DNA of 64,000 nucleotides from Pseudoalteromonas prydzensis (lineage in GTDB: Bacteria > Pseudomonadota > Gammaproteobacteria > Enterobacterales > Alteromonadaceae), in NCBI RefSeq assembly GCF_011050055.1, contig NZ_DRGM01000133.1, positions 1 to 64,000 on the forward strand, in the 5' to 3' direction. Numbering within the stretch: position 1 is the first letter of the stretch; every line of letters starts with the position of its first letter. Made by a program: the position numbers and the translations under genes. The notes under the pieces were generated by a model. That model made no database searches, was not told the origin of the DNA, and saw nothing but the letters and a program-made list of their open reading frames with translations. This document shows positions 1 to 64,000 of the stretch, piece after piece.

Positions 1-19
1 AGATGTGTATAAGAGACAG
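1..19. other. Tn5/Nextera mosaic-end adapter left on the contig end
   Basis: The first 19 bases, AGATGTGTATAAGAGACAG, are exactly the Tn5 transposase mosaic end used in Nextera libraries. This is library adapter and not genomic DNA. Translated in frame 3 it gives the well-known artefact peptide MCIRDR at the head of the first reading frame. It also shows that the window starts at a contig end. Confidence 0.96.
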
Positions 20-20
20 A

Positions 21-2486
21 CCTCACAGTGTAGCGCAAACCGTGCAGTCGCAAGTTGCACGCCCAATTGAGCTGGCACGATCACAGCATGCAAAAGCCGT
101 TGAACAGCGCGCTTCAGCCATCAAGCAAACAACTCCTGCGGCAACAACTAGCCGCGAAAAATCATCTTCTCCTTCCGCGATTGATAGTTTTTTTAGTAAA
201 TTAAAAACCCAGTTTCAAGAACATTGGATGACCTGGATTGGCGGCGTTGCGCTGGCCTTTGGTGGTATATTTTTAGCAAAATACAGCTTAGATGCCGGTT
301 TATTATCGCCAAGCTTACGACTCACTTTCGGTGGCTTATTTGGCGTTGCGTTAATTGCCGGGGCTGAATATCTGCATCGAAAAGGCATTGTTTTTGAAGG
401 GTTTAATAACTATGTGCCCGCAGCACTGGCTGGTGGCGGGTTTATCAGCTGTTTTGCATTAACGCTGCTTGCCTATTCAAGTTATGCCATGTTAAGCGCA
501 ACCACGGCGTTTGTGATGCTGGCAGTTATTGCGCTGGCGGCAAGCTCCATGGCACTGCGCTTAGGGCCCTTGTTAGCGGTGTTAGGCATTGTTGGCGCAT
601 ACAGCGTACCAATCTGGGTCAACACTGGCAGCGGTAACTTAGTGGCCTTATTGATGTACATTGGCTTTGTTACTTTGTCTGCGGTGTTAGTAGCGCAAAA
701 AGTAAAACGACCATGGTTGTGGTATTTACTTTGGGCAGGGCACATTGGCTGGTATTGGCTGGCACTGAGTGTCATAAAGCCAACGCAGTATTGGTTAGTG
801 GGTGGTTTTGCGCTGTTATCAATCATAGGGTTAATCGCGATGATGCGTTTAGGTGTCACCTTGCGTTTATTAGAATATCGCCCGCATAGTTTACCGCGGC
901 TATTAAAATTACAGCCTGATCATCCATTACTGTTAGCGATTGTGGTGCCGTTATTGCTCACGATATTAATCTCTGTGGCGAGCGTGCAATGGCAAATTGT
1001 GATGGTGTGTTTAATTGTGATGTTGCTATTTTTGGTGCTGCAAAATAGCCGTTGGGATCTGTGGCAAGGCCTAGCACTACTAAGCGCCGTGTTATTGGTT
1101 GTGAGTCAGCAAGCTTATCATATTGATAGTAACGATCACCTATTCGTATTCAAAAACATGTATGGCTTTGGCTTATTACTGGGTATTGGCCTTTGCTTAT
1201 ACGGGCTGTATTTTGGCGCGCGTTACTACAAACGGTTAAGTTTCCACTTACTTGCTGCATTTAGTGTGTTTACCTTAATAGCAACGCTTTACACCCTAAC
1301 GCCAGCACAAGATTTAGCGGTGGCATATTCATTATGGACAGTGTTATTACTGCTCAGCAGTGGTGTACTGATCAAACGCGCGCAACATGCTCACACCCAA
1401 TGGCAGCAGTTTAGTTATTGGCTTGGTGCTAATGCCAATATCACCCTTTGTTTAACTATGCTACTTGCCGATAGTGGCTTAACGCTTGCGCTGGCCATTC
1501 AAGTATTGGCTATTAGTTACTTAGTTAAACGCCACAAGGTGCCAATGCCGCACTGGCCTATTAAAGCGTTAGTGGCCGTGGTGCTGGCAAGGTTAACCTT
1601 CGCGCCGTGGACATACGATGCTGATTTAACCTTTTTAGCACTGCATTGGAGCATAGTGGTTTACCCCGTTGCTGTTGGGTTATTTTGGTTTGCCGCAAAA
1701 CAATGGCAACAAACAGACATGAAAATTTGGCTCGAAGGGGCTGCACTGCATTGTTTGGCATTATTTATCACCACCGAAACCAGCTATCAATTAGTTGGGC
1801 ATTATCCGCAGCTTTCGTCTTTAAGCTTTTATGAGCAAATATTACTCAGCTGTAACTGGCTCGCGTTAGGCTGCGTTTATTTATACCGCGCGCAAAGTGC
1901 AGGGCAGCTGGGTAAGCTATACCGTACTGCAGGTCTGACCTTATCCGCGTTAGCGGGCTTATTGTTAATCAATACAGCATTACATGAAAACCCATTACTA
2001 ATGCGTCTTTATGTGGGGGAAATACCGTTATTTAACTGGCTGTTATTAACCTGGTTAGTACCAAGTATGCTTACATTATGGTTGGCTAAATTAGTTAAAC
2101 CACTTAATGCTAAGTTTAGCCAAATAGTACTGGGTGCATCAGGCTTATTAGCGGTGTTAGCAATCAATGCGCTGATCCGCCAATATTGGCAAGGAGCGTT
2201 TATTTACCTTGATAAAGCCACCAGTGATGCCGAGCTATACAGCTATTCAATCATTTGGTTATTGCTCGGTGCGCTGGTGGTTATCACTGGGCATTTAAAA
2301 CAGCAATTACTACTACAAAAAGTCGGTTTAGGCATGCTCGGCGCGGTGATAGTGAAAGTGTTTTTAATCGATATGGCCAGCCTAACTGGTTTACTCAGAG
2401 CGGTGTCATTTATTGGCTTAGGTTTGTCGCTGGTTGGCCTGAGTTGGTTATTCCAAAAGCTCAGGAGTAAAGCACCAGCGGGGTAA
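21..2486 (+). CDS. DUF2339 polytopic membrane protein, 5'-truncated
   Basis: This is a large integral membrane protein of the DUF2339 family, whose function is not established. The true start is missing: the frame is open to the contig edge, and its apparent ATG at base 3 lies in adapter sequence. About 820 residues remain. They begin with a polar segment (roughly residues 1-65), followed by a long run of about 20 hydrophobic helices rich in Leu, Trp and Tyr. The segment WMTWIGGVALAFGGIFLAKY, just before the first helices, is typical of the family. The C-terminus (FQKLRSKAPAG) is intact. A hairpin follows the stop. A transporter or envelope role is only a guess from topology. Confidence 0.85.
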   Translation, partial: PHSVAQTVQSQVARPIELARSQHAKAVEQRASAIKQTTPAATTSREKSSSPSAIDSFFSKLKTQFQEHWMTWIGGVALAFGGIFLAKYSLDAGLLSPSLRLTFGGLFGVALIAGAEYLHRKGIVFEGFNNYVPAALAGGGFISCFALTLLAYSSYAMLSATTAFVMLAVIALAASSMALRLGPLLAVLGIVGAYSVPIWVNTGSGNLVALLMYIGFVTLSAVLVAQKVKRPWLWYLLWAGHIGWYWLALSVIKPTQYWLVGGFALLSIIGLIAMMRLGVTLRLLEYRPHSLPRLLKLQPDHPLLLAIVVPLLLTILISVASVQWQIVMVCLIVMLLFLVLQNSRWDLWQGLALLSAVLLVVSQQAYHIDSNDHLFVFKNMYGFGLLLGIGLCLYGLYFGARYYKRLSFHLLAAFSVFTLIATLYTLTPAQDLAVAYSLWTVLLLLSSGVLIKRAQHAHTQWQQFSYWLGANANITLCLTMLLADSGLTLALAIQVLAISYLVKRHKVPMPHWPIKALVAVVLARLTFAPWTYDADLTFLALHWSIVVYPVAVGLFWFAAKQWQQTDMKIWLEGAALHCLALFITTETSYQLVGHYPQLSSLSFYEQILLSCNWLALGCVYLYRAQSAGQLGKLYRTAGLTLSALAGLLLINTALHENPLLMRLYVGEIPLFNWLLLTWLVPSMLTLWLAKLVKPLNAKFSQIVLGASGLLAVLAINALIRQYWQGAFIYLDKATSDAELYSYSIIWLLLGALVVITGHLKQQLLLQKVGLGMLGAVIVKVFLIDMASLTGLLRAVSFIGLGLSLVGLSWLFQKLRSKAPAG

Positions 2487-2499
2487 TTTAACTCAAGCA

Positions 2500-2527
2500 G
2501 TACACCCAGCAAGATTGTTGGGTGTAC
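2500..2527 (+). terminator. hairpin after the DUF2339 gene
   Basis: Arms GTACACCCAGCAA and TTGTTGGGTGTAC pair along 13 positions with one G-U pair and a very tight loop. It lies 14 bp after the stop codon. No clean T tract follows, so it may be a weak terminator or an mRNA-stabilising hairpin. It sits between convergent genes and could act in both directions. Confidence 0.5.
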
Positions 2528-2590
2528 TTAGTTATGTTATTTAGCGCGAATCTGTTTTAATCTCTTGCCTAGCGGCTAGAACCTTTCACT

Positions 2591-5500
2591 TCACGTACTA
2601 TGATTAAGCAGTGCTTTTAATTTCCCTGGTTTTATTGGTTTAGATAAGTAATGAATATCTTCGGCTTTGGTGGCTTGTTTTAGCTCTACATCGCGCACTG
2701 CGGTGATTAAAATGGCGGGCACCTTAGCTTGCCAAATCTCGCGTAGGGCTTTAATTAAGCTGATGCCGTCGTGCGCATGGCCGAGCTGATAATCCATTAA
2801 GATCACATCCGGTGCGCTGTGCGCATGTGCGTATGCCAACACGCTGTCAACTTGATCAAACAGCTGATAATTAGCTTGCCACTTTTGTAATAAACTAGCC
2901 ATGGCATTGAGGTTTTCAGGATCGTCGTCAACGGCAATGATATTCATCGCGGAGCGCTCTTCAAACAAGCTGTTGGTCGCGAGCTTTTGTTGCACAAACT
3001 GGCTTTCACCATACGGTATTTCGATACTAAAACAGCTGCCTTTTTGCGGCGTTGAGCGCACATCTAAGCGAATTGATAGTAAATCGACCATACGTTTAAC
3101 CACGCTAAGCCCTAGGCCGATGCCTTTGTTGTCAGACGCTTCTATGCGGTAAAAATCGTTGAATATTTTGGCTTGCTCTACTTCGCTAATGCCAGGGCCA
3201 GTGTCCCATACTTCGATGCGCAGGTGATGTTTACGTTTACGGCACGCCACTAAAACTTTACCCGTATTGGTGTATTTAACCGCATTTGACACTAAGTTCT
3301 GCACAATTCGCCGCAAATAGGTGATATCACTGTGGACAATATGCTGCCCGCTGCGCACCGTGAGCTTAAGGCCTTTTTCGGTTGATAAAATGGCGTATTC
3401 GTTGCGCAGTGGCGCGAGGATATCGTCAATACTAAAGTGGCGCGGGGTGGGGGTCATGGCACCTTGCTCTAGTTTGGCAATTTCTAATAATGCTGACATT
3501 AAATGCACGGTTGAATCGAGACTGGCACCGAGCTTTTCAAAGTTGTTGATATTGTTATCCGCAAGGGATTTTTCATCAATGGCGGCAAGGTATAAACGGG
3601 CGGCATTGAGTGGCTGTAAAATATCGTGACTGGCCAAGGCTAAAAAGCGGGTTTTACTGTCATTTGCTTGCTCAGCCTCACGCTTGGCTAAAGTGAGTGC
3701 TTGCTCTGTTTGTACGCGGCTTTCTATTTGTGCTTCGAGATCTTTATTGATAGTACGGATTTCTTGGGTACGGGCTTCAATGCGGTTCTCCAGATCCATG
3801 TTCACTTCTTCAAGCGCATTTTGTGTGGCAATGTGGGTGGTGATATCTGAAAAGCTGGTTACAAAGCCGCCGTCGGGCAGTGGGTTACCAATCATTTCGT
3901 ATACTAGACCATTACGACGATGACGAATAAAGTGATGCGAACTGCCGTTTTTTAAATGCTGCACACGCTTTTCTACATGGCGTTCTATTTCGCCTGGGCC
4001 ACATTCACCGCGCTCAGCGTTATAACGAATAATGTCTTCAATCGGTTGGCCGACTTCTAAAAACCCAGTTGGGTAGTTAAACATTTCTGCGTAGCGTTTA
4101 TTCCAGGCCACTAGATTTAGCTCTTTATCAACAACTGAAATACCATGACTGAGGTTTTCCAGCGAAGTGTAGAGTAGATTTTGGTTAAATTGCAGGGCTT
4201 GCGTGGTTTCATCAAAAAAGTTAACCACTTCTTCAAATGCCATGCGTTTACCCGATGCAACGGTATGAATAAGTGCTTGCGCAGAAGAGGCACCCAATAC
4301 GCCTGTTAAAGCACGCTCGCAGTAGGCGATAAACTCAGGATCTGGGTGCGTATTATTATCATCAAGTTGATGTGTTAGCGAAAAATGTGCGAGGACTTGC
4401 TGGCTACGTTGAATCCCCAAAAAAGTTTGTAGCAGCACTTTAAAATCGTACACAGTGGCTTTGACATTTTTGTTTAAACGCCTTGCCAGTACGGCTTGCT
4501 CTTTAGGGTTAACAAAGGCGGCGGCTTGAATTTTATCAATCAAGCGTTCATCGGCACCTAATGAAAAGCTGATGTAACAGCCGATGTTGGCAAATAACGC
4601 AATCAAGGTGCCACGGGTGATCAACGTTTGTTGCAGCTCTGTAGTAAGGGTATTGCCAGCATCGAGAATGGGCAGCATTAAAAACAGTATCCAGCAGATC
4701 AAACCGGCTAATAATCCAGCATAAACGCCGTAAGCATGTCCTTTGCGCCAGTACAAGCCGCCCACAATAGCGGGCAATAATTGCGTGACTAATGAAAAGG
4801 CAACTAAGCCCATGCTGGCAAGGGCTTTGCCATGGCCAAACCATTGCTGGTAGAAGTAAGACAAGATCAAAATACCGGCGATAGTAAAGCGCCTTACCAG
4901 TAATATTTGTGGTTTGTAACTGCTAGTAATGAGGTTGCGTTTGAATTTACGACGTAGCATTAACGGTAATACCACATCGTTTGAGATCATGGTACTGAGC
5001 GTTAACGTTGCAACCACAATCATCGCAGTAGCGGCCGATATGCCACCAATAAATACAAAGGTGGTAAGTAACACATTGTCGTGCATTAACGGCAGTGCCA
5101 GTACAAAGCTATCTGGTGAGAAGCCATTGCCAATTTCTGGGTGAATCGCCGCGGTAGCAATCGGTAAAATCATTGCAGCAGTCAGTAATAAATACAGCGG
5201 GAAGGCCCAGCGAGCGGTAAACAAGTGGCGCTTGTCTTGGTTATCAACCACGGTAACGTGGAACTGTCGTGGTAAACAGATGATCGCAGCGGCGGCCATC
5301 AACGATTGACCAATAAAGTTAAAGCTCAAAAAGTTAAAATTATCCCAATGTTGCCACAACGACTCTTTAATTTGTAGTTCACTGGTACTGGGTAAGTTAT
5401 ACAAGGTGAGCAGAGCTAAACCAGCGACTGCCACTAAGGCCAGCAGTTTGATCATCGATTCAAAGGCAACAGCAAGCATTAATCCTGAGCGATATTCGGT

Positions 5501-6031
5501 TACATCAACTTTACGGGTACCAAAAAATATTGCGAACATCGCCATGATCAAAGTAGCAGAGAGCGCCACCATTGAACCGGATATTTTGTTGTCACTTTGC
5601 AGTAGTAAAAAGCTGTTACTTAGTGCTTTTAACTGCAAGGCGATATACGGAATGGTTGCTAGTAGCGCAATCATAGTCACCATAATTGCAGTGGTTTGGC
5701 GCTTACCGTAGCGGGCGGAAATAAAGTCGGCGATGGTGGTGATATTTTGTTTTTTACTGACTAGCACTAGTTTACGTAAAAATCCTTGTCCGAAAAAAAA
5801 CAACAATGCAGGGCCAAGTAAAATCGGTAAGTAACTCCAACTGCTGGTGGCAGCCGTGCCCACTGAGCCGTAGTAAGTCCACGAGGTGCAATAAATACCC
5901 AACGAGAAAGAGTAAACAAAAGGGTGGTGGCTAATTCGTTTGGCCAGTGGTGTGGTTTTATCGCCCCAGTTTGCTAGCCAAAACAAGATGCCAATGTACG
6001 CCAAAGCGACAAAAATCAGTGCAGCAGTCAT
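2591..6031 (-). CDS. crbS: CrbS/MxtR-like symporter-sensor hybrid histidine kinase
   Basis: Inner-membrane hybrid sensor kinase of 1146 residues from the ATG; an in-frame TTG lies four codons upstream. Order: SLC5 sodium:solute symporter domain (about residues 1-490, roughly 13 helices), STAC-like linker (490-570), PAS (615-735), coiled coil (740-795), HisKA with phospho-His at about H802 in FLALASHDILQPL, HATPase with N box NLVSNAVKY and G box DTGPGIS (910-1000), and a C-terminal receiver with Asp about D1080 in ILMDYQLG. In Vibrio CrbS and Pseudomonas MxtR this architecture controls acetate and short-chain acid use through a LuxR-type regulator, which is not in the window. The divergent neighbours are a DUF4212/ActP-like symporter pair, as in Vibrio. 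The acetate role is inferred from architecture and synteny. Confidence 0.85.
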   Translation of the reverse strand: MTAALIFVALAYIGILFWLANWGDKTTPLAKRISHHPFVYSFSLGIYCTSWTYYGSVGTAATSSWSYLPILLGPALLFFFGQGFLRKLVLVSKKQNITTIADFISARYGKRQTTAIMVTMIALLATIPYIALQLKALSNSFLLLQSDNKISGSMVALSATLIMAMFAIFFGTRKVDVTEYRSGLMLAVAFESMIKLLALVAVAGLALLTLYNLPSTSELQIKESLWQHWDNFNFLSFNFIGQSLMAAAAIICLPRQFHVTVVDNQDKRHLFTARWAFPLYLLLTAAMILPIATAAIHPEIGNGFSPDSFVLALPLMHDNVLLTTFVFIGGISAATAMIVVATLTLSTMISNDVVLPLMLRRKFKRNLITSSYKPQILLVRRFTIAGILILSYFYQQWFGHGKALASMGLVAFSLVTQLLPAIVGGLYWRKGHAYGVYAGLLAGLICWILFLMLPILDAGNTLTTELQQTLITRGTLIALFANIGCYISFSLGADERLIDKIQAAAFVNPKEQAVLARRLNKNVKATVYDFKVLLQTFLGIQRSQQVLAHFSLTHQLDDNNTHPDPEFIAYCERALTGVLGASSAQALIHTVASGKRMAFEEVVNFFDETTQALQFNQNLLYTSLENLSHGISVVDKELNLVAWNKRYAEMFNYPTGFLEVGQPIEDIIRYNAERGECGPGEIERHVEKRVQHLKNGSSHHFIRHRRNGLVYEMIGNPLPDGGFVTSFSDITTHIATQNALEEVNMDLENRIEARTQEIRTINKDLEAQIESRVQTEQALTLAKREAEQANDSKTRFLALASHDILQPLNAARLYLAAIDEKSLADNNINNFEKLGASLDSTVHLMSALLEIAKLEQGAMTPTPRHFSIDDILAPLRNEYAILSTEKGLKLTVRSGQHIVHSDITYLRRIVQNLVSNAVKYTNTGKVLVACRKRKHHLRIEVWDTGPGISEVEQAKIFNDFYRIEASDNKGIGLGLSVVKRMVDLLSIRLDVRSTPQKGSCFSIEIPYGESQFVQQKLATNSLFEERSAMNIIAVDDDPENLNAMASLLQKWQANYQLFDQVDSVLAYAHAHSAPDVILMDYQLGHAHDGISLIKALREIWQAKVPAILITAVRDVELKQATKAEDIHYLSKPIKPGKLKALLNHST

Positions 6032-6291
6032 GTATATAGTCAATTTTTATTTTGTTATTGCACACCATACCAGAAGTTTTCGCTGATTTGAGCTGTCAAT
6101 TTTTGTGTAGAACATACAAATAAATCTATCTATTTGATATTTAATATTAATTATGTGTTTTTAAGATCTATTAGACTAATGTCGCAGATCTGCAACATAG
6201 CCTAGATGAATAGTTAAAATCACCCAGCGGAAATAGTTAACGTGATGATAATTAATGTTTTTTACTTAAATTTAACAAGTGGGCATTTGCA

Positions 6292-6308
6292 GTTTACGTA
6301 AACGTTAA
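6292..6308. promoter_or_regulatory. candidate operator in the crbS / symporter divergent region
   Basis: The roughly 390-bp gap between crbS and the DUF4212 gene (6032-6421) carries no reading frame. It must hold both divergent promoters. Its most striking element is the perfect 12-bp palindrome GTTTACGTAAAC (6292-6303), extended to TTTACGTAAACGTTAA. This resembles the TTTACGTAAACGTAAA-like sites reported for MerR-family regulators such as LiuR in Alteromonadales. The regulator assignment is tentative. Confidence 0.3.
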
Positions 6309-6421
6309 CTTGTTGTTACGACTATGGTCTCAATTCAATATTAAGGCAGCGTTGCTAAATTGGTTAGTGCAGATAATAAAAACCACATCACTTTTTACAG
6401 ATGTTAAAGAGGAAATAAAAA

Positions 6422-6685
6422 ATGGCTTTTAAAGATGAAGAACAAGCAAAAGCTTATTGGGCGGAAAACATTTCACTGCTGTTTAAATTATTAGCAGTTT
6501 GGTTTGTCGTGTCGTTTGGCTTTGGCATATTACTGGTTGATGTACTTAATGAAGTGCGTTTCTTTGGGTTTAAACTTGGCTTCTGGTTCTCCCAGCAAGG
6601 CGCGATTTACACCTTTGTGGCTTTGATTTTTGTGTACGTTTTCAAAATGAATACGTTAGATAAAAAATACGGCGTAGACGAATAG
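6422..6685 (+). CDS. DUF4212 small subunit of sodium:solute symporter
   Basis: An 87-residue protein of the DUF4212 (sodium/substrate symporter small subunit) family. It has two membrane helices (about residues 15-38 and 50-72) and begins with the family-typical charged N-terminus ending in AYWAENI. An AGAGGA ribosome site precedes the ATG. The next gene, an ActP-like symporter, starts 10 bp after its stop, so the two are almost certainly co-translated. Family members are found paired with SLC5 carriers as a probable accessory subunit. The substrate is not shown by the sequence. Confidence 0.88.
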   Translation: MAFKDEEQAKAYWAENISLLFKLLAVWFVVSFGFGILLVDVLNEVRFFGFKLGFWFSQQGAIYTFVALIFVYVFKMNTLDKKYGVDE

Positions 6686-6695
6686 GAGCTAAGCA

Positions 6696-8420
6696 ATGGA
6701 TGTTCAAACACTCACGTTTATCATTGTCGGACTAAGCTTTGCGCTTTATATCGGCATTGCAATTTGGGCTCGAGCGGGCTCAACAAATGAATTTTATGTA
6801 GCAGGCGGCGGCGTTCCACCGCTTGCTAATGGTATGGCTACAGCTGCGGATTGGATGAGTGCTGCGTCATTTATCTCAATGGCAGGTATCATCTCTTTCG
6901 CCGGTTACGATGGCGGCGTGTACTTAATGGGTTGGACCGGTGGTTATGTATTACTTGCCATGTGTTTAGCACCTTATTTACGTAAGTTCGGCAAGTTTAC
7001 TGTGCCCGATTTTATCGGTGACCGCTACTACTCACGCACTGCGCGTTTAGTGGCAATTTTGTGTGCCATCTTTATCTGTTTTACCTATATTGCAGGGCAA
7101 ATGCGTGGTGTAGGCGTGGTATTCTCTCGCTTCTTAGAAGTTGAAATTGAAACCGGTGTTTACATTGGTATGGTTATCGTATTCTTTTATGCAGTATTAG
7201 GCGGCATGAAAGGCATTACCTATACCCAAGTGGCACAGTATTGTGTACTGGTATTTGCTTACCTTGTTCCTGCCATCTTTATCTCTATGATGATGACGGG
7301 TCACTTCTTCCCACAAACTGGCTTTGGCGCGACATTAATTGGCGGCGATGGTGTATATGTACTGGATAAACTTGATGGTTTAAGTGCTGAACTTGGCTTT
7401 GCGCAATACACTGAAGGCTCTAAGAGCATGATAGATGTGTTTGCTATCACAGGTGCATTAATGGTGGGTACTGCGGGTCTTCCACATGTAATCGTACGTT
7501 TTTTCACTGTACCGCGCGTTAAAGATACGCGTATCTCAGCGGCATGGACATTAGTGTTCATCGCTATTGTTTACACTACAGCGCCAGCGGTTGCCGCATT
7601 TGCCCGTGTTAACATGATTGATACCATAAACGGTAAAGATGGTAACGGTACTGAATACGCAGAAGCACCGACATGGGTGAAAAACTGGGAAAGAACGGGT
7701 TTAATCACCTTTAATGATAAAAATGGTGATGGCAAAATGTTTTACACCGCAGGTAAAATTGATGATCCAAACAGCGCTAACGAAGTTAACGTTGACCGCG
7801 ACATCATGGTACTTGCGAACCCAGAAATTGCTAACTTACCAGCATGGGTAGTAGCGCTAGTAGCAGCTGGTGGTATTGCTGCGGCATTATCGACAACCGC
7901 TGGCTTACTACTGGTTATTTCGACCTCCGTATCGCACGATTTACTCAAGCGAACCTTAAAACCAAACATTAGCGATAAACAAGAGTTACTCGCAGCGAGG
8001 TTGGCAGCCATGGTTGCGATTGTTATCTCCGCTTACTTTGGTATTAACCCGCCTGGATTTGTGGCGTCGGTGGTGGCATTTGCATTCGGCTTAGCTGCTG
8101 CAAGTTTCTTCCCGGCGATCATTATGGGTATTTTCTCGAAAACAATGAATAAAGAAGGTGCGGTGCTAGGCATGGTGACAGGTATTACCTTTACTGCTGC
8201 TTATATTATTTTCTTCAAGTTTATCAGCCCAGAGCTTAACAACCCTGAACATTGGTTGTTCGGTATTTCGCCGGAAGGTATTGGTTTAGTAGGTATGCTT
8301 ATTAACTTTGCAGTTGCTGCAATCGTGGTTAAGTTTACCGCTGATACACCGCTTGAAATTCAACAAATGGTTGAAAGCATTCGTAATCCTAAAGGTTCTA
8401 GTGAAGCACACGCTCACTAA
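6696..8420 (+). CDS. ActP-like sodium:solute symporter (SLC5 family)
   Basis: A 574-residue inner-membrane carrier of the SLC5/SSSF family with about 13 helices. It has the family hallmark GGxVPPLANGMATAADWMSAASFI near residues 40-65 (short motif AADWMSAASF). A soluble insertion around residues 310-370 carries an Asp-rich stretch (NDKNGDGKM), which could bind calcium. The partner DUF4212 gene lies directly upstream and the CrbS-like kinase is divergent, so acetate or another short-chain carboxylate is the likeliest substrate. The C-terminus is His-rich (SSEAHAH). A rho-independent terminator follows. The exact substrate is inferred. Confidence 0.88.
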   Translation: MDVQTLTFIIVGLSFALYIGIAIWARAGSTNEFYVAGGGVPPLANGMATAADWMSAASFISMAGIISFAGYDGGVYLMGWTGGYVLLAMCLAPYLRKFGKFTVPDFIGDRYYSRTARLVAILCAIFICFTYIAGQMRGVGVVFSRFLEVEIETGVYIGMVIVFFYAVLGGMKGITYTQVAQYCVLVFAYLVPAIFISMMMTGHFFPQTGFGATLIGGDGVYVLDKLDGLSAELGFAQYTEGSKSMIDVFAITGALMVGTAGLPHVIVRFFTVPRVKDTRISAAWTLVFIAIVYTTAPAVAAFARVNMIDTINGKDGNGTEYAEAPTWVKNWERTGLITFNDKNGDGKMFYTAGKIDDPNSANEVNVDRDIMVLANPEIANLPAWVVALVAAGGIAAALSTTAGLLLVISTSVSHDLLKRTLKPNISDKQELLAARLAAMVAIVISAYFGINPPGFVASVVAFAFGLAAASFFPAIIMGIFSKTMNKEGAVLGMVTGITFTAAYIIFFKFISPELNNPEHWLFGISPEGIGLVGMLINFAVAAIVVKFTADTPLEIQQMVESIRNPKGSSEAHAH

Positions 8421-8452
8421 CAACGCTGATACTCTATTATATTGATAGATCC

Positions 8453-8482
8453 AAAAGCCCGACTTAAGTCGGGCTTTTTATT
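8453..8482 (+). terminator. rho-independent terminator after the symporter
   Basis: The perfect hairpin AAGCCCGACTTAAGTCGGGCTT is followed by a T run, 32 bp past the symporter stop. It separates the symporter pair from the next gene, which then probably has its own promoter or relies on read-through. Confidence 0.9.
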
Positions 8483-8535
8483 TACAGCTGATAGCAGTAC
8501 AGTGAGTGTACGATTGTTTTATTGCGAGTAGCAAG

Positions 8536-10374
8536 ATGAACCATGAGCAACAGGAAGTCGCCCAGTTTGTACTAGCACAAATGCCATTTAGCGGCCTTGA
8601 TAGCAGCGCGACAGATTACTTTGTAAAACACCTTGATGTTATTTATCTGAACTGTGAAAACCAAACGCAATGGCTGCAATCAGAGTCCCCTAAACTGTTT
8701 TTAATTCGCTCTGGTTTGTATGACTTAGTGGATGCAAAAGGTGATGTGATCACCCATTTAGCACAAGGCGATTATTTTGGCTTCCCTTCATTGCTGACCG
8801 GCGAAGCAATTCAAAACCGTTTAGTCGTGCAAAAAGAGGGCATTGTTTATATGCTCAACCAAGAGGCGTTTGATTATTTGCGTCGTGAGTACAAACCGTT
8901 TGAACAGTATTTTGTGCGTGCCCATGCTAATCGGTTGTTGTCATCGCATTATAAAAGCCAAAATGACAGTTGGTCTGAGCGCAAAATATCAGAATTGATG
9001 TCACGTAAAGCGGTCACTTTGTCGCCCGATGCAAGTATTCGCCAAGCCGCTAAAAAAATGAAAGAGCACGGTGTATCATCAATTATGGTTACTGAGTATG
9101 AACGCTTAGTAGGGGTGGTGACTGATCGCGATTTACGCAACCGTGTACTAGCCGATGAAATCGACCCTCAGCAGGCAGTCCGTACGATTATGAGTGCGAA
9201 ACCGAAGTTTATTTTTGAAAATAATCGGGTGTTTTCGGCGCTGCATTTAATGCTCAAACATAACATTCACCATTTACCTGTGCTGGATGAACGCCATAAA
9301 GCACTTGGTATGATCACCAGTACCGATTTATTACGTCAACAAAAGAGCGATCCCGTACAACTTATTGGCCGCATTTATAAAGCCCATAGTGTGATTGAGC
9401 TAAAACGCTACGCGGCTGAAATACCTGACTTACTGCGCAGTTTTTCGCATAATATTGATGATATATCCTTGATTGGTAAATTACTCAGTGGCTTGACTGA
9501 TGCGCTTACGTCGCGGTTAATTTATTTATTTCAAGAGGATAACGGAGCTGCACCGACCAGTTTTAGTTTTATTTGTTTTGGCTCCCAAGCGCGCGAAGAG
9601 CAAACCTTACATTCCGATCAAGACAACGGTTTATTACTGCCTGATGATTTAACTGAACTGCATCAGGATTATTATCGGCGGATGGGGGAGTTTGTTTGTG
9701 AACAGCTGGTAGAGTGCGGTATTAGGCGTTGCCCAGGCAACATTATGGCCAGCAGTGAATTATGCAGAATGAGTATATCTGATTGGTGTGAAAAGTTTTT
9801 TACTTGGATAAAAAGTCCAACGCCACAGGCTATGCTGAACTGTAAAATATTTTTTGATTTACGCTTTATTGAAGGCTCAACGGCGCTTTACACTGCATTT
9901 TGTGAGCAACTAACCCGTATTTCTCGTGACGAATTATTTTATGCCGCCATGGCAACCGATATTAAGTCGAACTCCGTGCCGATTGGCTTATTTAATCAAT
10001 TTAAACTCGAAAAAGATGCCAAACAGCATAAATACATTGATTTGAAAAAACGTGGCGTAGTGATCATTAACGACATTGTTCGTTTATATGCGTTAAAAGC
10101 AGGGATACGCCGAGCGAACACCCAAGAGCGCTTAGATGCATTACTGAAACATTCTTTATTAAGTAATCACGACGTGTATAACTTGAAAGACTGTTGGCGA
10201 TTTTTAACGCAGTTGCGTTTGCGCACGCAAATAAACGAAGAAGGCTTGCCCAGCAACTGTATTAATCCAGATAAGTTAAGTTCGCTCGAACGTCATCAAT
10301 TAAAAGAAGCGTTTTATTTACTTAAGCTGGCACAACAAGCTGCGGCATTTAAATTTGCCAGAGGAAGTTTATAA
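8536..10374 (+). CDS. cNMP-binding / CBS / DUF294 nucleotidyltransferase-like protein
   Basis: Cytoplasmic protein of 612 residues from ATG 8536; a GTG lies 30 bp upstream. Order: cyclic-nucleotide-binding-like domain (about 20-130), two CBS domains (about 155-270, with GVVTDRDLRNRV and GMITSTDLLRQQ), DUF294 nucleotidyltransferase-like domain (about 300-440; FGSQAREEQTLHSDQDNG resembles the GlnD-type catalytic core), and DUF294 C-terminal helical domain (about 470-605). The family accompanies ActP-like symporters and CrbS-type kinases in Vibrio and Pseudomonas. A regulatory, adenylate-sensing role linked to acetate metabolism is inferred; no substrate is established. Confidence 0.85.
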   Translation: MNHEQQEVAQFVLAQMPFSGLDSSATDYFVKHLDVIYLNCENQTQWLQSESPKLFLIRSGLYDLVDAKGDVITHLAQGDYFGFPSLLTGEAIQNRLVVQKEGIVYMLNQEAFDYLRREYKPFEQYFVRAHANRLLSSHYKSQNDSWSERKISELMSRKAVTLSPDASIRQAAKKMKEHGVSSIMVTEYERLVGVVTDRDLRNRVLADEIDPQQAVRTIMSAKPKFIFENNRVFSALHLMLKHNIHHLPVLDERHKALGMITSTDLLRQQKSDPVQLIGRIYKAHSVIELKRYAAEIPDLLRSFSHNIDDISLIGKLLSGLTDALTSRLIYLFQEDNGAAPTSFSFICFGSQAREEQTLHSDQDNGLLLPDDLTELHQDYYRRMGEFVCEQLVECGIRRCPGNIMASSELCRMSISDWCEKFFTWIKSPTPQAMLNCKIFFDLRFIEGSTALYTAFCEQLTRISRDELFYAAMATDIKSNSVPIGLFNQFKLEKDAKQHKYIDLKKRGVVIINDIVRLYALKAGIRRANTQERLDALLKHSLLSNHDVYNLKDCWRFLTQLRLRTQINEEGLPSNCINPDKLSSLERHQLKEAFYLLKLAQQAAAFKFARGSL

Positions 10375-10440
10375 ATGCAGTGGTTTTTTTATAGCGTGAG
10401 TTCACTTAACATTCGCACAATAAACAAGGTGAAAAACTAA

Positions 10441-11064
10441 GTGGTTAAACGTTGGCTGAGCCGTTATTTAGCGCGCAAGCAGTTGCTTGCGCAAAATGCA
10501 TTAACGCAGCGCTATCTTGTGATTGATTTAGAGCTGACTGGGCTTGATCCAAAACAGCATGAGATTGTCTCGATTGCATGGCTGTTGATAGACAATCAAT
10601 GTATTAAATTAAGTCAGGCGCAGCATGCCATTAATAAAGATGTGCAGCGCCTTGAGCAAAGCCCTGTATATCATGGTATTGCCCAGCAAGACGTCGCACA
10701 AGGGCAAAACTTGGCGGCTATTTTAACTGCATTAAGCGCACATTTTTCGGATGCGATCTTAGTGTTTCATAATGCCACGTTAGACTGGGGATTTTTAAAG
10801 CAAGCATTTCAAACTCACGGTATAGCGATACAACCTAAATTGATACTCGACACTTTTCAGATTGAAAAAAAACGCTTACATCAACAAGGTCAGCAAATTG
10901 GTTTGGATGATTTAACACTCACAGCGTGTCGCAAGCGTTATGAGTTACCTTATTACAGCACTCACCATGCACTTACCGATGCCATGGCGACCGCAGAGTT
11001 ATTATTAGCACAGTGCCATCAAATAAGCCGTGGTAAGGAATTGAAATTGGCTGCGTTGCTTTGA
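10441..11064 (+). CDS. DnaQ-like 3'-5' exonuclease
   Basis: A 207-residue DEDD-superfamily exonuclease. The Exo I motif is in LVIDLELTGLDP (about residues 28-38), Exo II in LVFHNATLDWGFL and Exo III in THHALTDAMATAELLL, with the His and Asp expected of the DEDDh type. It is shorter than, and distinct from, the chromosomal polymerase III epsilon subunit. It starts with GTG preceded by AAGGTG. The pair DUF294 protein plus this exonuclease sits next to the symporter in Vibrio too. Its role there is unknown; general nucleic-acid trimming or repair is the family's usual activity. Confidence 0.83.
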   Translation: MVKRWLSRYLARKQLLAQNALTQRYLVIDLELTGLDPKQHEIVSIAWLLIDNQCIKLSQAQHAINKDVQRLEQSPVYHGIAQQDVAQGQNLAAILTALSAHFSDAILVFHNATLDWGFLKQAFQTHGIAIQPKLILDTFQIEKKRLHQQGQQIGLDDLTLTACRKRYELPYYSTHHALTDAMATAELLLAQCHQISRGKELKLAALL

Positions 11065-11137
11065 TGTGTCAATTCGGCGTTAATAGTGGTTTTGTTTAAT
11101 TCTCTCTTTGGTTTTCTGCTATGAAAAATAATTTACT

Positions 11138-11451
11138 GCCATCTTCGGTGGGTATGCAAACATTTATTTAACTTCCCCTGTTATATTCAATCCCAAGGTC
11201 GATTACCAAAATTGGGCCATCTAAAAGGGTTAATTTTAAGTTTCTGCTGTTAACCTCTTATATTCAATCCCAAAGTCGATTACCAAAATCGGGCCATCTT
11301 AGGTGGGTATGCAAACATTTATTTAACCTTGCCTCTTATATTCAATCCCAAGGTCGATTACCAAAACTGGGCCATCTAAAAGGGTTAATTTTAAGTTTCT
11401 GCTGTTAACCTCTTATATTCAATCTCAAGGTCGATTACAATACCGCCATCT
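11138..11451. repeat. 155-bp tandem duplication with four 42-bp core units upstream of epd
   Basis: A core unit beginning TTATATTCAATCCCAAGGTC and ending GGGCCATCT occurs at 11181-11222, 11258-11299, 11336-11377 and, degenerate, at 11413-11451. Separators are 35, 36 and 35 bp. Separators 1 and 3 are identical, and separator 2 nearly repeats the stretch before unit 1, so the block is two near-identical 155-bp copies (11138-11292 and 11293-11447), each of two half-units. The spacing of 77-78 bp is regular. The array fills most of the 438-bp gap between the exonuclease and epd. No reading frame or known operator was recognised. Confidence 0.85.
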
Positions 11452-11502
11452 CAAAGGCAGGTTGCCTTTATCTGCAAGCAACTAGAGTGGATTTTCTTTC
11501 GA

Positions 11503-12522
11503 ATGGCAATCAAACTTGCAATTAATGGTTTTGGTCGAATTGGTCGAAATATTGTCCGCGCGTTATATGAATCGGGACTTAGCGATCATATTAAAATCGT
11601 TGCGATTAATGAATTAGCGGATCCCGAAGGGATTGCTCACTTACTTAAATATGACACCTCCCATGGTCGTTTTAAATATCCGGTTACCTTAGGTGAAGAT
11701 TCTCTGAGTGTCGCAGGCGATACGATCGCATTATTTTCTGAGCAAAACCCGATTGAGTTGCCATGGCGGTTACTTGATGTTGATGTGGTTTTAGAGTGTA
11801 CAGGGGTTTATCATTCCCGTGAACACGCGCAATTGCATCTGGATGCGGGTGCTAAAAAAGTTTTATTTTCTCAGCCCGCTGATGCGGATGTTGATGCTAC
11901 TATCGTGTATGGTATTAATGATGATGAACTGCTTGCTGAGCATACGATTGTTTCTAACGGTTCATGTACTACCAACTGTATAGTGCCGGTGATCAAAGTG
12001 CTTGATGATGCGTTTGGTATTGAATCGGGGGCGATTACGACCATTCATGCGTCGATGAACGATCAGCAAGTAATTGATGCCTATCATCATGATTTACGTC
12101 GTACCCGCGCTGCGAGTCAGTCTATTATTCCCGTAGATACTAAATTAGCTCGTGGTATTGAACGTATTTTACCTAAGTTCCATGGTCGCTTTGAAGCCAT
12201 TGCAGTACGAGTGCCTACTATCAATGTTACTGCGATGGATCTGAGTGTGACGGTCAACGTTGATGTTGATTTAAACGCGGTGAATAAAGTATTAAAAGCA
12301 GCAGCGAGAGACCGTTTAGAAGGTATTTTAAGTTATACCGAAGAGCCATTGGTCTCGGTTGATTTTAATCATGACCCACATTCTTGTATCATAGATGGCA
12401 CGCAGACACGAGTCAGTCATAAACGGCTGATAAAGTTGTTAGTGTGGTGTGATAATGAGTGGGGTTTCGCTAATCGTATGCTCGATACAGCACGAGTAAT
12501 GATGGCAGCAAATAAAATTTAG
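11503..12522 (+). CDS. epd: D-erythrose-4-phosphate dehydrogenase
   Basis: Oxidises erythrose 4-phosphate to 4-phosphoerythronate with NAD, the first step of DXP-dependent pyridoxal-phosphate synthesis. The 339 residues show the Rossmann motif NGFGRIGRN at 8-16, catalytic Cys about C155 in NGSCTTNC and base about H182 in TTIHASMN. The stretch [20 protein letters not shown] and the C-terminal [18 protein letters not shown] mark Epd rather than GapA. It heads epd-pgk-fba, the order known from E. coli. pdxA, later in the same pathway, lies at the far right of the window. The 155-bp tandem repeat stands directly upstream. Confidence 0.93.
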
Positions 12523-12578
12523 AACCTAAAATAAAACCTATATATTTCAAGTCAGTATCGTTAACTAAGGAGAAGTCC

Positions 12579-13754
12579 ATGTCGGTCATAAATATGGCAG
12601 ATTTAGATTTAAACGGCAAACGCGTGTTAATTCGTGAAGATTTAAATGTACCAGTAAAAGCAGGTAAAGTGACCTCAGACGCACGTATTCGTGCTGCATT
12701 ACCAAGTATTAAACTTGCCCTTGAAAAAGGCGCTAAAGTAATGGTGATGTCACACCTAGGCCGTCCTACGGAAGGGGAATACAACGAAGAGTTTTCATTA
12801 GCGCCTGTTGTTGATTACTTAAATGAAGCACTTGAGCAAAATGTACGCCTTGAAAAAGATTACTTAGATGGCGTTGAAATTGCTGATAATGAAGTGGTGG
12901 TTTTTGAAAACGTACGCTTTAATGTTGGCGAAAGCAAAGACGACGAAGTGCTATCTAAAAAACTCGCTGCATTATGTGATGTATACGTAATGGATGCATT
13001 TGGTACCGCTCACCGTGCTCAAGCGTCTACCCATGGTGTTGGTTTATTTGCAGATGTGGCTTGTGCAGGCCCGCTTTTAGCGGCTGAATTAGAGGCATTA
13101 GGTAAAGCACTTGATAACCCAGCTCGTCCGCTTGTAGCGATTGTTGGTGGTTCTAAGGTATCAACTAAACTAACCGTACTTGATTCACTGTCAACGATTG
13201 TTGATCAACTAGTAACAGGTGGCGGTATTGCCAATACCTTTATTGCAGCAGCGGGCTTCCCGGTTGGTAAATCATTATACGAAGCTGACTTAATTGACGA
13301 AGCAAATAAGTTAAGTGCAGCGGCGAAAAGTAACAATGGCGAAATTCCAGTACCAACCGATGTGGTTGTTGCGAATGAGTTTTCAGAATCTGCCGTTGCA
13401 ACATTAAAAGATGTAAGCGAAGTTACAGACACCGATATGATTTTTGATATCGGTCCAGATACAGCGAGCAAGCTGGCAAAAATTATTGCCAATGCAGGTA
13501 CTGTTGTATGGAATGGCCCTGTAGGTGTATTTGAATTTGATCAGTTTGGTAATGGCACCCGTGCTATTGCACAAGCAATTGCTAATTCAAATGCGTTTTC
13601 AATTGCTGGTGGCGGTGATACGTTAGCAGCCATTGATAAATACGGCATTGCCGATAAGATCTCGTATATTTCAACTGGCGGTGGTGCTTTCCTTGAGTTC
13701 TTAGAAGGGAAAAAATTACCAGCAGTTGCTATGCTTGAACAACGCGCTAAGTAA
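12579..13754 (+). CDS. pgk: phosphoglycerate kinase
   Basis: Glycolytic/gluconeogenic enzyme transferring phosphate between 1,3-bisphosphoglycerate and ADP in the cytoplasm. It is 391 residues, the usual bacterial length. The N-terminal substrate-binding signature [12 protein letters not shown] is at about residues 15-26. Nucleotide-binding GGSKVSTK is near 190, and the C-terminal GGGDTLAAI and [17 protein letters not shown] are intact. An AAGGAGAA ribosome site precedes the ATG. It lies 56 bp after epd and is probably in the same transcript. A hairpin 10 bp past its stop may separate or stabilise the pgk and fba messages. Confidence 0.97.
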
Positions 13755-13764
13755 TTAGCGTTTG

Positions 13765-13796
13765 CTCAGTGTACTTATTTAGGTAAGTACGCTGAG
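13765..13796 (+). other. intercistronic hairpin between pgk and fba
   Basis: Arms CTCAGTGTACTTA (13765-13777) and TAAGTACGCTGAG (13784-13796) pair with one G-U. No T run follows, so it is more likely an mRNA processing or stability element, or an attenuator, than a terminator. The rest of the 214-bp spacer holds a smaller perfect hairpin, GGTGCA/TGCACC (13881-13897), and a GC-rich one before the fba ribosome site. Confidence 0.5.
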
Positions 13797-13968
13797 TACG
13801 ATCAGTAATTAAATACCTCTCACCCTTATTTAATGCTGGTTTTGGATAACGGTAAATTTGGCAAAAGCCAAGGCTATCGAGGTGCAGTGATTGCACCGAA
13901 CTCAACTATTCCGTTCGAACTAGGTAGCTTTGCGCGTGCGCAGCTATCGACAATTTGGAGAATACCAA

Positions 13969-15033
13969 ATGGCTTTAATCAGTATGCGACAACTTCTTGA
14001 TCATGCAGCTGAACACGGTTATGGCGTACCCGCTTTTAACGTTAATAACCAAGAGCAGATCCGCGCTATTATGATGGCGGCTGATAAAACTAACAGCCCA
14101 GTAATTGTACAAGGTTCAGCTGGCGCTCGTGCCTACGCTGGTGCCCCATTTATTCGTCACATGATTTTAGCTGCTGTTGAAGAGTGGCCACATATTCCTG
14201 TGGTAATGCACCAAGATCACGGTACTTCACCTGGCGTTTGCCAACGTTCAATTCAATTAGGTTTTTCATCAGTGATGATGGATGGCTCATTAATGAGCGA
14301 TGGTAAAACACCGTCAAGCTATGAATATAACGTTGATGTAACACGTAAAACAGTTGAACTTGCGCACTCTTGCGGTGTGTCTGTTGAAGGCGAATTAGGT
14401 GTACTAGGCTCACTTGAAACCGGTGAAGCTGGCGAAGAAGATGGCGTTGGCGCAGAAGGTAAGTTAACGACAGATCAAATGCTTACCGATCCTGAAGAAG
14501 CGGCCGATTTTGTCAGTAAAACTCATGTTGATGCACTGGCTATTGCCTGCGGTACATCACACGGTGCGTATAAATTTACCCGTCCACCAACGGATGATAT
14601 TTTAGCGATCGATCGTATTAAAGCGATCCACGCACGTATTCCTAACACTCATTTAGTAATGCATGGTTCGTCTTCAGTGCCGCAAGAATGGCTTGAGATC
14701 ATCAACCAATACGGTGGTGAGATCCCGCAAACTTACGGTGTACCAGTCGAGCAGATCATCGAAGGTATTAAGTTTGGGGTGCGTAAAGTAAATATCGATA
14801 CTGATTTACGCTTAGCATCAACGGGCGCAATTCGTCGTCATTTAGCACTTAACCCTGCGAATTTTGATCCACGTAAATACTTAGCTGAAGCAACAAAAGC
14901 GATGACAGAGATCTGTGTTGCTCGCTATGAGTCGTTTGGCACTGCGGGTCAAGCAAGTAAGATCAAACCAATTTCACTCGATGATATGCACCTTAAATAT
15001 TTAACGGGTGAATTAGATCCGAAAATTAAATAA
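13969..15033 (+). CDS. fba: class II fructose-bisphosphate aldolase (Calvin-cycle subtype)
   Basis: Zinc-dependent aldolase joining or splitting fructose 1,6-bisphosphate in glycolysis and gluconeogenesis. 354 residues from the ATG at 13969, which follows TTGGAG; the frame stays open for 39 bp upstream, but without a comparable ribosome site. The N-terminus [20 protein letters not shown] and the metal/catalytic motif VVMHQDHG (about residues 77-84) identify the class II type called the Calvin-cycle subtype, which despite its name is common in heterotrophic Proteobacteria. It closes the epd-pgk-fba cluster, and a strong terminator follows. Confidence 0.95.
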
Positions 15034-15066
15034 ACTAATTCATTGAGTTATTTAATAAATAAACAA

Positions 15067-15094
15067 GCCAGTAGCATCCAACTACTGGCTTTTT
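15067..15094 (+). terminator. rho-independent terminator of epd-pgk-fba
   Basis: GCCAGTAG (15067-15074) and CTACTGGC (15082-15089) form a perfect 8-bp stem with a 7-nt loop, followed by TTTTT. It lies about 35 bp after the fba stop. Confidence 0.92.
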
Positions 15095-15110
15095 ATATAG
15101 TTGATCAATA

Positions 15111-15359
15111 GGGATCATTATTTTACCAAGCGTCAAACTTGGGATCACTGATTTACTAACTATGCGTCGCTGGGATCAGATTTTTACTAAGGATCGGCTA
15201 GACGGCAGGTTATTTTGTTGTAAAAATAGCCACTTCCACGCTTGCCTGTGCAAATGATCAACAACTTACGGATTTTGCTAGGTAAAAGATTGATCCCAGA
15301 TCTGACTCGGTTAGTAAAAGCATGATCCCTAACTTAGTACTTGGTAGAATTTTGATCTC
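15111..15359. repeat. noncoding element with three 20-bp repeats at each end, inverted
   Basis: Left units start GGGATCA at 15111-15130, 15141-15160 and 15172-15191. Right units, in reverse orientation and ending TGATCCC or TGATCTC, are at 15278-15297, 15310-15329 and 15340-15359. Spacing is 30-32 bp. Outermost units share ACCAAG and middle units share ACTAAC, so the pairs are nested by position. The 86-bp core (15192-15277) has no reading frame, only an imperfect hairpin at 15208-15231. This layout, with several binding-site-like repeats at both ends, is what transposon or MITE ends look like. No transposase is present and the family was not recognised. Confidence 0.75.
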
Positions 15360-15538
15360 TATAAATGATCTGAGCTGCTTTGTTATGCCCACTCATATGC
15401 AAAGTTCGATCATTCAATCGTGACGATTTAAGCAGCGTAAACAGCTAAAAAGCGTTGTCATAATCACTGCTATAGGGCGCTAATTTTGCCGCCGCAGAGG
15501 GCATTTGACTGTTATTTATAAAAATATACGGTATCTGT

Positions 15539-15596
15539 GGTTAAAATTAATACTGAGTAAAATATTTTTAGTCATGAAAAAGTATTGATTTTAACC
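15539..15596. repeat. 16-bp inverted repeat upstream of phoB
   Basis: GGTTAAAATTAATACT (15539-15554) and AGTATTGATTTTAACC (15581-15596) are reverse complements at 15 of 16 positions, around a 26-nt AT-rich loop. No T tract follows. The surrounding 15360-15682 has no gene that I can support; it lies upstream of the phoB promoter. The repeat could be a hairpin, a dimer operator or the relic of a small mobile element. Confidence 0.65.
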
Positions 15597-15682
15597 GTGG
15601 CAGGGGACTTATTTACAGTTATTTTGTTCCTGATATGGGTTAATTGGTGTTTTTTTTCCCGCATTTTGATTTACACGTTACA

Positions 15683-15710
15683 CTTTCATAAAAATGTCAT
15701 ACTTAGTCAT
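15683..15710 (+). promoter_or_regulatory. Pho box of the phoB promoter
   Basis: CTTTCATAAAAATGTCAT (15683-15700) matches the PhoB box consensus CTGTCATAAAWCTGTCAY closely. A third half-site, TTAGTCAT, follows (15703-15710). It lies about 50-70 bp before the phoB ATG. PhoB autoregulates in most Gammaproteobacteria, and this site fits that. Confidence 0.8.
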
Positions 15711-15751
15711 AATAATGAAAACTAGTTCGATAACGAAAGAGATAAATTGGA

Positions 15752-16441
15752 ATGTCACGTAAAGTACTTGTCGTCGATGACGAAGCACCGATCAGAGAGA
15801 TGCTGGTTTTTGTATTAGAGCAAAACGGTTTTCAAGCAATAGAAGCAGAAGATTATGATTCTGCCATTGCAGCAATGGTAGAACCTTACCCTGATATGGT
15901 GTTATTAGATTGGATGCTACCAGGGGGTAGTGGAATTCAAATCGCCAAAAAATTTAAGCAAAGTGAATACACTCGGCAAATTCCTATTATCATGCTGACG
16001 GCCCGCGGAGAAGAAGAAGATAAAGTTCGTGGTCTTGAGGTCGGTGCTGATGATTATGTTACTAAGCCATTTTCACCAAAAGAGTTAATGGCACGTATTA
16101 AAGCGGTTATTCGTCGCGTTTCGCCAACTTCACTTGAAGAAGCGATTGACGTACACGGTTTACGCCTTGATCCTATTTCACACCGTGTTACCTCTGAAGG
16201 TAGCGAGCTGGATATGGGGCCAACCGAATTTCGTTTACTGCATTTCTTTATGACCCATCCTGAGCGTGTTTATAGCCGTGAACAACTGCTAGATAATGTG
16301 TGGGGGACTAATGTCTATGTTGAAGATAGAACCGTAGACGTGCATATTCGTCGCTTACGCAAAGCGATAGCACCGCTTGGTCATGACCGCTTAGTACAAA
16401 CTGTACGTGGTGCAGGTTATCGTTTTTCAAGTAAACTATAA
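15752..16441 (+). CDS. phoB: phosphate regulon response regulator PhoB
   Basis: OmpR-family transcription factor of 229 residues. The receiver has acidic residues DDEAP at 9-13, phospho-acceptor about D53 in [10 protein letters not shown], and Lys about K105 in VTKPFSP. The winged-helix C-terminal domain includes [17 protein letters not shown] (near 190-206). When phosphorylated by PhoR under phosphate limitation it activates promoters carrying Pho boxes. Two such sites are visible here, before phoB itself and before pstS. phoR follows after 45 bp. Confidence 0.96.
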
Positions 16442-16486
16442 AACATTCAGACCAAGGTCGGTTTTACTCTAAGGTAAAGTGAGTGT

Positions 16487-17809
16487 ATGTATCGAGTTGT
16501 TAATAAGCAGGCGCTAGCAAAACGTCTGCTTATCTATTTCCTACCTTTATTATTAGTTGGCGTGCTGATTGGTGCGCCATTTCTGCTGTTATTTTTAGGT
16601 GCTTTTTCACTGCTTGTTTGGCATTACCATCAATTATATCGGCTCAGTGATTGGTTATTGAATCAGCGCAGTTTTAATCCACCGGAAGGCGAGGGCGCAT
16701 GGGAACAGGTATTTGAAGGGATCTATCACTTACAACACCGTAACCGTAAAAAACGTAATGAATTAGCGGATCTGATCCGTCGTTTTCGTGATGGTGCCGA
16801 AGCGGTGCCTGATGCGGTAATTGTTCTACAACGTGATTTAAGCATTGTTTGGTGTAATCAATTAGCGTTAAAAGTGCTGGGGTTACAGTGGCCAGCGGAT
16901 CATGGTCAACGGCTTGACAACCTTATTCGCAATCCTAAATTTGCGAAATACATGCAAACGGAATTGTTTGATGAAGCATTAGAACTGGAAAGTGGTCACA
17001 GTGTTGAGCAAGTTTTAGAGTTTCGGGTAATGCCATACGCCAGCTCACAATTAATGGTGGTAGTAAGGGATGTGACGCGCTTGAAGCAACTAGAACAAAT
17101 GCGTAAAGACTTTGTTGCCAATGTCTCACATGAATTGCGCACACCATTGACGGTTGTAACTGGTTACTTAGAAATGTTTGATGGTGACATGATGCCGCCG
17201 CCTGCGATGTGGAATAAAGCCCAAGGTACTATGCTTGAGCAATGTAAACGCATGGATAGCTTAGTTAATCAGTTATTGTCGTTATCACGCATTGAAGGCG
17301 CTCGCCGTCAAGATAATGATAAGGCGGTCAACGTACCGCAATTACTCAGCTATATAAAAACTGAAGCGCAGTCTTTGAACCAAGATAAAGGCCATGAGTT
17401 AATATTTGATATAGATGCCGGGCTTGATATTAAAGGTTCGGAAGAAGAGCTACGTAGTGCGTTTTCCAATTTAGTATTTAATGCCATTCATTACACTAAA
17501 GCTGGCGGTAAAATTACCGTAAGCTGGCAGCTAAAAGATAAGCAAGCGCATTTTGCGGTAGTAGATAATGGCGATGGTATTGCTGCTGAGCATATTAATC
17601 GTTTAACAGAGCGTTTTTATCGGGTGGATAAAGCGCGTAGTCGTACAACAGGTGGTTCGGGACTTGGCTTGGCAATCACTAAGCATGTGTTAACGCGCCA
17701 CGAAAGTAAGTTAAAAATAAGCAGTAAGTTAGGCGAAGGTTCAACGTTTTCATTTGCCTTTAATAGTGAAAAAACGGTGCTGCTAAATAATCTAGCTGAA
17801 AACGCTTAA
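16487..17809 (+). CDS. phoR: phosphate regulon sensor histidine kinase PhoR
   Basis: Inner-membrane kinase of 440 residues with the short PhoR topology: two N-terminal helices (about 12-47) without a real periplasmic domain. A DUF3329-type linker, PAS (about 100-195), HisKA with phospho-His about H215 in VANVSHELRTP, and HATPase with DNGDGI and GGSGLGLAI follow. It phosphorylates PhoB when phosphate is scarce, normally under control of PstSCAB-PhoU, which are not in this window apart from the downstream pstS. It is 45 bp from phoB. Confidence 0.96.
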   Translation: MYRVVNKQALAKRLLIYFLPLLLVGVLIGAPFLLLFLGAFSLLVWHYHQLYRLSDWLLNQRSFNPPEGEGAWEQVFEGIYHLQHRNRKKRNELADLIRRFRDGAEAVPDAVIVLQRDLSIVWCNQLALKVLGLQWPADHGQRLDNLIRNPKFAKYMQTELFDEALELESGHSVEQVLEFRVMPYASSQLMVVVRDVTRLKQLEQMRKDFVANVSHELRTPLTVVTGYLEMFDGDMMPPPAMWNKAQGTMLEQCKRMDSLVNQLLSLSRIEGARRQDNDKAVNVPQLLSYIKTEAQSLNQDKGHELIFDIDAGLDIKGSEEELRSAFSNLVFNAIHYTKAGGKITVSWQLKDKQAHFAVVDNGDGIAAEHINRLTERFYRVDKARSRTTGGSGLGLAITKHVLTRHESKLKISSKLGEGSTFSFAFNSEKTVLLNNLAENA

Positions 17810-17848
17810 AGTCATAAAACTGTCATTTTTGAGTAATCTAACTGTCAT
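17809..17848 (+). promoter_or_regulatory. extended Pho box upstream of pstS
   Basis: AAGTCATAAAACTGTCAT (17809-17826) is a near-perfect Pho box that begins at the end of phoR. A further CTGTCAT at 17842-17848 lies 22 bp after the second half-site. The half-sites therefore fall on an 11-bp register (17809, 17820, weak 17831, 17842), as expected for tandem PhoB binding on one DNA face. Confidence 0.85.
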
Positions 17849-17907
17849 CTACTCTCTTTACAGTAGACCACAGTTAAGAAATGGACGAACCAAATCGGAG
17901 TAACCCA

Positions 17908-18876
17908 ATGAAATTTAAAAACCTCGTAGCCGCAATGAGTGTGGCAGTAACAACATTTGTATCTGCACAAGCAATTGCTGTCGATGCAGGCATGCCTGAA
18001 TATCAAAAAACCAGTGGTATTTCAGGTAACTTTTCATCTGTGGGCTCTGATACGTTAGCCAACATGATGACCTTTTGGGCGGAAGAATATAAGCGCATCT
18101 ATCCAAATGTGAATATTCAAATTCAAGCCGCAGGTTCATCAACTGCGCCGCCAGCATTAACGGAAGGTACTTCTAACTTTGGCCCGATGAGCCGCAGAAT
18201 GAAATCAAAAGAAATCGAAGCGTTTGAAAAGCGCTACGGTTATAAGCCAACAGAAGTACGCGTGGCTATCGATGCGCTGGCTGTATTTGTCCATAAAGAT
18301 AACCCAATTGAAGGCCTGCGCATTGACCAAATCGATGCGATTTTCTCTTCAACTCGCAAATGTGGTGCAAGCGCTGATGTAACCCGTTGGAGCGATGTTG
18401 GTTTAACGGGTGATTGGGCAGCTAAAGATGTTCAGCTTTACGGACGTAACTCTGTATCGGGTACTTATGGTTACTTTAAAAGCAAAGCGCTATGTAAAGG
18501 CGATTTCCGTAACAACGTGAATGAGCAACCTGGTTCTGCTTCTGTGGTACAGTCTATTTCGTCATCAGTGAACGCGATTGGTTACTCAGGTATCGGTTAT
18601 AAAACATCAGGTGTACGCACTGTGCCGCTAGCGAAAAAAGGCGACAACTTTGTTGATGCAACTCTTGAGAATGTAGCACAAGGTAAATACCCATTATCAC
18701 GCTTTTTATATGTGTATGTGAATAAACACCCGAACAAACCGCTTGCACCTATTGAAGCTGAGTTCTTAAAAATGGTGTTATCACTAGATGGCCAAAAAAT
18801 TGTAGAGAAAGATGGTTATGTGCCACTTTCAGGCAAGATGGCAATGAGCGAACTTAAGAAGCTAGGTCTGCTTTAA
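17908..18876 (+). CDS. pstS: PstS-family phosphate-binding periplasmic protein
   Basis: Periplasmic phosphate-binding protein of 322 residues. ATG 17908 is chosen because CGGAG sits 7 bp before it; an in-frame ATG 27 bp upstream has no ribosome site. The signal peptide ends around VSAQAIA. The mature chain shows phosphate-ligand segments [27 protein letters not shown] and [11 protein letters not shown]. It lies behind an extended Pho box and a terminator follows at once, so no pstCAB-phoU is linked here. It may be the main PstS of a split system or an extra high-affinity binder. Confidence 0.92.
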
Positions 18877-18900
18877 ACTCAACGCCGACTATGAGTTAAT

Positions 18901-18934
18901 AAAAAACCGCGCAACATAAGTTGCGCGGTTTTTT
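18901..18934. terminator. bidirectional terminator between pstS and opgH
   Basis: A perfect stem, ACCGCGCAA/TTGCGCGGT, is flanked by an A run on the left and a T run on the right. It serves both the rightward pstS and the leftward opgH transcripts. Confidence 0.92.
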
Positions 18935-18978
18935 ATCTGCAGGTGTTTGGTTTGGCTGTGTTACAAGTAAAACACGGC

Positions 18979-20955
18979 TTAGCTAAACAGCTTCTTTTTG
19001 ATTTGCTGATGGGCATTTAAAACGCGTTTTCGTTTACTTAAACCTTGGCGTTTAAAACTTTGTATCGGCATTACGCTTGGTTGCTCTGGTGGCAATGCTG
19101 GGACTGTGAAATTAGCCAGCTCATCACTTGGTAAAGCAATTTCTTGCTCATGGACACGCAAAGCGGCAAGGGTGTCGTCATTATCAACTTCACTCGGGCA
19201 AATAAATATGCCCATTTTACGTAACCTAACGCCTAAGCCAATGCTGCTTGAGTAACGTACAATTGGCGCGGCCAAAATTAGCCCGACTAAAATAGGCGAT
19301 AACCACCAAAAGAATACTGGTGTAAAATAGTAAGCAATCCCCCCCCATGCAACGGCTACTAAGGTTGAAAAGAGCGTGTAACCAATTGCTTCTCGCCACG
19401 GCACCATGCGACCTGAGCGAGGCTGGGCATCCCAGCTTACTTTTTTACCTAAAAATACACACACCACAAAGTAACTATGAAAAACCATCATCAGTGGGGC
19501 AATGATTATCGCAAATACGGTCTCAATAATTGAGCCAAAAATTAACTTGAATGAGCCACCAAACTGTTTATTACGATGGATCAATGTAACAATTATGCCC
19601 ATTAATTTTGGTAATAGTAATAAAACAATAGTGACAAAAAGCAGTGAATTAATTAACTCTGTTTTAGCAATTTGCCAGGTCGGAAATAATTGATATGCCT
19701 GATTAAAATAAACATTACTATTTACGGCGCGGGTAACCGCATCGATGGTACTGAGCACCAGCATAGATAACCAAATTAATGATGAAATATATGCCGTTGC
19801 ACCTAACAAAAAGTGCAGTTTACTGATCATTTTTAAACCCGATGCAGGTAATAAACCTAAATGCTGAATATTACCTTGCACCCAGCGTCTATCGCGGATG
19901 GCGTAGTCTAAAATATTACTCGGTACTTCTTCGTAGCTGCCTTGTATATCGCTGAGCAATAACACATCCCAACCAGCACGATGCAGTAGTGAGGCTTCGA
20001 CAAAGTCATGGCTTAAAATTTCGCCGCCAAAGGGGGCATTACCTTTGAGCACTGGTAAGCCACAGCAATCAATAAAGGCTGCAACACGAATAATTGCATT
20101 ATGGCCCCAGTAGTTAGCGTGGTTGGTTTGCCAAAAAGCCGAACCCGTTGCTAGCATTGGACTATAAAGTACTGATGCAAACTGTAGAAAACGACCAAAG
20201 AAGGTATCTTGCCTAACAGGGATCGGGATCGTTTGAATAAGTCCAGCTTGCGGATTGTTGATCATGCTGCTGGTGAGCTCAAGCATACATTGACCCGTCA
20301 TGATGCTATCGGCATCAAGTACAATCATGTGCTCATAGTTACTGCCCCAACGCTCGCAAAAGTCAGTTAAGTTACCTACTTTACGGTGTTTGTTATCTTC
20401 GCGGCGGCGGTAAAAAGTTTGTTTGGCAAAGTCCCCTAGGCGCTCGCTCAAGGCATGCCACGCTTTTAGCTCATTGTTAGCTATTTCTTTATCTTGCGTA
20501 TCACTTAATAAGTAGAAATCAAAATGCGCAAATTGCGCTGTTTTTATCAGCGAGCGTAAGCTCACTTCAAAACCTGCGATAACTCGCTGCGTATCTTCAT
20601 TGTAGATAGGCATAACGACGGCAGTTCTGGTTTTACTCAATGCTTGCTCATCAATTTTGATGGCTTTTTGGCGCGTCAGTGTTAGCGGGTCAATTCTAAA
20701 TAGTTGTAAAATAAAGCCCATACAGCCACTGCAAAATGCGGTCACAATCCAAGTAAAGGTAATTGAAAACAGCGCCAGTAATGCATACTCAAGTGGAGTC
20801 ATACCATTTGAATTTAAAATATCAAACATGATCCACATACCGTAGGCTGAGATGGCTAACACTAACAGTGAAAATAACCATACGCGGGCCTTTTTGAAAG
20901 GCATTGCGGTGTTGCGCACCTTCTTGCTATTCGACGTCATTTGGATACCAGACAT
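18979..20955 (-). CDS. opgH: glucans biosynthesis glucosyltransferase OpgH
   Basis: Inner-membrane GT2 glucosyltransferase making the beta-1,2 glucan backbone of osmoregulated periplasmic glucans from UDP-glucose. 658 residues, with two N-terminal helices, a cytoplasmic catalytic domain (about 110-400) showing MIVLDADSIM, FVEASLLHRAGW and RDRRWVQGN (the D,D,D,RxxRW set), then several C-terminal helices (about 405-590). Shorter than the E. coli protein at the N-terminus. The ATG lies inside the end of opgG (29-nt overlap) with GAGG 9 nt upstream, which indicates translational coupling. Confidence 0.94.
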   Translation of the reverse strand: MSGIQMTSNSKKVRNTAMPFKKARVWLFSLLVLAISAYGMWIMFDILNSNGMTPLEYALLALFSITFTWIVTAFCSGCMGFILQLFRIDPLTLTRQKAIKIDEQALSKTRTAVVMPIYNEDTQRVIAGFEVSLRSLIKTAQFAHFDFYLLSDTQDKEIANNELKAWHALSERLGDFAKQTFYRRREDNKHRKVGNLTDFCERWGSNYEHMIVLDADSIMTGQCMLELTSSMINNPQAGLIQTIPIPVRQDTFFGRFLQFASVLYSPMLATGSAFWQTNHANYWGHNAIIRVAAFIDCCGLPVLKGNAPFGGEILSHDFVEASLLHRAGWDVLLLSDIQGSYEEVPSNILDYAIRDRRWVQGNIQHLGLLPASGLKMISKLHFLLGATAYISSLIWLSMLVLSTIDAVTRAVNSNVYFNQAYQLFPTWQIAKTELINSLLFVTIVLLLLPKLMGIIVTLIHRNKQFGGSFKLIFGSIIETVFAIIIAPLMMVFHSYFVVCVFLGKKVSWDAQPRSGRMVPWREAIGYTLFSTLVAVAWGGIAYYFTPVFFWWLSPILVGLILAAPIVRYSSSIGLGVRLRKMGIFICPSEVDNDDTLAALRVHEQEIALPSDELANFTVPALPPEQPSVMPIQSFKRQGLSKRKRVLNAHQQIKKKLFS

Positions 20956-22612
20956 AACTCCATACCTCGCTTACTTCTTTGTCACGTAGTGTTAATGATA
21001 AGCGCATATCGACTGGCTTATCTCCCTCTGGCGCGATTTTAAACGCAACACGCCATCCTTGATTATTCGGTAATTGTTGTACTGTTTTATCGCTGACTTC
21101 ACCTGAATTTAGAGTTAAATTAGCGAGCAATTTAATATTGGCCGATAAGTTATTAATTGTGTCACCGGTAAAATCGACCGTAAATTGACGATGGCTTTTT
21201 GGCGGTGGATTTTTTTCACCAGGCAAAGCCGCGCTGCCAATTCGAGTACGTAAAACATGGGCATTATTTTGACTCGCCAATACGGTGTTAAAGGTTGACA
21301 TTTTATAGCCAAAGCTCAGTGTTTCACCTGCTTTTAGTGGTTGCTCTGGCACCCAGTAACTGACAATATTGTCATTAGTTTCCGTATCTGTTGGTATTTC
21401 AACCAATTCAATCCGGCCATTACCCCATTGCTCTAGTGGCTCAATCCAGAGGCTAGGGCGAGCATGGTAATGTGCTTCCGTATCAAGGTAGTTATTAAAT
21501 TCACGATCACGCTGTGCTAGGCCAAAACCTTTTGGGTTATCATAACCAAATGAGGTTACGCTAAGCTGTTTTGGATTATTAAGTGCTCGCCAAATCCATT
21601 TATCATCTTGTGATTGCATTAATAAGCCATCAGAGTCATGCACTTCTGGTCGGTAATCATCAAAGAATTTAGTGCTATTTTCGCCGTGATAAAACATGCT
21701 GGTAAGTGGTGCAATACCGAGTTTTTTAATATCTTTACGGGCAAATATTTGCATCTGTGTTGTTATTTCAGTGTTAGTTGATGGGCTTATCTCAAATCGA
21801 TATGCACCGGTCACAGATGGGCTGTCTAATAACGCATAGAGCACAATATTAGTGTCTTCTGCTGTTGGCTTCACCAGCCAAAACTCTTTAAACACTGGGA
21901 ATTCTTCACCAGAACTAAGTGCAGTATCGACCGCTAGACCACGGGCTGAAATACCATACACTTGCTGCGGGCCAACCAAGCGAAAGTAAGAAGCACCTTG
22001 GAATACCGCGACCTCATCTTTGTACTCGTTATTATTAAGTGGAAAATGTAGTCGAAAACCAGCGTGACCTAATTGAGTGCTACCCAAAGCGGCGCTAATT
22101 TCCTGCTCAAGAGGAGCGGCAGTACCATCATAACGGTAGTAATCTGTTTTAAACGGCAGTTTTTGTACCTTGCCATCAGTACTCACTGTATTGATAGCGA
22201 TAGGATTTTTATAAAGAAAACCAGGGTGAAATAATTGCACTTCATACAAGCTTTGATCTTTCCAGATGGCATGATCTTGACGAAAACGAATAGACCTATA
22301 ATCTTGGTAGCTAATATTATTTAATGTATCTATAGCAATCTCAGGTGCAGCGATGTAGTCGTTTGCTGCTAACTGTTTCGCTCTTGCGGTGATCACCTCA
22401 AATAATCTTTCTGAAGGGATCGTAAGCAGCGTTGGTTTTTTTACGGATACAGGCGTCACTGTGTCTGGCTTTTTAGCCGGTACAGGTGTGTCTGGCTGTG
22501 TAATTGGCTCTTCTGCTGCACTTACATTACAAACACACAAAGCTAACAGTGCAGCTAGCACAGTATTTCTTTTAAATGATGGAGACAGAGCTGCTCGCGT
22601 TTTCGTTTCCAT
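20927..22612 (-). CDS. opgG: periplasmic glucan biosynthesis protein OpgG
   Basis: A 561-residue MdoG-family periplasmic protein needed to finish osmoregulated periplasmic glucans. It has an N-terminal signal (cleavage near NVSAAEE), then a Pro/Thr/Val/Lys-rich linker unusual for the family (about 32-65), then the all-beta OpgG fold. Family motifs include YQDYRSIRFR, FHPGFLYKNP, FKEFWLVKP and SLWIEPLEQWG. The ATG is preceded by AAAGGA. It is first in opgG-opgH. Close homologues carry glucan hydrolase or branching functions; the precise role here is inferred from the family. Confidence 0.93.
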   Translation of the reverse strand: METKTRAALSPSFKRNTVLAALLALCVCNVSAAEEPITQPDTPVPAKKPDTVTPVSVKKPTLLTIPSERLFEVITARAKQLAANDYIAAPEIAIDTLNNISYQDYRSIRFRQDHAIWKDQSLYEVQLFHPGFLYKNPIAINTVSTDGKVQKLPFKTDYYRYDGTAAPLEQEISAALGSTQLGHAGFRLHFPLNNNEYKDEVAVFQGASYFRLVGPQQVYGISARGLAVDTALSSGEEFPVFKEFWLVKPTAEDTNIVLYALLDSPSVTGAYRFEISPSTNTEITTQMQIFARKDIKKLGIAPLTSMFYHGENSTKFFDDYRPEVHDSDGLLMQSQDDKWIWRALNNPKQLSVTSFGYDNPKGFGLAQRDREFNNYLDTEAHYHARPSLWIEPLEQWGNGRIELVEIPTDTETNDNIVSYWVPEQPLKAGETLSFGYKMSTFNTVLASQNNAHVLRTRIGSAALPGEKNPPPKSHRQFTVDFTGDTINNLSANIKLLANLTLNSGEVSDKTVQQLPNNQGWRVAFKIAPEGDKPVDMRLSLTLRDKEVSEVWSYVWYPNDVE

Positions 22613-22924
22613 GAGGTTTCCTTTAGCCGTTACCTAGTTAATTTTAAATTTTGTGATAGTAGTTAGTCGCTTTTAATAAGTTACATTCACCTCAGCAAGC
22701 AATGAACATGAAATAAATACTTATATTTCAATGACTTTTTGTTTCAATTGTTATGTAGATGATGTATTTTCTTTGTATAAGCGGAAAATAATTACATGAG
22801 CTGTATGACTACTTCTTACTAATGTAAGTAGATGTTACTCGATGCAACCTTGCGCTAAGGTGAATGAGCAGGCAGTTACATAGATTTTGTTACAGGGTCA
22901 AGAAATTGCGATAAGCAGGAAGTG
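22613..22924. other. opgG upstream region without genes
   Basis: This AT-rich noncoding stretch between opgG and the small lipoprotein gene should contain the opgG promoter on the minus strand. I see no reading frame, RNA gene or repeat that I can support. Near 22800-22850 there are several ACTTACTAATGTAAGTAGATG-like short repeats that are too weak to call. Confidence 0.4.
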
Positions 22925-22956
22925 AACTTGCCAATTATTTGCACAATCGGCAAGTT
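22925..22956 (-). terminator. hairpin after the small lipoprotein gene
   Basis: AACTTGCC (22925-22932) and GGCAAGTT (22949-22956) make a perfect 8-bp stem 10 bp downstream of the lipoprotein stop on the minus strand. No strong T tract follows, so efficiency is uncertain. Confidence 0.5.
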
Positions 22957-22966
22957 AAGTGTTTAA

Positions 22967-23206
22967 TTATTGAGCATTACCTAATGCTTCAGCATTGGCT
23001 TTACATTGGTTGTAAGCTTCAATACATTTGGTGCTACAGACTTTATGAACCATACCTTCACCCGTACTTTGTTGCTCACAGTTTACTTCACATTGATAGT
23101 TTTGCTGAGCACACTGCTGCATTTCTGGGTTTTCTATTTGAGCTTGGCATCCAGCTAGCACACCAACACAAAGCGCAATGCTTGATAATTTTAGTAATGA
23201 ATTCAT
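22967..23206 (-). CDS. small twin-CX3C lipoprotein of unknown function
   Basis: A 79-residue predicted lipoprotein: signal peptide with lipobox LAGC, lipid Cys C20. The mature part has six Cys in a mirror-symmetric pattern: C32-X6-C39-X3-C43-X13-C57-X3-C61-X6-C68. This is a twin CX3C helical hairpin, which would form two or three disulfides across two antiparallel helices in the oxidising periplasm. The family was not recognised. It lies just after panC on the same strand, 18 bp past its stop, but its export makes a pantothenate role unlikely. It may share the transcript. A longer shadow frame on the other strand is not convincing. Confidence 0.75.
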   Translation of the reverse strand: MNSLLKLSSIALCVGVLAGCQAQIENPEMQQCAQQNYQCEVNCEQQSTGEGMVHKVCSTKCIEAYNQCKANAEALGNAQ

Positions 23207-23224
23207 GTTTATCCCTAACTATTG

Positions 23225-24076
23225 TTATTTAATATCAACTTGCAGGTTATCTATAAGCCTAACAGGACCTAAAAAAGCCGCAGCCAATATCACTAGATGA
23301 CTATCATTGAGTGTAGCTTTTTTTAAGGTATCGCGCTGAGCTATTTCAAAGTAATCCGGTTTGAGCCCTGCTTGTTGCAATCGTTGTTTAGCTTGTTGGC
23401 ATATTTCAGCAAAATCTCGTTGTCCAGCGTTTAGTTGCTCGGCACTCCAATTTAGCGTTCTAAATAGCTCTGTGGCGGTTTCTTTTTGAATATCTGATAA
23501 GTAACCATTACGAGAGCTCATTGCTAAACCTGAGACTTCACGGCTGGTTGCAACGCCAATGATCTCAACAGGAATAGATAAGTCGTGAGCCATGGTTTTA
23601 ATGACTTGTAATTGTTGAAAGTCTTTTTCACCAAAGCAGGCGTAATCGGGTTGCACTAAGTTAAATAATTTAGTTACCACAGTGGCTACACCGCGAAAAT
23701 GACCCGGACGTGAGCCACCACAATAGCCCATTGAAATACCTGGCACGTCAACAAAGCTTTGTGCATCCAAACCGTTAGGGTAAATAGCTTCTACTGTCGG
23801 TGTAAATACAATATCAGTCTCTAGTTCAGCAAGCCCTTGTTTATCAGCAATAAGGGTGCGCGGGTAGTTATCCAAATCTTCGTTTATGCCAAACTGCATT
23901 GGGTTAACGAAAATGCTCACCACGACTTTATCGGCGATGTTTTTAGCTTTTTCAACTAAAGAGAAGTGCCCTTGATGCAAGTTACCCATGGTTGGCACTA
24001 AGGCTACGCTCAGCCCAGCTTGACGCCATGCTTTAATTTGGCTACGTAAGGATTTTATTTCAGTGATCGACTGCAT
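23225..24076 (-). CDS. panC: pantothenate synthetase
   Basis: Joins pantoate and beta-alanine with ATP to give pantothenate, the coenzyme A precursor. 283 residues. The nucleotidyl-transferase HIGH-type motif is in [13 protein letters not shown] (about 30-42), substrate loop FVNPMQFG follows, [11 protein letters not shown] is near 150, and the KMSKS-like AMSSRNGYL is near 188. Its start touches the panB stop (1-nt overlap), so the two are coupled. The usual gene for beta-alanine supply, panD, is not in the window. Confidence 0.96.
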
Positions 24077-24870
24077 TATTTAAACTCATGTTCCGTGCTT
24101 GGAAAAGCACCACTTTTAACGTCGTTACAATACTTTTTGACTGCATCTGGCATGTTGCCAGTTTCCAGTAAAAAGTTTTTAGAAAATTTAGGGATATAGC
24201 CCGCAGAAATACCTACTAAGTCATGCATAACGAGAATTTGGCCATCGGTTTGATTACCTGCACCAATACCAATGGTAGGAATATTAACCGCGTCAGTAAT
24301 TAATTTGGCAAGCTCAGATGGAATACATTCAAGTACCAGCATTTGTGCGCCCGCAGCTGCCAGTGCTTTGGCATCGCTGATCATTTTTTGTGCTTGCTGT
24401 TCACTACGACCTTGAATTTTAAAACCACCAAAAACGTGTACCGATTGCGGTGTTAAGCCTAAATGCCCACACACCGGAATACCTTGCTGAGTCAGCGCAA
24501 CAATTGAGTCATACAGCCATTCACCACCTTCAAGCTTGACCATGTTAGCGCCAGCGCGCATTAACTCAGCAGCGTTCTTACAGCTTTCTGCTGGGTTTGA
24601 ATAGGTCATAAATGGCATATCAGCAATGACGAATAACTCTCGGCTGCCGGCGCGTACACTGCGTGTATGGTAGGCAATTTCTTGGTTAGTAACAGCCAGC
24701 GTATCATCACCACCTTGTAACACCATGCCTAATGAATCACCAACTAAAATGACATCAACGCCGTTATCGTGAAATAACTTAGCAAAGCTGGCATCATAAG
24801 CTGTTAAAGCAGTAATTTTTTGCTGTTCTGCTTTCATTTTATTGAGCGTAGAAACGGTTATTTTAGACAT
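24076..24870 (-). CDS. panB: 3-methyl-2-oxobutanoate hydroxymethyltransferase
   Basis: Cytoplasmic TIM-barrel enzyme adding a hydroxymethyl group from methylene-tetrahydrofolate to ketoisovalerate, the first committed step to pantoate. 264 residues. Metal and substrate motifs [14 protein letters not shown] (about 38-51), [33 protein letters not shown] and IPTIGIGAG are intact. It lies between folK and panC on one strand. The folate gene next door fits the folate-dependent reaction. Confidence 0.96.
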
Positions 24871-24901
24871 AGTATCCTCGTAGGCAACGGCCTGAAATTA
24901 A

Positions 24902-25387
24902 TTACAGAGGTAATTGGTGTAATTCGTTTAATGCCAAGGTAGCGGTAACACTGTGCAGGGGTGTTCCATTTGGCAGCGTAATATCTGGGGCGATTTCAAG
25001 TAGCGGATAGACTACAAACTCGCGCTCGGTTAAGCCATAGTGAGGCACAATTAGGCGCTCACTGTGAATGACCCGATCGCCAAATAATAAAATATCAATA
25101 TCTAGGGTGCGCGCCCCCCAGCGCTCGGCTTTACGTACTCTACCGTGCTGAAGTTCTATCTGTTGTGTTAAATCAAGCAGTTGCTCGGGTAATAAGGTGG
25201 TTTTAATTGCCGCGACAGCATTCACATAGTCAGGTTGATCTTGCGGGCCCATCGGCTTGCTGGCGTAATAGTGCGATACGCAAACAAATTCGCATTGGGC
25301 TAAAGTGTGTAAAGCCGCTACGGCGTTATCGAGTTGCTGACGTGGCGCGTTTAAATTAGCGCCTAAACCAAGATAGACTATTTCCAT
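24902..25387 (-). CDS. folK: 6-hydroxymethyl-7,8-dihydropterin pyrophosphokinase
   Basis: Transfers pyrophosphate from ATP to hydroxymethyl-dihydropterin in folate synthesis. 161 residues, normal length. Signatures are YLGLGANLNAP at the N-terminus, DQPDYVNAVA (about 53-62), ERWGARTLDIDILLFG (about 88-103, with the two metal-binding Asp) and VPHYGLTEREFVVYPLLEI. It starts 2 bp after the pcnB stop, so it is co-transcribed with pcnB as in E. coli. Confidence 0.95.
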   Translation of the reverse strand: MEIVYLGLGANLNAPRQQLDNAVAALHTLAQCEFVCVSHYYASKPMGPQDQPDYVNAVAAIKTTLLPEQLLDLTQQIELQHGRVRKAERWGARTLDIDILLFGDRVIHSERLIVPHYGLTEREFVVYPLLEIAPDITLPNGTPLHSVTATLALNELHQLPL

Positions 25388-25389
25388 GT

Positions 25390-26781
25390 TTATTCAGCCG
25401 TTGGCTTTGGGCTACGGCGGCGAGTACGACGACGGCCTTTTGTTGCGCCTTGGCTACCTAACGCTTTCACCATGTCTTTTTGGCCATTGATGTCTTGTTT
25501 TAAATAGTCAGTCCACCAATTTACTAATTCCTGATGTTGCTTTTCACCGGCTTCTACGCGCAATAGTAAAAAGTCATAGGCAGCTTTAAAGCGTGGTTGC
25601 TGGGTAAGGCGATATGCACGTTGCCCTGAGCGTTTATCTAAACGATGCTGAATATGCCAGATATCGCGAGCGCCAAGGGTAAAGCGTTTTGGTACGGCAA
25701 TATGCTGTGCGTTATCACTGAGTACTTTATTCATCCCTTGAGCAAACGCATCGTATTCAGAGAGTTGCTCTTGTTCTTGCAGTGCTTTAGTGATCTGCAA
25801 TAATGGGAACCATAACAATGCAGCAAAAATAAATGCTGGGGTTACTTTTTTCTCGGCATTAATGCGTTCATCGGTATTGCGGAACATCTGTTGAATTAAA
25901 GCGAATTCTAAGCCATCAGGGTTGCTATCTAAAATAGTATCAAGGGCGGGGAATAATGATTTGAAAAGGCCATATTTTCGAAGCATTAAAAAGTTTGCTT
26001 CTGCTTTACCATTTAAAAACAGCTTCAGTGTTTCTTCAAATAAACGCGCTGCAGGTATGTTATCTAACAGGTTTGCTAATTCTTTTAATGGTTGCTCGGT
26101 TGCCGGTGCAATTGACATATCCAGCTTAGTGGCAAAACGAACCGCGCGTAGCATACGCACAGGATCTTCACGGTAGCGGGTTGCTGGATCACCGATCATT
26201 TCGATTTGTCGGGCCTTGATCGCTGCTAAGCCATTAGCATAATCGTGGATTGAAAAGTCATTAATAGAGTAATACAACGCATTGATTGAAAAATCACGGC
26301 GTTCGGCATCTTCTTCAATACTACCAAACACGTTATCGCGTAGTAGCTGGCCTTGATCACTCGATTGGCTGATTTGGTTTTTATCTTCAGGCGCTTCGTG
26401 ATGACCGCGCATGGTGGCAACTTCGATAATTTCGCGACCAAACACAATATGCGCTAAGCGAAAGCGACGGCCAATTAAACGGCAATTACGAAATAGTTTT
26501 TTAACCTGATCAGGGGTGGCATTGGTGACCACGTCAAAATCTTTTGGTTGTTGACCTAACAAAATATCGCGAATACAACCACCAACGAGGTAGGCGTCAA
26601 AGCCACCGTCTTTAAGGCGATATAACACCTTGATTGCATTTGGGCTAAATTGTTTGCGAGAAATACCGTGCTCATTGCGTCCAACTATTAAAGGCTGCGC
26701 AGAGACTTGAGTATGTTCGGCTGTTGCAGAGGCGGTTGGGCCAATAATTTGCCGACAAAATTGAAAAAGCTTGGAAATAAT
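25390..26781 (-). CDS. pcnB: poly(A) polymerase I, probable AUU start
   Basis: Adds 3' poly(A) tails to RNA and so promotes decay. The nucleotidyltransferase domain has YLVGGCIRDILLGQQPKDFDVVTN, with catalytic DxD; RNA-binding helical domains and an Arg-rich tail (RGRRRTRRRSPK) separate it from CCA-adding enzymes. There is no ATG or GTG at a sensible place. A perfect AGGAG (26793-26789) precedes three consecutive ATT codons (26784-26776); the second has 7-nt spacing and is taken as start. E. coli pcnB is known to start at AUU, which limits its expression. A TTG at 26832 is in frame but badly spaced. Operon with folK. Confidence 0.9.
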   Translation of the reverse strand: MISKLFQFCRQIIGPTASATAEHTQVSAQPLIVGRNEHGISRKQFSPNAIKVLYRLKDGGFDAYLVGGCIRDILLGQQPKDFDVVTNATPDQVKKLFRNCRLIGRRFRLAHIVFGREIIEVATMRGHHEAPEDKNQISQSSDQGQLLRDNVFGSIEEDAERRDFSINALYYSINDFSIHDYANGLAAIKARQIEMIGDPATRYREDPVRMLRAVRFATKLDMSIAPATEQPLKELANLLDNIPAARLFEETLKLFLNGKAEANFLMLRKYGLFKSLFPALDTILDSNPDGLEFALIQQMFRNTDERINAEKKVTPAFIFAALLWFPLLQITKALQEQEQLSEYDAFAQGMNKVLSDNAQHIAVPKRFTLGARDIWHIQHRLDKRSGQRAYRLTQQPRFKAAYDFLLLRVEAGEKQHQELVNWWTDYLKQDINGQKDMVKALGSQGATKGRRRTRRRSPKPTAE

Positions 26782-27034
26782 AATCTGTCTCCTACAGAAT
26801 TCGGTTATTTGATGGACGCCATCAAAAATCAAACCAAGTATAGCCTCACTTTGCTATTAACTGCACATGTGTTGCGTTTACTTGGTAATACCTATGGTAT
26901 TAGAGTCTTGTTCATTCTAGTCAGTTAAACAGTCATTGCTAGGGTTAAAATTTTCTAGCACAACGATGCTGGAAATTATTATCCTGTTATTGGGCTACTT
27001 GACTGTTGCTATAATCGTGTACAACCTTAACGCA

Positions 27035-27205
27035 ATTGGTATTATACCAATCGACTTAAATATTTAACCATTCTAGCGGGCTAAATAAAGCGCTAACTGC
27101 GTTAGTAATTTTTCATGTAGAACAACTACATGTTAAAATTTCTGCCTTGTTATCACTGTATTTTTCTGTCGCTATAAATAGTCAGTAACTTAACACGATT
27201 GGTAT
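27035..27205. mobile_element. MITE-like palindromic intergenic element
   Basis: The element has ATACCAATCG (27044-27053) at its left end and the inverse CGATTGGTAT (27196-27205) at its right. The left end is itself part of the palindrome ATTGGTAT-T-ATACCAAT (27035-27051). Inside are CATGTAG/CTACATG (27114-27132) and CTAAC/GTTAG hairpins. It has no reading frame. The size, terminal inverted repeats and position between pcnB and gluQ suit a miniature inverted-repeat element, of the TACCAAT-ended type I associate with Alteromonadales genomes. The rest of the pcnB-gluQ gap (26833-27034) should hold the pcnB promoter. Confidence 0.6.
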
Positions 27206-27303
27206 TAATTAAATGAATTGCACATTTAAGGTGGGCTATCATATACCAGCACAGCTTAAAAATTAAGTTGAAGGCCTTAAAATTCACCATATTTAGTGAA
27301 TTT

Positions 27304-28248
27304 TTATTTGTTTATCTGGGTAAAGAGGGTTGCTTGGCTATTTAGCTTTTGTGAAATTTGAATTTCAGCTACTTTAGGCACGTTTTGCAGGCTGTAATTA
27401 TCGATTGCCCAGCTCAGCATTTTTTCAATACTTAGCTCAACTAGTTCAGGCGATGGGGCCAAACCCAAAAATTCAAATGCACTGAGCAGAGCAGGTTTAG
27501 GGTTGTCTTTGGCAATCGCTGGGGCATAGTTTTGCTTTGATAATTTAAAGCCAGGTTTAGCAACCGCTAATGGTAAATGCGCATACTGGGGGGCTGTGTG
27601 ATTTAACTGGTTAAATAAACTGAGTTGTCGAGCGGTCGGTTCAAGCAAGTCAGCGCCGCGGACAATATGAGTAATAGCTTGGTCAATATCATCTGCAACC
27701 ACCACTAGTTGATAAGCAAATAAACCATCGCTACGCTTTATTAAGTAATCTTCGTGGGCTAAATCTTGGCCTATATGCACCTCACCTTGGATGAGATCGC
27801 GATATTGGCATATGGCATGTTGCTGGATTAATCGCAATGCGCTGTGGTGTTGCGAGTGGTTTAAATGACGACAATGGCCTTGGTAAATTCCGCCAAGCGC
27901 TTTGATTTGTTTGCGTGAGCAGTGGCAAGCATAAATAAGTTGCTGGTTATTTAGATTATTAATGGTATGCGCATACAAGTCATGGCGCTGGGTTTGATAG
28001 ACAACGTCTTCATCCCAATATAAACCATAAGCTTCAAGGGTGGTTAGAATATCTTTGGCTGCGCCCTCAACAACACGTGTGGTGTCGATGTCTTCTATTC
28101 GGACTAACCAAGTACCTTGGTTGCTTTTCGCATCAAGGTAACTGCCCACAGCCGCCACAAGTGAACCAAAATGAAGTGGCCCAGAAGGTGACGGTGCAAA
28201 GCGACCGCGATAGTTGCGCACAGGCGCAGTAACGGCTGTGGTAGACAT
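27304..28248 (-). CDS. gluQ: glutamyl-Q tRNA(Asp) synthetase
   Basis: GltX-like enzyme lacking the anticodon-binding domain. It activates glutamate and attaches it to queuosine 34 of tRNA(Asp). 314 residues. The HIGH-type motif is GRFAPSPSGPLHFGSLVAA (about 15-33) and RIEDIDT follows. The zinc-binding segment has CHCSRKQI and YQGHC, and the KMSKS equivalent is KLSKQN (about 235). It starts 18 bp after dksA, the conserved dksA-gluQ arrangement of Gammaproteobacteria. The ATG context matches the dksA stop spacing. Confidence 0.94.
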   Translation of the reverse strand: MSTTAVTAPVRNYRGRFAPSPSGPLHFGSLVAAVGSYLDAKSNQGTWLVRIEDIDTTRVVEGAAKDILTTLEAYGLYWDEDVVYQTQRHDLYAHTINNLNNQQLIYACHCSRKQIKALGGIYQGHCRHLNHSQHHSALRLIQQHAICQYRDLIQGEVHIGQDLAHEDYLIKRSDGLFAYQLVVVADDIDQAITHIVRGADLLEPTARQLSLFNQLNHTAPQYAHLPLAVAKPGFKLSKQNYAPAIAKDNPKPALLSAFEFLGLAPSPELVELSIEKMLSWAIDNYSLQNVPKVAEIQISQKLNSQATLFTQINK

Positions 28249-28265
28249 TGATTAATTACTGATAA

Positions 28266-28709
28266 TTAACCACGTCCAGATTGTTTTTCTTTGATTTCCG
28301 CAAGTGTTTTACAGTCTACGCATAAATCTGCTGTAGGACGTGCTTCTAAACGGCGAATACCAATTTCAATCCCGCACGAGTCACAAAAACCAAAATCATC
28401 TTCTTTGATTAATTGAATCGTTTTTTCAATTTTTTTGATCAGTTTACGTTCGCGGTCACGAGTACGAAGTTCTAAAGAGAACTCTTCTTCTTGTGCTGCA
28501 CGGTCAACTGGATCAGGGAAGTTAGCTGCTTCGTCTTGCATATGCGATTTAGTGCGATCAACTTCATTGCGTAAATCGTTGCGCCATGCTTCCAAAATAG
28601 TTTTAAAATGAGTGCGTTGTGCCTCATTCATATACTCTTCGCCCGGCTTTTCCTGGTACGGTTCTAATCCGGCCTGAGCCAATAACCCTAATTTTTTTTG
28701 GTCTGGCAT
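28266..28709 (-). CDS. dksA: RNA polymerase-binding transcription factor DksA
   Basis: ppGpp cofactor that enters the secondary channel of RNA polymerase and mediates the stringent response. 147 residues. N-terminal segment, coiled coil (about 35-105, including [22 protein letters not shown] with the acidic tip residues) and C4 zinc finger ([18 protein letters not shown]...LCVDCK). AGGAGAAAG precedes the ATG. It is first in dksA-gluQ. The 225-bp gap to sfsA presumably holds its promoter; I saw no clear operator. Confidence 0.97.
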
Positions 28710-28934
28710 AACTTTCTCCTAAATCCTTAATATAATGCCCAGCATGAGCCGGCGGCTATAAATAACAGAATCCTATGGCCTAGGCAAATTTATTTTCATT
28801 AATTAGTCTTACTTAAACCGCATCAATAAAATCAAAGAAGGTACAGCAAGTGATTTTTACACATCTCAAATTATAAATAAGTGCTTAAAAACTTGCCTAG
28901 TTATATGGGCGAAAAAATGAAAAGCAAGGCTGTT

Positions 28935-29651
28935 TTAATTAAAAAGCAGTTTTTCTGCTAGTGTAATTTCATCGGTCGAAATGTTGGCTTTATAAGCAAG
29001 TACTTCAACGCCTTTGGTAATTGCAGAATCAAGTAATAGCGCGTACTTTTCATCGATATGTTTTGCCGCACTGACTTGGCTGATCCCTTCATGTAATACA
29101 GCAAACAATAAAACCGCTCGGTGACCTTGTTCAACCATTTCGATTAATTCGCGAATATGCTTTTGGCCACGTAGAGTCTGCGCATCCGGAAAATAGCCTT
29201 GTCCGCTAAGCGGGCAGTCTTGGCTCAGTAAGGTGACTGACTTAACTTCAACATAGCAATTTGGTCGGTTAGGCCCGCTGAGTAAAAAATCAATCCGGCT
29301 ATTTTCTTGGCCATATTTTACTTCGCTTTGTAGTTGCTCATAACCGCTTAATTGAGTAATTAAATTAGCGTGCAGGGCTTCTTCTACCAGTTTATTTGCC
29401 ACCACCGTGTTGACACAAATTAACTGCCCAAATTGATTTCGCGTCAGCTCTAGGGAGTGGCGGTATTTACGCTTGAGATTATCACTGGTTGAATAAAATG
29501 CGGCAAAATCAGGCTCAGCGCAGCCCGTCATTTTACCTGTGTTGGCACAATGAGCCGTAAATTCAGAACCATCCGCTAAGCGTAAATCGGCTAAAAACCG
29601 TTTGTAGCGTTTAATTAACCGGGCTTGTTGTAATGGCGTAGCAAATTTCAT
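28935..29651 (-). CDS. sfsA: SfsA family protein (sugar fermentation stimulation)
   Basis: A 238-residue SfsA protein. It has an N-terminal OB-like DNA-binding part ([28 protein letters not shown]) and a C-terminal nuclease-like fold with VEVKSVTL and [17 protein letters not shown]. coli SfsA is a DNA-binding protein that raises maltose metabolism when overexpressed; its cell role is still unclear. Divergent from pepB. The position next to dksA is the same as in E. coli. Confidence 0.93.
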
Positions 29652-29731
29652 TATTTAGTCTCATTCGGTTGGGAAGTTGTGTCAGCTATAGTAGACTCAG
29701 TGCTACTATTTAGTGCAAAGAGTATTCTAAC

Positions 29732-31027
29732 ATGTCTGAAAAATTTGTTGTTCAATTAAGCGAGCAGGGTGCTGCATCGCATTGGGGCGAAACCGCCACG
29801 TTATCTTTTAATGAGCACGGTGCAACCGTTCATTTAGCTGAGCAAGACACATTGGCGAATGTACAAAAAGCCGCGCGCAGTATCGCCAATCAAGGCGTTA
29901 AAAATGTCGTTCTCGCTGGTGATTGCTGGTGCACTGAAACGCAATGGGCATTTTATCAGGGGTTTGTATCACCTAAGTCATTACATGGTGTTGAATTTGC
30001 CGAAAATGCTAAAACAGATAGCCAAGAATTAGCCTCATTACTGCGCTCGGCTACCTGGGCACGTGAAATGATCAATGGCACGGCAGATGATATTTTCCCT
30101 GAAAGCTTGGCTGGTAAAGCCGCTGAATTTATTCAATCACTGGCTCCTGAGCATGTCAGTTACCAAATCATTAAAGGTGATGCGTTACTTGAGCAACAAT
30201 GGATTGGTATTCATGCTGTTGGCCGTGGTAGTGAACGCCCGCCAGTATTATTAGCGCTTGATTACAACCCAACGGGTGATGACAATGCGCCAGTGGATGC
30301 AGCGCTTGTTGGTAAGGGGATTACTTTTGACTCTGGCGGTTATTCCATTAAAGCCAGTGAAGGCATGCTCGGCATGAAATGCGACATGGGTGGTGCTGCC
30401 ACTGTTACTGCTGGGTTAGCGTTGGCTATTAGTCGTGGTATCAATAAACGCATAAAACTATTTTTATGTTGCGCTGAGAACCTTATTTCAGGCCACGCTT
30501 ACAAATTGGGTGATATTCTTACCTATAAAAACGGCACGACCGTTGAGATTGTAAATACCGACGCAGAAGGGCGTTTAGTCCTTGCTGATGGCTTAATGGC
30601 TGCTGGCGAAACTGGCGCACCACTTATTATTGATGCGGCAACACTGACAGGTGCCGCGCTGGTTGCCGTTGGTCAAGAATACAATGCTTTATTTGGCCTT
30701 GATAAAGAATTTGTGCGCGAAGTCGAAGGTTTTGCAGGACAAGAAATGGAAGCTGCATGGCCACTACCGCTTGAAAAATGGCATCAACAAAATTGCCCAT
30801 CACCGTATGCTGATACCGCAAATAGCCGCGCCCAAAAAGGTGGTGGTTATGGCGGCGCATCAAATGCTGCTGGTTTCTTATCGCGGTTTGTGCCAAATGA
30901 TGGCAAAGGCTGGGTGCATATTGATTTAGCTGCGGCATTTAATATGGGCAGCACCAGCCAGTGGGCGGCTGGCGCAACAACGGTTGGTATGCGTACCGTT
31001 GCGCGTACTTTACTTGAAAAAGCATAA
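29732..31027 (+). CDS. pepB: aminopeptidase B (M17 family)
   Basis: Cytoplasmic leucyl-aminopeptidase-family enzyme of 431 residues, matching PepB rather than the longer PepA. The C-terminal catalytic domain shows metal ligands in LVGKGITFDSGGYSIK (about 190-205), MKCDMGGAA and the family signature NTDAEGRLVLADGL (about 275-288). It removes N-terminal residues from peptides, including Cys-Gly. Monocistronic: its own promoter region divergent from sfsA, and a strong terminator follows. Confidence 0.94.
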   Translation: MSEKFVVQLSEQGAASHWGETATLSFNEHGATVHLAEQDTLANVQKAARSIANQGVKNVVLAGDCWCTETQWAFYQGFVSPKSLHGVEFAENAKTDSQELASLLRSATWAREMINGTADDIFPESLAGKAAEFIQSLAPEHVSYQIIKGDALLEQQWIGIHAVGRGSERPPVLLALDYNPTGDDNAPVDAALVGKGITFDSGGYSIKASEGMLGMKCDMGGAATVTAGLALAISRGINKRIKLFLCCAENLISGHAYKLGDILTYKNGTTVEIVNTDAEGRLVLADGLMAAGETGAPLIIDAATLTGAALVAVGQEYNALFGLDKEFVREVEGFAGQEMEAAWPLPLEKWHQQNCPSPYADTANSRAQKGGGYGGASNAAGFLSRFVPNDGKGWVHIDLAAAFNMGSTSQWAAGATTVGMRTVARTLLEKA

Positions 31028-31040
31028 CTTACAAATACTT

Positions 31041-31068
31041 AAAAAAGCGCCTCGATAGGCGCTTTTTT
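31041..31068 (+). terminator. rho-independent terminator after pepB
   Basis: AAAAAAGCGCCT and AGGCGCTTTTTT form a perfect stem with a 4-nt loop and a T run, 13 bp after the pepB stop. Confidence 0.93.
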
Positions 31069-31196
31069 ATTGTTTATTAATTACAAACTCAAACAAGCTT
31101 TTCTTATTTATTTACTGTAAAATCATGCCCCACTTTTGTCGTTCAAGGTTGCTTTAAATTACACTTGAATGATCTACTTACACTGGGGTTTCTATT

Positions 31197-31763
31197 ATGT
31201 CTGATAAGACTTACATCACGGCGCAGCAACTGCTCGAAGATTCTTTTCGCGTTGCGGCACAAGTTTACCAAGATGGTTTTCGTCCTGATTTTATAATCGG
31301 TATTTGGCGTGGCGGCGCTCCAATTGGTATCGCAGTGCAAGAGTACTATGATTATAAAGGTATAGAAACAGACCATATAGCAGTGCGCACATCTTCATAT
31401 TACGGCATCAATAAGCAAGCTAAAGAAATAAAAGTACATGGTTTGCATTATATTATCGAGAATGCCAATGCGGGTGATTCATTATTGATTGTTGATGATG
31501 TGTTTGACTCAGGACGTAGTATTTTTGCGCTTAAAGAGAAACTTTCAGAGCTGATGCGGTTAAACTTACCGCAAGATATTCGCGTTGCTTGCCCGTATTA
31601 CAAACCAAAAAATTCAAAAGTAGATATGAAGCCAGATTACTATATTCATGAATCAGAAGAATGGCTGGTATTCCCACATGAGCTGTCGGGTTTAACACCT
31701 GATGAGATTATCGCCGGTAAAACAGATTTAGTGAAAATACACGATATTTTATTAGCAAAATAA
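31197..31763 (+). CDS. type I phosphoribosyltransferase (hypoxanthine/guanine-like)
   Basis: A 188-residue cytoplasmic phosphoribosyltransferase. The PRPP loop SLLIVDDVFDSGRS lies at about residues 97-110 and the pyrophosphate loop GIWRGGAPIG at about 36-45. The C-terminal segment DYYIHESEEWLVFPHELSGL resembles the xanthine/hypoxanthine salvage branch, with a Trp that would stack on the base. It probably converts a purine base plus PRPP to the nucleotide. It is longer than E. coli Hpt, and the substrate cannot be fixed from sequence alone. Own promoter region and own terminator. Confidence 0.82.
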   Translation: MSDKTYITAQQLLEDSFRVAAQVYQDGFRPDFIIGIWRGGAPIGIAVQEYYDYKGIETDHIAVRTSSYYGINKQAKEIKVHGLHYIIENANAGDSLLIVDDVFDSGRSIFALKEKLSELMRLNLPQDIRVACPYYKPKNSKVDMKPDYYIHESEEWLVFPHELSGLTPDEIIAGKTDLVKIHDILLAK

Positions 31764-31780
31764 ATTTATTGAGAAAAAAT

Positions 31781-31807
31781 AAAAAAGGCCTTAACTAGGC
31801 CTTTTTT
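31781..31807. terminator. bidirectional terminator between phosphoribosyltransferase and yjbH-like gene
   Basis: AAAAAAGGCCT-taac-TAGGCCTTTTTT is a near-perfect stem with A and T runs on both sides, placed between two convergent genes. Confidence 0.92.
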
Positions 31808-31835
31808 GTTTATCAATAGCTAATTTAACACACTA

Positions 31836-33989
31836 TTATTTATAAGTTTCAAACGCTTCTTTTAATCGTGCAAGGTGAGCATAGACATAACTGCTCGACA
31901 TACGATCTTGGTTTAGGAAAGTATTATCGAGGTCGATAGACGATTTGAGTATTGTCGCACTACCAAAATCAAGCGCATTTTTTGATTCACCAATACGCGT
32001 ACTTACGCCGTGAGTCCAGCTCTTGGCTCCTTTGACTTGCCAATTACCTGCATTCATATCTTTACGTGATGTTAGTGGGATAGTAAACGAAATGCCCACT
32101 TTTTCTATGTTGGTATCACTGTATGATAATGCAATATTGGCATCACCAAACCAGAACTTAGTTTCTACTAAGTAGCCACTGTCGTCATTCCAAAATTGCC
32201 CACCAGTTACATGAAATGAAACGTCTTTTTCAGCCCATAAATAGCGATATGAAAAAACAGAATAGTCACGTTGATCGACGTTATAATCTTTATAATCAAA
32301 CACACCAAACTTAGCTTTTAACTTATGGCGACCAGCAGGGCTTTGCCACACGGTTTCATTGGTGATCCCCATAAAATCAAAATAGTCTTGGAATAAACCA
32401 ATTTGCGTTTGGTTATAGATATTAAACGGCAACGCAAAGGTTTGATAGACAATCGCGCGCTTGATGCCAGTCTCTTGGCGGGCATTGGTGAATGCTTTGC
32501 CTTCTTCAAAATGATCTGTGTTAGCAACATTAACTTGGCCGGTAATATTGACGCCAGCACCTTGCCAAAGCGGCATGTGTAAATCGGCTTGTAATGCTAA
32601 TGAATAATCGTATACACCAAGTTCTGTGGCATAAGTTGATGCTAAAGAAGGGGTAAATGATAGTCGTGGTACAAAGTAAGGGCTGGTGTTTGGGGCATTA
32701 TCCGCCCAATTTACTACTTGCGTACTTTCATCACTAAATTGCGTGCTGATCATTAAATCTGGAGTAATATTTTCATCAATAAAGCGGCGATAATTATTCA
32801 AATTCCCATTTACTTGTAGTAACGGGATATCTTGTTTTGATAAGCGAACTATAAATTCATTATTACCATCAGAGAAACTCTCGGTAATGCGGCCTAATAC
32901 CAGCCCTAATGCATCAATTTCATTACGATTAAATACCGAGTTCTCAAATTCAACAATGATTTGATTATTCTGAGTTATACCAACGCGGATATTTTCAAAA
33001 CCATCATTGATTAAGCTGCTTTTAAGGGTATGGATTTGCTGAATATTATTTTGCTTTGTTGGAACAGGTTGAGTTTGCTGAGCTGCTAAAGCATTTACAG
33101 GTATCGCTTGCGGCGGTTTAGTGATTGGCTCAATAGCTGGACTTGTCGACGGAGTAACCGTAGCTCTCGCTTGTTGATTTTTATTCTCAGATAACTTAAC
33201 TGTTGTTAACGGTTGCGGTGCGGGTTGTGGCTTTTCGTAGTTAGCTTGTGCTTCATCGCTGAGTGGCATGCTGATATTGATACCCCAATAGGTATCATCG
33301 TCAGCTAACTCAGTATTAGAATAAAAGCGACTATTAAATGATACTGTCGCAATATCGTAAAGCCATTCTTTTGGTACCGTAATACGAGCACCTACATTAA
33401 ATGCTTCTGCATCGTGTTCAGCGAGTACAGCAAGCCAAGTGAACGGTTGATATTCAATACCGGCAAACACGCCGTCAAGTTGGCCTGTAAGCGTGTCTGA
33501 TGCGCCAATACCGGCACTAAAGCGAAAATCCCACCATTGCTTAGAGGCAACAGCATAAAACGCTTCATAGTTATTGGCAGCCCCTCCAACATCTTTTGCA
33601 CCAACAGCAACATTAAACCAATCTTTCGGTATAAACGGAATCTGGTACTTTGCGTTAAATGATAAATCACGGATTTGACCTTTGCTGTCATAACTAAATA
33701 AATTGTCATGCATCGACGATGAAGTAATTCGGCCAGTAACCTCTAAGCCATCAAAAAGTCCTGCAGAAAAAGTGAAGTTATGACCATCCGTGTACTTGCC
33801 TTTAATTTCTAGTTGATTGCTGTAGCCTATATCAACGGTACCTTTATCCATCACCTCCGCAGAAGGTGTATGAAAAAGTCCGGTAAAGCCGTTATACGCA
33901 ATGCCGTGAGTCATTGTCTCATCGGCAAGTAATGGTGAGCTTACAGTAAGAGCGCAAACCGTTGCTAAAGTTGTTTTTTTATTTATCAC
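31836..33989 (-). CDS. YjbH-domain outer-membrane protein
   Basis: A 717-residue exported protein of the YjbH family (exopolysaccharide-associated outer-membrane proteins). A GTG at 33989 gives a clean signal peptide ending SSPLLA; a TTG four codons upstream is an alternative. The N-terminal barrel-like part (HGIAYNGFTGLFHTPSAE, beta strands to about 240), a Gln/Pro/Thr-rich linker (about 255-320), an OmpA-like-fold stretch (about 325-400) and a second C-terminal barrel region are visible. In E. coli yjbH ends yjbEFGH; here yjbEFG are absent, so its partner is unknown. No clear ribosome site was seen. Confidence 0.85.
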   Translation of the reverse strand: MINKKTTLATVCALTVSSPLLADETMTHGIAYNGFTGLFHTPSAEVMDKGTVDIGYSNQLEIKGKYTDGHNFTFSAGLFDGLEVTGRITSSSMHDNLFSYDSKGQIRDLSFNAKYQIPFIPKDWFNVAVGAKDVGGAANNYEAFYAVASKQWWDFRFSAGIGASDTLTGQLDGVFAGIEYQPFTWLAVLAEHDAEAFNVGARITVPKEWLYDIATVSFNSRFYSNTELADDDTYWGINISMPLSDEAQANYEKPQPAPQPLTTVKLSENKNQQARATVTPSTSPAIEPITKPPQAIPVNALAAQQTQPVPTKQNNIQQIHTLKSSLINDGFENIRVGITQNNQIIVEFENSVFNRNEIDALGLVLGRITESFSDGNNEFIVRLSKQDIPLLQVNGNLNNYRRFIDENITPDLMISTQFSDESTQVVNWADNAPNTSPYFVPRLSFTPSLASTYATELGVYDYSLALQADLHMPLWQGAGVNITGQVNVANTDHFEEGKAFTNARQETGIKRAIVYQTFALPFNIYNQTQIGLFQDYFDFMGITNETVWQSPAGRHKLKAKFGVFDYKDYNVDQRDYSVFSYRYLWAEKDVSFHVTGGQFWNDDSGYLVETKFWFGDANIALSYSDTNIEKVGISFTIPLTSRKDMNAGNWQVKGAKSWTHGVSTRIGESKNALDFGSATILKSSIDLDNTFLNQDRMSSSYVYAHLARLKEAFETYK

Positions 33990-34102
33990 GTTGTTAACCA
34001 AAATAGATTAAAGTTAGGCTTTAAATCCTTAAAGCCAGTCAGTAGTTTTACTGTAGCAAGAAATACTGAAAACAAGAAGTAACTATAATATCTAACCTAT
34101 AA

Positions 34103-34128
34103 AAAAGCCGCGCAATTGCGCGGCTTTT
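34103..34128 (-). terminator. rho-independent terminator of the large lipoprotein gene
   Basis: A perfect palindrome, AGCCGCGCAATTGCGCGGCT, is flanked by A and T runs 27 bp beyond the lipoprotein stop. It separates that gene from the yjbH-like gene on the same strand. Confidence 0.92.
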
Positions 34129-34154
34129 AGAGTTTATTTAGTCGTTGTTACTAA

Positions 34155-36044
34155 TTAGCTGCCGCCAGTAGTACCAGTGCCAGTTACTGGTACGGTTTCA
34201 ACTTCACACGTTACTGGAATATCAAACGTTGCTGCAGTTGCATTTGCTGCTACGTTAGTTGATATCCAATTACCAGTGTTGTAATCATAGTAGTTCGCTG
34301 TATAAGACGCACCTTGCTCTAACTTAACAGAGAAAGTTCCTGTTGAGTATATTGATTGTAGGTAAGAATTATTTTTGAACAATGCTACAATAGCTGGAGT
34401 AGGCACAGGAGCAGTGTTTACATCAAAGTCTGCTGTGTTGCTACATACTAATTGTGTTTTTATTTGCTTAGTTACAATTGTTGGTGGAGCAATTGTAAGA
34501 GTTAGATCTTTATCTTGTAAATCACAGATATTGCTTACAGATAGTGCAGATGGAGCGCCATCAGTGTTAGTTGATAAGCCATCTAATACGTTTTCACCAT
34601 CACGTAATACTTTCATTTTTACAGGGAAACCAGGAGGGTTATAAATTGTTGCTGACGAATAATCACCAGTATAACTTGTCAGAACACGTCTATAACCATT
34701 GATTTCAAGAACAAGTTTAGTTTCTGCAATATTAGCAGAATCTGTATTATCCAGGATGTTGAATTTTACACTTGAACATTTATTGTTGTTGAAGTAATCA
34801 AGGTTCCAGTAAGATAAGTGATTTACATCAACAGATACATCAAATGTTGACGCATTACCGCTATCAGTTACTTCCCCGTAGCTTTCGAATCCCCATTTAC
34901 CAACTTCTTCATCGTAGCTCCAAACTGGGAAAATATCACCAGCGGCAATTTTACGAGCTACAGGAGCTGCAACTGTACATACGCCATTTTTAAAGCCATT
35001 TGCTTCAGCGTAGGCTGCGATATCAGCTGTACCAGCTGGTAAAGTTACAGGACAAGGGTTCGATGTTTTCTTATCTACCTGCATAGCAACAGTAATAGAG
35101 TTACCTTCACCAAATGACTTAACTTTCTTACCCGCATCGTCAACTAACTCAATAGCAACAAAGCCACCAGAAGTGAATGAACCTTCAACTTGCTCAGTAC
35201 TGTTAGGATCAGATGCTACAGATAGAGCTAGACCACCAGGAAATGCATCTAACGATGATGAAGTGGCAGCAGCTGATTCAGCTTCTTCATCATTACGTGT
35301 TGCTTCATTCGCAAAGTAGGCAACTGTCATTTTTGGAACGGTCGCTAATGCTGTACCATCTTTATCTAGGAATTGCGTGCCATTTTTAATTTTAACTGTT
35401 GAGCCACCAACTGCAACACCCGCTTTGTTGATTGTTTGTGGTAGAGCGATTTCTGTTTTATCGCCAGAAACTGATAAACCAGAAGTTGGATCATACGATA
35501 CAGTCGTATTCTCTCCTTCAGGTACAAGTTCTTCTAGCGCTTTGGTATCAGCAACAATTGCAACATCAGAATCCGCTAGAGTGCGAGGTGTTAAGCGAAT
35601 CTCTTGTGCAACTACGTTATCTGTAGTTGACAGCGTTAATGTACCTGAGTTATTTAAAAATCCATCAGCAGAAATAACATAGTCATAGCTGATACCATCA
35701 GTAGGGATTGAGCCTACTGTAAAAGCAAATGAACTTGCAGTTGTTGACTTGTCTGCATCAGTTAAAGCATTACCCGCAGCAGTTAAAAGGCCGTCTTCAG
35801 ATGAAGTGAAGCTAATCATAGCTGTTACCGTGTCAGCTAAAGGTGCACCATTAATATCTACGATATTAACCGTTACCGAGCCAGCTTGAACTTCAGTAGC
35901 TGTAGGAGGTACAGCAACGTCTTGCGTTGGAACAGGTGGCGCAACGTAATCATTATTATCGTTGTCGCTAAAACAAGCACTTAAGCTTGCAGTTAGACCA
36001 AGTGCAAGAGCTAGCTTGGTGAGCTTGAATTTATTATTTCCCAT
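34155..36044 (-). CDS. large lipoprotein with Ig-like and CILP/FAM171-like segments
   Basis: A 629-residue predicted lipoprotein: lipobox LSAC with lipid Cys C24, then an Asp/Asn-rich spacer and Pro-rich linker. An Ig-like/Big-type segment follows (about 55-150: GSVTVNIVDINGAPLADTVT). Around residues 385-440 the pattern IFPVWSYDEEVGKWGFESYG ... VNHLSYWNLDY resembles the CILP/FAM171-type module of extracellular proteins. The C-terminus is Thr/Gly-rich (TGTGTTGGS). Function unknown; a surface-exposed adhesion or matrix protein is plausible. GAAAGGT precedes the ATG. It lies next to the YjbH-like gene but behind its own terminator and promoter region. Confidence 0.75.
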   Translation of the reverse strand: MGNNKFKLTKLALALGLTASLSACFSDNDNNDYVAPPVPTQDVAVPPTATEVQAGSVTVNIVDINGAPLADTVTAMISFTSSEDGLLTAAGNALTDADKSTTASSFAFTVGSIPTDGISYDYVISADGFLNNSGTLTLSTTDNVVAQEIRLTPRTLADSDVAIVADTKALEELVPEGENTTVSYDPTSGLSVSGDKTEIALPQTINKAGVAVGGSTVKIKNGTQFLDKDGTALATVPKMTVAYFANEATRNDEEAESAAATSSSLDAFPGGLALSVASDPNSTEQVEGSFTSGGFVAIELVDDAGKKVKSFGEGNSITVAMQVDKKTSNPCPVTLPAGTADIAAYAEANGFKNGVCTVAAPVARKIAAGDIFPVWSYDEEVGKWGFESYGEVTDSGNASTFDVSVDVNHLSYWNLDYFNNNKCSSVKFNILDNTDSANIAETKLVLEINGYRRVLTSYTGDYSSATIYNPPGFPVKMKVLRDGENVLDGLSTNTDGAPSALSVSNICDLQDKDLTLTIAPPTIVTKQIKTQLVCSNTADFDVNTAPVPTPAIVALFKNNSYLQSIYSTGTFSVKLEQGASYTANYYDYNTGNWISTNVAANATAATFDIPVTCEVETVPVTGTGTTGGS

Positions 36045-36173
36045 AATCGTTACCTTTCTTTCCTTTCTCTTTAAAGTAAACAGACTTAATTGCAGTTCTA
36101 TAAATGTACCGAAGCACGCACCAGATCAGGCTTGCACCTATAATACAATAATTAGTTAATCAAGGATAAGCGC

Positions 36174-36208
36174 ACATTATATATACGTCAAGTGAACATT
36201 ATATATAC
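36174..36208 (-). promoter_or_regulatory. duplicated promoter-like 13-mer upstream of the large lipoprotein
   Basis: ACATTATATATAC occurs at 36174-36186 and again at 36196-36208, 22 bp apart. On the minus strand each reads GTATATATAATGT, containing a TATAAT-like -10 box. They sit 130-165 bp before the lipoprotein ATG. They could be two staggered promoters or two binding sites on the same DNA face. The rest of the 36045-36400 gap shows no gene; the long leader after 36174 may be regulatory. Confidence 0.4.
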
Positions 36209-36400
36209 TTTCATTAATTAAATAAGAAAATTGTTACCGGCGTAATGTAAAAAATCTCTTAGTTAATTTTTGCTGAGTTAGCGCGGCCTTGTTGTCGGGT
36301 TACTATGCTAAAGTAGTAGGCTGCGGTTGTAAATGTAAATAGTTGCATTTTAGGCAGTTAAACGTTGTTCTTTTCGGCTGAATTTTACTGTGAGTCAACG

Positions 36401-37057
36401 TCATAGCTGTGAAAAACTGTCTACGTAATCACTCAATTTATCCAAATCTACCGCTTTTAGTCCATCGTTTGAGCGCGCGACTAAACCTTTTTCTACTAAT
36501 TCGGAGACTACGCGGCGATAAGCGCGTTCGGTGGTTGCAAAACGTTCGGCTTCGGCATTGACGGTCGGATATGCTCGTAGCAGTGTTGGGTTGTTATTTT
36601 CTGCACGTAATAAGCAGTCTTTAGCAATATTGTAACCTAATGGTAGTAGCAGCTTGTCTAAGTTGATTTTTTGGTTTTCTTGAAACTTAGCGGCAATCGT
36701 TTGTGCCGTGTATAAACTGAGTTCTGGTTTTTCAAGTAACAAGGCGCGCCAGTGTTTCAGCTCTATTAAGTTATAGCTAACATCACTAAAGCAGGTAACT
36801 GTATAAATACAAGGATTGTTGTTTAGCGCTTCAATCTCACCAATCAGGGTGTTGTTGCAATCAAGCTGACCCAACAGCAAGCGGCGGCCATTACCTACAT
36901 CATAACTAAACGATATAGTACCGCTTCTGACCAATACTAATTTACTAAGAGGTTGATCTTGGTGGATCAGTACTTCTTTTTTTGATTGTTGATAACGACT
37001 GCCAGCAAACGTAAGTAGCTGCTCGACCAGGTAACTAGAAAAATGATATTGAAACAT
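36401..37057 (-). CDS. Crp/Fnr-family transcriptional regulator
   Basis: A 218-residue regulator from ATG 37057, which GAAGGG precedes; the frame opens two TTG codons earlier. The N-terminal cyclic-nucleotide-binding beta-roll (about 15-125; VLVRSGTISFSYDVGNGRRLLLGQL, IGEIEALNN) lacks the PRSALAR-type cAMP-binding arginine signature, so the ligand is unclear. It has a dimer helix and a C-terminal winged helix (EAERFATTERAYRRVVSELVEKGLV). There are no Fnr-type Cys clusters. It resembles the YeiL branch of the family. It lies upstream of the large lipoprotein on the same strand and could control it. Confidence 0.82.
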   Translation of the reverse strand: MFQYHFSSYLVEQLLTFAGSRYQQSKKEVLIHQDQPLSKLVLVRSGTISFSYDVGNGRRLLLGQLDCNNTLIGEIEALNNNPCIYTVTCFSDVSYNLIELKHWRALLLEKPELSLYTAQTIAAKFQENQKINLDKLLLPLGYNIAKDCLLRAENNNPTLLRAYPTVNAEAERFATTERAYRRVVSELVEKGLVARSNDGLKAVDLDKLSDYVDSFSQL

Positions 37058-37325
37058 CAACAATGCCCTTCGGACAATTGTCCTATTTATTACATCTTAA
37101 TGACGTTAGCATTAAGATTCTAAGAATTTACGCTAACTTACTAGTTTAGTTAACGAGATTAATTAAGCTTAATACCTGATATCCCGTGTAATGATTATTA
37201 AAGTGTGCTTTTAGCAGCTTTGGGTTTTTAGTAAGTTAGCCTTTTTATACTGTTGCTATATTGTGGAATATCTTTGTTTAAACTACAACATTTGCAATGC
37301 TAACCTAAAGTATCGGAGAGAACAA

Positions 37326-37565
37326 ATGAGTTGGGAATATTTGGGCTATTTTGCCTCTGCTTTACTCATTGCCTCTCTAACCATGAGTGATGTAAGCAAA
37401 CTTCGCTGGTTTAACCTTGCCGGGTGTATTGCTTTCACTGCATACGGTATCGCGATTGCCGCATGGCCTGTGGCCATTACCAACGGCTTACTAACGTTTG
37501 TTAATATTTACCATTTAATAAAACTTAATCGCCAATCACAAAATTCGCAACTACCAACCGATTAA
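37326..37565 (+). CDS. small inner-membrane protein (YgjV-like)
   Basis: A 79-residue membrane protein from ATG 37326, which GGAGAG precedes; upstream in-frame codons lack a ribosome site. It has three hydrophobic segments (about residues 3-20, 26-44 and 47-63) and a hydrophilic Gln/Asn-rich tail. The order SWEYLGYFASALLIASLTM ... LRWFNLAGCIAFTAYG is like the repeat found in YgjV-family membrane proteins, of which this would be a half-length version. Function unknown. Divergent from the Crp-like gene and convergent with the amidohydrolase gene. Confidence 0.65.
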   Translation: MSWEYLGYFASALLIASLTMSDVSKLRWFNLAGCIAFTAYGIAIAAWPVAITNGLLTFVNIYHLIKLNRQSQNSQLPTD

Positions 37566-37572
37566 GCTGTTA

Positions 37573-39225
37573 TTACTCTGATACTTCTTGCTCTTTTTGG
37601 TAGCGTAATTCGCCGCCAATCCATGTTTGATTGACGACAATGGTAAAAATTTCTTGTACTGGCACTTTAAAATAGTCTTTGTCGATTAAAATAAAGTCAG
37701 CCCATTTGCCTTGCTCTAAACTACCTAATTTAAACTCTTGATGTGCGGCATAAGCAGCACCTAACGTGAATGCTCTGAGTGCATCTTCTCTGCTCAGTGC
37801 TTCAGTGACTCGCCAGCCATCTGCTGGTAATTGCTTGTGATCTTGGCGAGTAATTGCTGAATACAAACCGTCAAAGGGGTTGGCCAGTTCAACCGGGTAA
37901 TCAGAACCTGCAGCCACCACAGAGCCTTGTTTTAAAAAAGTCTGCCATGCATAGGCGCCTTGTAACTGTGTATCGGTAAGGCGCTGCTCTGCCATGTGCA
38001 TATCAGAAGTAGCATGCACGGGCTGCATTGATGGAATTATCTTAAGTGTTTTGAAACGAGGAATATCAGCAGGGGCAACTATTTGTGCATGCTCTATGCG
38101 ATTACGTAATAAAATACCGCCGGTTTTTTTAAACACATTTTGATAGGCATCCAAGACAATATGATTTGCCTTATCACCTATGGCATGGGTATTTGCGCTA
38201 AAACCATGACTAAAGCTTAGCGTGAAAAGTTGCTCTAATTTTTGCTGTGTTTCTAACATTAAGCCTTGGTGATTTTTTCTATCGGCGTAATCATCAAGTA
38301 ATGCAGCGCCGCGACTACCTAAGGCGCCATCAGCATATATTTTTACACTGCGGATAGACATAAAGTCATTTAGATCTTTATAGCGACCAGCTCTGAGCAT
38401 GCTTTCAAGCGCAGGATCGGTTGCACTGAGCATTGCCACAATACGCAGTGGTAGTGTGCCTTGCTCTGCTCTTTGTTTATAAATTTGCCATGTTTGTTTA
38501 TCAATACCGGCATCGTGGGTTGAGGTTATCCCTAGGCTCACTAAGTGTTGGCCAGCCTGAGTTAATGCGTTACTTACGTCTTGATCTGATGGAGCCGGAA
38601 TATGTGCCGTGATCAAGCTTTCAGCTTTATCGATAAAAATACCGCTTAGTTTACCCGCGGGTGTGCGAATAATTTCTCCCCCCTCAGGGGCTTGTGTTGC
38701 AGCCGTTAGGTTAGCAAGCTCCATGGCTTTACTGTTGACCCAAATAGCGTGACTATCGACTCGAGAAAGCACCACAGGAATATCTTTAACAATTTTATCT
38801 AAATCAGTAGCGGTGGGGAACTGTTTATCAGGCCATAATTCTTGGTTCCAGCCGCGGCCAATAATCCAGCCACTTTTATCCTTGGCGAATACCTCAAGCT
38901 GCTGTTGTATTTGTGAAATCGATGCACTGCCACGCAAATCCAGCTGTGTTAAATTATTACCCAGTCCAATGACATGACCATGGGCGTCTATTAAGCCTGG
39001 TAGCAGGGTTTGCTGCTCGGCATCGAAAGCTTGAGCATTGGGAAAGCTTGCTGCTAGTTTCTCGTCACCTAGTTTAACGACTTTGCCATCCTTAATCACC
39101 AATGTAGAAAACTGTTGTAACTGACCGCTGTAAGTAGGAGTGTAGCCGTTGGCGTTATAGATCACTGTGGTATCAGCGATAGCAGGTAAAGATAAAGAGA
39201 GTATGCAGGCAAGGAAGCATTTCAT
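37573..39225 (-). CDS. exported amidohydrolase (YtcJ-like, amidohydrolase family 3)
   Basis: A 550-residue metal-dependent hydrolase with an N-terminal signal peptide (MKCFLACILSLSLPAIA), so periplasmic. The metal site is GLIDAHGHVIGLG (about 77-89), with family segments GRGWNQELWPD, VDSHAIWVNS, STHDAGID, KIYADGALGSRGAAL (conserved Lys), NTHAIGDKANHIVLDAY, RIEHAQIV and AAGSDYPVE. The substrate of this family is mostly unknown; close relatives act on amides or formylated metabolites. The gene is monocistronic and the next gene is divergent. Confidence 0.88.
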   Translation of the reverse strand: MKCFLACILSLSLPAIADTTVIYNANGYTPTYSGQLQQFSTLVIKDGKVVKLGDEKLAASFPNAQAFDAEQQTLLPGLIDAHGHVIGLGNNLTQLDLRGSASISQIQQQLEVFAKDKSGWIIGRGWNQELWPDKQFPTATDLDKIVKDIPVVLSRVDSHAIWVNSKAMELANLTAATQAPEGGEIIRTPAGKLSGIFIDKAESLITAHIPAPSDQDVSNALTQAGQHLVSLGITSTHDAGIDKQTWQIYKQRAEQGTLPLRIVAMLSATDPALESMLRAGRYKDLNDFMSIRSVKIYADGALGSRGAALLDDYADRKNHQGLMLETQQKLEQLFTLSFSHGFSANTHAIGDKANHIVLDAYQNVFKKTGGILLRNRIEHAQIVAPADIPRFKTLKIIPSMQPVHATSDMHMAEQRLTDTQLQGAYAWQTFLKQGSVVAAGSDYPVELANPFDGLYSAITRQDHKQLPADGWRVTEALSREDALRAFTLGAAYAAHQEFKLGSLEQGKWADFILIDKDYFKVPVQEIFTIVVNQTWIGGELRYQKEQEVSE

Positions 39226-39374
39226 TATTAATATTCTTTTAAGTGCTTTTGTTAGCTAAACAGTAACAGAGAATGGTGAGTCTGCAAATTAAATCTGATA
39301 ATTTATTTATTGTTTGGTGTTTTAAGCTATGCTTATGAATTAGTTATTATTATTTTATTATAATCGGAACGTAA

Positions 39375-41006
39375 ATGAAGCTTAATCAACTCGCTATGCG
39401 TAGCAAATTCATACTCTTATCTGCTTTAATATGCATCATTTTTATTGTTGCTATGGCATTTATAAAAGTTGCAAATAACCAAACAGCGACAGGCTTCGAG
39501 CGCTTCTATCAACATAACTTTATGGTGACTAAACTCAGTGCCGACCTCAAGCAAGCGCAAGACGGCATATTATCCGGAGTCAGGGGGCTGCAAGTAGTTT
39601 ATTTATTAGGTTTACAAGAGCAAGCGCCAGAGATGCTCAAGAGTATTGATGAGAATGTTGCGCTTACTGCGCCGCTAATACAGCGTATTAGCCAAATATA
39701 CAAAGGCGAGGCTAATTTACTTACGGCCCTAAAAAATAACTCGCAGCGTTATGAGCAAGCCGCTATTGAGTTTAAACAGGCGATGGAAACAGCTGCCGAT
39801 AATAAAGCCGATTATGCTATTTATCGTGAATTTGTTGATTCACATAGTGCCTTAACGACTTTTTTTGAGCAGTTTGAACAAGCAAACATAGCGCAAGTTG
39901 CTAAAGCGCAAGCGACTGCGCAGCAATCCATCAATTTTGCAAATACAGTGTTTTACTTATCAATTTTAATAGCGCTTGGCTTGGCTTTATTATTTAGCCA
40001 TATGCTGTCGAAAAAAGTAGTAATGGGACTAACGGTTGTTAGCGAAAGTGCCCATGCATTACAACGCGGCGAATTAGATCAATACTCTCAAGTTGAAGGC
40101 GATGATGAAGTCGCTGACTTAAGCCGTACCTTAGACGCTACAATTAGCCACTTAAATACCACTCTTGCCACTATTTATAACTCTGTAGCACAGGTTAATA
40201 ATCATAGTAATGAGTTACTCAGCTCAAATACTCAAATTCAAACAGCGACATCAGAGGTGTCCGATCATACAACGCAAGCCGTAACTGCAATTGAGGAGTT
40301 ATCGGTCACGAGTAAGAGTATTGCGGTAAATACCGCTGAGTCGGCAACAGCCTCTGATAGCATGATGACACTTGCCAATAGTGGCTTAGATGCTTCTGAG
40401 CAAACAAAAGAAGCAGTAAGTCACTTATTAGGCACATTAAATGAAACGTCAGACGTGGTTGACCAACTGCAAAGTGAATCCAGCAAAATTGAAACTATTC
40501 TCGATGTGATCCGTAATATTTCCGAACAAACTAATTTATTAGCACTTAATGCCGCGATTGAGGCTGCTAGAGCGGGCGAACAAGGGCGTGGTTTTGCCGT
40601 GGTGGCTGATGAAGTGCGTACTTTGGCTCAACGTTCTCATAGTTCAGTAAACGAGATTGAGACAATGCTTGGGCAGCTACGCTCAGCAAGTCAAAATGCA
40701 GTGACTATGATGGCTGATAGCACCAGAGTTGCAGCGCAAGCGGAAGATAAAATGGATGAAAGTAATCGCTTATTAAAAGAGATTATGCAAATGATCAATC
40801 AAGTTAATGACCAAACCCAGCAAATAGCAACAGCCGCTGAAGAGCAGTCAGCCGTTGCCGCTGATATTAGTCAAAATATGCATACCATCCATACCTTGAC
40901 CGATACCACTGCTGATATTTCGCAGCAAACTGCAAATACCAGCAATAGTATGGCTGAACAAAGTCAGTTGGTATTAAAGCAAGTTGCATTTTTTAAATTA
41001 AAATAA
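39375..41006 (+). CDS. methyl-accepting chemotaxis protein
   Basis: Transmembrane chemoreceptor of 543 residues. One helix lies at about 10-30, a periplasmic four-helix-bundle sensor at 35-190, a second helix at 195-212 and HAMP at 215-268. The cytoplasmic coiled coil has the hairpin tip [37 protein letters not shown] (tip core near 385-410), where CheA and CheW bind. No C-terminal CheR pentapeptide is present. The ligand is unknown. It lies alone, divergent from the amidohydrolase; a functional link with that enzyme is possible but not shown. Confidence 0.92.
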
Positions 41007-41018
41007 TGTGCGATATAA

Positions 41019-41270
41019 TTATTTACTTGCGTACAGGCTAAACTCTGCCAGCGATAACCTGTTATCTTTATCGCTGTCATAGCTTTTAAAGCGCGACCAT
41101 AAAGCGGGATCTTTTGCTGACTCTGAGCGAGTAAGTAAGCCATCTTGATTACGGTCTAACTTTTTGAATTGCTCAGCGACGTTATCAGTTGTTGCAAAAC
41201 TGCCACAACTAACGGCAAGGAGTGAAATTAATCCCAATTGTGTGGTGTATTTCATAGGGGGGAAACTCAT
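41019..41270 (-). CDS. small exported EF-hand protein (copy 4)
   Basis: An 83-residue exported protein with a signal peptide (ending near CGSFA) and two EF-hand loops: DRNQDGLLTRSE and DSDKDNRLSLAE. The second has Asn instead of the usual Gly at loop position 6. Its first ATG overlaps the stop of copy 3 (TAATG), indicating translational coupling; an internal ATG five codons later is an alternative start. It is last in a four-gene EF-hand cluster. Calcium binding in the periplasm is inferred; partners are unknown. Confidence 0.82.
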   Translation of the reverse strand: MSFPPMKYTTQLGLISLLAVSCGSFATTDNVAEQFKKLDRNQDGLLTRSESAKDPALWSRFKSYDSDKDNRLSLAEFSLYASK

Positions 41271-41506
41271 TAATGCAGGTTAATAGTTAAAAAATTCTTA
41301 AACTCGACGAGTGAAACTCTATTATCTTGGTCAGTGTCCCAGCGCTGAAACTGTTTTAGTAGCTGCGGTTGAGCGTCCAACTCATTTTTGGTTAAGTAGC
41401 CATCTTTATTACTGTCTAAATGGTCAAACCGTTGTTTTACATCCAGCGCTATCGCACTAAAGCTAGTGGCGAGTAGCACAGCTAATATGACTAATCTGTT
41501 TTTCAT
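41270..41506 (-). CDS. small exported EF-hand protein (copy 3)
   Basis: A 78-residue protein with a signal peptide (MKNRLVILAVLLATSFSAIA) and two EF-hand loops: canonical DSNKDGYLTKNE and variant DTDQDNRVSLVE, with Asn at loop position 6 as in copy 4. The spacing between the loops is the same as in the other copies. 58 bp after copy 2 and overlapping copy 4 by one base. Likely a periplasmic calcium-binding protein of the calsymin type; no enzymatic domain. Confidence 0.84.
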   Translation of the reverse strand: MKNRLVILAVLLATSFSAIALDVKQRFDHLDSNKDGYLTKNELDAQPQLLKQFQRWDTDQDNRVSLVEFKNFLTINLH

Positions 41507-41564
41507 TGTTAAGGTTCTTTTAGTTAGCCTGAACTTTACTTACTTAGTAAAAAGATAAAGTCGT

Positions 41565-41792
41565 TTAAATCTTAAAATTTGCAAACTCTTGCGCCGATAA
41601 TAACTCATCGTTGTTATCATCAAGATCCGTAAATTGCTTCAGCAAGGCGTCGTTTTGCTTTGCTTCAAGCAATGATATTTGCCCGTCTGCGTTGCTATCT
41701 AATTGTGCAAATTTAACGTTTGTTTGCGATGCTAAAACTGCGGCGCTAATGATTAAAAACATCAATGAAAAGGCGGCAATAAGTTGTCTCAT
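41565..41792 (-). CDS. small exported EF-hand protein (copy 2)
   Basis: A 75-residue protein with a signal peptide (ending near AAVLAS) and loops DSNADGQISLLE and DDNNDELLSAQE. The second loop has Glu at position 6, the most degenerate of the cluster, so one site may bind calcium weakly. AAGGAAA precedes the ATG. It starts 22 bp after the copy 1 stop and is probably in one operon with it. Confidence 0.83.
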   Translation of the reverse strand: MRQLIAAFSLMFLIISAAVLASQTNVKFAQLDSNADGQISLLEAKQNDALLKQFTDLDDNNDELLSAQEFANFKI

Positions 41793-41814
41793 AGCTGTAT
41801 TTCCTTTGGGGAAG

Positions 41815-42042
41815 TTATAGTAAAAACTGCTTGAATTCAGTTAGGGATATTTGACCATTTTGGTCTTTATCAATTTGCTCAAAACTTTCGTGCAGCACTG
41901 CATCTTCAGAAGCTTCGGCTTCACTTAATGTGCCATTGCTGTCTTTATCAAGCTCAGCGAAGGTAGCCTCAACATCGATAGCAAGGCTATTAAAACTAAA
42001 CAGTGCACTGCAGCATAAACACAGTGGGACTAATACTTTCAT
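41815..42042 (-). CDS. small exported EF-hand protein (copy 1)
   Basis: A 75-residue protein with a Cys-rich signal peptide (MKVLVPLCLCCSALFSFNSLA) and two canonical EF-hand loops, DKDSNGTLSEAE and DKDQNGQISLTE. It is first of the four-gene cluster and the only copy with both loops canonical. AAGGTAACC lies before the ATG. The four copies are clearly paralogous but well diverged, so the duplications are not recent. Confidence 0.84.
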   Translation of the reverse strand: MKVLVPLCLCCSALFSFNSLAIDVEATFAELDKDSNGTLSEAEASEDAVLHESFEQIDKDQNGQISLTEFKQFLL

Positions 42043-42360
42043 ATGGTTACCTTAAAAACAGTTGTTGCTTCAGATATTACAAGAATAATGCCAATAAAAT
42101 TAGTCTTTAAATATCAGTACTTTAGTTGTTTTTAGTGATGATGAGTGGGAAATAATGACTCAGGGCTGTGTCTTTTTTGCAACAGATTTTCATGGTAATT
42201 AATAAAGTTATTTAAAAACAAACGATTAAGTTGTTTCAATTTAGCGTCAGCCGCTTTATGTGGCGCTTTAGAGTTCGCCTTATTCATTATCGTTATTGAT
42301 TCAGCTAGTGTATAAGTAACACCTTTCATAATTAGACATTTAAACTAAGGAGTAGCTATA
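42043..42360. other. divergent region between EF-hand cluster and glrK
   Basis: The gap should contain divergent promoters. A 65-codon minus-strand frame (42132-42329, or 51 codons from an inner ATG, ending in PTHHH) is present, but it has no good ribosome site and unremarkable composition, so I do not call it a gene. I looked for a sigma-54 promoter ahead of glrK, as in enterobacteria, and found no GG-N10-GC match. Confidence 0.4.
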
Positions 42361-43827
42361 GTGGCCCCACTCGCTAAAAAGTACAGCGCTTTACTTAGTT
42401 GGCGACCAAATTTAATAGGCCAGTTTTTATTTAGTACCTTGTTATCTTTGCTGCCATTATCACTGGTGGTGATTGTGTTTTTAAATGCTTTGAATAAACA
42501 GCTTGCCGTTACCCAGCAAATCGTCAGTGATAACTATCAAATAACCAAATCATTTAATAATCTTAAACAAGACCTTAATAGTTTAGAGCGAGCGACTCGG
42601 CAAAATTGGGTACTAAAAAGTGAATCACTTGACGAATTGATTGTTGATAAGTGGCAATCATCGTTACAGAGTATTGATGAACTCACTTTTATTAGCCCCG
42701 CCGGGGATTATATTAGTCAGTGGCAGCAACTTGCCAAAGAATTGCAGTTAGCGCATTCAAAGCTGGTCGGCGAAGGGCTACAGGATGCGCAATTATTTAT
42801 TCCGGTGAGCGAATTAATTGCTCGTCAAACGTTATGGTTAAGAGATCAAAATGAACTGCAAATAACTAAAAATCAGCAACAGTTAAAAGCCTTACAAGAT
42901 TCTTTTATAAATTGGTTAGTGGCGCTTATCCCATTAACATTATTGGTTGGCGGTGGTTTTTTGTGGCGTATTAGCGGCCGATTAAAAGGCTTAACCTCGG
43001 TTATTGATAAACTTGGGCAAGGTCATTGGCAGCAAAAAATATCAGTACAGGGCTCTGCCGAACTGGTTGAGCTGGGCAATAAATTACAATGGGTGCAGGA
43101 GCAATTACATCAATTAGAACAACAAAAAGATACCTTCTTACGCCATGTGACCCATGAACTGAAAACCCCATTAGCATCAATGGTAGAAGGCACCGATTTA
43201 TTAACCGATGAAATCGTAGGGCCTATTAATAAAGAACAGCAAGCTGTACTGGAGCTAATCACGCAAAGTATGGTGCGCCTGCGGGCAATGATAGACAGTT
43301 TACTAAGCTACAATGCAATTCGCAGTAGTAAAGAGGACTTAAGTGAGTTGGTTTTTTCGCAATTAATAACCAAGATCAACAGTCATTTTGAACACCGTTT
43401 AGTCGCGCGTAAGCAAAGTTTATGTTGGCATTGTGATGTACCCGAGCAGCCGCTAGAAATTGCTGCGGAATTAGTTGAAATGATTTTAATACAGTTAATT
43501 TCTAATGGCTTGAAATTCTCATCGCAAGGGCAGGCGGTTGATATCAATTTATCATTAGCGGGACATACTTTAAAAATGATCGTCAGTGATCAAGGTACAG
43601 GTATTCAAGAGCAAGAAAAATCACATATTTTTAGTGCTTTTTATCAAGGTAAAAATGCCAAAGATGTGATCGCTCAAGGTAGCGGCTTAGGACTGACAAT
43701 TGTCAAGGAGTCTGTTGAGCAATTAATGGGGACTTTGCAGCTAGAGCAGAATGAGCCACAAGGTTGTCGTTTTGTTATTCAAATACCAACCATCATTCCA
43801 ACCAATAAAAACCAAGGAGTTAATTAG
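42361..43827 (+). CDS. glrK: sensor histidine kinase GlrK/QseE
   Basis: Inner-membrane sensor kinase of 488 residues starting with GTG after AAGGAG. Helix at about 18-42, periplasmic helical sensor (45-180), second helix (185-203), HAMP (203-255), HisKA with phospho-His about H265 in RHVTHELKTP, and HATPase with N-box ISNGLKF, SDQGTGI and GSGLGLTIV. It is followed by a lipoprotein and a GlrR-type sigma-54 activator in the order glrK-qseG-glrR of Enterobacteriaceae. There the system answers envelope stress and controls the GlmY small RNA. The assignment rests on the neighbours and on GlrR similarity. Confidence 0.88.
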   Translation: MAPLAKKYSALLSWRPNLIGQFLFSTLLSLLPLSLVVIVFLNALNKQLAVTQQIVSDNYQITKSFNNLKQDLNSLERATRQNWVLKSESLDELIVDKWQSSLQSIDELTFISPAGDYISQWQQLAKELQLAHSKLVGEGLQDAQLFIPVSELIARQTLWLRDQNELQITKNQQQLKALQDSFINWLVALIPLTLLVGGGFLWRISGRLKGLTSVIDKLGQGHWQQKISVQGSAELVELGNKLQWVQEQLHQLEQQKDTFLRHVTHELKTPLASMVEGTDLLTDEIVGPINKEQQAVLELITQSMVRLRAMIDSLLSYNAIRSSKEDLSELVFSQLITKINSHFEHRLVARKQSLCWHCDVPEQPLEIAAELVEMILIQLISNGLKFSSQGQAVDINLSLAGHTLKMIVSDQGTGIQEQEKSHIFSAFYQGKNAKDVIAQGSGLGLTIVKESVEQLMGTLQLEQNEPQGCRFVIQIPTIIPTNKNQGVN

Positions 43828-43828
43828 C

Positions 43829-44371
43829 ATGGGCGTGCGTTTAAATGCCATTTTTGTGGTGTGTATCACAACTTTAGGGCTCGCAGGGTGTGAGTTAACT
43901 GAGCAACCAGTAAAAGAGAATAATACCGAAGCAGAGCAGGTGATTAAAGAGATTGAGCCACACGGTGATGGTTTACCAAACCCAAAACCTCGGCCAAAAA
44001 CAGATCCTATGTATCCACCGGCAGAAATCGTCATTGGTTGGCATGCGAAGGCCTGTGGTGGCTTTCAAGTGGCGGTGAGTAAAATCGCTTATATTGGTAC
44101 TAAAGAGATCCAGAATTATTTTGATTTTAGTTGTAAAAATAATGTATTAGCGCCAGAAAAAGTATTAGAGCAGTTACTAAAACTTGATCAGGCGTATTAT
44201 TGGCCTGATGATATAAAGCAGTATTTATGGCTGCAAAAGCAACAAATAAATCAGCAAATAAACGCTAACAAACAGCAGCAGGCACTGAATAATAAAATGC
44301 AAGAGACATTGTCATCGCTGGCAACTATCGAGCAGCAGTTATTATTACGCGAAGAAACCAAGGAGCAGTAA
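43829..44371 (+). CDS. qseG: QseG-like outer-membrane lipoprotein
   Basis: A 180-residue lipoprotein from ATG 43829 (AAGGAG upstream, one base past the glrK stop). Lipobox LAGC with lipid Cys C21. A Pro-rich stretch (GDGLPNPKPRPKTDPMYPP) follows, then a small folded part and a Gln/Asn-rich C-terminal helix predicted as a coiled coil (about 135-180). Sequence likeness to enterobacterial QseG is low, but position and type match. QseG there interacts with the kinase sensor domain. The start of glrR follows after 2 bp, so all three are coupled. Confidence 0.75.
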   Translation: MGVRLNAIFVVCITTLGLAGCELTEQPVKENNTEAEQVIKEIEPHGDGLPNPKPRPKTDPMYPPAEIVIGWHAKACGGFQVAVSKIAYIGTKEIQNYFDFSCKNNVLAPEKVLEQLLKLDQAYYWPDDIKQYLWLQKQQINQQINANKQQQALNNKMQETLSSLATIEQQLLLREETKEQ

Positions 44372-44373
44372 TC

Positions 44374-45723
44374 ATGGCAATAGAGCAAAACCAAGGCGCA
44401 CGAATTTTACTGGTTGATGACGATGCAAGTTTATTAAAGCTGCTGGCTATTCGTATAGAATCTAAAGGCTATCAGGTTACTACCTGCGAAAGTGGCATCG
44501 CTGCTCTACAGCTCTTAAAAAACCATGTGTATGATGCCGTGGTTACCGACTTGCGGATGGATGAAATGGATGGCATGGCATTACATCGTCAGCTGCAAAA
44601 ACGTTACCCGGCATTGCCGGTGATCATGATGACTGCTCATGGCTCGATCCCTGATGCGGTTGAGGCAACTAAGCAGGGAATTTTCGCTTTTATTACTAAA
44701 CCGGTAGATAAAGATGAATTATTCGATAGTTTAGCGAAAGCAATTGAGATTCACGGCTTGAGCGCTGATGAAAAGTCATCAAGCAGTAATATAGTGACCC
44801 GCAGTGGTGCTATGTTGCACTTGCTTGAACAAGTTAAGTTACTGGGACCTACGCACGTCAATGTGTTGATTTCAGGCGCCAGTGGTACGGGCAAGGAGTT
44901 ATTAGCGAATGCGATTCATCAACACAGTCATGTTAGTGAAGGCCCATTTGTGGCAATTAACTGTGGTGCAGTGCCTGGGGAATTGCTTGAATCTGAATTA
45001 TTCGGCCATAAAAAAGGCGCGTTCACAGGTGCAATTAAAGACCATCAAGGGTTATTTCAACAAGCGCAAGGCGGCACCCTATTTTTAGATGAAATTGGTG
45101 ATATGCCGCTTAATTTACAAGTTAAATTACTGCGTGTATTGCAAGAAAAAACCATCCGTCCGGTGGGCTTTCAAGAAGAAATTCCTATCGATGTGCGGAT
45201 TGTCTCAGCAACCCATAAAAATTTACCGGATGCGATTGCTAATCAACAATTTCGCGAAGATCTATATTACCGTTTAAATGTTGTTAACCTTAAATTACCG
45301 CCATTGTGCGAGCGCAGAGAAGATGTGAGTTTATTAGCGCAGTATTTTAGCGCCACCATAGCTAAACGTATGGAGCAAAAAGAAAAGCGCTTTGCCAACG
45401 ATGCAATGCACGCATTAGTACGTCATGATTGGCCTGGTAATATTCGCCAATTACAAAACGTTGTTGAACAGGTTGTCGCACTGACCCCAGGTGAAGTAAT
45501 ATCGGTACAGTTGGTGGAGAGTGCGCTTAATAGTAATGCCAGTAATGTTGAGCCGCTTTCACTAAACGATGCTAAAAAAGAGTTTGAGCGCGATTATGTT
45601 ATTAACACCCTAAAAATGGCCGGTGGTAATGTGGCCGAAGGGGCAAAACTGGCGAAACGTAACCGTTCAGATTTTTATAAGTTGATCAAAAAACACAACA
45701 TAGACGTGGATACCATTTGTTAG
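44374..45723 (+). CDS. glrR: sigma-54-dependent response regulator GlrR/QseF
   Basis: NtrC-family activator of 449 residues. The receiver has its phospho-acceptor at about D59 in VVTDLRMDEMDGM, a stretch identical to E. coli GlrR. The AAA+ domain has Walker A GASGTGKE (about 165), the sigma-54 contact loop GAFTGA, Walker B TLFLDEIGD and a NIRQL-type R-finger region. The C-terminal Fis-type helix-turn-helix includes NVAEGAKLAKRNRSDFYKLIKKH. It activates sigma-54 promoters after phosphorylation by GlrK. Targets here are unknown; glmY/glmZ are not in the window. Confidence 0.95.
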   Translation: MAIEQNQGARILLVDDDASLLKLLAIRIESKGYQVTTCESGIAALQLLKNHVYDAVVTDLRMDEMDGMALHRQLQKRYPALPVIMMTAHGSIPDAVEATKQGIFAFITKPVDKDELFDSLAKAIEIHGLSADEKSSSSNIVTRSGAMLHLLEQVKLLGPTHVNVLISGASGTGKELLANAIHQHSHVSEGPFVAINCGAVPGELLESELFGHKKGAFTGAIKDHQGLFQQAQGGTLFLDEIGDMPLNLQVKLLRVLQEKTIRPVGFQEEIPIDVRIVSATHKNLPDAIANQQFREDLYYRLNVVNLKLPPLCERREDVSLLAQYFSATIAKRMEQKEKRFANDAMHALVRHDWPGNIRQLQNVVEQVVALTPGEVISVQLVESALNSNASNVEPLSLNDAKKEFERDYVINTLKMAGGNVAEGAKLAKRNRSDFYKLIKKHNIDVDTIC

Positions 45724-45731
45724 GAGAAAAC

Positions 45732-46232
45732 ATGCAATTATTTATGGTGTATTTAGGTGGGCGTATTCAGGGCTGCCATATTGAAATGCATGATGTTCGT
45801 TTCGTGGTAGGGGAGTCGATAGAACACACTTACACAAAGTTAAAAGCGCAGTGGGTTGGTGATAAAAGTAGTGTGCATATGGATAGCTTCATGGCTGTCA
45901 ATCATATCGATGGCTTTGCAGTAACCGTAGTTGATCAGCCTGTTGCACAAGCAGAGCAGTTATACTTTGTAAATTTAGGGGCATACCGTGCTGACAGTTT
46001 AGCTGAGCAGCATGATTTTGCTTTGTATGTTGCACGCAGTAGCGATGAAGCTAAACAAAGAGCAAAAGAGCATTTACTCGCGGGCTTAAGCCATATTCAT
46101 AAAGATGACTTACACGATGTCGATGATTGCTTTGCAATTGATTTACTCGACAGTCAACTTCACATCAAGCTAACCCCGAGCGGGCAGTCTCAGACGATTA
46201 AGCCAGATTGGTTTGGTTATCATATTTTATAG
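45732..46232 (+). CDS. DUF1543 domain-containing protein
   Basis: A 166-residue cytoplasmic protein of the DUF1543 family. It starts with LFMVYLGGRIQGCHIEMHDVRFVVG, the family signature, followed by a second half with LYFVNLGAYRADSLAEQHDFALYVA, which looks like an internal repeat of the same fold. The start at ATG 45732 follows TAGGAGA that overlaps the glrR stop, so it is likely the last gene of the glr operon. No function is known for the family. Confidence 0.88.
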   Translation: MQLFMVYLGGRIQGCHIEMHDVRFVVGESIEHTYTKLKAQWVGDKSSVHMDSFMAVNHIDGFAVTVVDQPVAQAEQLYFVNLGAYRADSLAEQHDFALYVARSSDEAKQRAKEHLLAGLSHIHKDDLHDVDDCFAIDLLDSQLHIKLTPSGQSQTIKPDWFGYHIL

Positions 46233-46253
46233 ATACGTTGTTTGATTAAGCGG

Positions 46254-46487
46254 CTAATCGTGGTCGCTTTGTTCAGTGCGCTCTTTGTCTTCGCTATTAC
46301 TGGCAATTTTAAATGCCATAATCACCAAGCCAAACATAACAAAAGGGAGGGCTGCAAGTAAGTATTCTGTGAGGTTACTGTCAGCAAAGCTGGCTTGCAA
46401 TAAAAAGTGTCCTGCGACGCAGAGTAAGATCACGATGAGAAGAATAGGTAATAAAATAAGTTCTTTTTTAGCTGAATGAGTTTTCAT
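46254..46487 (-). CDS. small two-helix membrane protein, hypothetical
   Basis: A 77-residue protein from ATG 46487 with two hydrophobic helices (about 9-31 and 39-59), a short polar connection and an acidic C-terminal tail (SNSEDKERTEQSDHD). No family was recognised. The ribosome site is weak. It is convergent with the DUF1543 gene and lies downstream of the 53-aa gene on the same strand. Confidence 0.6.
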   Translation of the reverse strand: MKTHSAKKELILLPILLIVILLCVAGHFLLQASFADSNLTEYLLAALPFVMFGLVIMAFKIASNSEDKERTEQSDHD

Positions 46488-46537
46488 TATTACAGGGTGC
46501 TTTTCCAAGGTGCGCCATTGTAATGAGCAAACCGCTT

Positions 46538-46699
46538 TTAGGTCAAATAACTTGTTTTATAAATAGCACCAGATTGCGCTGCATCAAGTTTTTCAGTTTC
46601 AGGCTCTGCGTCGTCGTCTTTGCTGTTTTCATCAGTTTCTACAGGATGATATAGGTCGAATATAAAATCGATTTCTTCGCGCTTTAATACAGTTTGCAT
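46538..46699 (-). CDS. 53-aa acidic protein, hypothetical
   Basis: A short frame from ATG 46699 to TAA 46538, MQTVLKREEIDFIFDLYHPV at its start, with a strongly acidic middle (DENSKDDDAEPETE) and the C-terminus YKTSYLT. A perfect AGGAGG lies 5 bp before the ATG, the best ribosome site in this area, and a TATAAT box is at 46766-46761. No family was recognised. It is downstream of pdsS on the same strand. The leader and codon pattern argue for a real, well-translated gene. Confidence 0.6.
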   Translation of the reverse strand: MQTVLKREEIDFIFDLYHPVETDENSKDDDAEPETEKLDAAQSGAIYKTSYLT

Positions 46700-46806
46700 T
46701 TTAACCTCCTAGTAATCAGTCTAAAACTTGCTGATAATAAGGATATGCCTGTAAGCCTGAATTATAGGTGAACACTTATTGCTCAAAATGTGTAGAAATG
46801 TAACCC

Positions 46807-48966
46807 TCAGCTCTTTTGGGTTACATCTTTATATTTGGGTGTAGATAATGGCATCCTAACAATAAACTCAACGCCATCACCTTGTTGATTATTGGCCGCT
46901 ATTACACTGCCTTGATGATATTCACATACTAAACGAACAATGTATAAACCCAACCCTAAGTGAGGCTGTTGTTGAAGTTGTTGACTGCGAACTGAAACCA
47001 TCGAGTCAAAAATATGTTCAGCAAGTCCTGCTGGTAGTAATGGCCCGTTATTTTTAACAGTTAAAACGGCCTCGTTATCGTCTTTCGCTAAGCTGACGCT
47101 TATTGCGCTATCACAAAGGTTAAACTCTAAGGCATTATTAATGAGTTTATCGAGTAGCTGTGCGACAAATTCAGGTGCGCCCATAACAGCTAAGGAAGAG
47201 TCGCAAATATCGATAGTGAAAGCCTGCTGCGGGTAGGTGAGTTGATAGCCCTGCATGCAGCCCGTTATCACTTTACGTAAATCAAATGGTTCAGCTTCTG
47301 CGCTTTGAATGCTTTGTTCAAGACGCGTTGCTTCGCTCATGGTGGTAATAATTTTACCTAACCGCTCCACCCCTTCACTGGCGCGATCAAGGTATTTTTG
47401 GCTAAGCTCACTTTGCGGCTGCATTTGTAAGTTTTCAAGCGAGCTTCGTACTACGGCAACAGGGGTTCTCAGTTCGTGAGATAACCGCGATGACATGGTT
47501 TCTAAATAATTAGTATAACCGCCTAAGCGGCCAACAATATTGGCAAAGCTACGGGATAAGTCGCCTATCTCATCGTTTGAGTCACTATAATCAATGCTGC
47601 CCGTTACTCGCCCTTGGGCGTCAATGGCTTGCTCTGCGGTATCGCGAAGGCGGCGAATGCGACTTGATATTCTTGAGGCAAAAAAGAACAGGGTTACTGT
47701 GCCTATCAGCATTACCGCTAAAATCACATTAAATAGCTTTTCGAGCGATTTATTTCGTAAAGTGCGTACACCGTTGGTGGTCTCTTCGGCGACCACGGCA
47801 CCAATCACTTGGTCTTGGATCCATATCGGATAAGCAGCAGATAAAATAACCGCTTTGTTATCTGGAGTCAGTCGCCACGACGAGGCAGGTGTCCCCGTGA
47901 GTGCTTTACCTATGTGTGTACCTTGCATGGCCGCAACATCATGTAAGGTATCTAAAAATTCGTTTTCGGGGCGGGTGAGTACCTTGTAATAAAGTGGGTG
48001 TAAATAGTTTTGCTCAAAGCGCTGCCACCAAGTTGTAGGCGGTTTATCTGCAATACCATCCGCCCATACGCCGTCGGCATGGTGAATTGATCCAGATTGC
48101 GCCAGTACCCGGTGATGATTATCAACTACCCAAATACGGCTGCCGCTGTGTCCCATGCCTTTTAAAATCCGGTTTATTTCTGGGGAAGGAACGAGAACTG
48201 AGCCAATATCATTGGGGTTTTGTAAGTTTGAAGTCGACATGGTTTGTGGTTCAGGCTTACCTTGATCCCAATCTTCGATAGCAAAACCAAGTTTATTACC
48301 CAGCATATTAAGTGGCAAGCGCAGTTCTATATTGTAGCCCGTCTCTGTACTGACAAAGTAACCTTGAATTTTTGTAATAGGAATTTTGCTTTGCGCATCG
48401 AATGCATTGATCCAACCGTCTTTTCTGGCGGCAACAATGTAGCGTTTAAATTCGCCATCAGGCGTTTTAAGCATGATTTGTAAGTGATCATTACGGGTTA
48501 AACTTAAGCTGTTTTTAGCGCGATAAACCACCGAGTCATCGGTAACTTTAAATACTGCATATAAAAAGTTTTCATATTTGCCAACCATATGCTCAAACGA
48601 TAAGTCCTCAAGCTGATGGTCGGGTTTATTGGTTTGTAAATAGCGCTGATCATAGTGCCAGATTAAACTTTGGTACGGCTGCCAGTCAGATAATTTACCG
48701 TCAAGTTGAATGGGGTTACTGAGGTTATAGGCATAAAGATCACGGCCTTTGACGACTTGATCTAAAAAATTGCTTTGCGAATCAAATAGCGCAGGGCGCT
48801 CATGTAATGCAGTGGCGAGTGCGCGAGTGGTGCCGACCAGGGTTTTTTCTTGCCCTTGGCGTAAAAACTTTTCCATTTCCCACACATATTCATAGCCAAG
48901 CCAAGGCAATAAAAACAAAAAGCATGACAGCAAAATAAACTTGCTACGCAAACCAAAGCGCAGCAT
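46807..48966 (-). CDS. pdsS: proteobacterial dedicated sortase system histidine kinase
   Basis: Inner-membrane kinase of 719 residues from ATG 48966, which overlaps the pdsR stop (TAATG). First helix about 8-27. The large periplasmic part (28-410) begins with a CBM9/DOMON-like beta-sandwich (about 85-235: IQLDGKLSDWQPY, FLYAVFKVTDDS, YNIELRLPLNMLG). A second helix (about 412-432), HAMP, HisKA with phospho-His about H497 in RLSHELRTPVAVV, and HATPase follow. It matches the kinase of the marine proteobacterial sortase locus; the sortase, target and PdsO genes are divergent. A carbohydrate-like ligand is a guess from the sandwich domain. Confidence 0.9.
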   Translation of the reverse strand: MLRFGLRSKFILLSCFLFLLPWLGYEYVWEMEKFLRQGQEKTLVGTTRALATALHERPALFDSQSNFLDQVVKGRDLYAYNLSNPIQLDGKLSDWQPYQSLIWHYDQRYLQTNKPDHQLEDLSFEHMVGKYENFLYAVFKVTDDSVVYRAKNSLSLTRNDHLQIMLKTPDGEFKRYIVAARKDGWINAFDAQSKIPITKIQGYFVSTETGYNIELRLPLNMLGNKLGFAIEDWDQGKPEPQTMSTSNLQNPNDIGSVLVPSPEINRILKGMGHSGSRIWVVDNHHRVLAQSGSIHHADGVWADGIADKPPTTWWQRFEQNYLHPLYYKVLTRPENEFLDTLHDVAAMQGTHIGKALTGTPASSWRLTPDNKAVILSAAYPIWIQDQVIGAVVAEETTNGVRTLRNKSLEKLFNVILAVMLIGTVTLFFFASRISSRIRRLRDTAEQAIDAQGRVTGSIDYSDSNDEIGDLSRSFANIVGRLGGYTNYLETMSSRLSHELRTPVAVVRSSLENLQMQPQSELSQKYLDRASEGVERLGKIITTMSEATRLEQSIQSAEAEPFDLRKVITGCMQGYQLTYPQQAFTIDICDSSLAVMGAPEFVAQLLDKLINNALEFNLCDSAISVSLAKDDNEAVLTVKNNGPLLPAGLAEHIFDSMVSVRSQQLQQQPHLGLGLYIVRLVCEYHQGSVIAANNQQGDGVEFIVRMPLSTPKYKDVTQKS

Positions 48967-49655
48967 TACAGTTGCTCCCAGCGGTAACCCATACCGTACA
49001 CGGTGTCGATACAATCAAACTGCGCATCTAAGGCAATAAATTTTTTACGAATACGTTTAACGTGCGAAGTGATTGTGCTGTCATCAACGTAAATTTTTGC
49101 ATCGCTCATTAGCTCGTTACGGCTTTTTACATGCCCCGGGCGCTGAGCCAGTGAGTGCAGCATCCAAAACTCTGTGACGGTTAAATCGACTATTTGCTGC
49201 TGCCAAAATACTTGCATACGTTTAGTATCAAGCGTGAGTAGGCCGCGATTGAGTAAGGCATTTTGATCAGCCGGTTGCTCAAGGGCTTCCATGCGCCGAA
49301 ACAACGCACCAATACGTGCGGCTAAATGCGCCATGCTGATGTCTTTAGTAAGGTAATCATCTGCGCCCATGCGTAGGCCGCACACGGTATCAATTTCGCT
49401 ATCGCGGGCGGTTAAAAAAATAATCGGCAAGGTTTTAGAAAGCGAACGCAGAGTTTGACATAGTAAAAAACCGCCATCAATTTCATGACCTAAACCAATA
49501 TCGACAATCGCTAAATCGGGCAATGCGTCATTAAATGCATGCTCTGCACTTTGGCGGTCGCAATAGCCGCTGACCTGATACCCTTGTGCGCTAAGCATTT
49601 CCATGTAGTTTTCGCGGATTGCGGTTTCATCTTCAATGATGGCTATTTTCTTCAT
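48966..49655 (-). CDS. pdsR: proteobacterial dedicated sortase system response regulator
   Basis: OmpR/PhoB-type regulator of 229 residues from ATG 49655 (AAGG at 7 nt; an ATG two codons earlier has poor spacing). Receiver with phospho-acceptor about D52 in LAIVDIGLGHEIDGG and Lys in YLTKDIS; winged-helix effector domain with the recognition region DDSTITSHVKRIRKKF. It is first in pdsR-pdsS and divergent from pdsO; it very probably controls the facing pdsO-target-sortase genes through the 225-bp shared upstream region. Confidence 0.92.
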   Translation of the reverse strand: MKKIAIIEDETAIRENYMEMLSAQGYQVSGYCDRQSAEHAFNDALPDLAIVDIGLGHEIDGGFLLCQTLRSLSKTLPIIFLTARDSEIDTVCGLRMGADDYLTKDISMAHLAARIGALFRRMEALEQPADQNALLNRGLLTLDTKRMQVFWQQQIVDLTVTEFWMLHSLAQRPGHVKSRNELMSDAKIYVDDSTITSHVKRIRKKFIALDAQFDCIDTVYGMGYRWEQL

Positions 49656-49715
49656 CTTCATACCTTCTTACTCATTTGATTGCACTATACCTAATTTTTT
49701 TTCTTTCGCACTGGC

Positions 49716-49770
49716 AAAAAGGCAATTGCCTTTTTTTTGCCACAATTGCTCAGCAGTTTGCCTTTTTTGC
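49716..49770. promoter_or_regulatory. repeat-rich control region between pdsR and pdsO
   Basis: AAAAAGGCAATTGCCTTTTT (within 49716-49738) is a perfect palindrome, and TTGCCTTTTTT(TT)GC recurs at 49726-49740 and 49758-49770, 32 bp apart (three helical turns). Further GTTGCC and CTTGC words follow. Such phased direct repeats suit an OmpR-family dimer such as PdsR. The palindrome could also terminate RNA. Assignment is inference. Confidence 0.4.
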
Positions 49771-49880
49771 TCCCCTTTGTTGCCACTTGAGCTTGCTTTA
49801 ATAGCGTTATACCAAATAGGGCAGCTACCCAACCTATGAGTTGCCAACCATTAAGTTATTAAGCAAAAAAGGATTACACC

Positions 49881-50618
49881 ATGAAAAAAATGATTATCGC
49901 TTGCACTATCGCTACTATTTTTGCAGCGCCTAACTTAGCGCACGCTGACACAAAATCAGTGGCAGCAAAAGAAACTCATAAAGAAACGGTTATCGGCCTC
50001 AGCACCGGTGCGATTTTAGGCGGGATTGTTGGCGGCCCAATTGGTGCCTTTGTTGGCGCATTTGCTGGTGGCTTGATTGGTGAGCAAGAAGTGGCCGAAG
50101 ATAAAATTGCCGAGCAACAACGTGCTTTATTAGTGCTGCAAGATAAAACTGATGATTACCAGCATGTACTCGCTAAAAATGCGCAAATGACTGAACAGCT
50201 CGATCAACTTGAAGCCAATAATGAACGCCTAGCATTAGCACAAATGCACAATCTAATGGCAATGACCATTCAATTTAAAACCGGTTCAAGTGAGATTGCT
50301 CCGCACTTTGCCAGCCAACTCGACCAACTAGTGAATTTGCTACAAAGCCAACCTGACTTGCAGTTAGATTTAAATGGCTTTGCCGATCAACGTGGTGATG
50401 AACTCGCTAATCTAGCGCTTTCAAAACAGCGAGTTGCCAATGTACAAAGCTACTTAATAAAACAAGGTATCAGCCATACCCGATTAACGACCACCGCATT
50501 TGGTGAGCAGCAAACTGTGGCTGATAGCGATAACTATGAAGAAAACATGTTTGATCGCCGTGTGACGTTAACAACGCGTCCAAGCACGCAGCCGTATAGC
50601 CAAACCGCGAGTAACTAA
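49881..50618 (+). CDS. pdsO: sortase-associated OmpA-like protein PdsO
   Basis: A 245-residue exported protein. Signal peptide ending PNLAHA; a glycine-zipper segment (about 38-70: GAILGGIVGGPIGAFVGAFAGG) that can insert in a membrane; a coiled coil (70-120); and an OmpA C-terminal peptidoglycan-binding domain (about 128-235) with LNGFADQRGDELANLALSKQRVANV. AAAAAGGA precedes the ATG. It leads the pdsO-target-sortase genes. It likely ties the system to peptidoglycan and an envelope membrane. The target gene follows after 39 bp. Confidence 0.92.
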   Translation: MKKMIIACTIATIFAAPNLAHADTKSVAAKETHKETVIGLSTGAILGGIVGGPIGAFVGAFAGGLIGEQEVAEDKIAEQQRALLVLQDKTDDYQHVLAKNAQMTEQLDQLEANNERLALAQMHNLMAMTIQFKTGSSEIAPHFASQLDQLVNLLQSQPDLQLDLNGFADQRGDELANLALSKQRVANVQSYLIKQGISHTRLTTTAFGEQQTVADSDNYEENMFDRRVTLTTRPSTQPYSQTASN

Positions 50619-50657
50619 TCGCCATTTTGCCAAGTAGCCGCCAAGGGAGTGATTTTT

Positions 50658-52679
50658 ATGTTGAGTAAACCAAGCAAAGTGCTGATCCGTAGCCGTTTAT
50701 GGCTACGGGGAAGCCTTTTTATTTTCATCGTGTTAGTCAGCTGTGCGAGTCACGCCAACACATCGCCAGAACTAACTATGTTCGACAGCAAAGGTGCAAT
50801 GGCTGCACCTGGCGTTATTTTAAAAAGTGATGCCACCATGACAATCACAGGGCTGATAAACCATGTTGTGGTAACTCAACATTATCGCAATGAAAACCCG
50901 TTTGCTGTTAATGCGCGCTATGTCTTTCCACTGGCCGATGAAAGTGCAGTGCATGCCATGACAATGCAGATTGGCGATCGAGTGATCAAAGGGGAAATTG
51001 ATAAAAAAGTACAAGCAGAGCTGCGTTTTCAACAGGCACAACAAGCGGGTCAACAAGCGGCTTTAGTGCGCCAGCAGCGCTCGAACATGTTTGTCACTAA
51101 TGTGGCAAACATCGGCCCCGGCGAAGAAGTGCAAATAGAGCTGAAATATCAAGAAGTGATTGATTATCGCAGCGGTACATTTGCGCTGCGGTTTCCAACC
51201 ACAATAACGCCCCGTTATCATCCAATTAATGGGGTACTGCAAACTCGTGAACAAAGCGAGAGTCCACGCGTTGCAAAGCAGCCTGCTGCTACTGTATTTA
51301 CGCCATCAGGATGGATCACGCCTATTTACTCATCCTCTAGTCATAGTGATACAGCGCAAAGTGAATTTAGTTTAACAATTAATATCGATGTTGGTTTAGA
51401 GCTGGTTGATATTCAATCTAAGTATCATCAGATTGCAATCGAAAACTCAGCCTTTGGTCAATATCAAGTTGCTTTGAATGAGCCTAATGCAGTGGACCGT
51501 GATTTTTTACTGGAGTTTAAACCGCTGCAAAAAGAGCAAGCGCAAGCCGCATTTTTTACCGAGCAACTTAATAATGGTGAGCGCTTTGGTTTGCTAATGT
51601 TGTTGCCGCCAGACGACCATTTTACGCAAACCCAGCGATTGGCAAGAGAAATGATTTTTGTTGTTGATACCTCAGGCTCTATGCATGGCCAATCAATGGA
51701 GCAAGCTAAAAGTGCGCTGCACTATGCGCTATCGTTACTTGATAGCAACGACAGCTTTAACATTATTGGCTTTGATGACCAAATAATGCCAATGAGTAAT
51801 AAACCAGTGCCAGCAAACGATTTTAATTTACGCCGCGCAGAGCGCTTTGTTTATAACTTACAAGCTGATGGCGGCACTGAAATTAAAGGGGCGTTGGATG
51901 CGGTGCTGGATGGCCGTGAGCATCTTGGGTATGTACGCCAAGTGGTGTTTTTAACCGATGGCAGTGTTAGTAATGAAGATGCCTTGTTTAAACATATTAA
52001 CGCAGCATTAGGTGACAGCCGCTTGTTTACTGTGGGTATAGGCAGTGCGCCAAATAGCTATTTTATGCGCCGCGCCGCGGATGTTGGCCGTGGTACATTT
52101 ACCCATATAGGTAGCAGCGCACAAGTGCAACCAAAAATGCAGCAGCTGTTTGATAAATTGGCACATCCTGCTATTACGCAACTTGCACTTATTAGTGATG
52201 CAGTTAGTCAACAACTTGAATATTGGCCATCGCCGTTACCAGATTTATATTTTTCAGAGCCAGTAATGGTGGCGGTTAAGCTTGATAACCAATCTGCGAT
52301 TACATTAACAGGGCAAACAGCGCAAGGACCACTGGCAATAAAATTAAATACACAACAAGGGCAGTCAGCACAGGGGATTGCAAGGCTCTGGGCACGACAA
52401 AAAATTAAGTCGTTATTACTTTATAACCAACAACAGCAGGTAAAAGCACAGGTTGAGAGTCTGGCGCTTGAGCATCAATTACTCAGCCCATTTACCGCCT
52501 TTATAGCAATTGAACAAACGCAGTCGAGCACGGTTGCAGAGCACAACGTACAAGCTGCTAATCAGCTGCCACAGGGGTTAACAATGCGTTTGCCGCAAAC
52601 TGATGGGCAGAGCCGACTGCATATTTTGCTCGGTTGCGTGCTATTGGCTGGATTTGTGGTGCTGAGGCTAAAAAAATGA
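50658..52679 (+). CDS. marine proteobacterial sortase target protein (VIT + vWA)
   Basis: Exported protein of 673 residues from ATG 50658 (AAGGGAG at 8 nt). N-terminal hydrophobic signal with SCASHA, which could be a plain or a lipoprotein-type cleavage site. VIT domain (about 52-180), vWA domain (about 330-500) with the MIDAS metal site DTSGS at 337-341, then a beta region. The C-terminus is a complete sorting signal: LPQTDG (645-650), hydrophobic helix and RLKK tail. It resembles inter-alpha-trypsin-inhibitor heavy chains. It is the single expected substrate of the next gene, with which it overlaps by ATGA. Confidence 0.93.
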   Translation: MLSKPSKVLIRSRLWLRGSLFIFIVLVSCASHANTSPELTMFDSKGAMAAPGVILKSDATMTITGLINHVVVTQHYRNENPFAVNARYVFPLADESAVHAMTMQIGDRVIKGEIDKKVQAELRFQQAQQAGQQAALVRQQRSNMFVTNVANIGPGEEVQIELKYQEVIDYRSGTFALRFPTTITPRYHPINGVLQTREQSESPRVAKQPAATVFTPSGWITPIYSSSSHSDTAQSEFSLTINIDVGLELVDIQSKYHQIAIENSAFGQYQVALNEPNAVDRDFLLEFKPLQKEQAQAAFFTEQLNNGERFGLLMLLPPDDHFTQTQRLAREMIFVVDTSGSMHGQSMEQAKSALHYALSLLDSNDSFNIIGFDDQIMPMSNKPVPANDFNLRRAERFVYNLQADGGTEIKGALDAVLDGREHLGYVRQVVFLTDGSVSNEDALFKHINAALGDSRLFTVGIGSAPNSYFMRRAADVGRGTFTHIGSSAQVQPKMQQLFDKLAHPAITQLALISDAVSQQLEYWPSPLPDLYFSEPVMVAVKLDNQSAITLTGQTAQGPLAIKLNTQQGQSAQGIARLWARQKIKSLLLYNQQQQVKAQVESLALEHQLLSPFTAFIAIEQTQSSTVAEHNVQAANQLPQGLTMRLPQTDGQSRLHILLGCVLLAGFVVLRLKK

Positions 52680-53269
52680 AAGCAGTGCTCGGTGCTCTAT
52701 TATTGATTGTTGGTTTGGCGCTGTTTGGCCATGGCAGTTATATGCAAGCTAAAGCGTGGTTGGCACAACATTTTATTGAGCAGGCTTGGCAACTGGCACT
52801 GACAACGCCACAGCAACAGGTAAAACCATGGTTTTATGCTGACAGTTACGTGACCGCACAACTGAATTGGCCAAGTCAAAAACAAACCTTAACAATATTA
52901 GCAGGAGCCAGCGGCCGTAACTTAGCCTTTGCACCGAGTCACTTTTTACCCAGTGGCGAGCTCGGCTCAGAGCGTGGCGTATTGATTGCTGGGCATAATG
53001 ACACCCACTTTGCTTTTTTACAAAAAGTGAAAGTGGGTGAGCAGTTTAGCTTGCAAACGCAAAATGGCGTGATTGAACAATACCAAGTACGTGGGATTGA
53101 GGTGATCCATCAATCCCAGCACCATTTTTTAGCACAAGCTGGTTTGTACTTACTGACTTGTTATCCTTTTAACTCACTAGCATCAGGCACTGATTTGCGC
53201 TTGTTAGTATCAGCAGATAAAGTCTCATCCGATAAAGCCTCTTCATTAACATCGACAACCAACTCCTGA
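52676..53269 (+). CDS. class GN sortase
   Basis: Transpeptidase of 197 residues from ATG 52676, overlapping the target stop (ATGA). Single N-terminal membrane helix (about 3-24), then the sortase barrel with catalytic H107 in LIAGHNDTHF, C162 in LLTCYPF and R175 in GTDLRLLV. It should cut the LPQTDG signal of the neighbour between Thr and Asp or an equivalent bond and fix the protein to an envelope acceptor; the acceptor in Gram-negatives is not established. The C-terminal 17 residues are Ser/Thr-rich and extra to the fold. Its last 109 bp overlap the convergent transporter gene. Confidence 0.93.
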   Translation: MKAVLGALLLIVGLALFGHGSYMQAKAWLAQHFIEQAWQLALTTPQQQVKPWFYADSYVTAQLNWPSQKQTLTILAGASGRNLAFAPSHFLPSGELGSERGVLIAGHNDTHFAFLQKVKVGEQFSLQTQNGVIEQYQVRGIEVIHQSQHHFLAQAGLYLLTCYPFNSLASGTDLRLLVSADKVSSDKASSLTSTTNS

Positions 53270-54123
53270 TGGCGTTGGCTTATCATTACGCCAATAAACA
53301 CCACGAAGATACTTAGCCATTGCCCTAACGTGAGAATTTCCCCCAAAATAATTGCCGACAAGATGAGCGTGAAAATTGGAATTAAATTTGAATAGGCGGC
53401 CGCAGTGAGTACCGATACTTTACTAATTGCGTAATTATACAAGCCATAGCCGCCTAAGGTGACGCAAGAGCCTAAATATAAAATACTTAATAATGCGCTA
53501 AGATCATGTTGGTTTTCACTGGGTAAATCAATAAACAGTAAAAATGGCGCAAAGAACAGACTACCGCTAAAACCTTGCAGTGCAATTAAAGTTAATGGTG
53601 AGTAGCGGGCAACTAAATGCTTAACTGAAATAGTATAAAACGCGGCGCAAACCATCGCCATTAGTTCTAAAAAGTTACCCAGCAATGGATTAGGGGCTTG
53701 CTCTGAAGTAGGCGATAGCAGAGTGAGTAAAATACTGCCGCCAATACAAAAGGTAAAGCCAATAACGATGGCTTTACTGATGTACTCTTTGAGCATAAAA
53801 AACGCTAAAAGCGCCACTATAATCGGTAAGCACGAAACAATAACCCCCGCTTGCGAAGCCGAAGTGTATTCCATTGCATGGCCTTCAAACAAAAAATACA
53901 GGCAGGGCTCAGCCAGCGACATGCCTACTAAGTACTTCCAATCACCTTTATGATATTCAAAGCGGATCACATATCGCCATAAACATAACGCTAATACTAA
54001 GGTGGTGAGCATGCGCAAAAAAATGACTAAAGCAGGATCATAAATAGCAATGGCATATTTTAAGGCGATAAAAGAGCTACCCCATAAAAAGGTGGCAATG
54101 ATCAAACAAAGGCTAGCTGGCAT
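53161..54123 (-). CDS. EamA/DMT-family transporter
   Basis: A 320-residue inner-membrane protein with ten helices arranged as two EamA repeats (about 1-135 and 150-285). Signatures are LWGSSFIALKYAI near the start and NYAISKVSVLTAAAYSNLIPIFTLILS in the second repeat. It exports or exchanges metabolites; the substrate cannot be told. The C-terminus carries an unusually long hydrophilic tail (about 290-320, VVDVNEEALSDETLSADTN...), which is exactly the part encoded opposite the sortase gene. The tail may be a by-product of that overlap. Confidence 0.88.
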   Translation of the reverse strand: MPASLCLIIATFLWGSSFIALKYAIAIYDPALVIFLRMLTTLVLALCLWRYVIRFEYHKGDWKYLVGMSLAEPCLYFLFEGHAMEYTSASQAGVIVSCLPIIVALLAFFMLKEYISKAIVIGFTFCIGGSILLTLLSPTSEQAPNPLLGNFLELMAMVCAAFYTISVKHLVARYSPLTLIALQGFSGSLFFAPFLLFIDLPSENQHDLSALLSILYLGSCVTLGGYGLYNYAISKVSVLTAAAYSNLIPIFTLILSAIILGEILTLGQWLSIFVVFIGVMISQRHQELVVDVNEEALSDETLSADTNKRKSVPDASELKG

Positions 54124-54235
54124 AAACGTCGTATGATTATAGTAAAAGGCGATCCTAGCATGAATTTTTTTTACTTGTTCAAAAATCGATAACTGGTATA
54201 AATAAATCCTTCAATATTTTTGTGTAGTAAAAAGC

Positions 54236-55339
54236 ATGCAAAGGGCACAGGTAATAGTGGTTAAGCTGGGAACGAGTGTACTCACCGGCGGCACCGATAA
54301 ACTCGACAAAGCGCACATGGTGGAATTAGTTCGCCAATGTTGTGAATTAAAAAAACAAGGTCATCAAGTAGTGCTAGTTTCAAGCGGTGCAGTGGCTGCG
54401 GGTCGTGAGCAACTATTAAAACCCTGTGGTCGTTCATTGATTGATAAACAGATGCTTGCCGCGATTGGCCAAGGCCAACTAATACACACATGGCAAAGCT
54501 TATTCGCTTTATATGGTGTGAATGTGGGGCAAATGCTACTAACCCGCGCTGATGTTGATTACAGAGAGCGTTACCTCAATGCCCGCGATACATTAACCGC
54601 GCTATTAAGTTATGACGTAGTGCCGATCATTAATGAAAATGACGCAGTTGCGACTGCTGAAATTAAAGTCGGTGATAACGATAACCTTTCTGCGCTGGTA
54701 GCAATATTAGCTAATGCGGACAAATTATTATTATTGACCGATCAAGAAGGCTTATTTACTAGCGATCCACGCACAGATATTAATGCGCAACTTATTGATG
54801 AAGTGAATCATATCGATGATGAATTACGCCAACTTGCTGGTGGCAGTGGCACCAGCTTAGGCACTGGTGGCATGGCAACAAAATTACAAGCGGCAGATAT
54901 CGCGCGCCGTGCTGGCGTTGAAGTGATCATTGCTAAAGGTGCTGGTGAAAATGTAATTCTTAACTGTATGAGCGAACAGTTACCAGGCACACGCTTTGTA
55001 AAGCTCATCGCGCCACGCGATGGCCGTAAAAAATGGCTGTTAGCTGGACCTAAAAGTAGTGGCCAAATAGTGATTGATGATGGCGCTGTAAACGCTTTAC
55101 AGCAACAAGGCGCTAGTTTATTAGCCAAAGGCGTACGTGGTGTGCGTGGTCAGTTTGAACGTGGCGATCTTATTGATTTAGTCACCAGCGATCAGCAATT
55201 AGTTGCCCGTGGGTTAGTACGTTTTAGTAAAGCTGAAATCGATATCATTAAAGGTTGTCATTCAAGTGAAATAGCTAAGTTGCTAGCCTTTGACTGTGGC
55301 AGTGAGGTGATCCATCGTGATAATTTGGTGTTGTTTTAG
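54236..55339 (+). CDS. proB: glutamate 5-kinase
   Basis: Phosphorylates glutamate to glutamyl 5-phosphate, the first and feedback-controlled step of proline synthesis. 367 residues. Amino-acid-kinase domain (about 1-255) with [28 protein letters not shown] and [14 protein letters not shown]-terminal PUA domain (about 275-350). proA, often next to it, is absent here. The gene starts about 110 bp from the divergent transporter gene. Proline also serves as an osmolyte in marine bacteria. Confidence 0.96.
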
Positions 55340-55594
55340 ATTATCAAACGACTACATTGTAAAACAATAAAGTCACCCCTTGTGGACATGAATGGATAGT
55401 TTTCATAATACCGCAACACTAAACCTTTGATGCCTGCCTTTTCACTGCGCTATTGAGGTTGGCTTTATATTTTCAAAAATAACGTGGATTGCTTTACTTT
55501 TTAGGCGATGGAACCGCGTTTTTTGATGCTATTTTAGCTTTATATTCTGTGTTAAAATCTGTGCCCTTAAATCGTTGTATACAGGGCTCAGTTG

Positions 55595-55954
55595 ATGAAA
55601 TTAGTTCGTTGGTTATTAGGTAGTTTAATCCTCTTTTTTGATTTTGTTTTTACCCCTCGCAGTAAAAAACGCTCTGCGGATGAGCAACAACCGCTTGATC
55701 AGCTTACTGCGCAATTTAAATTGTATCAATTCAAAGCGTGTCCTTTTTGCGTAAAAGTACGCCGTGCCATTAAGCGTGAAGGCTTAAAAGTTGAAACTCG
55801 CGATGCCAAACATAACGAGCTGTATCGCCAAGAATTGCTAGAGCAAGGTGGAAAAATAAAAGTACCGTGTTTACGCATCGAAAAAGATAACCAAGTGACT
55901 TGGTTATATGAATCAAACGATATTATCGCTTACTTAAATAAAGTCGCTGCATAA
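55595..55954 (+). CDS. membrane-anchored glutaredoxin-like protein
   Basis: A 119-residue protein from ATG 55595 (a TTG precedes directly). One N-terminal hydrophobic segment (about 4-18) and a basic linker anchor a glutaredoxin domain (about 38-117). The redox motif is CPFC (KACPFCVKV), the cis-Pro is in KIKVPCLRI, and the glutathione-binding stretch YESNDIIAYL follows. By the basic-residue pattern (TPRSKKR after the helix) the domain should face the cytoplasm. It may reduce glutathionylated membrane proteins. The partner is unknown. Confidence 0.85.
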   Translation: MKLVRWLLGSLILFFDFVFTPRSKKRSADEQQPLDQLTAQFKLYQFKACPFCVKVRRAIKREGLKVETRDAKHNELYRQELLEQGGKIKVPCLRIEKDNQVTWLYESNDIIAYLNKVAA

Positions 55955-56037
55955 AGCGTCCAATAACTTCGAAAATTGCCCATGCTATGCTAGCATTTGG
56001 GCAACTTTTATAGTCCTTTTTTAAAGAGAACATAACC

Positions 56038-57522
56038 ATGACAATTCGTACTCGTGTTGCGCCGTCGCCTACTGGTGACCCGCATCTTGGCACCGCTTAC
56101 ATCGCCTTATTCAACTATTGTTTTGCTAAACAACAAGGTGGTGAATTTGTACTTCGTATTGAAGACACAGACCAAGTACGTAGCACACCAGAATCAGAGC
56201 AAGCGATCATGGATAGCTTACGTTGGTTAGGGCTTGAGTGGGATCATGGTCCTGACGTGGGCGGGGAATTTGGCCCTTACCGTCAGTCAGAGCGTAGTGA
56301 GTTATATAAAAAATATGCACATCAGTTAGTTGATGATGGCAAAGCATTTTATTGTTTTGCAACTAGCGAAGAGCTGGATCAAATGCGTGAACAACAAATG
56401 GCCGAAGGCCTGCGTCCTAAGTACGATGGCCGTGGTTTAAAGCTGACAGAGGACGAAATTAAAGCGAATTTAGCCGCTGACAAGCCTTATGTGATCCGCA
56501 TGAATATTCCAAGTGCAGGCAGCTTTAAGTTTAACGATTACTTACGAGGTGAAATTGAGATCCCGTGGGAAAACGTAGACATGCAAGTGCTTTTAAAAGC
56601 TGATGGATTCCCAACTTACTTTTTAGCCAATGTGGTTGATGATCACCATATGCAAATTAGTCATATTTTCCGTGGTGAAGAGTGGATCAACTCAGCACCG
56701 AAGCTATTAAAACTATACGAAGATTTTGGCTGGCAAGCACCAGTACTTGGGCACTTACCATTATTACGTAACCCAGATAAATCTAAATTGTCAAAACGTA
56801 AAAATCCCACTTCTATTAATTACTATAAAGAAATGGGTTACTTACCAGAGGCGGTACTTAACTACCTTGGCCGCATGGGCTGGTCAATGCCAGATGAGCG
56901 TGAAAAGTTCACCCTTGCTGAGATGATTGAACACTTCGACATGAAACGTGTGTCACTGGGTGGGCCGGTATTTGACGTTGATAAACTAAGCTGGTTAAAC
57001 GGCATGTGGATCCGTGAAAACTTAACCGATAGCGAGCTTATGCAGCGCTTTGTTGATTGGAAGTTTAATAGCGACTTTTTTGGCAAAGTTTTACCAGAAG
57101 CGAAAACGCGTATTAATACTTTGTCGGATATGGTTGATTTAGCAGGGCATTTTGTTGGTGGTATACCAACGTACGATCCAGCTTTACTCACCGCAGGTAA
57201 AGCCGATGAAGATGTAATTCGTCAAGCTTTACAGTTCTTTATATGGCAGCTTGAAGGTTTACGTAGCTTTGAAAAACCAGAAATTTTTGCCATTGCGAAG
57301 GCTGTTGCTACCTTCCATGAGCTAAAAATCAAAGATTTCTTAGAGCCAATTTTTGTGGCTATTACGGGCAAAACGTCATCAACGTCAGTACTTGATGCAA
57401 TGGAAATTTTAGGCTCTGATCTATCCCGTGCCCGTTTACGTGTAGCACTTGCTCATTTAGGGATCTCTAAAAAGCAAGCGAAGAACATTGAACGTGCGTA
57501 TCGTGAGTATCCAGCTGCATAG
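56038..57522 (+). CDS. gltX: glutamyl-tRNA synthetase
   Basis: Charges tRNA(Glu) with glutamate. 494 residues. Class I catalytic core with the HIGH motif in [19 protein letters not shown] (about 8-26) and the KMSKS equivalent KLSKRKN (about 247-253); stem-contact and C-terminal anticodon-binding domains follow (about 320-490). It is a longer, separate enzyme from the GluQ protein at 27.3 kb. AGAGAA lies before the ATG. Monocistronic with a strong terminator. Confidence 0.96.
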
Positions 57523-57554
57523 ATAAAGTAATCTAGCTAAGCTTGATGATCATT

Positions 57555-57592
57555 AAAAGCCGAACTTTATTAACGTGGAGTTCGGCTTTTTT
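57555..57592 (+). terminator. rho-independent terminator of gltX
   Basis: AAAAGCCGAACT (57555-57566) and AGTTCGGCTTTT (57579-57590) pair fully and a T run follows, 33 bp after the gltX stop. Confidence 0.93.
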
Positions 57593-57727
57593 GTGGAAAA
57601 ATAATGGAGTATTGCCAACAAGCAAAGCTAGTTTGTGGACGATGAAATTATACCAGTTGGCTGTTCCCACGCAATTTGTTAGCTCAGCAGTGAAAAGTGA
57701 GATATCGGTGGTTTATTTTTTCGAAAA

Positions 57728-57756
57728 AAAAGCCGTGTTTTAAATCAACACGGCTT
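57728..57756 (-). terminator. rho-independent terminator of the chemoreceptor gene
   Basis: AAAGCCGTGTT (57728-57738) and AACACGGCTTT (57746-57756) form a perfect stem; read on the minus strand it is followed by eight T. It lies 23 bp past the chemoreceptor stop. Confidence 0.92.
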
Positions 57757-57778
57757 TGTGGTTTTAATTTGCTTTATC

Positions 57779-59794
57779 CTAGACTTTAAATTCATCCACA
57801 GATAAGCGCAGTTCTTCTGCAAGTTTAGCGACTTCTGAACTAGATATATTGGTTTGATTTGCACCTTCAGCCGTTTGCTCAGCAATGGCTACAATTGACT
57901 CAAGGCGTTCACTGATCTCTTGCGATACTTGCTGCTGCTCTTGCGCTGCGGTTGATATCTCTTCACTTACATCATGGGCTAGAGCAACGGCCGCGGTGAT
58001 TGAATCCAGCGCCGTGTTGGCTAAATCTGATTGCTCAACACACGAATCCGCTTGTTGTTTACCTTTAGACATTGCCGTTACAGCGGCTTCAGCGCCCGTT
58101 TGTAATGACTCAATCATGGCTTGAATTTCTTGCGTCGAGGCTTGGGTTTTACTTGCCAGCGATCGTACTTCATCAGCAACAACAGCAAAACCACGACCTT
58201 GTTCACCGGCCCGAGCAGCTTCTATGGCAGCGTTAAGTGCAAGTAGGTTAGTCTGATCTGCAATGCCACGAATAACATCAAGGATGCTACCTATAGAAGC
58301 GCTATCTTGATGCAGCTTATTAATAACTACAGATGCCGATTCCACTTCACGGGCGAGCTGCTCAATGGTTGCTTTGTTATGGTTAGAAATCCCTTTAACC
58401 CGCTCAGCTTCTTTATCCGCATTTTTGATTTCTTTAAGTGCTTGTTGTGCGCTGTTACTTACTGTTTGTGAAGTACTGCTCATTTCAGTCGTCGCAGTGG
58501 CGGCTTGCTCTACTTGCGCTTGTTGATTACGAATAGCTTGGCTTGACTCACCAGTAATTGCTGAGGTTTCTTCTGATGCGGCAGCAAGCTGTGTGGAGCG
58601 TGATATAATACCTTGGATCAAACTACGTAAGCTGGTTATTAATGTATTGCAGCTGCGCGATAGCTCACCAAACTCATCTTTAGCGCTATCATCAAGGCGT
58701 TGTGTCATGTCGCCACTGGCAACAATATCTAGAATGCGGTTAACTTCTGCAAGTGGTTTGATTATGCGATTAACCGTAATGTAAGCCACTATGATAGCTA
58801 AAAGTGTGGCGCTGATCATACCGATCCAGGTCCATAAATTAGCTGAATCTACGTCGGTCCTAACTTCTTTTTGCAATTCAAAAGCAACATTACTGGCTTG
58901 AGAAACTAATTCATTAAGTTGTTTGAGTGCAGTGGCCGTAGCTTGCTCTGCCTCAGTAAGTTCCTTTTCAGTCATTGCGATTACATCAATTAAACGTTTT
59001 TTGTTAGCTGAAATACTATTATTGCCGAGAATGTTATCGCGAATAGAGACAAAATAATTATTTAGGTCATTGTACAAAGCTGGCTCAGCAGCTTCTACGG
59101 CTGGTTTCAGTAGGTTTAAGCTACGCTCAATTTCTTCTAAATAATAAAGTTGCTCATTTTTAATGATATCTAAGGTATTTTGAGTTTTTACTGTCAGCAT
59201 GTCAGTGCTGTTTGTTACTAAGGATAAAAAGTTATTTTCTAATTTATTAGCCGCTTGATACGCTCGGTTATCACTACTTTCTAAGCCATCTATATCGATG
59301 ATATCTAAAACCACAGAATTGGCATCTTCCGCAGCAAGTTCAATGGCTTCCAATTGAGCACGTAGTGATTTATTGAGTTCTAATTGATTACTTTTATATT
59401 CTAATAAATTTTCTACCGATTGAATAAAGCCTTTGTAAGTTCGCTCAACGTTTTGACTACTTTGATTAAGCTGTGGGTTATCGCGAACAACTTGTTGTAA
59501 TTGCGAGTAAGATTTATCAAAGCGTTGTTTTTGCTCTAATACAGATTGTTGAACTGGCGCAAGTTCTGCAGCTGATACGGTGTAAAAACTTGCTTGTGCA
59601 GCTTTACTCATCAAAATAAATTCAACTTGTAGATCTGAGCTTTGCTCTAAAGCTGGTAGTGATAATTGATTTACTTGTTGTGCTGAATTATTAATATTTG
59701 CGATTCTGAACAGTGAATTACCCCCAATTAAAAGAAGTAATAAGGTGATACAAATAAAACCACCCCAAATACGTTGGCTGACAGTTAAGTTCAT
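57779..59794 (-). CDS. methyl-accepting chemotaxis protein
   Basis: Chemoreceptor of 671 residues from ATG 59794; a TTG nine codons upstream is also in frame. First helix about 10-30, large periplasmic helical sensor (30-325) rich in Gln and Asn, second helix (about 328-350), HAMP (350-402), long cytoplasmic coiled coil with the tip [20 protein letters not shown]. No CheR pentapeptide. Its signalling part differs in length from the receptor at 39.4 kb, so the two are not recent duplicates. Ligand unknown. Confidence 0.92.
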
Positions 59795-59927
59795 ATAAAA
59801 ATTCCATAAAGAGAGTAGCAATTAGACTTTATCGGCTTTATTGCGGATAAGTTAAGTAATTAAATTTAATTACTTTTAACATTCGTTACTATAAATCTAA
59901 CAGAAGATGATTAATTTTTCAGTTAAA

Positions 59928-60743
59928 TTAGATGAAATCAGTAGAATTAGCGCTAAAGTATTGCTTATTTTTTAACTCCATCAAGCTCAGCTTACCACCC
60001 CATACACAACCTGTATCTAAAGCGTGGATATTTGCATGATTGGTTATGCCTTCAAGCGCAGCCCAATGACCGAAGACAATGTGTTTCTTAAAGGTGTTAA
60101 ATCGTGGGTGTTTAAACCAAGGGATCATTGCATTAGAGTCAGTAATCGCGCCTTTAAAGGTCAGTTCTAATTGCTCATCAAGGGTTAAAAAGCGCATTCG
60201 TGTAAAGTAATTTACAATATATCTAAATTGCTCAAATTCAGTAAGTTGCTCATGCCAAACAGGTGGATGCTGGTCATACATATGCTTGAAATAGTCAGGC
60301 GCGTGTGGGCCTTGATAACAGTTTTGTGCAAATTGCGCATGCTGCAGAGCTTGTTTAATAGACCAAGCTGGGTTTAGGCCTGCGTGGCTAATAAATACTT
60401 GTTCTTGTTTCAGCCATAGCGCGAGTGGTTGTTGTTGTAATAGGGCGATATAAGCAGGCAGTTTCGCTGAATCAAGCAGGGCGGTGAGCTTGTCTTTAGG
60501 ATTAGCGGGTTTATCTAACATATAATTGGCAATCAGGTGTAAGTCATGATTCCCTAAGGTAACGGTGATGCTATCTTGATGTGTATATATATAATCTAGG
60601 CAGGCAAGGGAGTCGGGGCCGCGGGCAACAATGTCGCCCACTAAATAAAGGTGATCTTTGCTTGGCTTAAAATCCACTTTGGCCAACAAGGCTTGAAATT
60701 CTTTATAACAACCTTGTAGATCACCTATTGCATAGTTTGCCAT
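59928..60743 (-). CDS. apaH: diadenosine tetraphosphatase ApaH
   Basis: Symmetrical Ap4A hydrolase giving two ADP; also removes Np4 caps from RNA. 271 residues. Metallophosphatase motifs GDLQGC (7-12), GDIVARGPDS (about 37-46), GNHDLH (about 65-70) and GHWAAL. It is the last gene of the surA-pdxA-rsmA-apaG-apaH cluster, the same order as in E. coli, and its ATG is directly adjacent to the apaG stop. Confidence 0.96.
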   Translation of the reverse strand: MANYAIGDLQGCYKEFQALLAKVDFKPSKDHLYLVGDIVARGPDSLACLDYIYTHQDSITVTLGNHDLHLIANYMLDKPANPKDKLTALLDSAKLPAYIALLQQQPLALWLKQEQVFISHAGLNPAWSIKQALQHAQFAQNCYQGPHAPDYFKHMYDQHPPVWHEQLTEFEQFRYIVNYFTRMRFLTLDEQLELTFKGAITDSNAMIPWFKHPRFNTFKKHIVFGHWAALEGITNHANIHALDTGCVWGGKLSLMELKNKQYFSANSTDFI

Positions 60744-61133
60744 TTAATGCAAAATATTAGGCTGTGCTAAACGAAAAACATTAATTGGTGCATCAAACTC
60801 AGTACCAAATTCATTTTTCAAGGTGTAATAACCTTGCATCGTACCTACTGGAGTATCCAGTACTGCACCACTGGTGTATTTGTAGCTTTCACCAGGGCCA
60901 ATGGTTGGCTTTTCACCGACCACGCCTTCGCCTTGTACTTCGACTTCTTTACCATTTGCATCAGTGATCAGCCAATAACGGCTAATTAACTTAGCGCTGC
61001 ATAGGCTGTGATTTTTAATGGTAATTGAATAGGCAAATACATACTTATCGAGCTCAGGTTGTGATTGACCTTCAACATAAAATGTTTCTACCGAGACTTT
61101 AATGGGTGAGCCAAAATTACTGCTTGTTGTCAT
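60744..61133 (-). CDS. apaG: ApaG (Co2+/Mg2+ efflux-associated) protein
   Basis: A 129-residue fibronectin-III-fold protein of the ApaG family. Signatures are [47 protein letters not shown] and GTMQGYYTL, with the Gly-rich pyrophosphate-binding-like segment. Its start lies inside the end of rsmA (17-nt overlap). The biochemical role is not settled; links to cobalt/magnesium and Ap4A metabolism come from its operon. Confidence 0.95.
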
Positions 61134-61923
61134 AAATCCAATTAGCTATATCAATAAATTGTTGTAACGAAAGGCTTTCAGCGCGTAAGGTGATATCGAT
61201 CCCGATACTTGTTAATTCATCCGCAGTGACTAAATTAGCTAAGCTGTTACGCAGTGTTTTACGGCGCTGGTTAAAAGCCTCTAAGCACACAGTGTTAAGA
61301 ATTTTAGTGCTTTTTGCTGTGCGTTGCTCTGGTTTTTTCGGGATTAAGCGAATAACGGCAGAGTCGACTTTAGGCGCAGGTTTGAAACACTCAGGTGGTA
61401 CTTCAATAACAGGCATGGCATTGCAGTAATACTGTGTCATAACACTTAAGCGACCAAATGTTTTGCTGCCAGGGCCCGCGACCATACGTTTTACCACTTC
61501 TTTTTGCAGCATAAAGTGCATGTGCTCTATGTTGTCAGCAAACTCAAATAAGTGGAATAATAATGGCGTTGAAATATTGTAAGGTAAATTACCAAACACT
61601 TTTAGTTTTCGCTCATCCTTCATCAAGCTTGAAAAATCAAACTTCATGGCATCGCCTTGATGCACGCTAAGTTTTGGCCCTAAAAATGGATGTTCAGTTA
61701 AGCGTTGCGCTAAATCTTTATCTAGCTCAACAACCGTTAAATGGCCGCTTAATTCGCTCACTGGCTCAGTGATAGCACCAAGACCTGGACCGATTTCAAC
61801 TAAATTATCTTGCGGCTTAGGATCAATTGCGCTGACGATTTTATCGATGATCATCTCATCACATAAAAAGTTTTGTCCAAAACGTTTACGGGCGCGGTGT
61901 CCTAAATGTACTTTATCTGTCAT
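61117..61923 (-). CDS. rsmA: 16S rRNA adenine dimethyltransferase
   Basis: KsgA/RsmA methylates two adjacent adenines in the 3' hairpin of 16S rRNA late in 30S assembly. 268 residues. SAM-binding motif [13 protein letters not shown] (about 43-55), acidic loop VVELDKDLA, catalytic NLPYNIST (about 112-119) and the C-terminal helical domain. The start overlaps the pdxA stop by 4 nt (ATGA), and the end overlaps apaG. Confidence 0.96.
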
Positions 61924-62912
61924 TGATTTTGTGCTTTTTCATGGGCGAGCTTAATTGCTTCGCGGATCGCTAATTCAAAACTACCAACATCAGCATCACC
62001 ACTGCCGGCTAAATCAAGTGCCGTACCGTGATCTACTGAGGTGCGTATAAACGGTAAACCAAGTGTAATATTCACTGAGTTACCAAAACCTTTGTATTTT
62101 AGCACAGGTAAGCCTTGATCGTGATACATTGCCAACACTGCATCTGCTTGCGATAGATATTTGTCTTGGAACAAGGTATCAGCGGGTAAAGGACCAATTA
62201 AATTCATTCCCTCGCTATTGAGTTTTTCTAGCGTAGGGGTAATGGTATCAATTTCTTCACGGCCTAAATGACCATCTTCACCGGCATGAGGGTTAAGTCC
62301 ACACACTAAAATACGTGGCTTTTCGATACCAAACTTAGTCCGTAAGTCATGATGTAAAATACCCGCAACTTTACTCAAACGTTCACTGGTAATAGCACGC
62401 GATACATAAGCTAATGGAATGTGGGTGGTCACCAATGCAACACGTAAGCCTTCAGTCGCTAACAACATCACTACATCAGGGGTGTTTGATTGCTGTGCAA
62501 AATATTCGGTATGGCCGCTAAATGAAATGCCTGCTTTGTTAATAATACCTTTATGAACAGGGCCCGTTACGACTGCTGCAAATGTACCATTCATATTTTT
62601 TTCACAGGCGATGCGCAAGGTATCAAGCACATACTGGCCATTGGCATCATTTAATACACCGATTTCAACATCAGCACCTAAATCAACTTGATGTAGATAG
62701 ACACTACCCGCTGGAGCCAGTGCTGCAGGAGCATTTTCATCAAACGGCAGCAAGTTGATTGATAGACCAAGTTGTTTAGCTCGCTGCTGTAATAATTGTT
62801 TATCAGCAATCACTACCAGCTGTGCTGGCCAGTCATGTTGAGCAAGTTTTAACAGTAGGTCAGGGCCAATCCCGGCAGGTTCGCCGGGAGTAATTGCAAT
62901 ACGTAGAGTCAT
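61920..62912 (-). CDS. pdxA: 4-hydroxythreonine-4-phosphate dehydrogenase
   Basis: NAD-dependent enzyme of pyridoxal-phosphate synthesis, acting on 4-phosphohydroxythreonine, which is made downstream of Epd, encoded at 11.5 kb in this window. 330 residues. [13 protein letters not shown] at the N-terminus, metal-ligand His in [10 protein letters not shown] and [13 protein letters not shown], and [11 protein letters not shown] (about 268-278). Only 3 bp separate it from surA, and it is coupled with rsmA. Confidence 0.96.
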
Positions 62913-62915
62913 TGG

Positions 62916-64000
62916 TTATTCATCAATTGGGAAAATTTCAACATGGGCTTGTTCGCGCATTTCTTGCTGCCAGTTAAAGCTTTCTTCTTTAAATTTACGA
63001 TTAAACAGCATGCCGTGGGCGCGGTTTCGTTTCGCAATTTCTGTTTTATCGGCTACGCGTTTATCTAATAATTGCACAATATGCCAACCAAACGTGGTTC
63101 TAAATGGATCACTGATCTCATTTTTATCGAGCGAGAGTAGGGTATCTCTAAACTGTGGCACATAGGTTGTAGGATCTGTCCAATCGTACTCTCCGCCTTT
63201 AAGTGCAGAACCTGGATCTTCTGAATATTCTTTAGCAAGCTCAGCAAAGTCAGCGGTCCCAGCTCGTAAATCTTTAGCAAAGCCATTAAGCATAGTGCGG
63301 GCTTTTTCTTCGCTTAAGATGATTGACGGCTTAATTAAGATATGACGAGAGCGCACTTCAGTTGTTTCAACAACTTGGCGGCCACGAATGTCTTGAACTT
63401 TAATGATATGAAAACCAGCGCCAGAACGAAGCGGACCGATAATGGCATCTTTTTTACTGCCCTTTACTGCTTCAGCAAATAATGATGGCATTTCATTAAT
63501 GCTCATCCAGCCTAATTGACCACCTTCAAGTGCTTTTGAACCACTTGATGATGAAATAGCGATACGTTTAAATTCTTTGCCGTCTTGTAAAAACTCGATA
63601 ACTTTATCAGCACGGGTTTTTGCGCTAGCAATTTCGTCCGCCGTGGCGTTGTTTGGGATATCAATTAAAATATGGCCAATATCGTACTCTTCAGTATTTT
63701 GACCTTGGCTTTCCATTATTTTTAATAGGTTATCGACTTCTTGCGGGCTGATGTAAATACGACGGTCAACGTTTGCCCGCATCACTTGTTGGGTGGTAAT
63801 TTCTTTACGAATTTCTTCACGATAAGATTGAAAACTTTCGCCTGATGCTTCAATGGTACGGCGTAAGTCTGCGATCGAACCGCCTTGCTCCTTGGCCATA
63901 CCAATTAAGGTTTGATCAAGTTGACTATCTGAAATTTCTAAGCCCATACGCTCAGCTAGTTGCATCATCAGTGTTTGATTTACTAAACGTTCCATGGCTT
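62916..64000 (-). CDS. surA: periplasmic chaperone SurA, cut by the window edge
   Basis: C-terminal part of the outer-membrane-protein chaperone and peptidyl-prolyl isomerase SurA. The frame runs through base 64000 with no start; its first Met in the window (63995) is internal, because RLVNQTLMMQLAERMGLEIS matches the middle of the N-domain. The signal peptide and roughly the first 70 residues lie outside. Two parvulin domains are present (about residues 100-200 and 210-310 of the visible part; YDIGHILIDIP, GGQLGWM, SRHILIKPS, GGEYDWTDP). lptD would be expected beyond the edge. Confidence 0.95.
   Translation of the reverse strand, partial: AMERLVNQTLMMQLAERMGLEISDSQLDQTLIGMAKEQGGSIADLRRTIEASGESFQSYREEIRKEITTQQVMRANVDRRIYISPQEVDNLLKIMESQGQNTEEYDIGHILIDIPNNATADEIASAKTRADKVIEFLQDGKEFKRIAISSSSGSKALEGGQLGWMSINEMPSLFAEAVKGSKKDAIIGPLRSGAGFHIIKVQDIRGRQVVETTEVRSRHILIKPSIILSEEKARTMLNGFAKDLRAGTADFAELAKEYSEDPGSALKGGEYDWTDPTTYVPQFRDTLLSLDKNEISDPFRTTFGWHIVQLLDKRVADKTEIAKRNRAHGMLFNRKFKEESFNWQQEMREQAHVEIFPIDE

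Follow-up and report, generated by a model that had tools for sequence, protein, structure and literature searches.

In the QseE/QseG/QseF system of the Enterobacteriaceae (GlrK/YfhG/GlrR), the genes follow the order kinase, lipoprotein and sigma-54 activator. Small periplasmic products placed under an envelope two-component system are also known from the CpxP-like feedback proteins. The GlmY RNA is an established target of QseF in E. coli, with IHF helping (PMC6075780), and the published QseF consensus reads TGTCN10GACA (PMC8745638). The QseG–QseE complex itself is represented by the structure 9M08 (PMC12691602). As for exported or Ca2+-related EF-hand proteins, EfhP (PA4107) of Pseudomonas aeruginosa has two EF-hand motifs and is tied to the Ca2+ response (PMC9132961), and in Caulobacter vibrioides the CaBP–SigV pair couples a periplasmic EF-hand protein to an alternative sigma factor in envelope and stress physiology (PMC13171946). 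Lanmodulin, also small and exported, has EF-hands joined by unusually short linkers.

Little is known about the physiological signal of QseEGF-type systems or about their outputs outside the enterobacteria, and few circuits have been defined in bacterial calcium signalling. The locus described here, from a Pseudoalteromonas genome, brings the two subjects together, with a QseEGF-type module lying beside an array of mini EF-hand genes.

The mini EF-hand array and the adjacent module

The window, i.e. the whole stretch of 64,000 nucleotides that was analysed, comes from an assembly of 5.1 Mb that is 93.8% complete and 8.6% contaminated. The named relatives carrying the same array all belong to Pseudoalteromonas; the nearest is P. 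prydzensis, whose copy A shares 99% identity with that of the window along the aligned part. On the minus strand, four ORFs lie head to tail between 41019 and 42042: copy A (41815–42042, 75 aa), copy B (41565–41792, 75 aa), copy C (41270–41506, 78 aa) and copy D, which ends at 41019. The sequence-only reading had described four head-to-tail genes with gaps of 22 and 58 bp, which the ORF coordinates confirm. The TAATG junction that it placed between copies C and D is probably unreal. It implies a copy D of 83 aa starting at 41270, whereas the counterparts in two related loci (L067 and L068) are 78 aa long and align codon for codon from the ATG at 41255. For this reason the start of copy D is most likely 41255 (41019–41255, 78 aa), and the C–D junction is more likely a 14-bp gap.

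All four genes are under purifying selection, with dN/dS values of 0.041–0.128 in eight comparisons with L067 and L068, dS being saturated (>1) in three of them. The A-B-C-D order is retained in 43 of 45 related arrays, a set made of the 47 loci with a GlrR identity of at least 86%, from which G005 and G026 were removed because no array lies next to their kinase. Relatives of the minis, as we call these proteins, were found in 88 of 108 Pseudoalteromonas genomes. Judged by selection, order and distribution taken together, the four-gene set is not a product of chance, and the conserved cluster on which the sequence-only reading had staked its proposal does exist in relatives. No terminator-like site was found on the minus strand between 40900 and 42400, which fits a single A–D transcript. 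At the other end of the array, a methyl-accepting chemotaxis protein gene (39375–41006, plus strand) runs convergently, its end lying 12 bp away from that of copy D; it adjoins the array in L067 too, but did not turn up there in most of the clade's other loci.

Each copy begins with a hydrophobic stretch, after which come two 12-residue loops. The loop of an EF-hand is characterised by Asp at position 1, Glu at position 12, acidic or amide residues at positions 3 and 5, and flanking helices; all four copies match Pfam EF-hand models. Copies A, C and D exceed the curated threshold of one or more of these models, and copy B falls just short (best 23.5 versus 25.0 bits, EF-hand_6). The translations and the Pfam EF-hand models agree with the initial description of a signal peptide plus one EF-hand pair per copy. 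The Pfam EF-hand pair model aligns to copies A–C only with about 12 model positions skipped. In all 335 distinct minis collected, the loops are 26 residues apart and the linker is 14 residues long.

The graded loops noted at the outset were also found as described: copy A is canonical in both loops, with Gly at position 6, and position 6 of loop 2 is Glu in copy B and Asn in copies C and D. In the clade of the window, copy A keeps Gly there in 45/45 cases, and a residue other than Gly is found in B (44/44), in C (45/45) and less regularly in D (27/44). Across the 335 distinct minis, Gly occupies position 6 in 328 first loops and 224 second loops. These alignments indicate that the loop-2 differences are copy-specific and conserved. 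Gly is common rather than absolute at this position of an EF-hand loop, which normally needs a left-handed turn; weaker second sites are therefore plausible in the copies that lack it.

Export is suggested by several features of the 285 distinct minis encoded next to a kinase. An Ala-ended, cleavage-like motif stands 4–12 residues before loop 1 in 280 of them, a hydrophobic run of at least 10 residues is present in 275, and none contains Cys between the point nine residues ahead of loop 1 and the C-terminus, a pattern that fits secreted soluble proteins. Structural models were obtained for copies A (pLDDT 81.5, core 92–94) and B (79.1, core about 90). Both loops are predicted in a helix-loop-helix context, with a short strand in each (38–40 and 64–66) as in a paired EF-hand unit, the output giving strand positions rather than their pairing. 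The fold of the copy A model is matched best by EF-hand pairs of calmodulin, troponin C and calcineurin B, at a weak level (best Foldseek E 0.002; Z <8). Copy A is strongly acidic, with a net charge of –11; copies C and D are close to neutrality.

The divergent module on the plus strand starts with a glrK/qseE-like membrane histidine kinase gene (42361–43827). A profile built from 11 such kinases has the QseE chain of the complex mentioned above (PDB 9m08_C) as its top solved structure, over the whole length (E 1.6e-68). Profile positions 13–463 match residues 5–470 with 234.6 bits, and CpxA follows with 129.3 bits; the similarity covers both the periplasmic and the kinase domains, as expected of a QseE/GlrK protein. 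The third gene (44374–45723) encodes a glrR/qseF-like sigma-54-dependent response regulator with a receiver domain, an AAA domain and a GAFTGA motif, the sigma-54 contact of such activators. Its best NCBIfam model is GlrR, at 597 bits, under the 763-bit cut-off. Between the two, in the qseG position, lies a gene for a lipoprotein with a lipobox-like Cys (43829–44371, 180 aa from the ATG at 43829). It resembles QseG in this position and in the Cys, but no Pfam match of weight was found in 8 members, and no QseG structure is present among the PDB matches up to E 10.

Array promoters and their genomic distribution

Upstream of copy A, on the minus strand, the window contains a set of motifs reminiscent of a QseF-controlled promoter. 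A –24/–12-like sigma-54 element, TTGGCATTATTCTTGTAATA (42075–42094), lies 52 bp before copy A and has no C at –12. It is preceded by an IHF-like site (42112–42124) matching 8/9 consensus positions, at a fixed offset shared with relatives, and by two degenerate QseF/GlrR-like boxes, each matching 10/12 positions: TGTTGCAAAAAAGACACA (42167–42184) and TGACGCTAAATTGAAACA (42232–42249), respectively 91 and 156 bp upstream of the –24 element. A 65-aa ORF overlapping both boxes (42132–42329, minus strand) is probably not a gene; among 40 loci it was matched only in L067 and L068. There is no Rfam match to GlmY in the window between 40900 and 46500, so that GlmY was discarded as an occupant of the array's place.

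The same plan recurs in relatives. TGGCAY-N5-TTG, used as an unweighted pattern, is found upstream of the first gene in 30 of 31 arrays, versus 0.09 expected from shuffles, the near-duplicates L056, L071, L073 and L084 having been left out of the 31. The last array (L081) has, by eye, the pattern farther upstream, before an extra small exported ORF. This ORF, around 6029–6640 of L081 (genome G011), sits between the promoter and a single copy-D-like mini. The palindrome TGTYGC-N6-GCRACA starts about 92 bp before the TGG and, in the arrays on the kinase side, again at about 157 bp (up to 167). Of 35 loci, 30 have a box that fits at 11 or all 12 of its 12 positions; in the window, as in L067 and L068, both boxes reach only 10/12, and in the scanned stretch of L081 and L082 no box matched at 9 positions or more. 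Significance of the boxes was judged from reversed-pattern controls and from the downstream genes. Between box and promoter, at a fixed offset, lies the IHF-like site; 60 of 76 promoters have one that agrees with the IHF consensus at 8 or 9 of its 9 positions, versus 4.8 expected from shuffles.

The base following the –12 TTG is T in 54, G in 40, A in 17 and C in none of 111 promoters. C is usual at this place in the sigma-54 consensus, and since it never occurs here, use of sigma-54 is to be regarded as likely rather than proved. The fixed spacing of the elements and the sigma-54-type activator favour sigma-54 as the probable driver of the arrays. A GlmY promoter in L379 does carry C at –12, unlike the array promoters, and the genome of the window contains ten canonical TGGCAC-N5-TTGCW sites versus four for the reversed pattern. 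A sigma-70 promoter was also considered and rejected, the six consensus sites in 40900–42400 (3.9 expected) including none at the conserved position.

A composite pattern (box, 72–76 bases, TGGCAY-N5-TTG) was then derived from the EF-hand loci. It has 114 matches in 85 of the 108 Pseudoalteromonas genomes, all of them among the 87 genomes that are positive for the kinase, and the reversed pattern has none anywhere. All 114 were examined; they amount to 111 distinct composite promoters, and each of these stands before mini EF-hand ORFs. The distance does not exceed 300 bp in 110 cases and is 496 bp in L233. The composite search did not require EF-hands, and this exclusive choice of target is therefore informative. 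Composite promoters also mark arrays far from the kinase, in unrelated surroundings. In a looser search (gap 62–90), 30 of 31 readable matches lead to minis, the exception having a gap of 84. For eight further arrays beside the kinase no promoter is given, either because the start codon chosen automatically falls inside or downstream of it or because the pattern has no match there; of these, L075 alone was corrected by hand.

A wider pattern (gap 70–86) was searched in 394 genomes of the order and matched in 11, ten of them outside Pseudoalteromonas. Two of these ten (G132 and G408) have it before minis beside the same kinase module, with the boxes of G132 likewise at –157 and –92. The eight others do not: in G345 the match directly precedes a GlmY RNA (RF00128, 117.7 bits), whose 5' end lies 13 nt downstream of the TTG; in four genomes of one genus the match stands before glutathione S-transferase-like and lipoprotein ORFs (labels by inspection), in two genomes of another genus before a 66-aa protein, and in one further genome no downstream ORF is listed. 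The promoter type thus fits QseF/GlrR, its near-exclusive use for minis being seen in Pseudoalteromonas. The two genera with the 66-aa protein and with the glutathione S-transferase-like and lipoprotein ORFs belong to the same family (L372–L377); their promoters combine box, IHF-like site and TGGCAY element, again without C at –12, and a wider GlrR-type regulon is possible there. Minis of further genera (L358, L359, L360, L361, L363 and L369) are preceded by a TGGCAY –24-like element and have TTGATT-like sites nearby. Neither a QseF-like box nor a QseE-like kinase was found in these stretches, and a different activator may drive them.

Linkage and co-occurrence of minis and kinase

Among the 108 Pseudoalteromonas genomes, 87 are positive for the kinase profile, with true matches at 402 bits or more and all others at 143 bits or less. 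The mini EF-hand profile is positive in 88, namely the same 87 plus G120, which lacks a QseE-like kinase and whose protein, on examination, is a different one, with four loops and 172 aa. The 20 other kinase-negative genomes contain neither. A protein of 172–173 aa, lipoprotein-like and with two EF-hand pairs, was seen in L058 (6022–6543, minus strand), L059 (6143–6664), L065 (6052–6573) and L370 (5347–5865, minus strand) as well as in kinase-less G120; it is separate from the mini arrays.

Within 1.5 kb of the kinase, a divergent mini is present in 84 of the 87 kinase-bearing genomes. The three exceptions (G005, G026 and G125) have no kinase-adjacent array and carry one elsewhere, behind a composite promoter. 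Arrays beside the kinase comprise 1 to 10 minis, four being the number in 57 of 87 genomes, and relatives also have remote arrays. The largest kinase-adjacent array, of ten minis, is that of L325 (G131), where the kinase is among the most divergent (37% identity to the nearer query). The linkage extends to lineages in which the kinase is 34–48% identical to the nearer query and the flanking genes are others, and also to two other genera. Across loci, identity falls to 34% for the kinase and to 52% for the regulator, and the genes beyond the module vary; the pairing has outlasted its surroundings, given that kinases and regulators diverged while the flanking genes changed. The co-occurrence may come from few gain or loss events, the count having been made over genomes rather than on a species tree.

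The genome of the window has more minis on another contig (C5, locus L014), four at 5790–6946 and two at 9216–9712, beside different genes. Several of these six are nearly identical, which looks like recent tandem duplication, i.e. a dosage effect; an ORF labelled by inspection as a TrkH-like transporter lies nearby in the 5790–9712 region. The module, the shared promoter, the other arrays and the genus-wide co-occurrence lead us to consider the mini arrays and the module, as far as comparative genomics can tell, as a regulon rather than a single operon. The sequence-only reading, confined to the four-gene operon, mentioned none of these four features.

Possible roles and comparison with known systems

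The best explanation, to which we give a probability of about 60%, is that a QseEGF-type envelope system induces the production of small Ca2+-binding proteins for the periplasm. Control of the array by the neighbouring activator is highly probable from the promoter and linkage patterns, and the chances that the minis have a Ca2+ buffering or reporting role are about even. The mini EF-hand arrays would be the main identifiable output of this QseEGF/GlrKR-type envelope sensor in Pseudoalteromonas. An envelope signal would activate the kinase, in a manner likened to that of the QseG lipoprotein on QseE in E. coli, and the kinase would phosphorylate the activator. We infer that the latter binds the two palindromes, located some 92 and 157 bp before the –24/–12 promoter, and that, on DNA bent by IHF, it drives in a sigma-54-dependent manner the divergent array and further arrays, in this genome those of contig C5. 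The products would be exported and cleaved to about 54–58 residues, each forming one compact EF-hand pair. Small Ca2+-binding proteins, with second sites of unequal strength, would fill the periplasm and buffer or report Ca2+ at the stressed envelope. Points against this explanation are the missing C at –12, the 10/12 boxes of the window, the failure to find boxes at 9 positions or more in L081 and L082, the lipoprotein with no QseG match, the EF-hand matches in kinase-less G120, a co-occurrence that may go back to few events, and the eight of ten composite matches in other genera that do not precede minis. In addition, seawater contains about 10 mM Ca2+, and strong Ca2+ sites would therefore always be full. 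Weak sites would be sensible if the periplasm sees the millimolar Ca2+ of seawater.

Other readings deserve attention. The neighbourhood could be old shared synteny, the adjoining system having no control over the arrays, as gene order can last without function within a closely related genus. This is hardly credible in view of the promoter plan, which also marks remote arrays in unrelated surroundings and is found with an array in another genus at the same box positions, –157 and –92, and in view of the flanking genes outside the module, which vary by lineage. The short linker, 14 residues in 335/335 minis, together with a weak NCBIfam LanM similarity, raised the question of lanthanide binders, the minis being half-size lanmodulins. 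Lanmodulin identity was ruled out by the number of loops (two, not four), by the linker length (14 residues versus 12–13 in LanM, PMC10232371) and by position 2, where Pro is found in none of 670 loops. Ser or Thr is present at position 9 in nearly all loops, and lanthanide binding is very improbable. No lanmodulin appears among the fold matches listed, which carries no weight as proof. The resemblance of the copy A model to calmodulin, troponin C and calcineurin B pairs, along with the net charge of this copy, could also point to Ca2+-loaded binders of peptides or unfolded proteins, acting as calmodulin-like sponges or chaperones under envelope stress, and E. coli QseEF controls envelope-homeostasis regulators (PMC6075780). 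However, such weak fold matches are expected from any EF-hand, and the near-neutral copies C and D do not have the acidity of copy A; we consider this role improbable.

A closer competitor makes the minis accessory ligands of the kinase. In their Ca2+-loaded or Ca2+-free form they would exert feedback by binding to the periplasmic domain of the kinase, over a range defined by the graded sites. CpxP feeds back on CpxA in this way. The strict adjacency of array and kinase speaks for it, as does the match of the kinase to QseE across the periplasmic domain, and an accessory periplasmic lipoprotein is known to drive QseE (PMC6075780, PMC12691602). It is nevertheless doubtful: in G005, G026 and G125 the kinase persists with no array next to it, copy number varies between arrays (1–10), and the near-identical remote copies look like dosage rather than the design of a ligand. 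A bolder version sees in the array proteins a set of interchangeable Ca2+ receptors of graded strength that serve the QseE-like kinase, the number of minis (1–10 beside the kinase) and their loop chemistry fixing the extracellular Ca2+ set point of each species; it is speculative and in our opinion unlikely. If true, the duplicated remote arrays would add gain to the receptor circuit, and a modular "cassette" Ca2+ sensor would feed a sigma-54 switch, EF-hand pairs holding the place of the enterobacterial GlmY.

Returning to the explanation of an envelope system with small Ca2+-binding proteins as its output, a single regulator, a single promoter plan and a single protein family go together across the genus. 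This agreement and the conserved paralogue-specific loop changes make two questions directly testable: what does a QseE-like kinase sense in marine bacteria, and do bacteria employ graded EF-hand sites outside the cytoplasm, at millimolar Ca2+?

With QseEGF, the locus shares the order of the three genes and, at a target promoter beside the operon, QseF-like boxes, an IHF-like site and a –24/–12 element. It differs by the adjacent target, which is here a divergent mini EF-hand array and there glmY, located upstream in the same direction; by a lipoprotein that is not recognisable as QseG; by boxes that are mostly TGTTGC-N6-GCAACA instead of TGTC-N10-GACA; and by a –12 element without C. CpxP, for its part, is not an EF-hand protein. 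Lanmodulin has four EF-hands, linkers of 12–13 residues and Pro at position 2 (PMC10232371); the minis have two, 14 residues and no Pro there. EfhP is the product of a single gene and has a Kd of 13.7 µM; a tandem array or QseEGF-type control is not described in the accessible sections of PMC9132961. CaBP is one protein of 133 aa with three EF-hands and is paired with an ECF sigma factor, with no two-component system and no array (PMC13171946). The sequence-only reading knew of no described system of this form, and the open PMC literature indeed yielded no description of a QseEGF-type system with a mini EF-hand array as output, EfhP and CaBP–SigV being the nearest ideas. The parts are of known kinds; what is apparently undescribed is the combination of a QseEGF-type system with mini EF-hand arrays as its dedicated output, which suggests a dedicated bacterial calcium circuit in marine Pseudoalteromonas.
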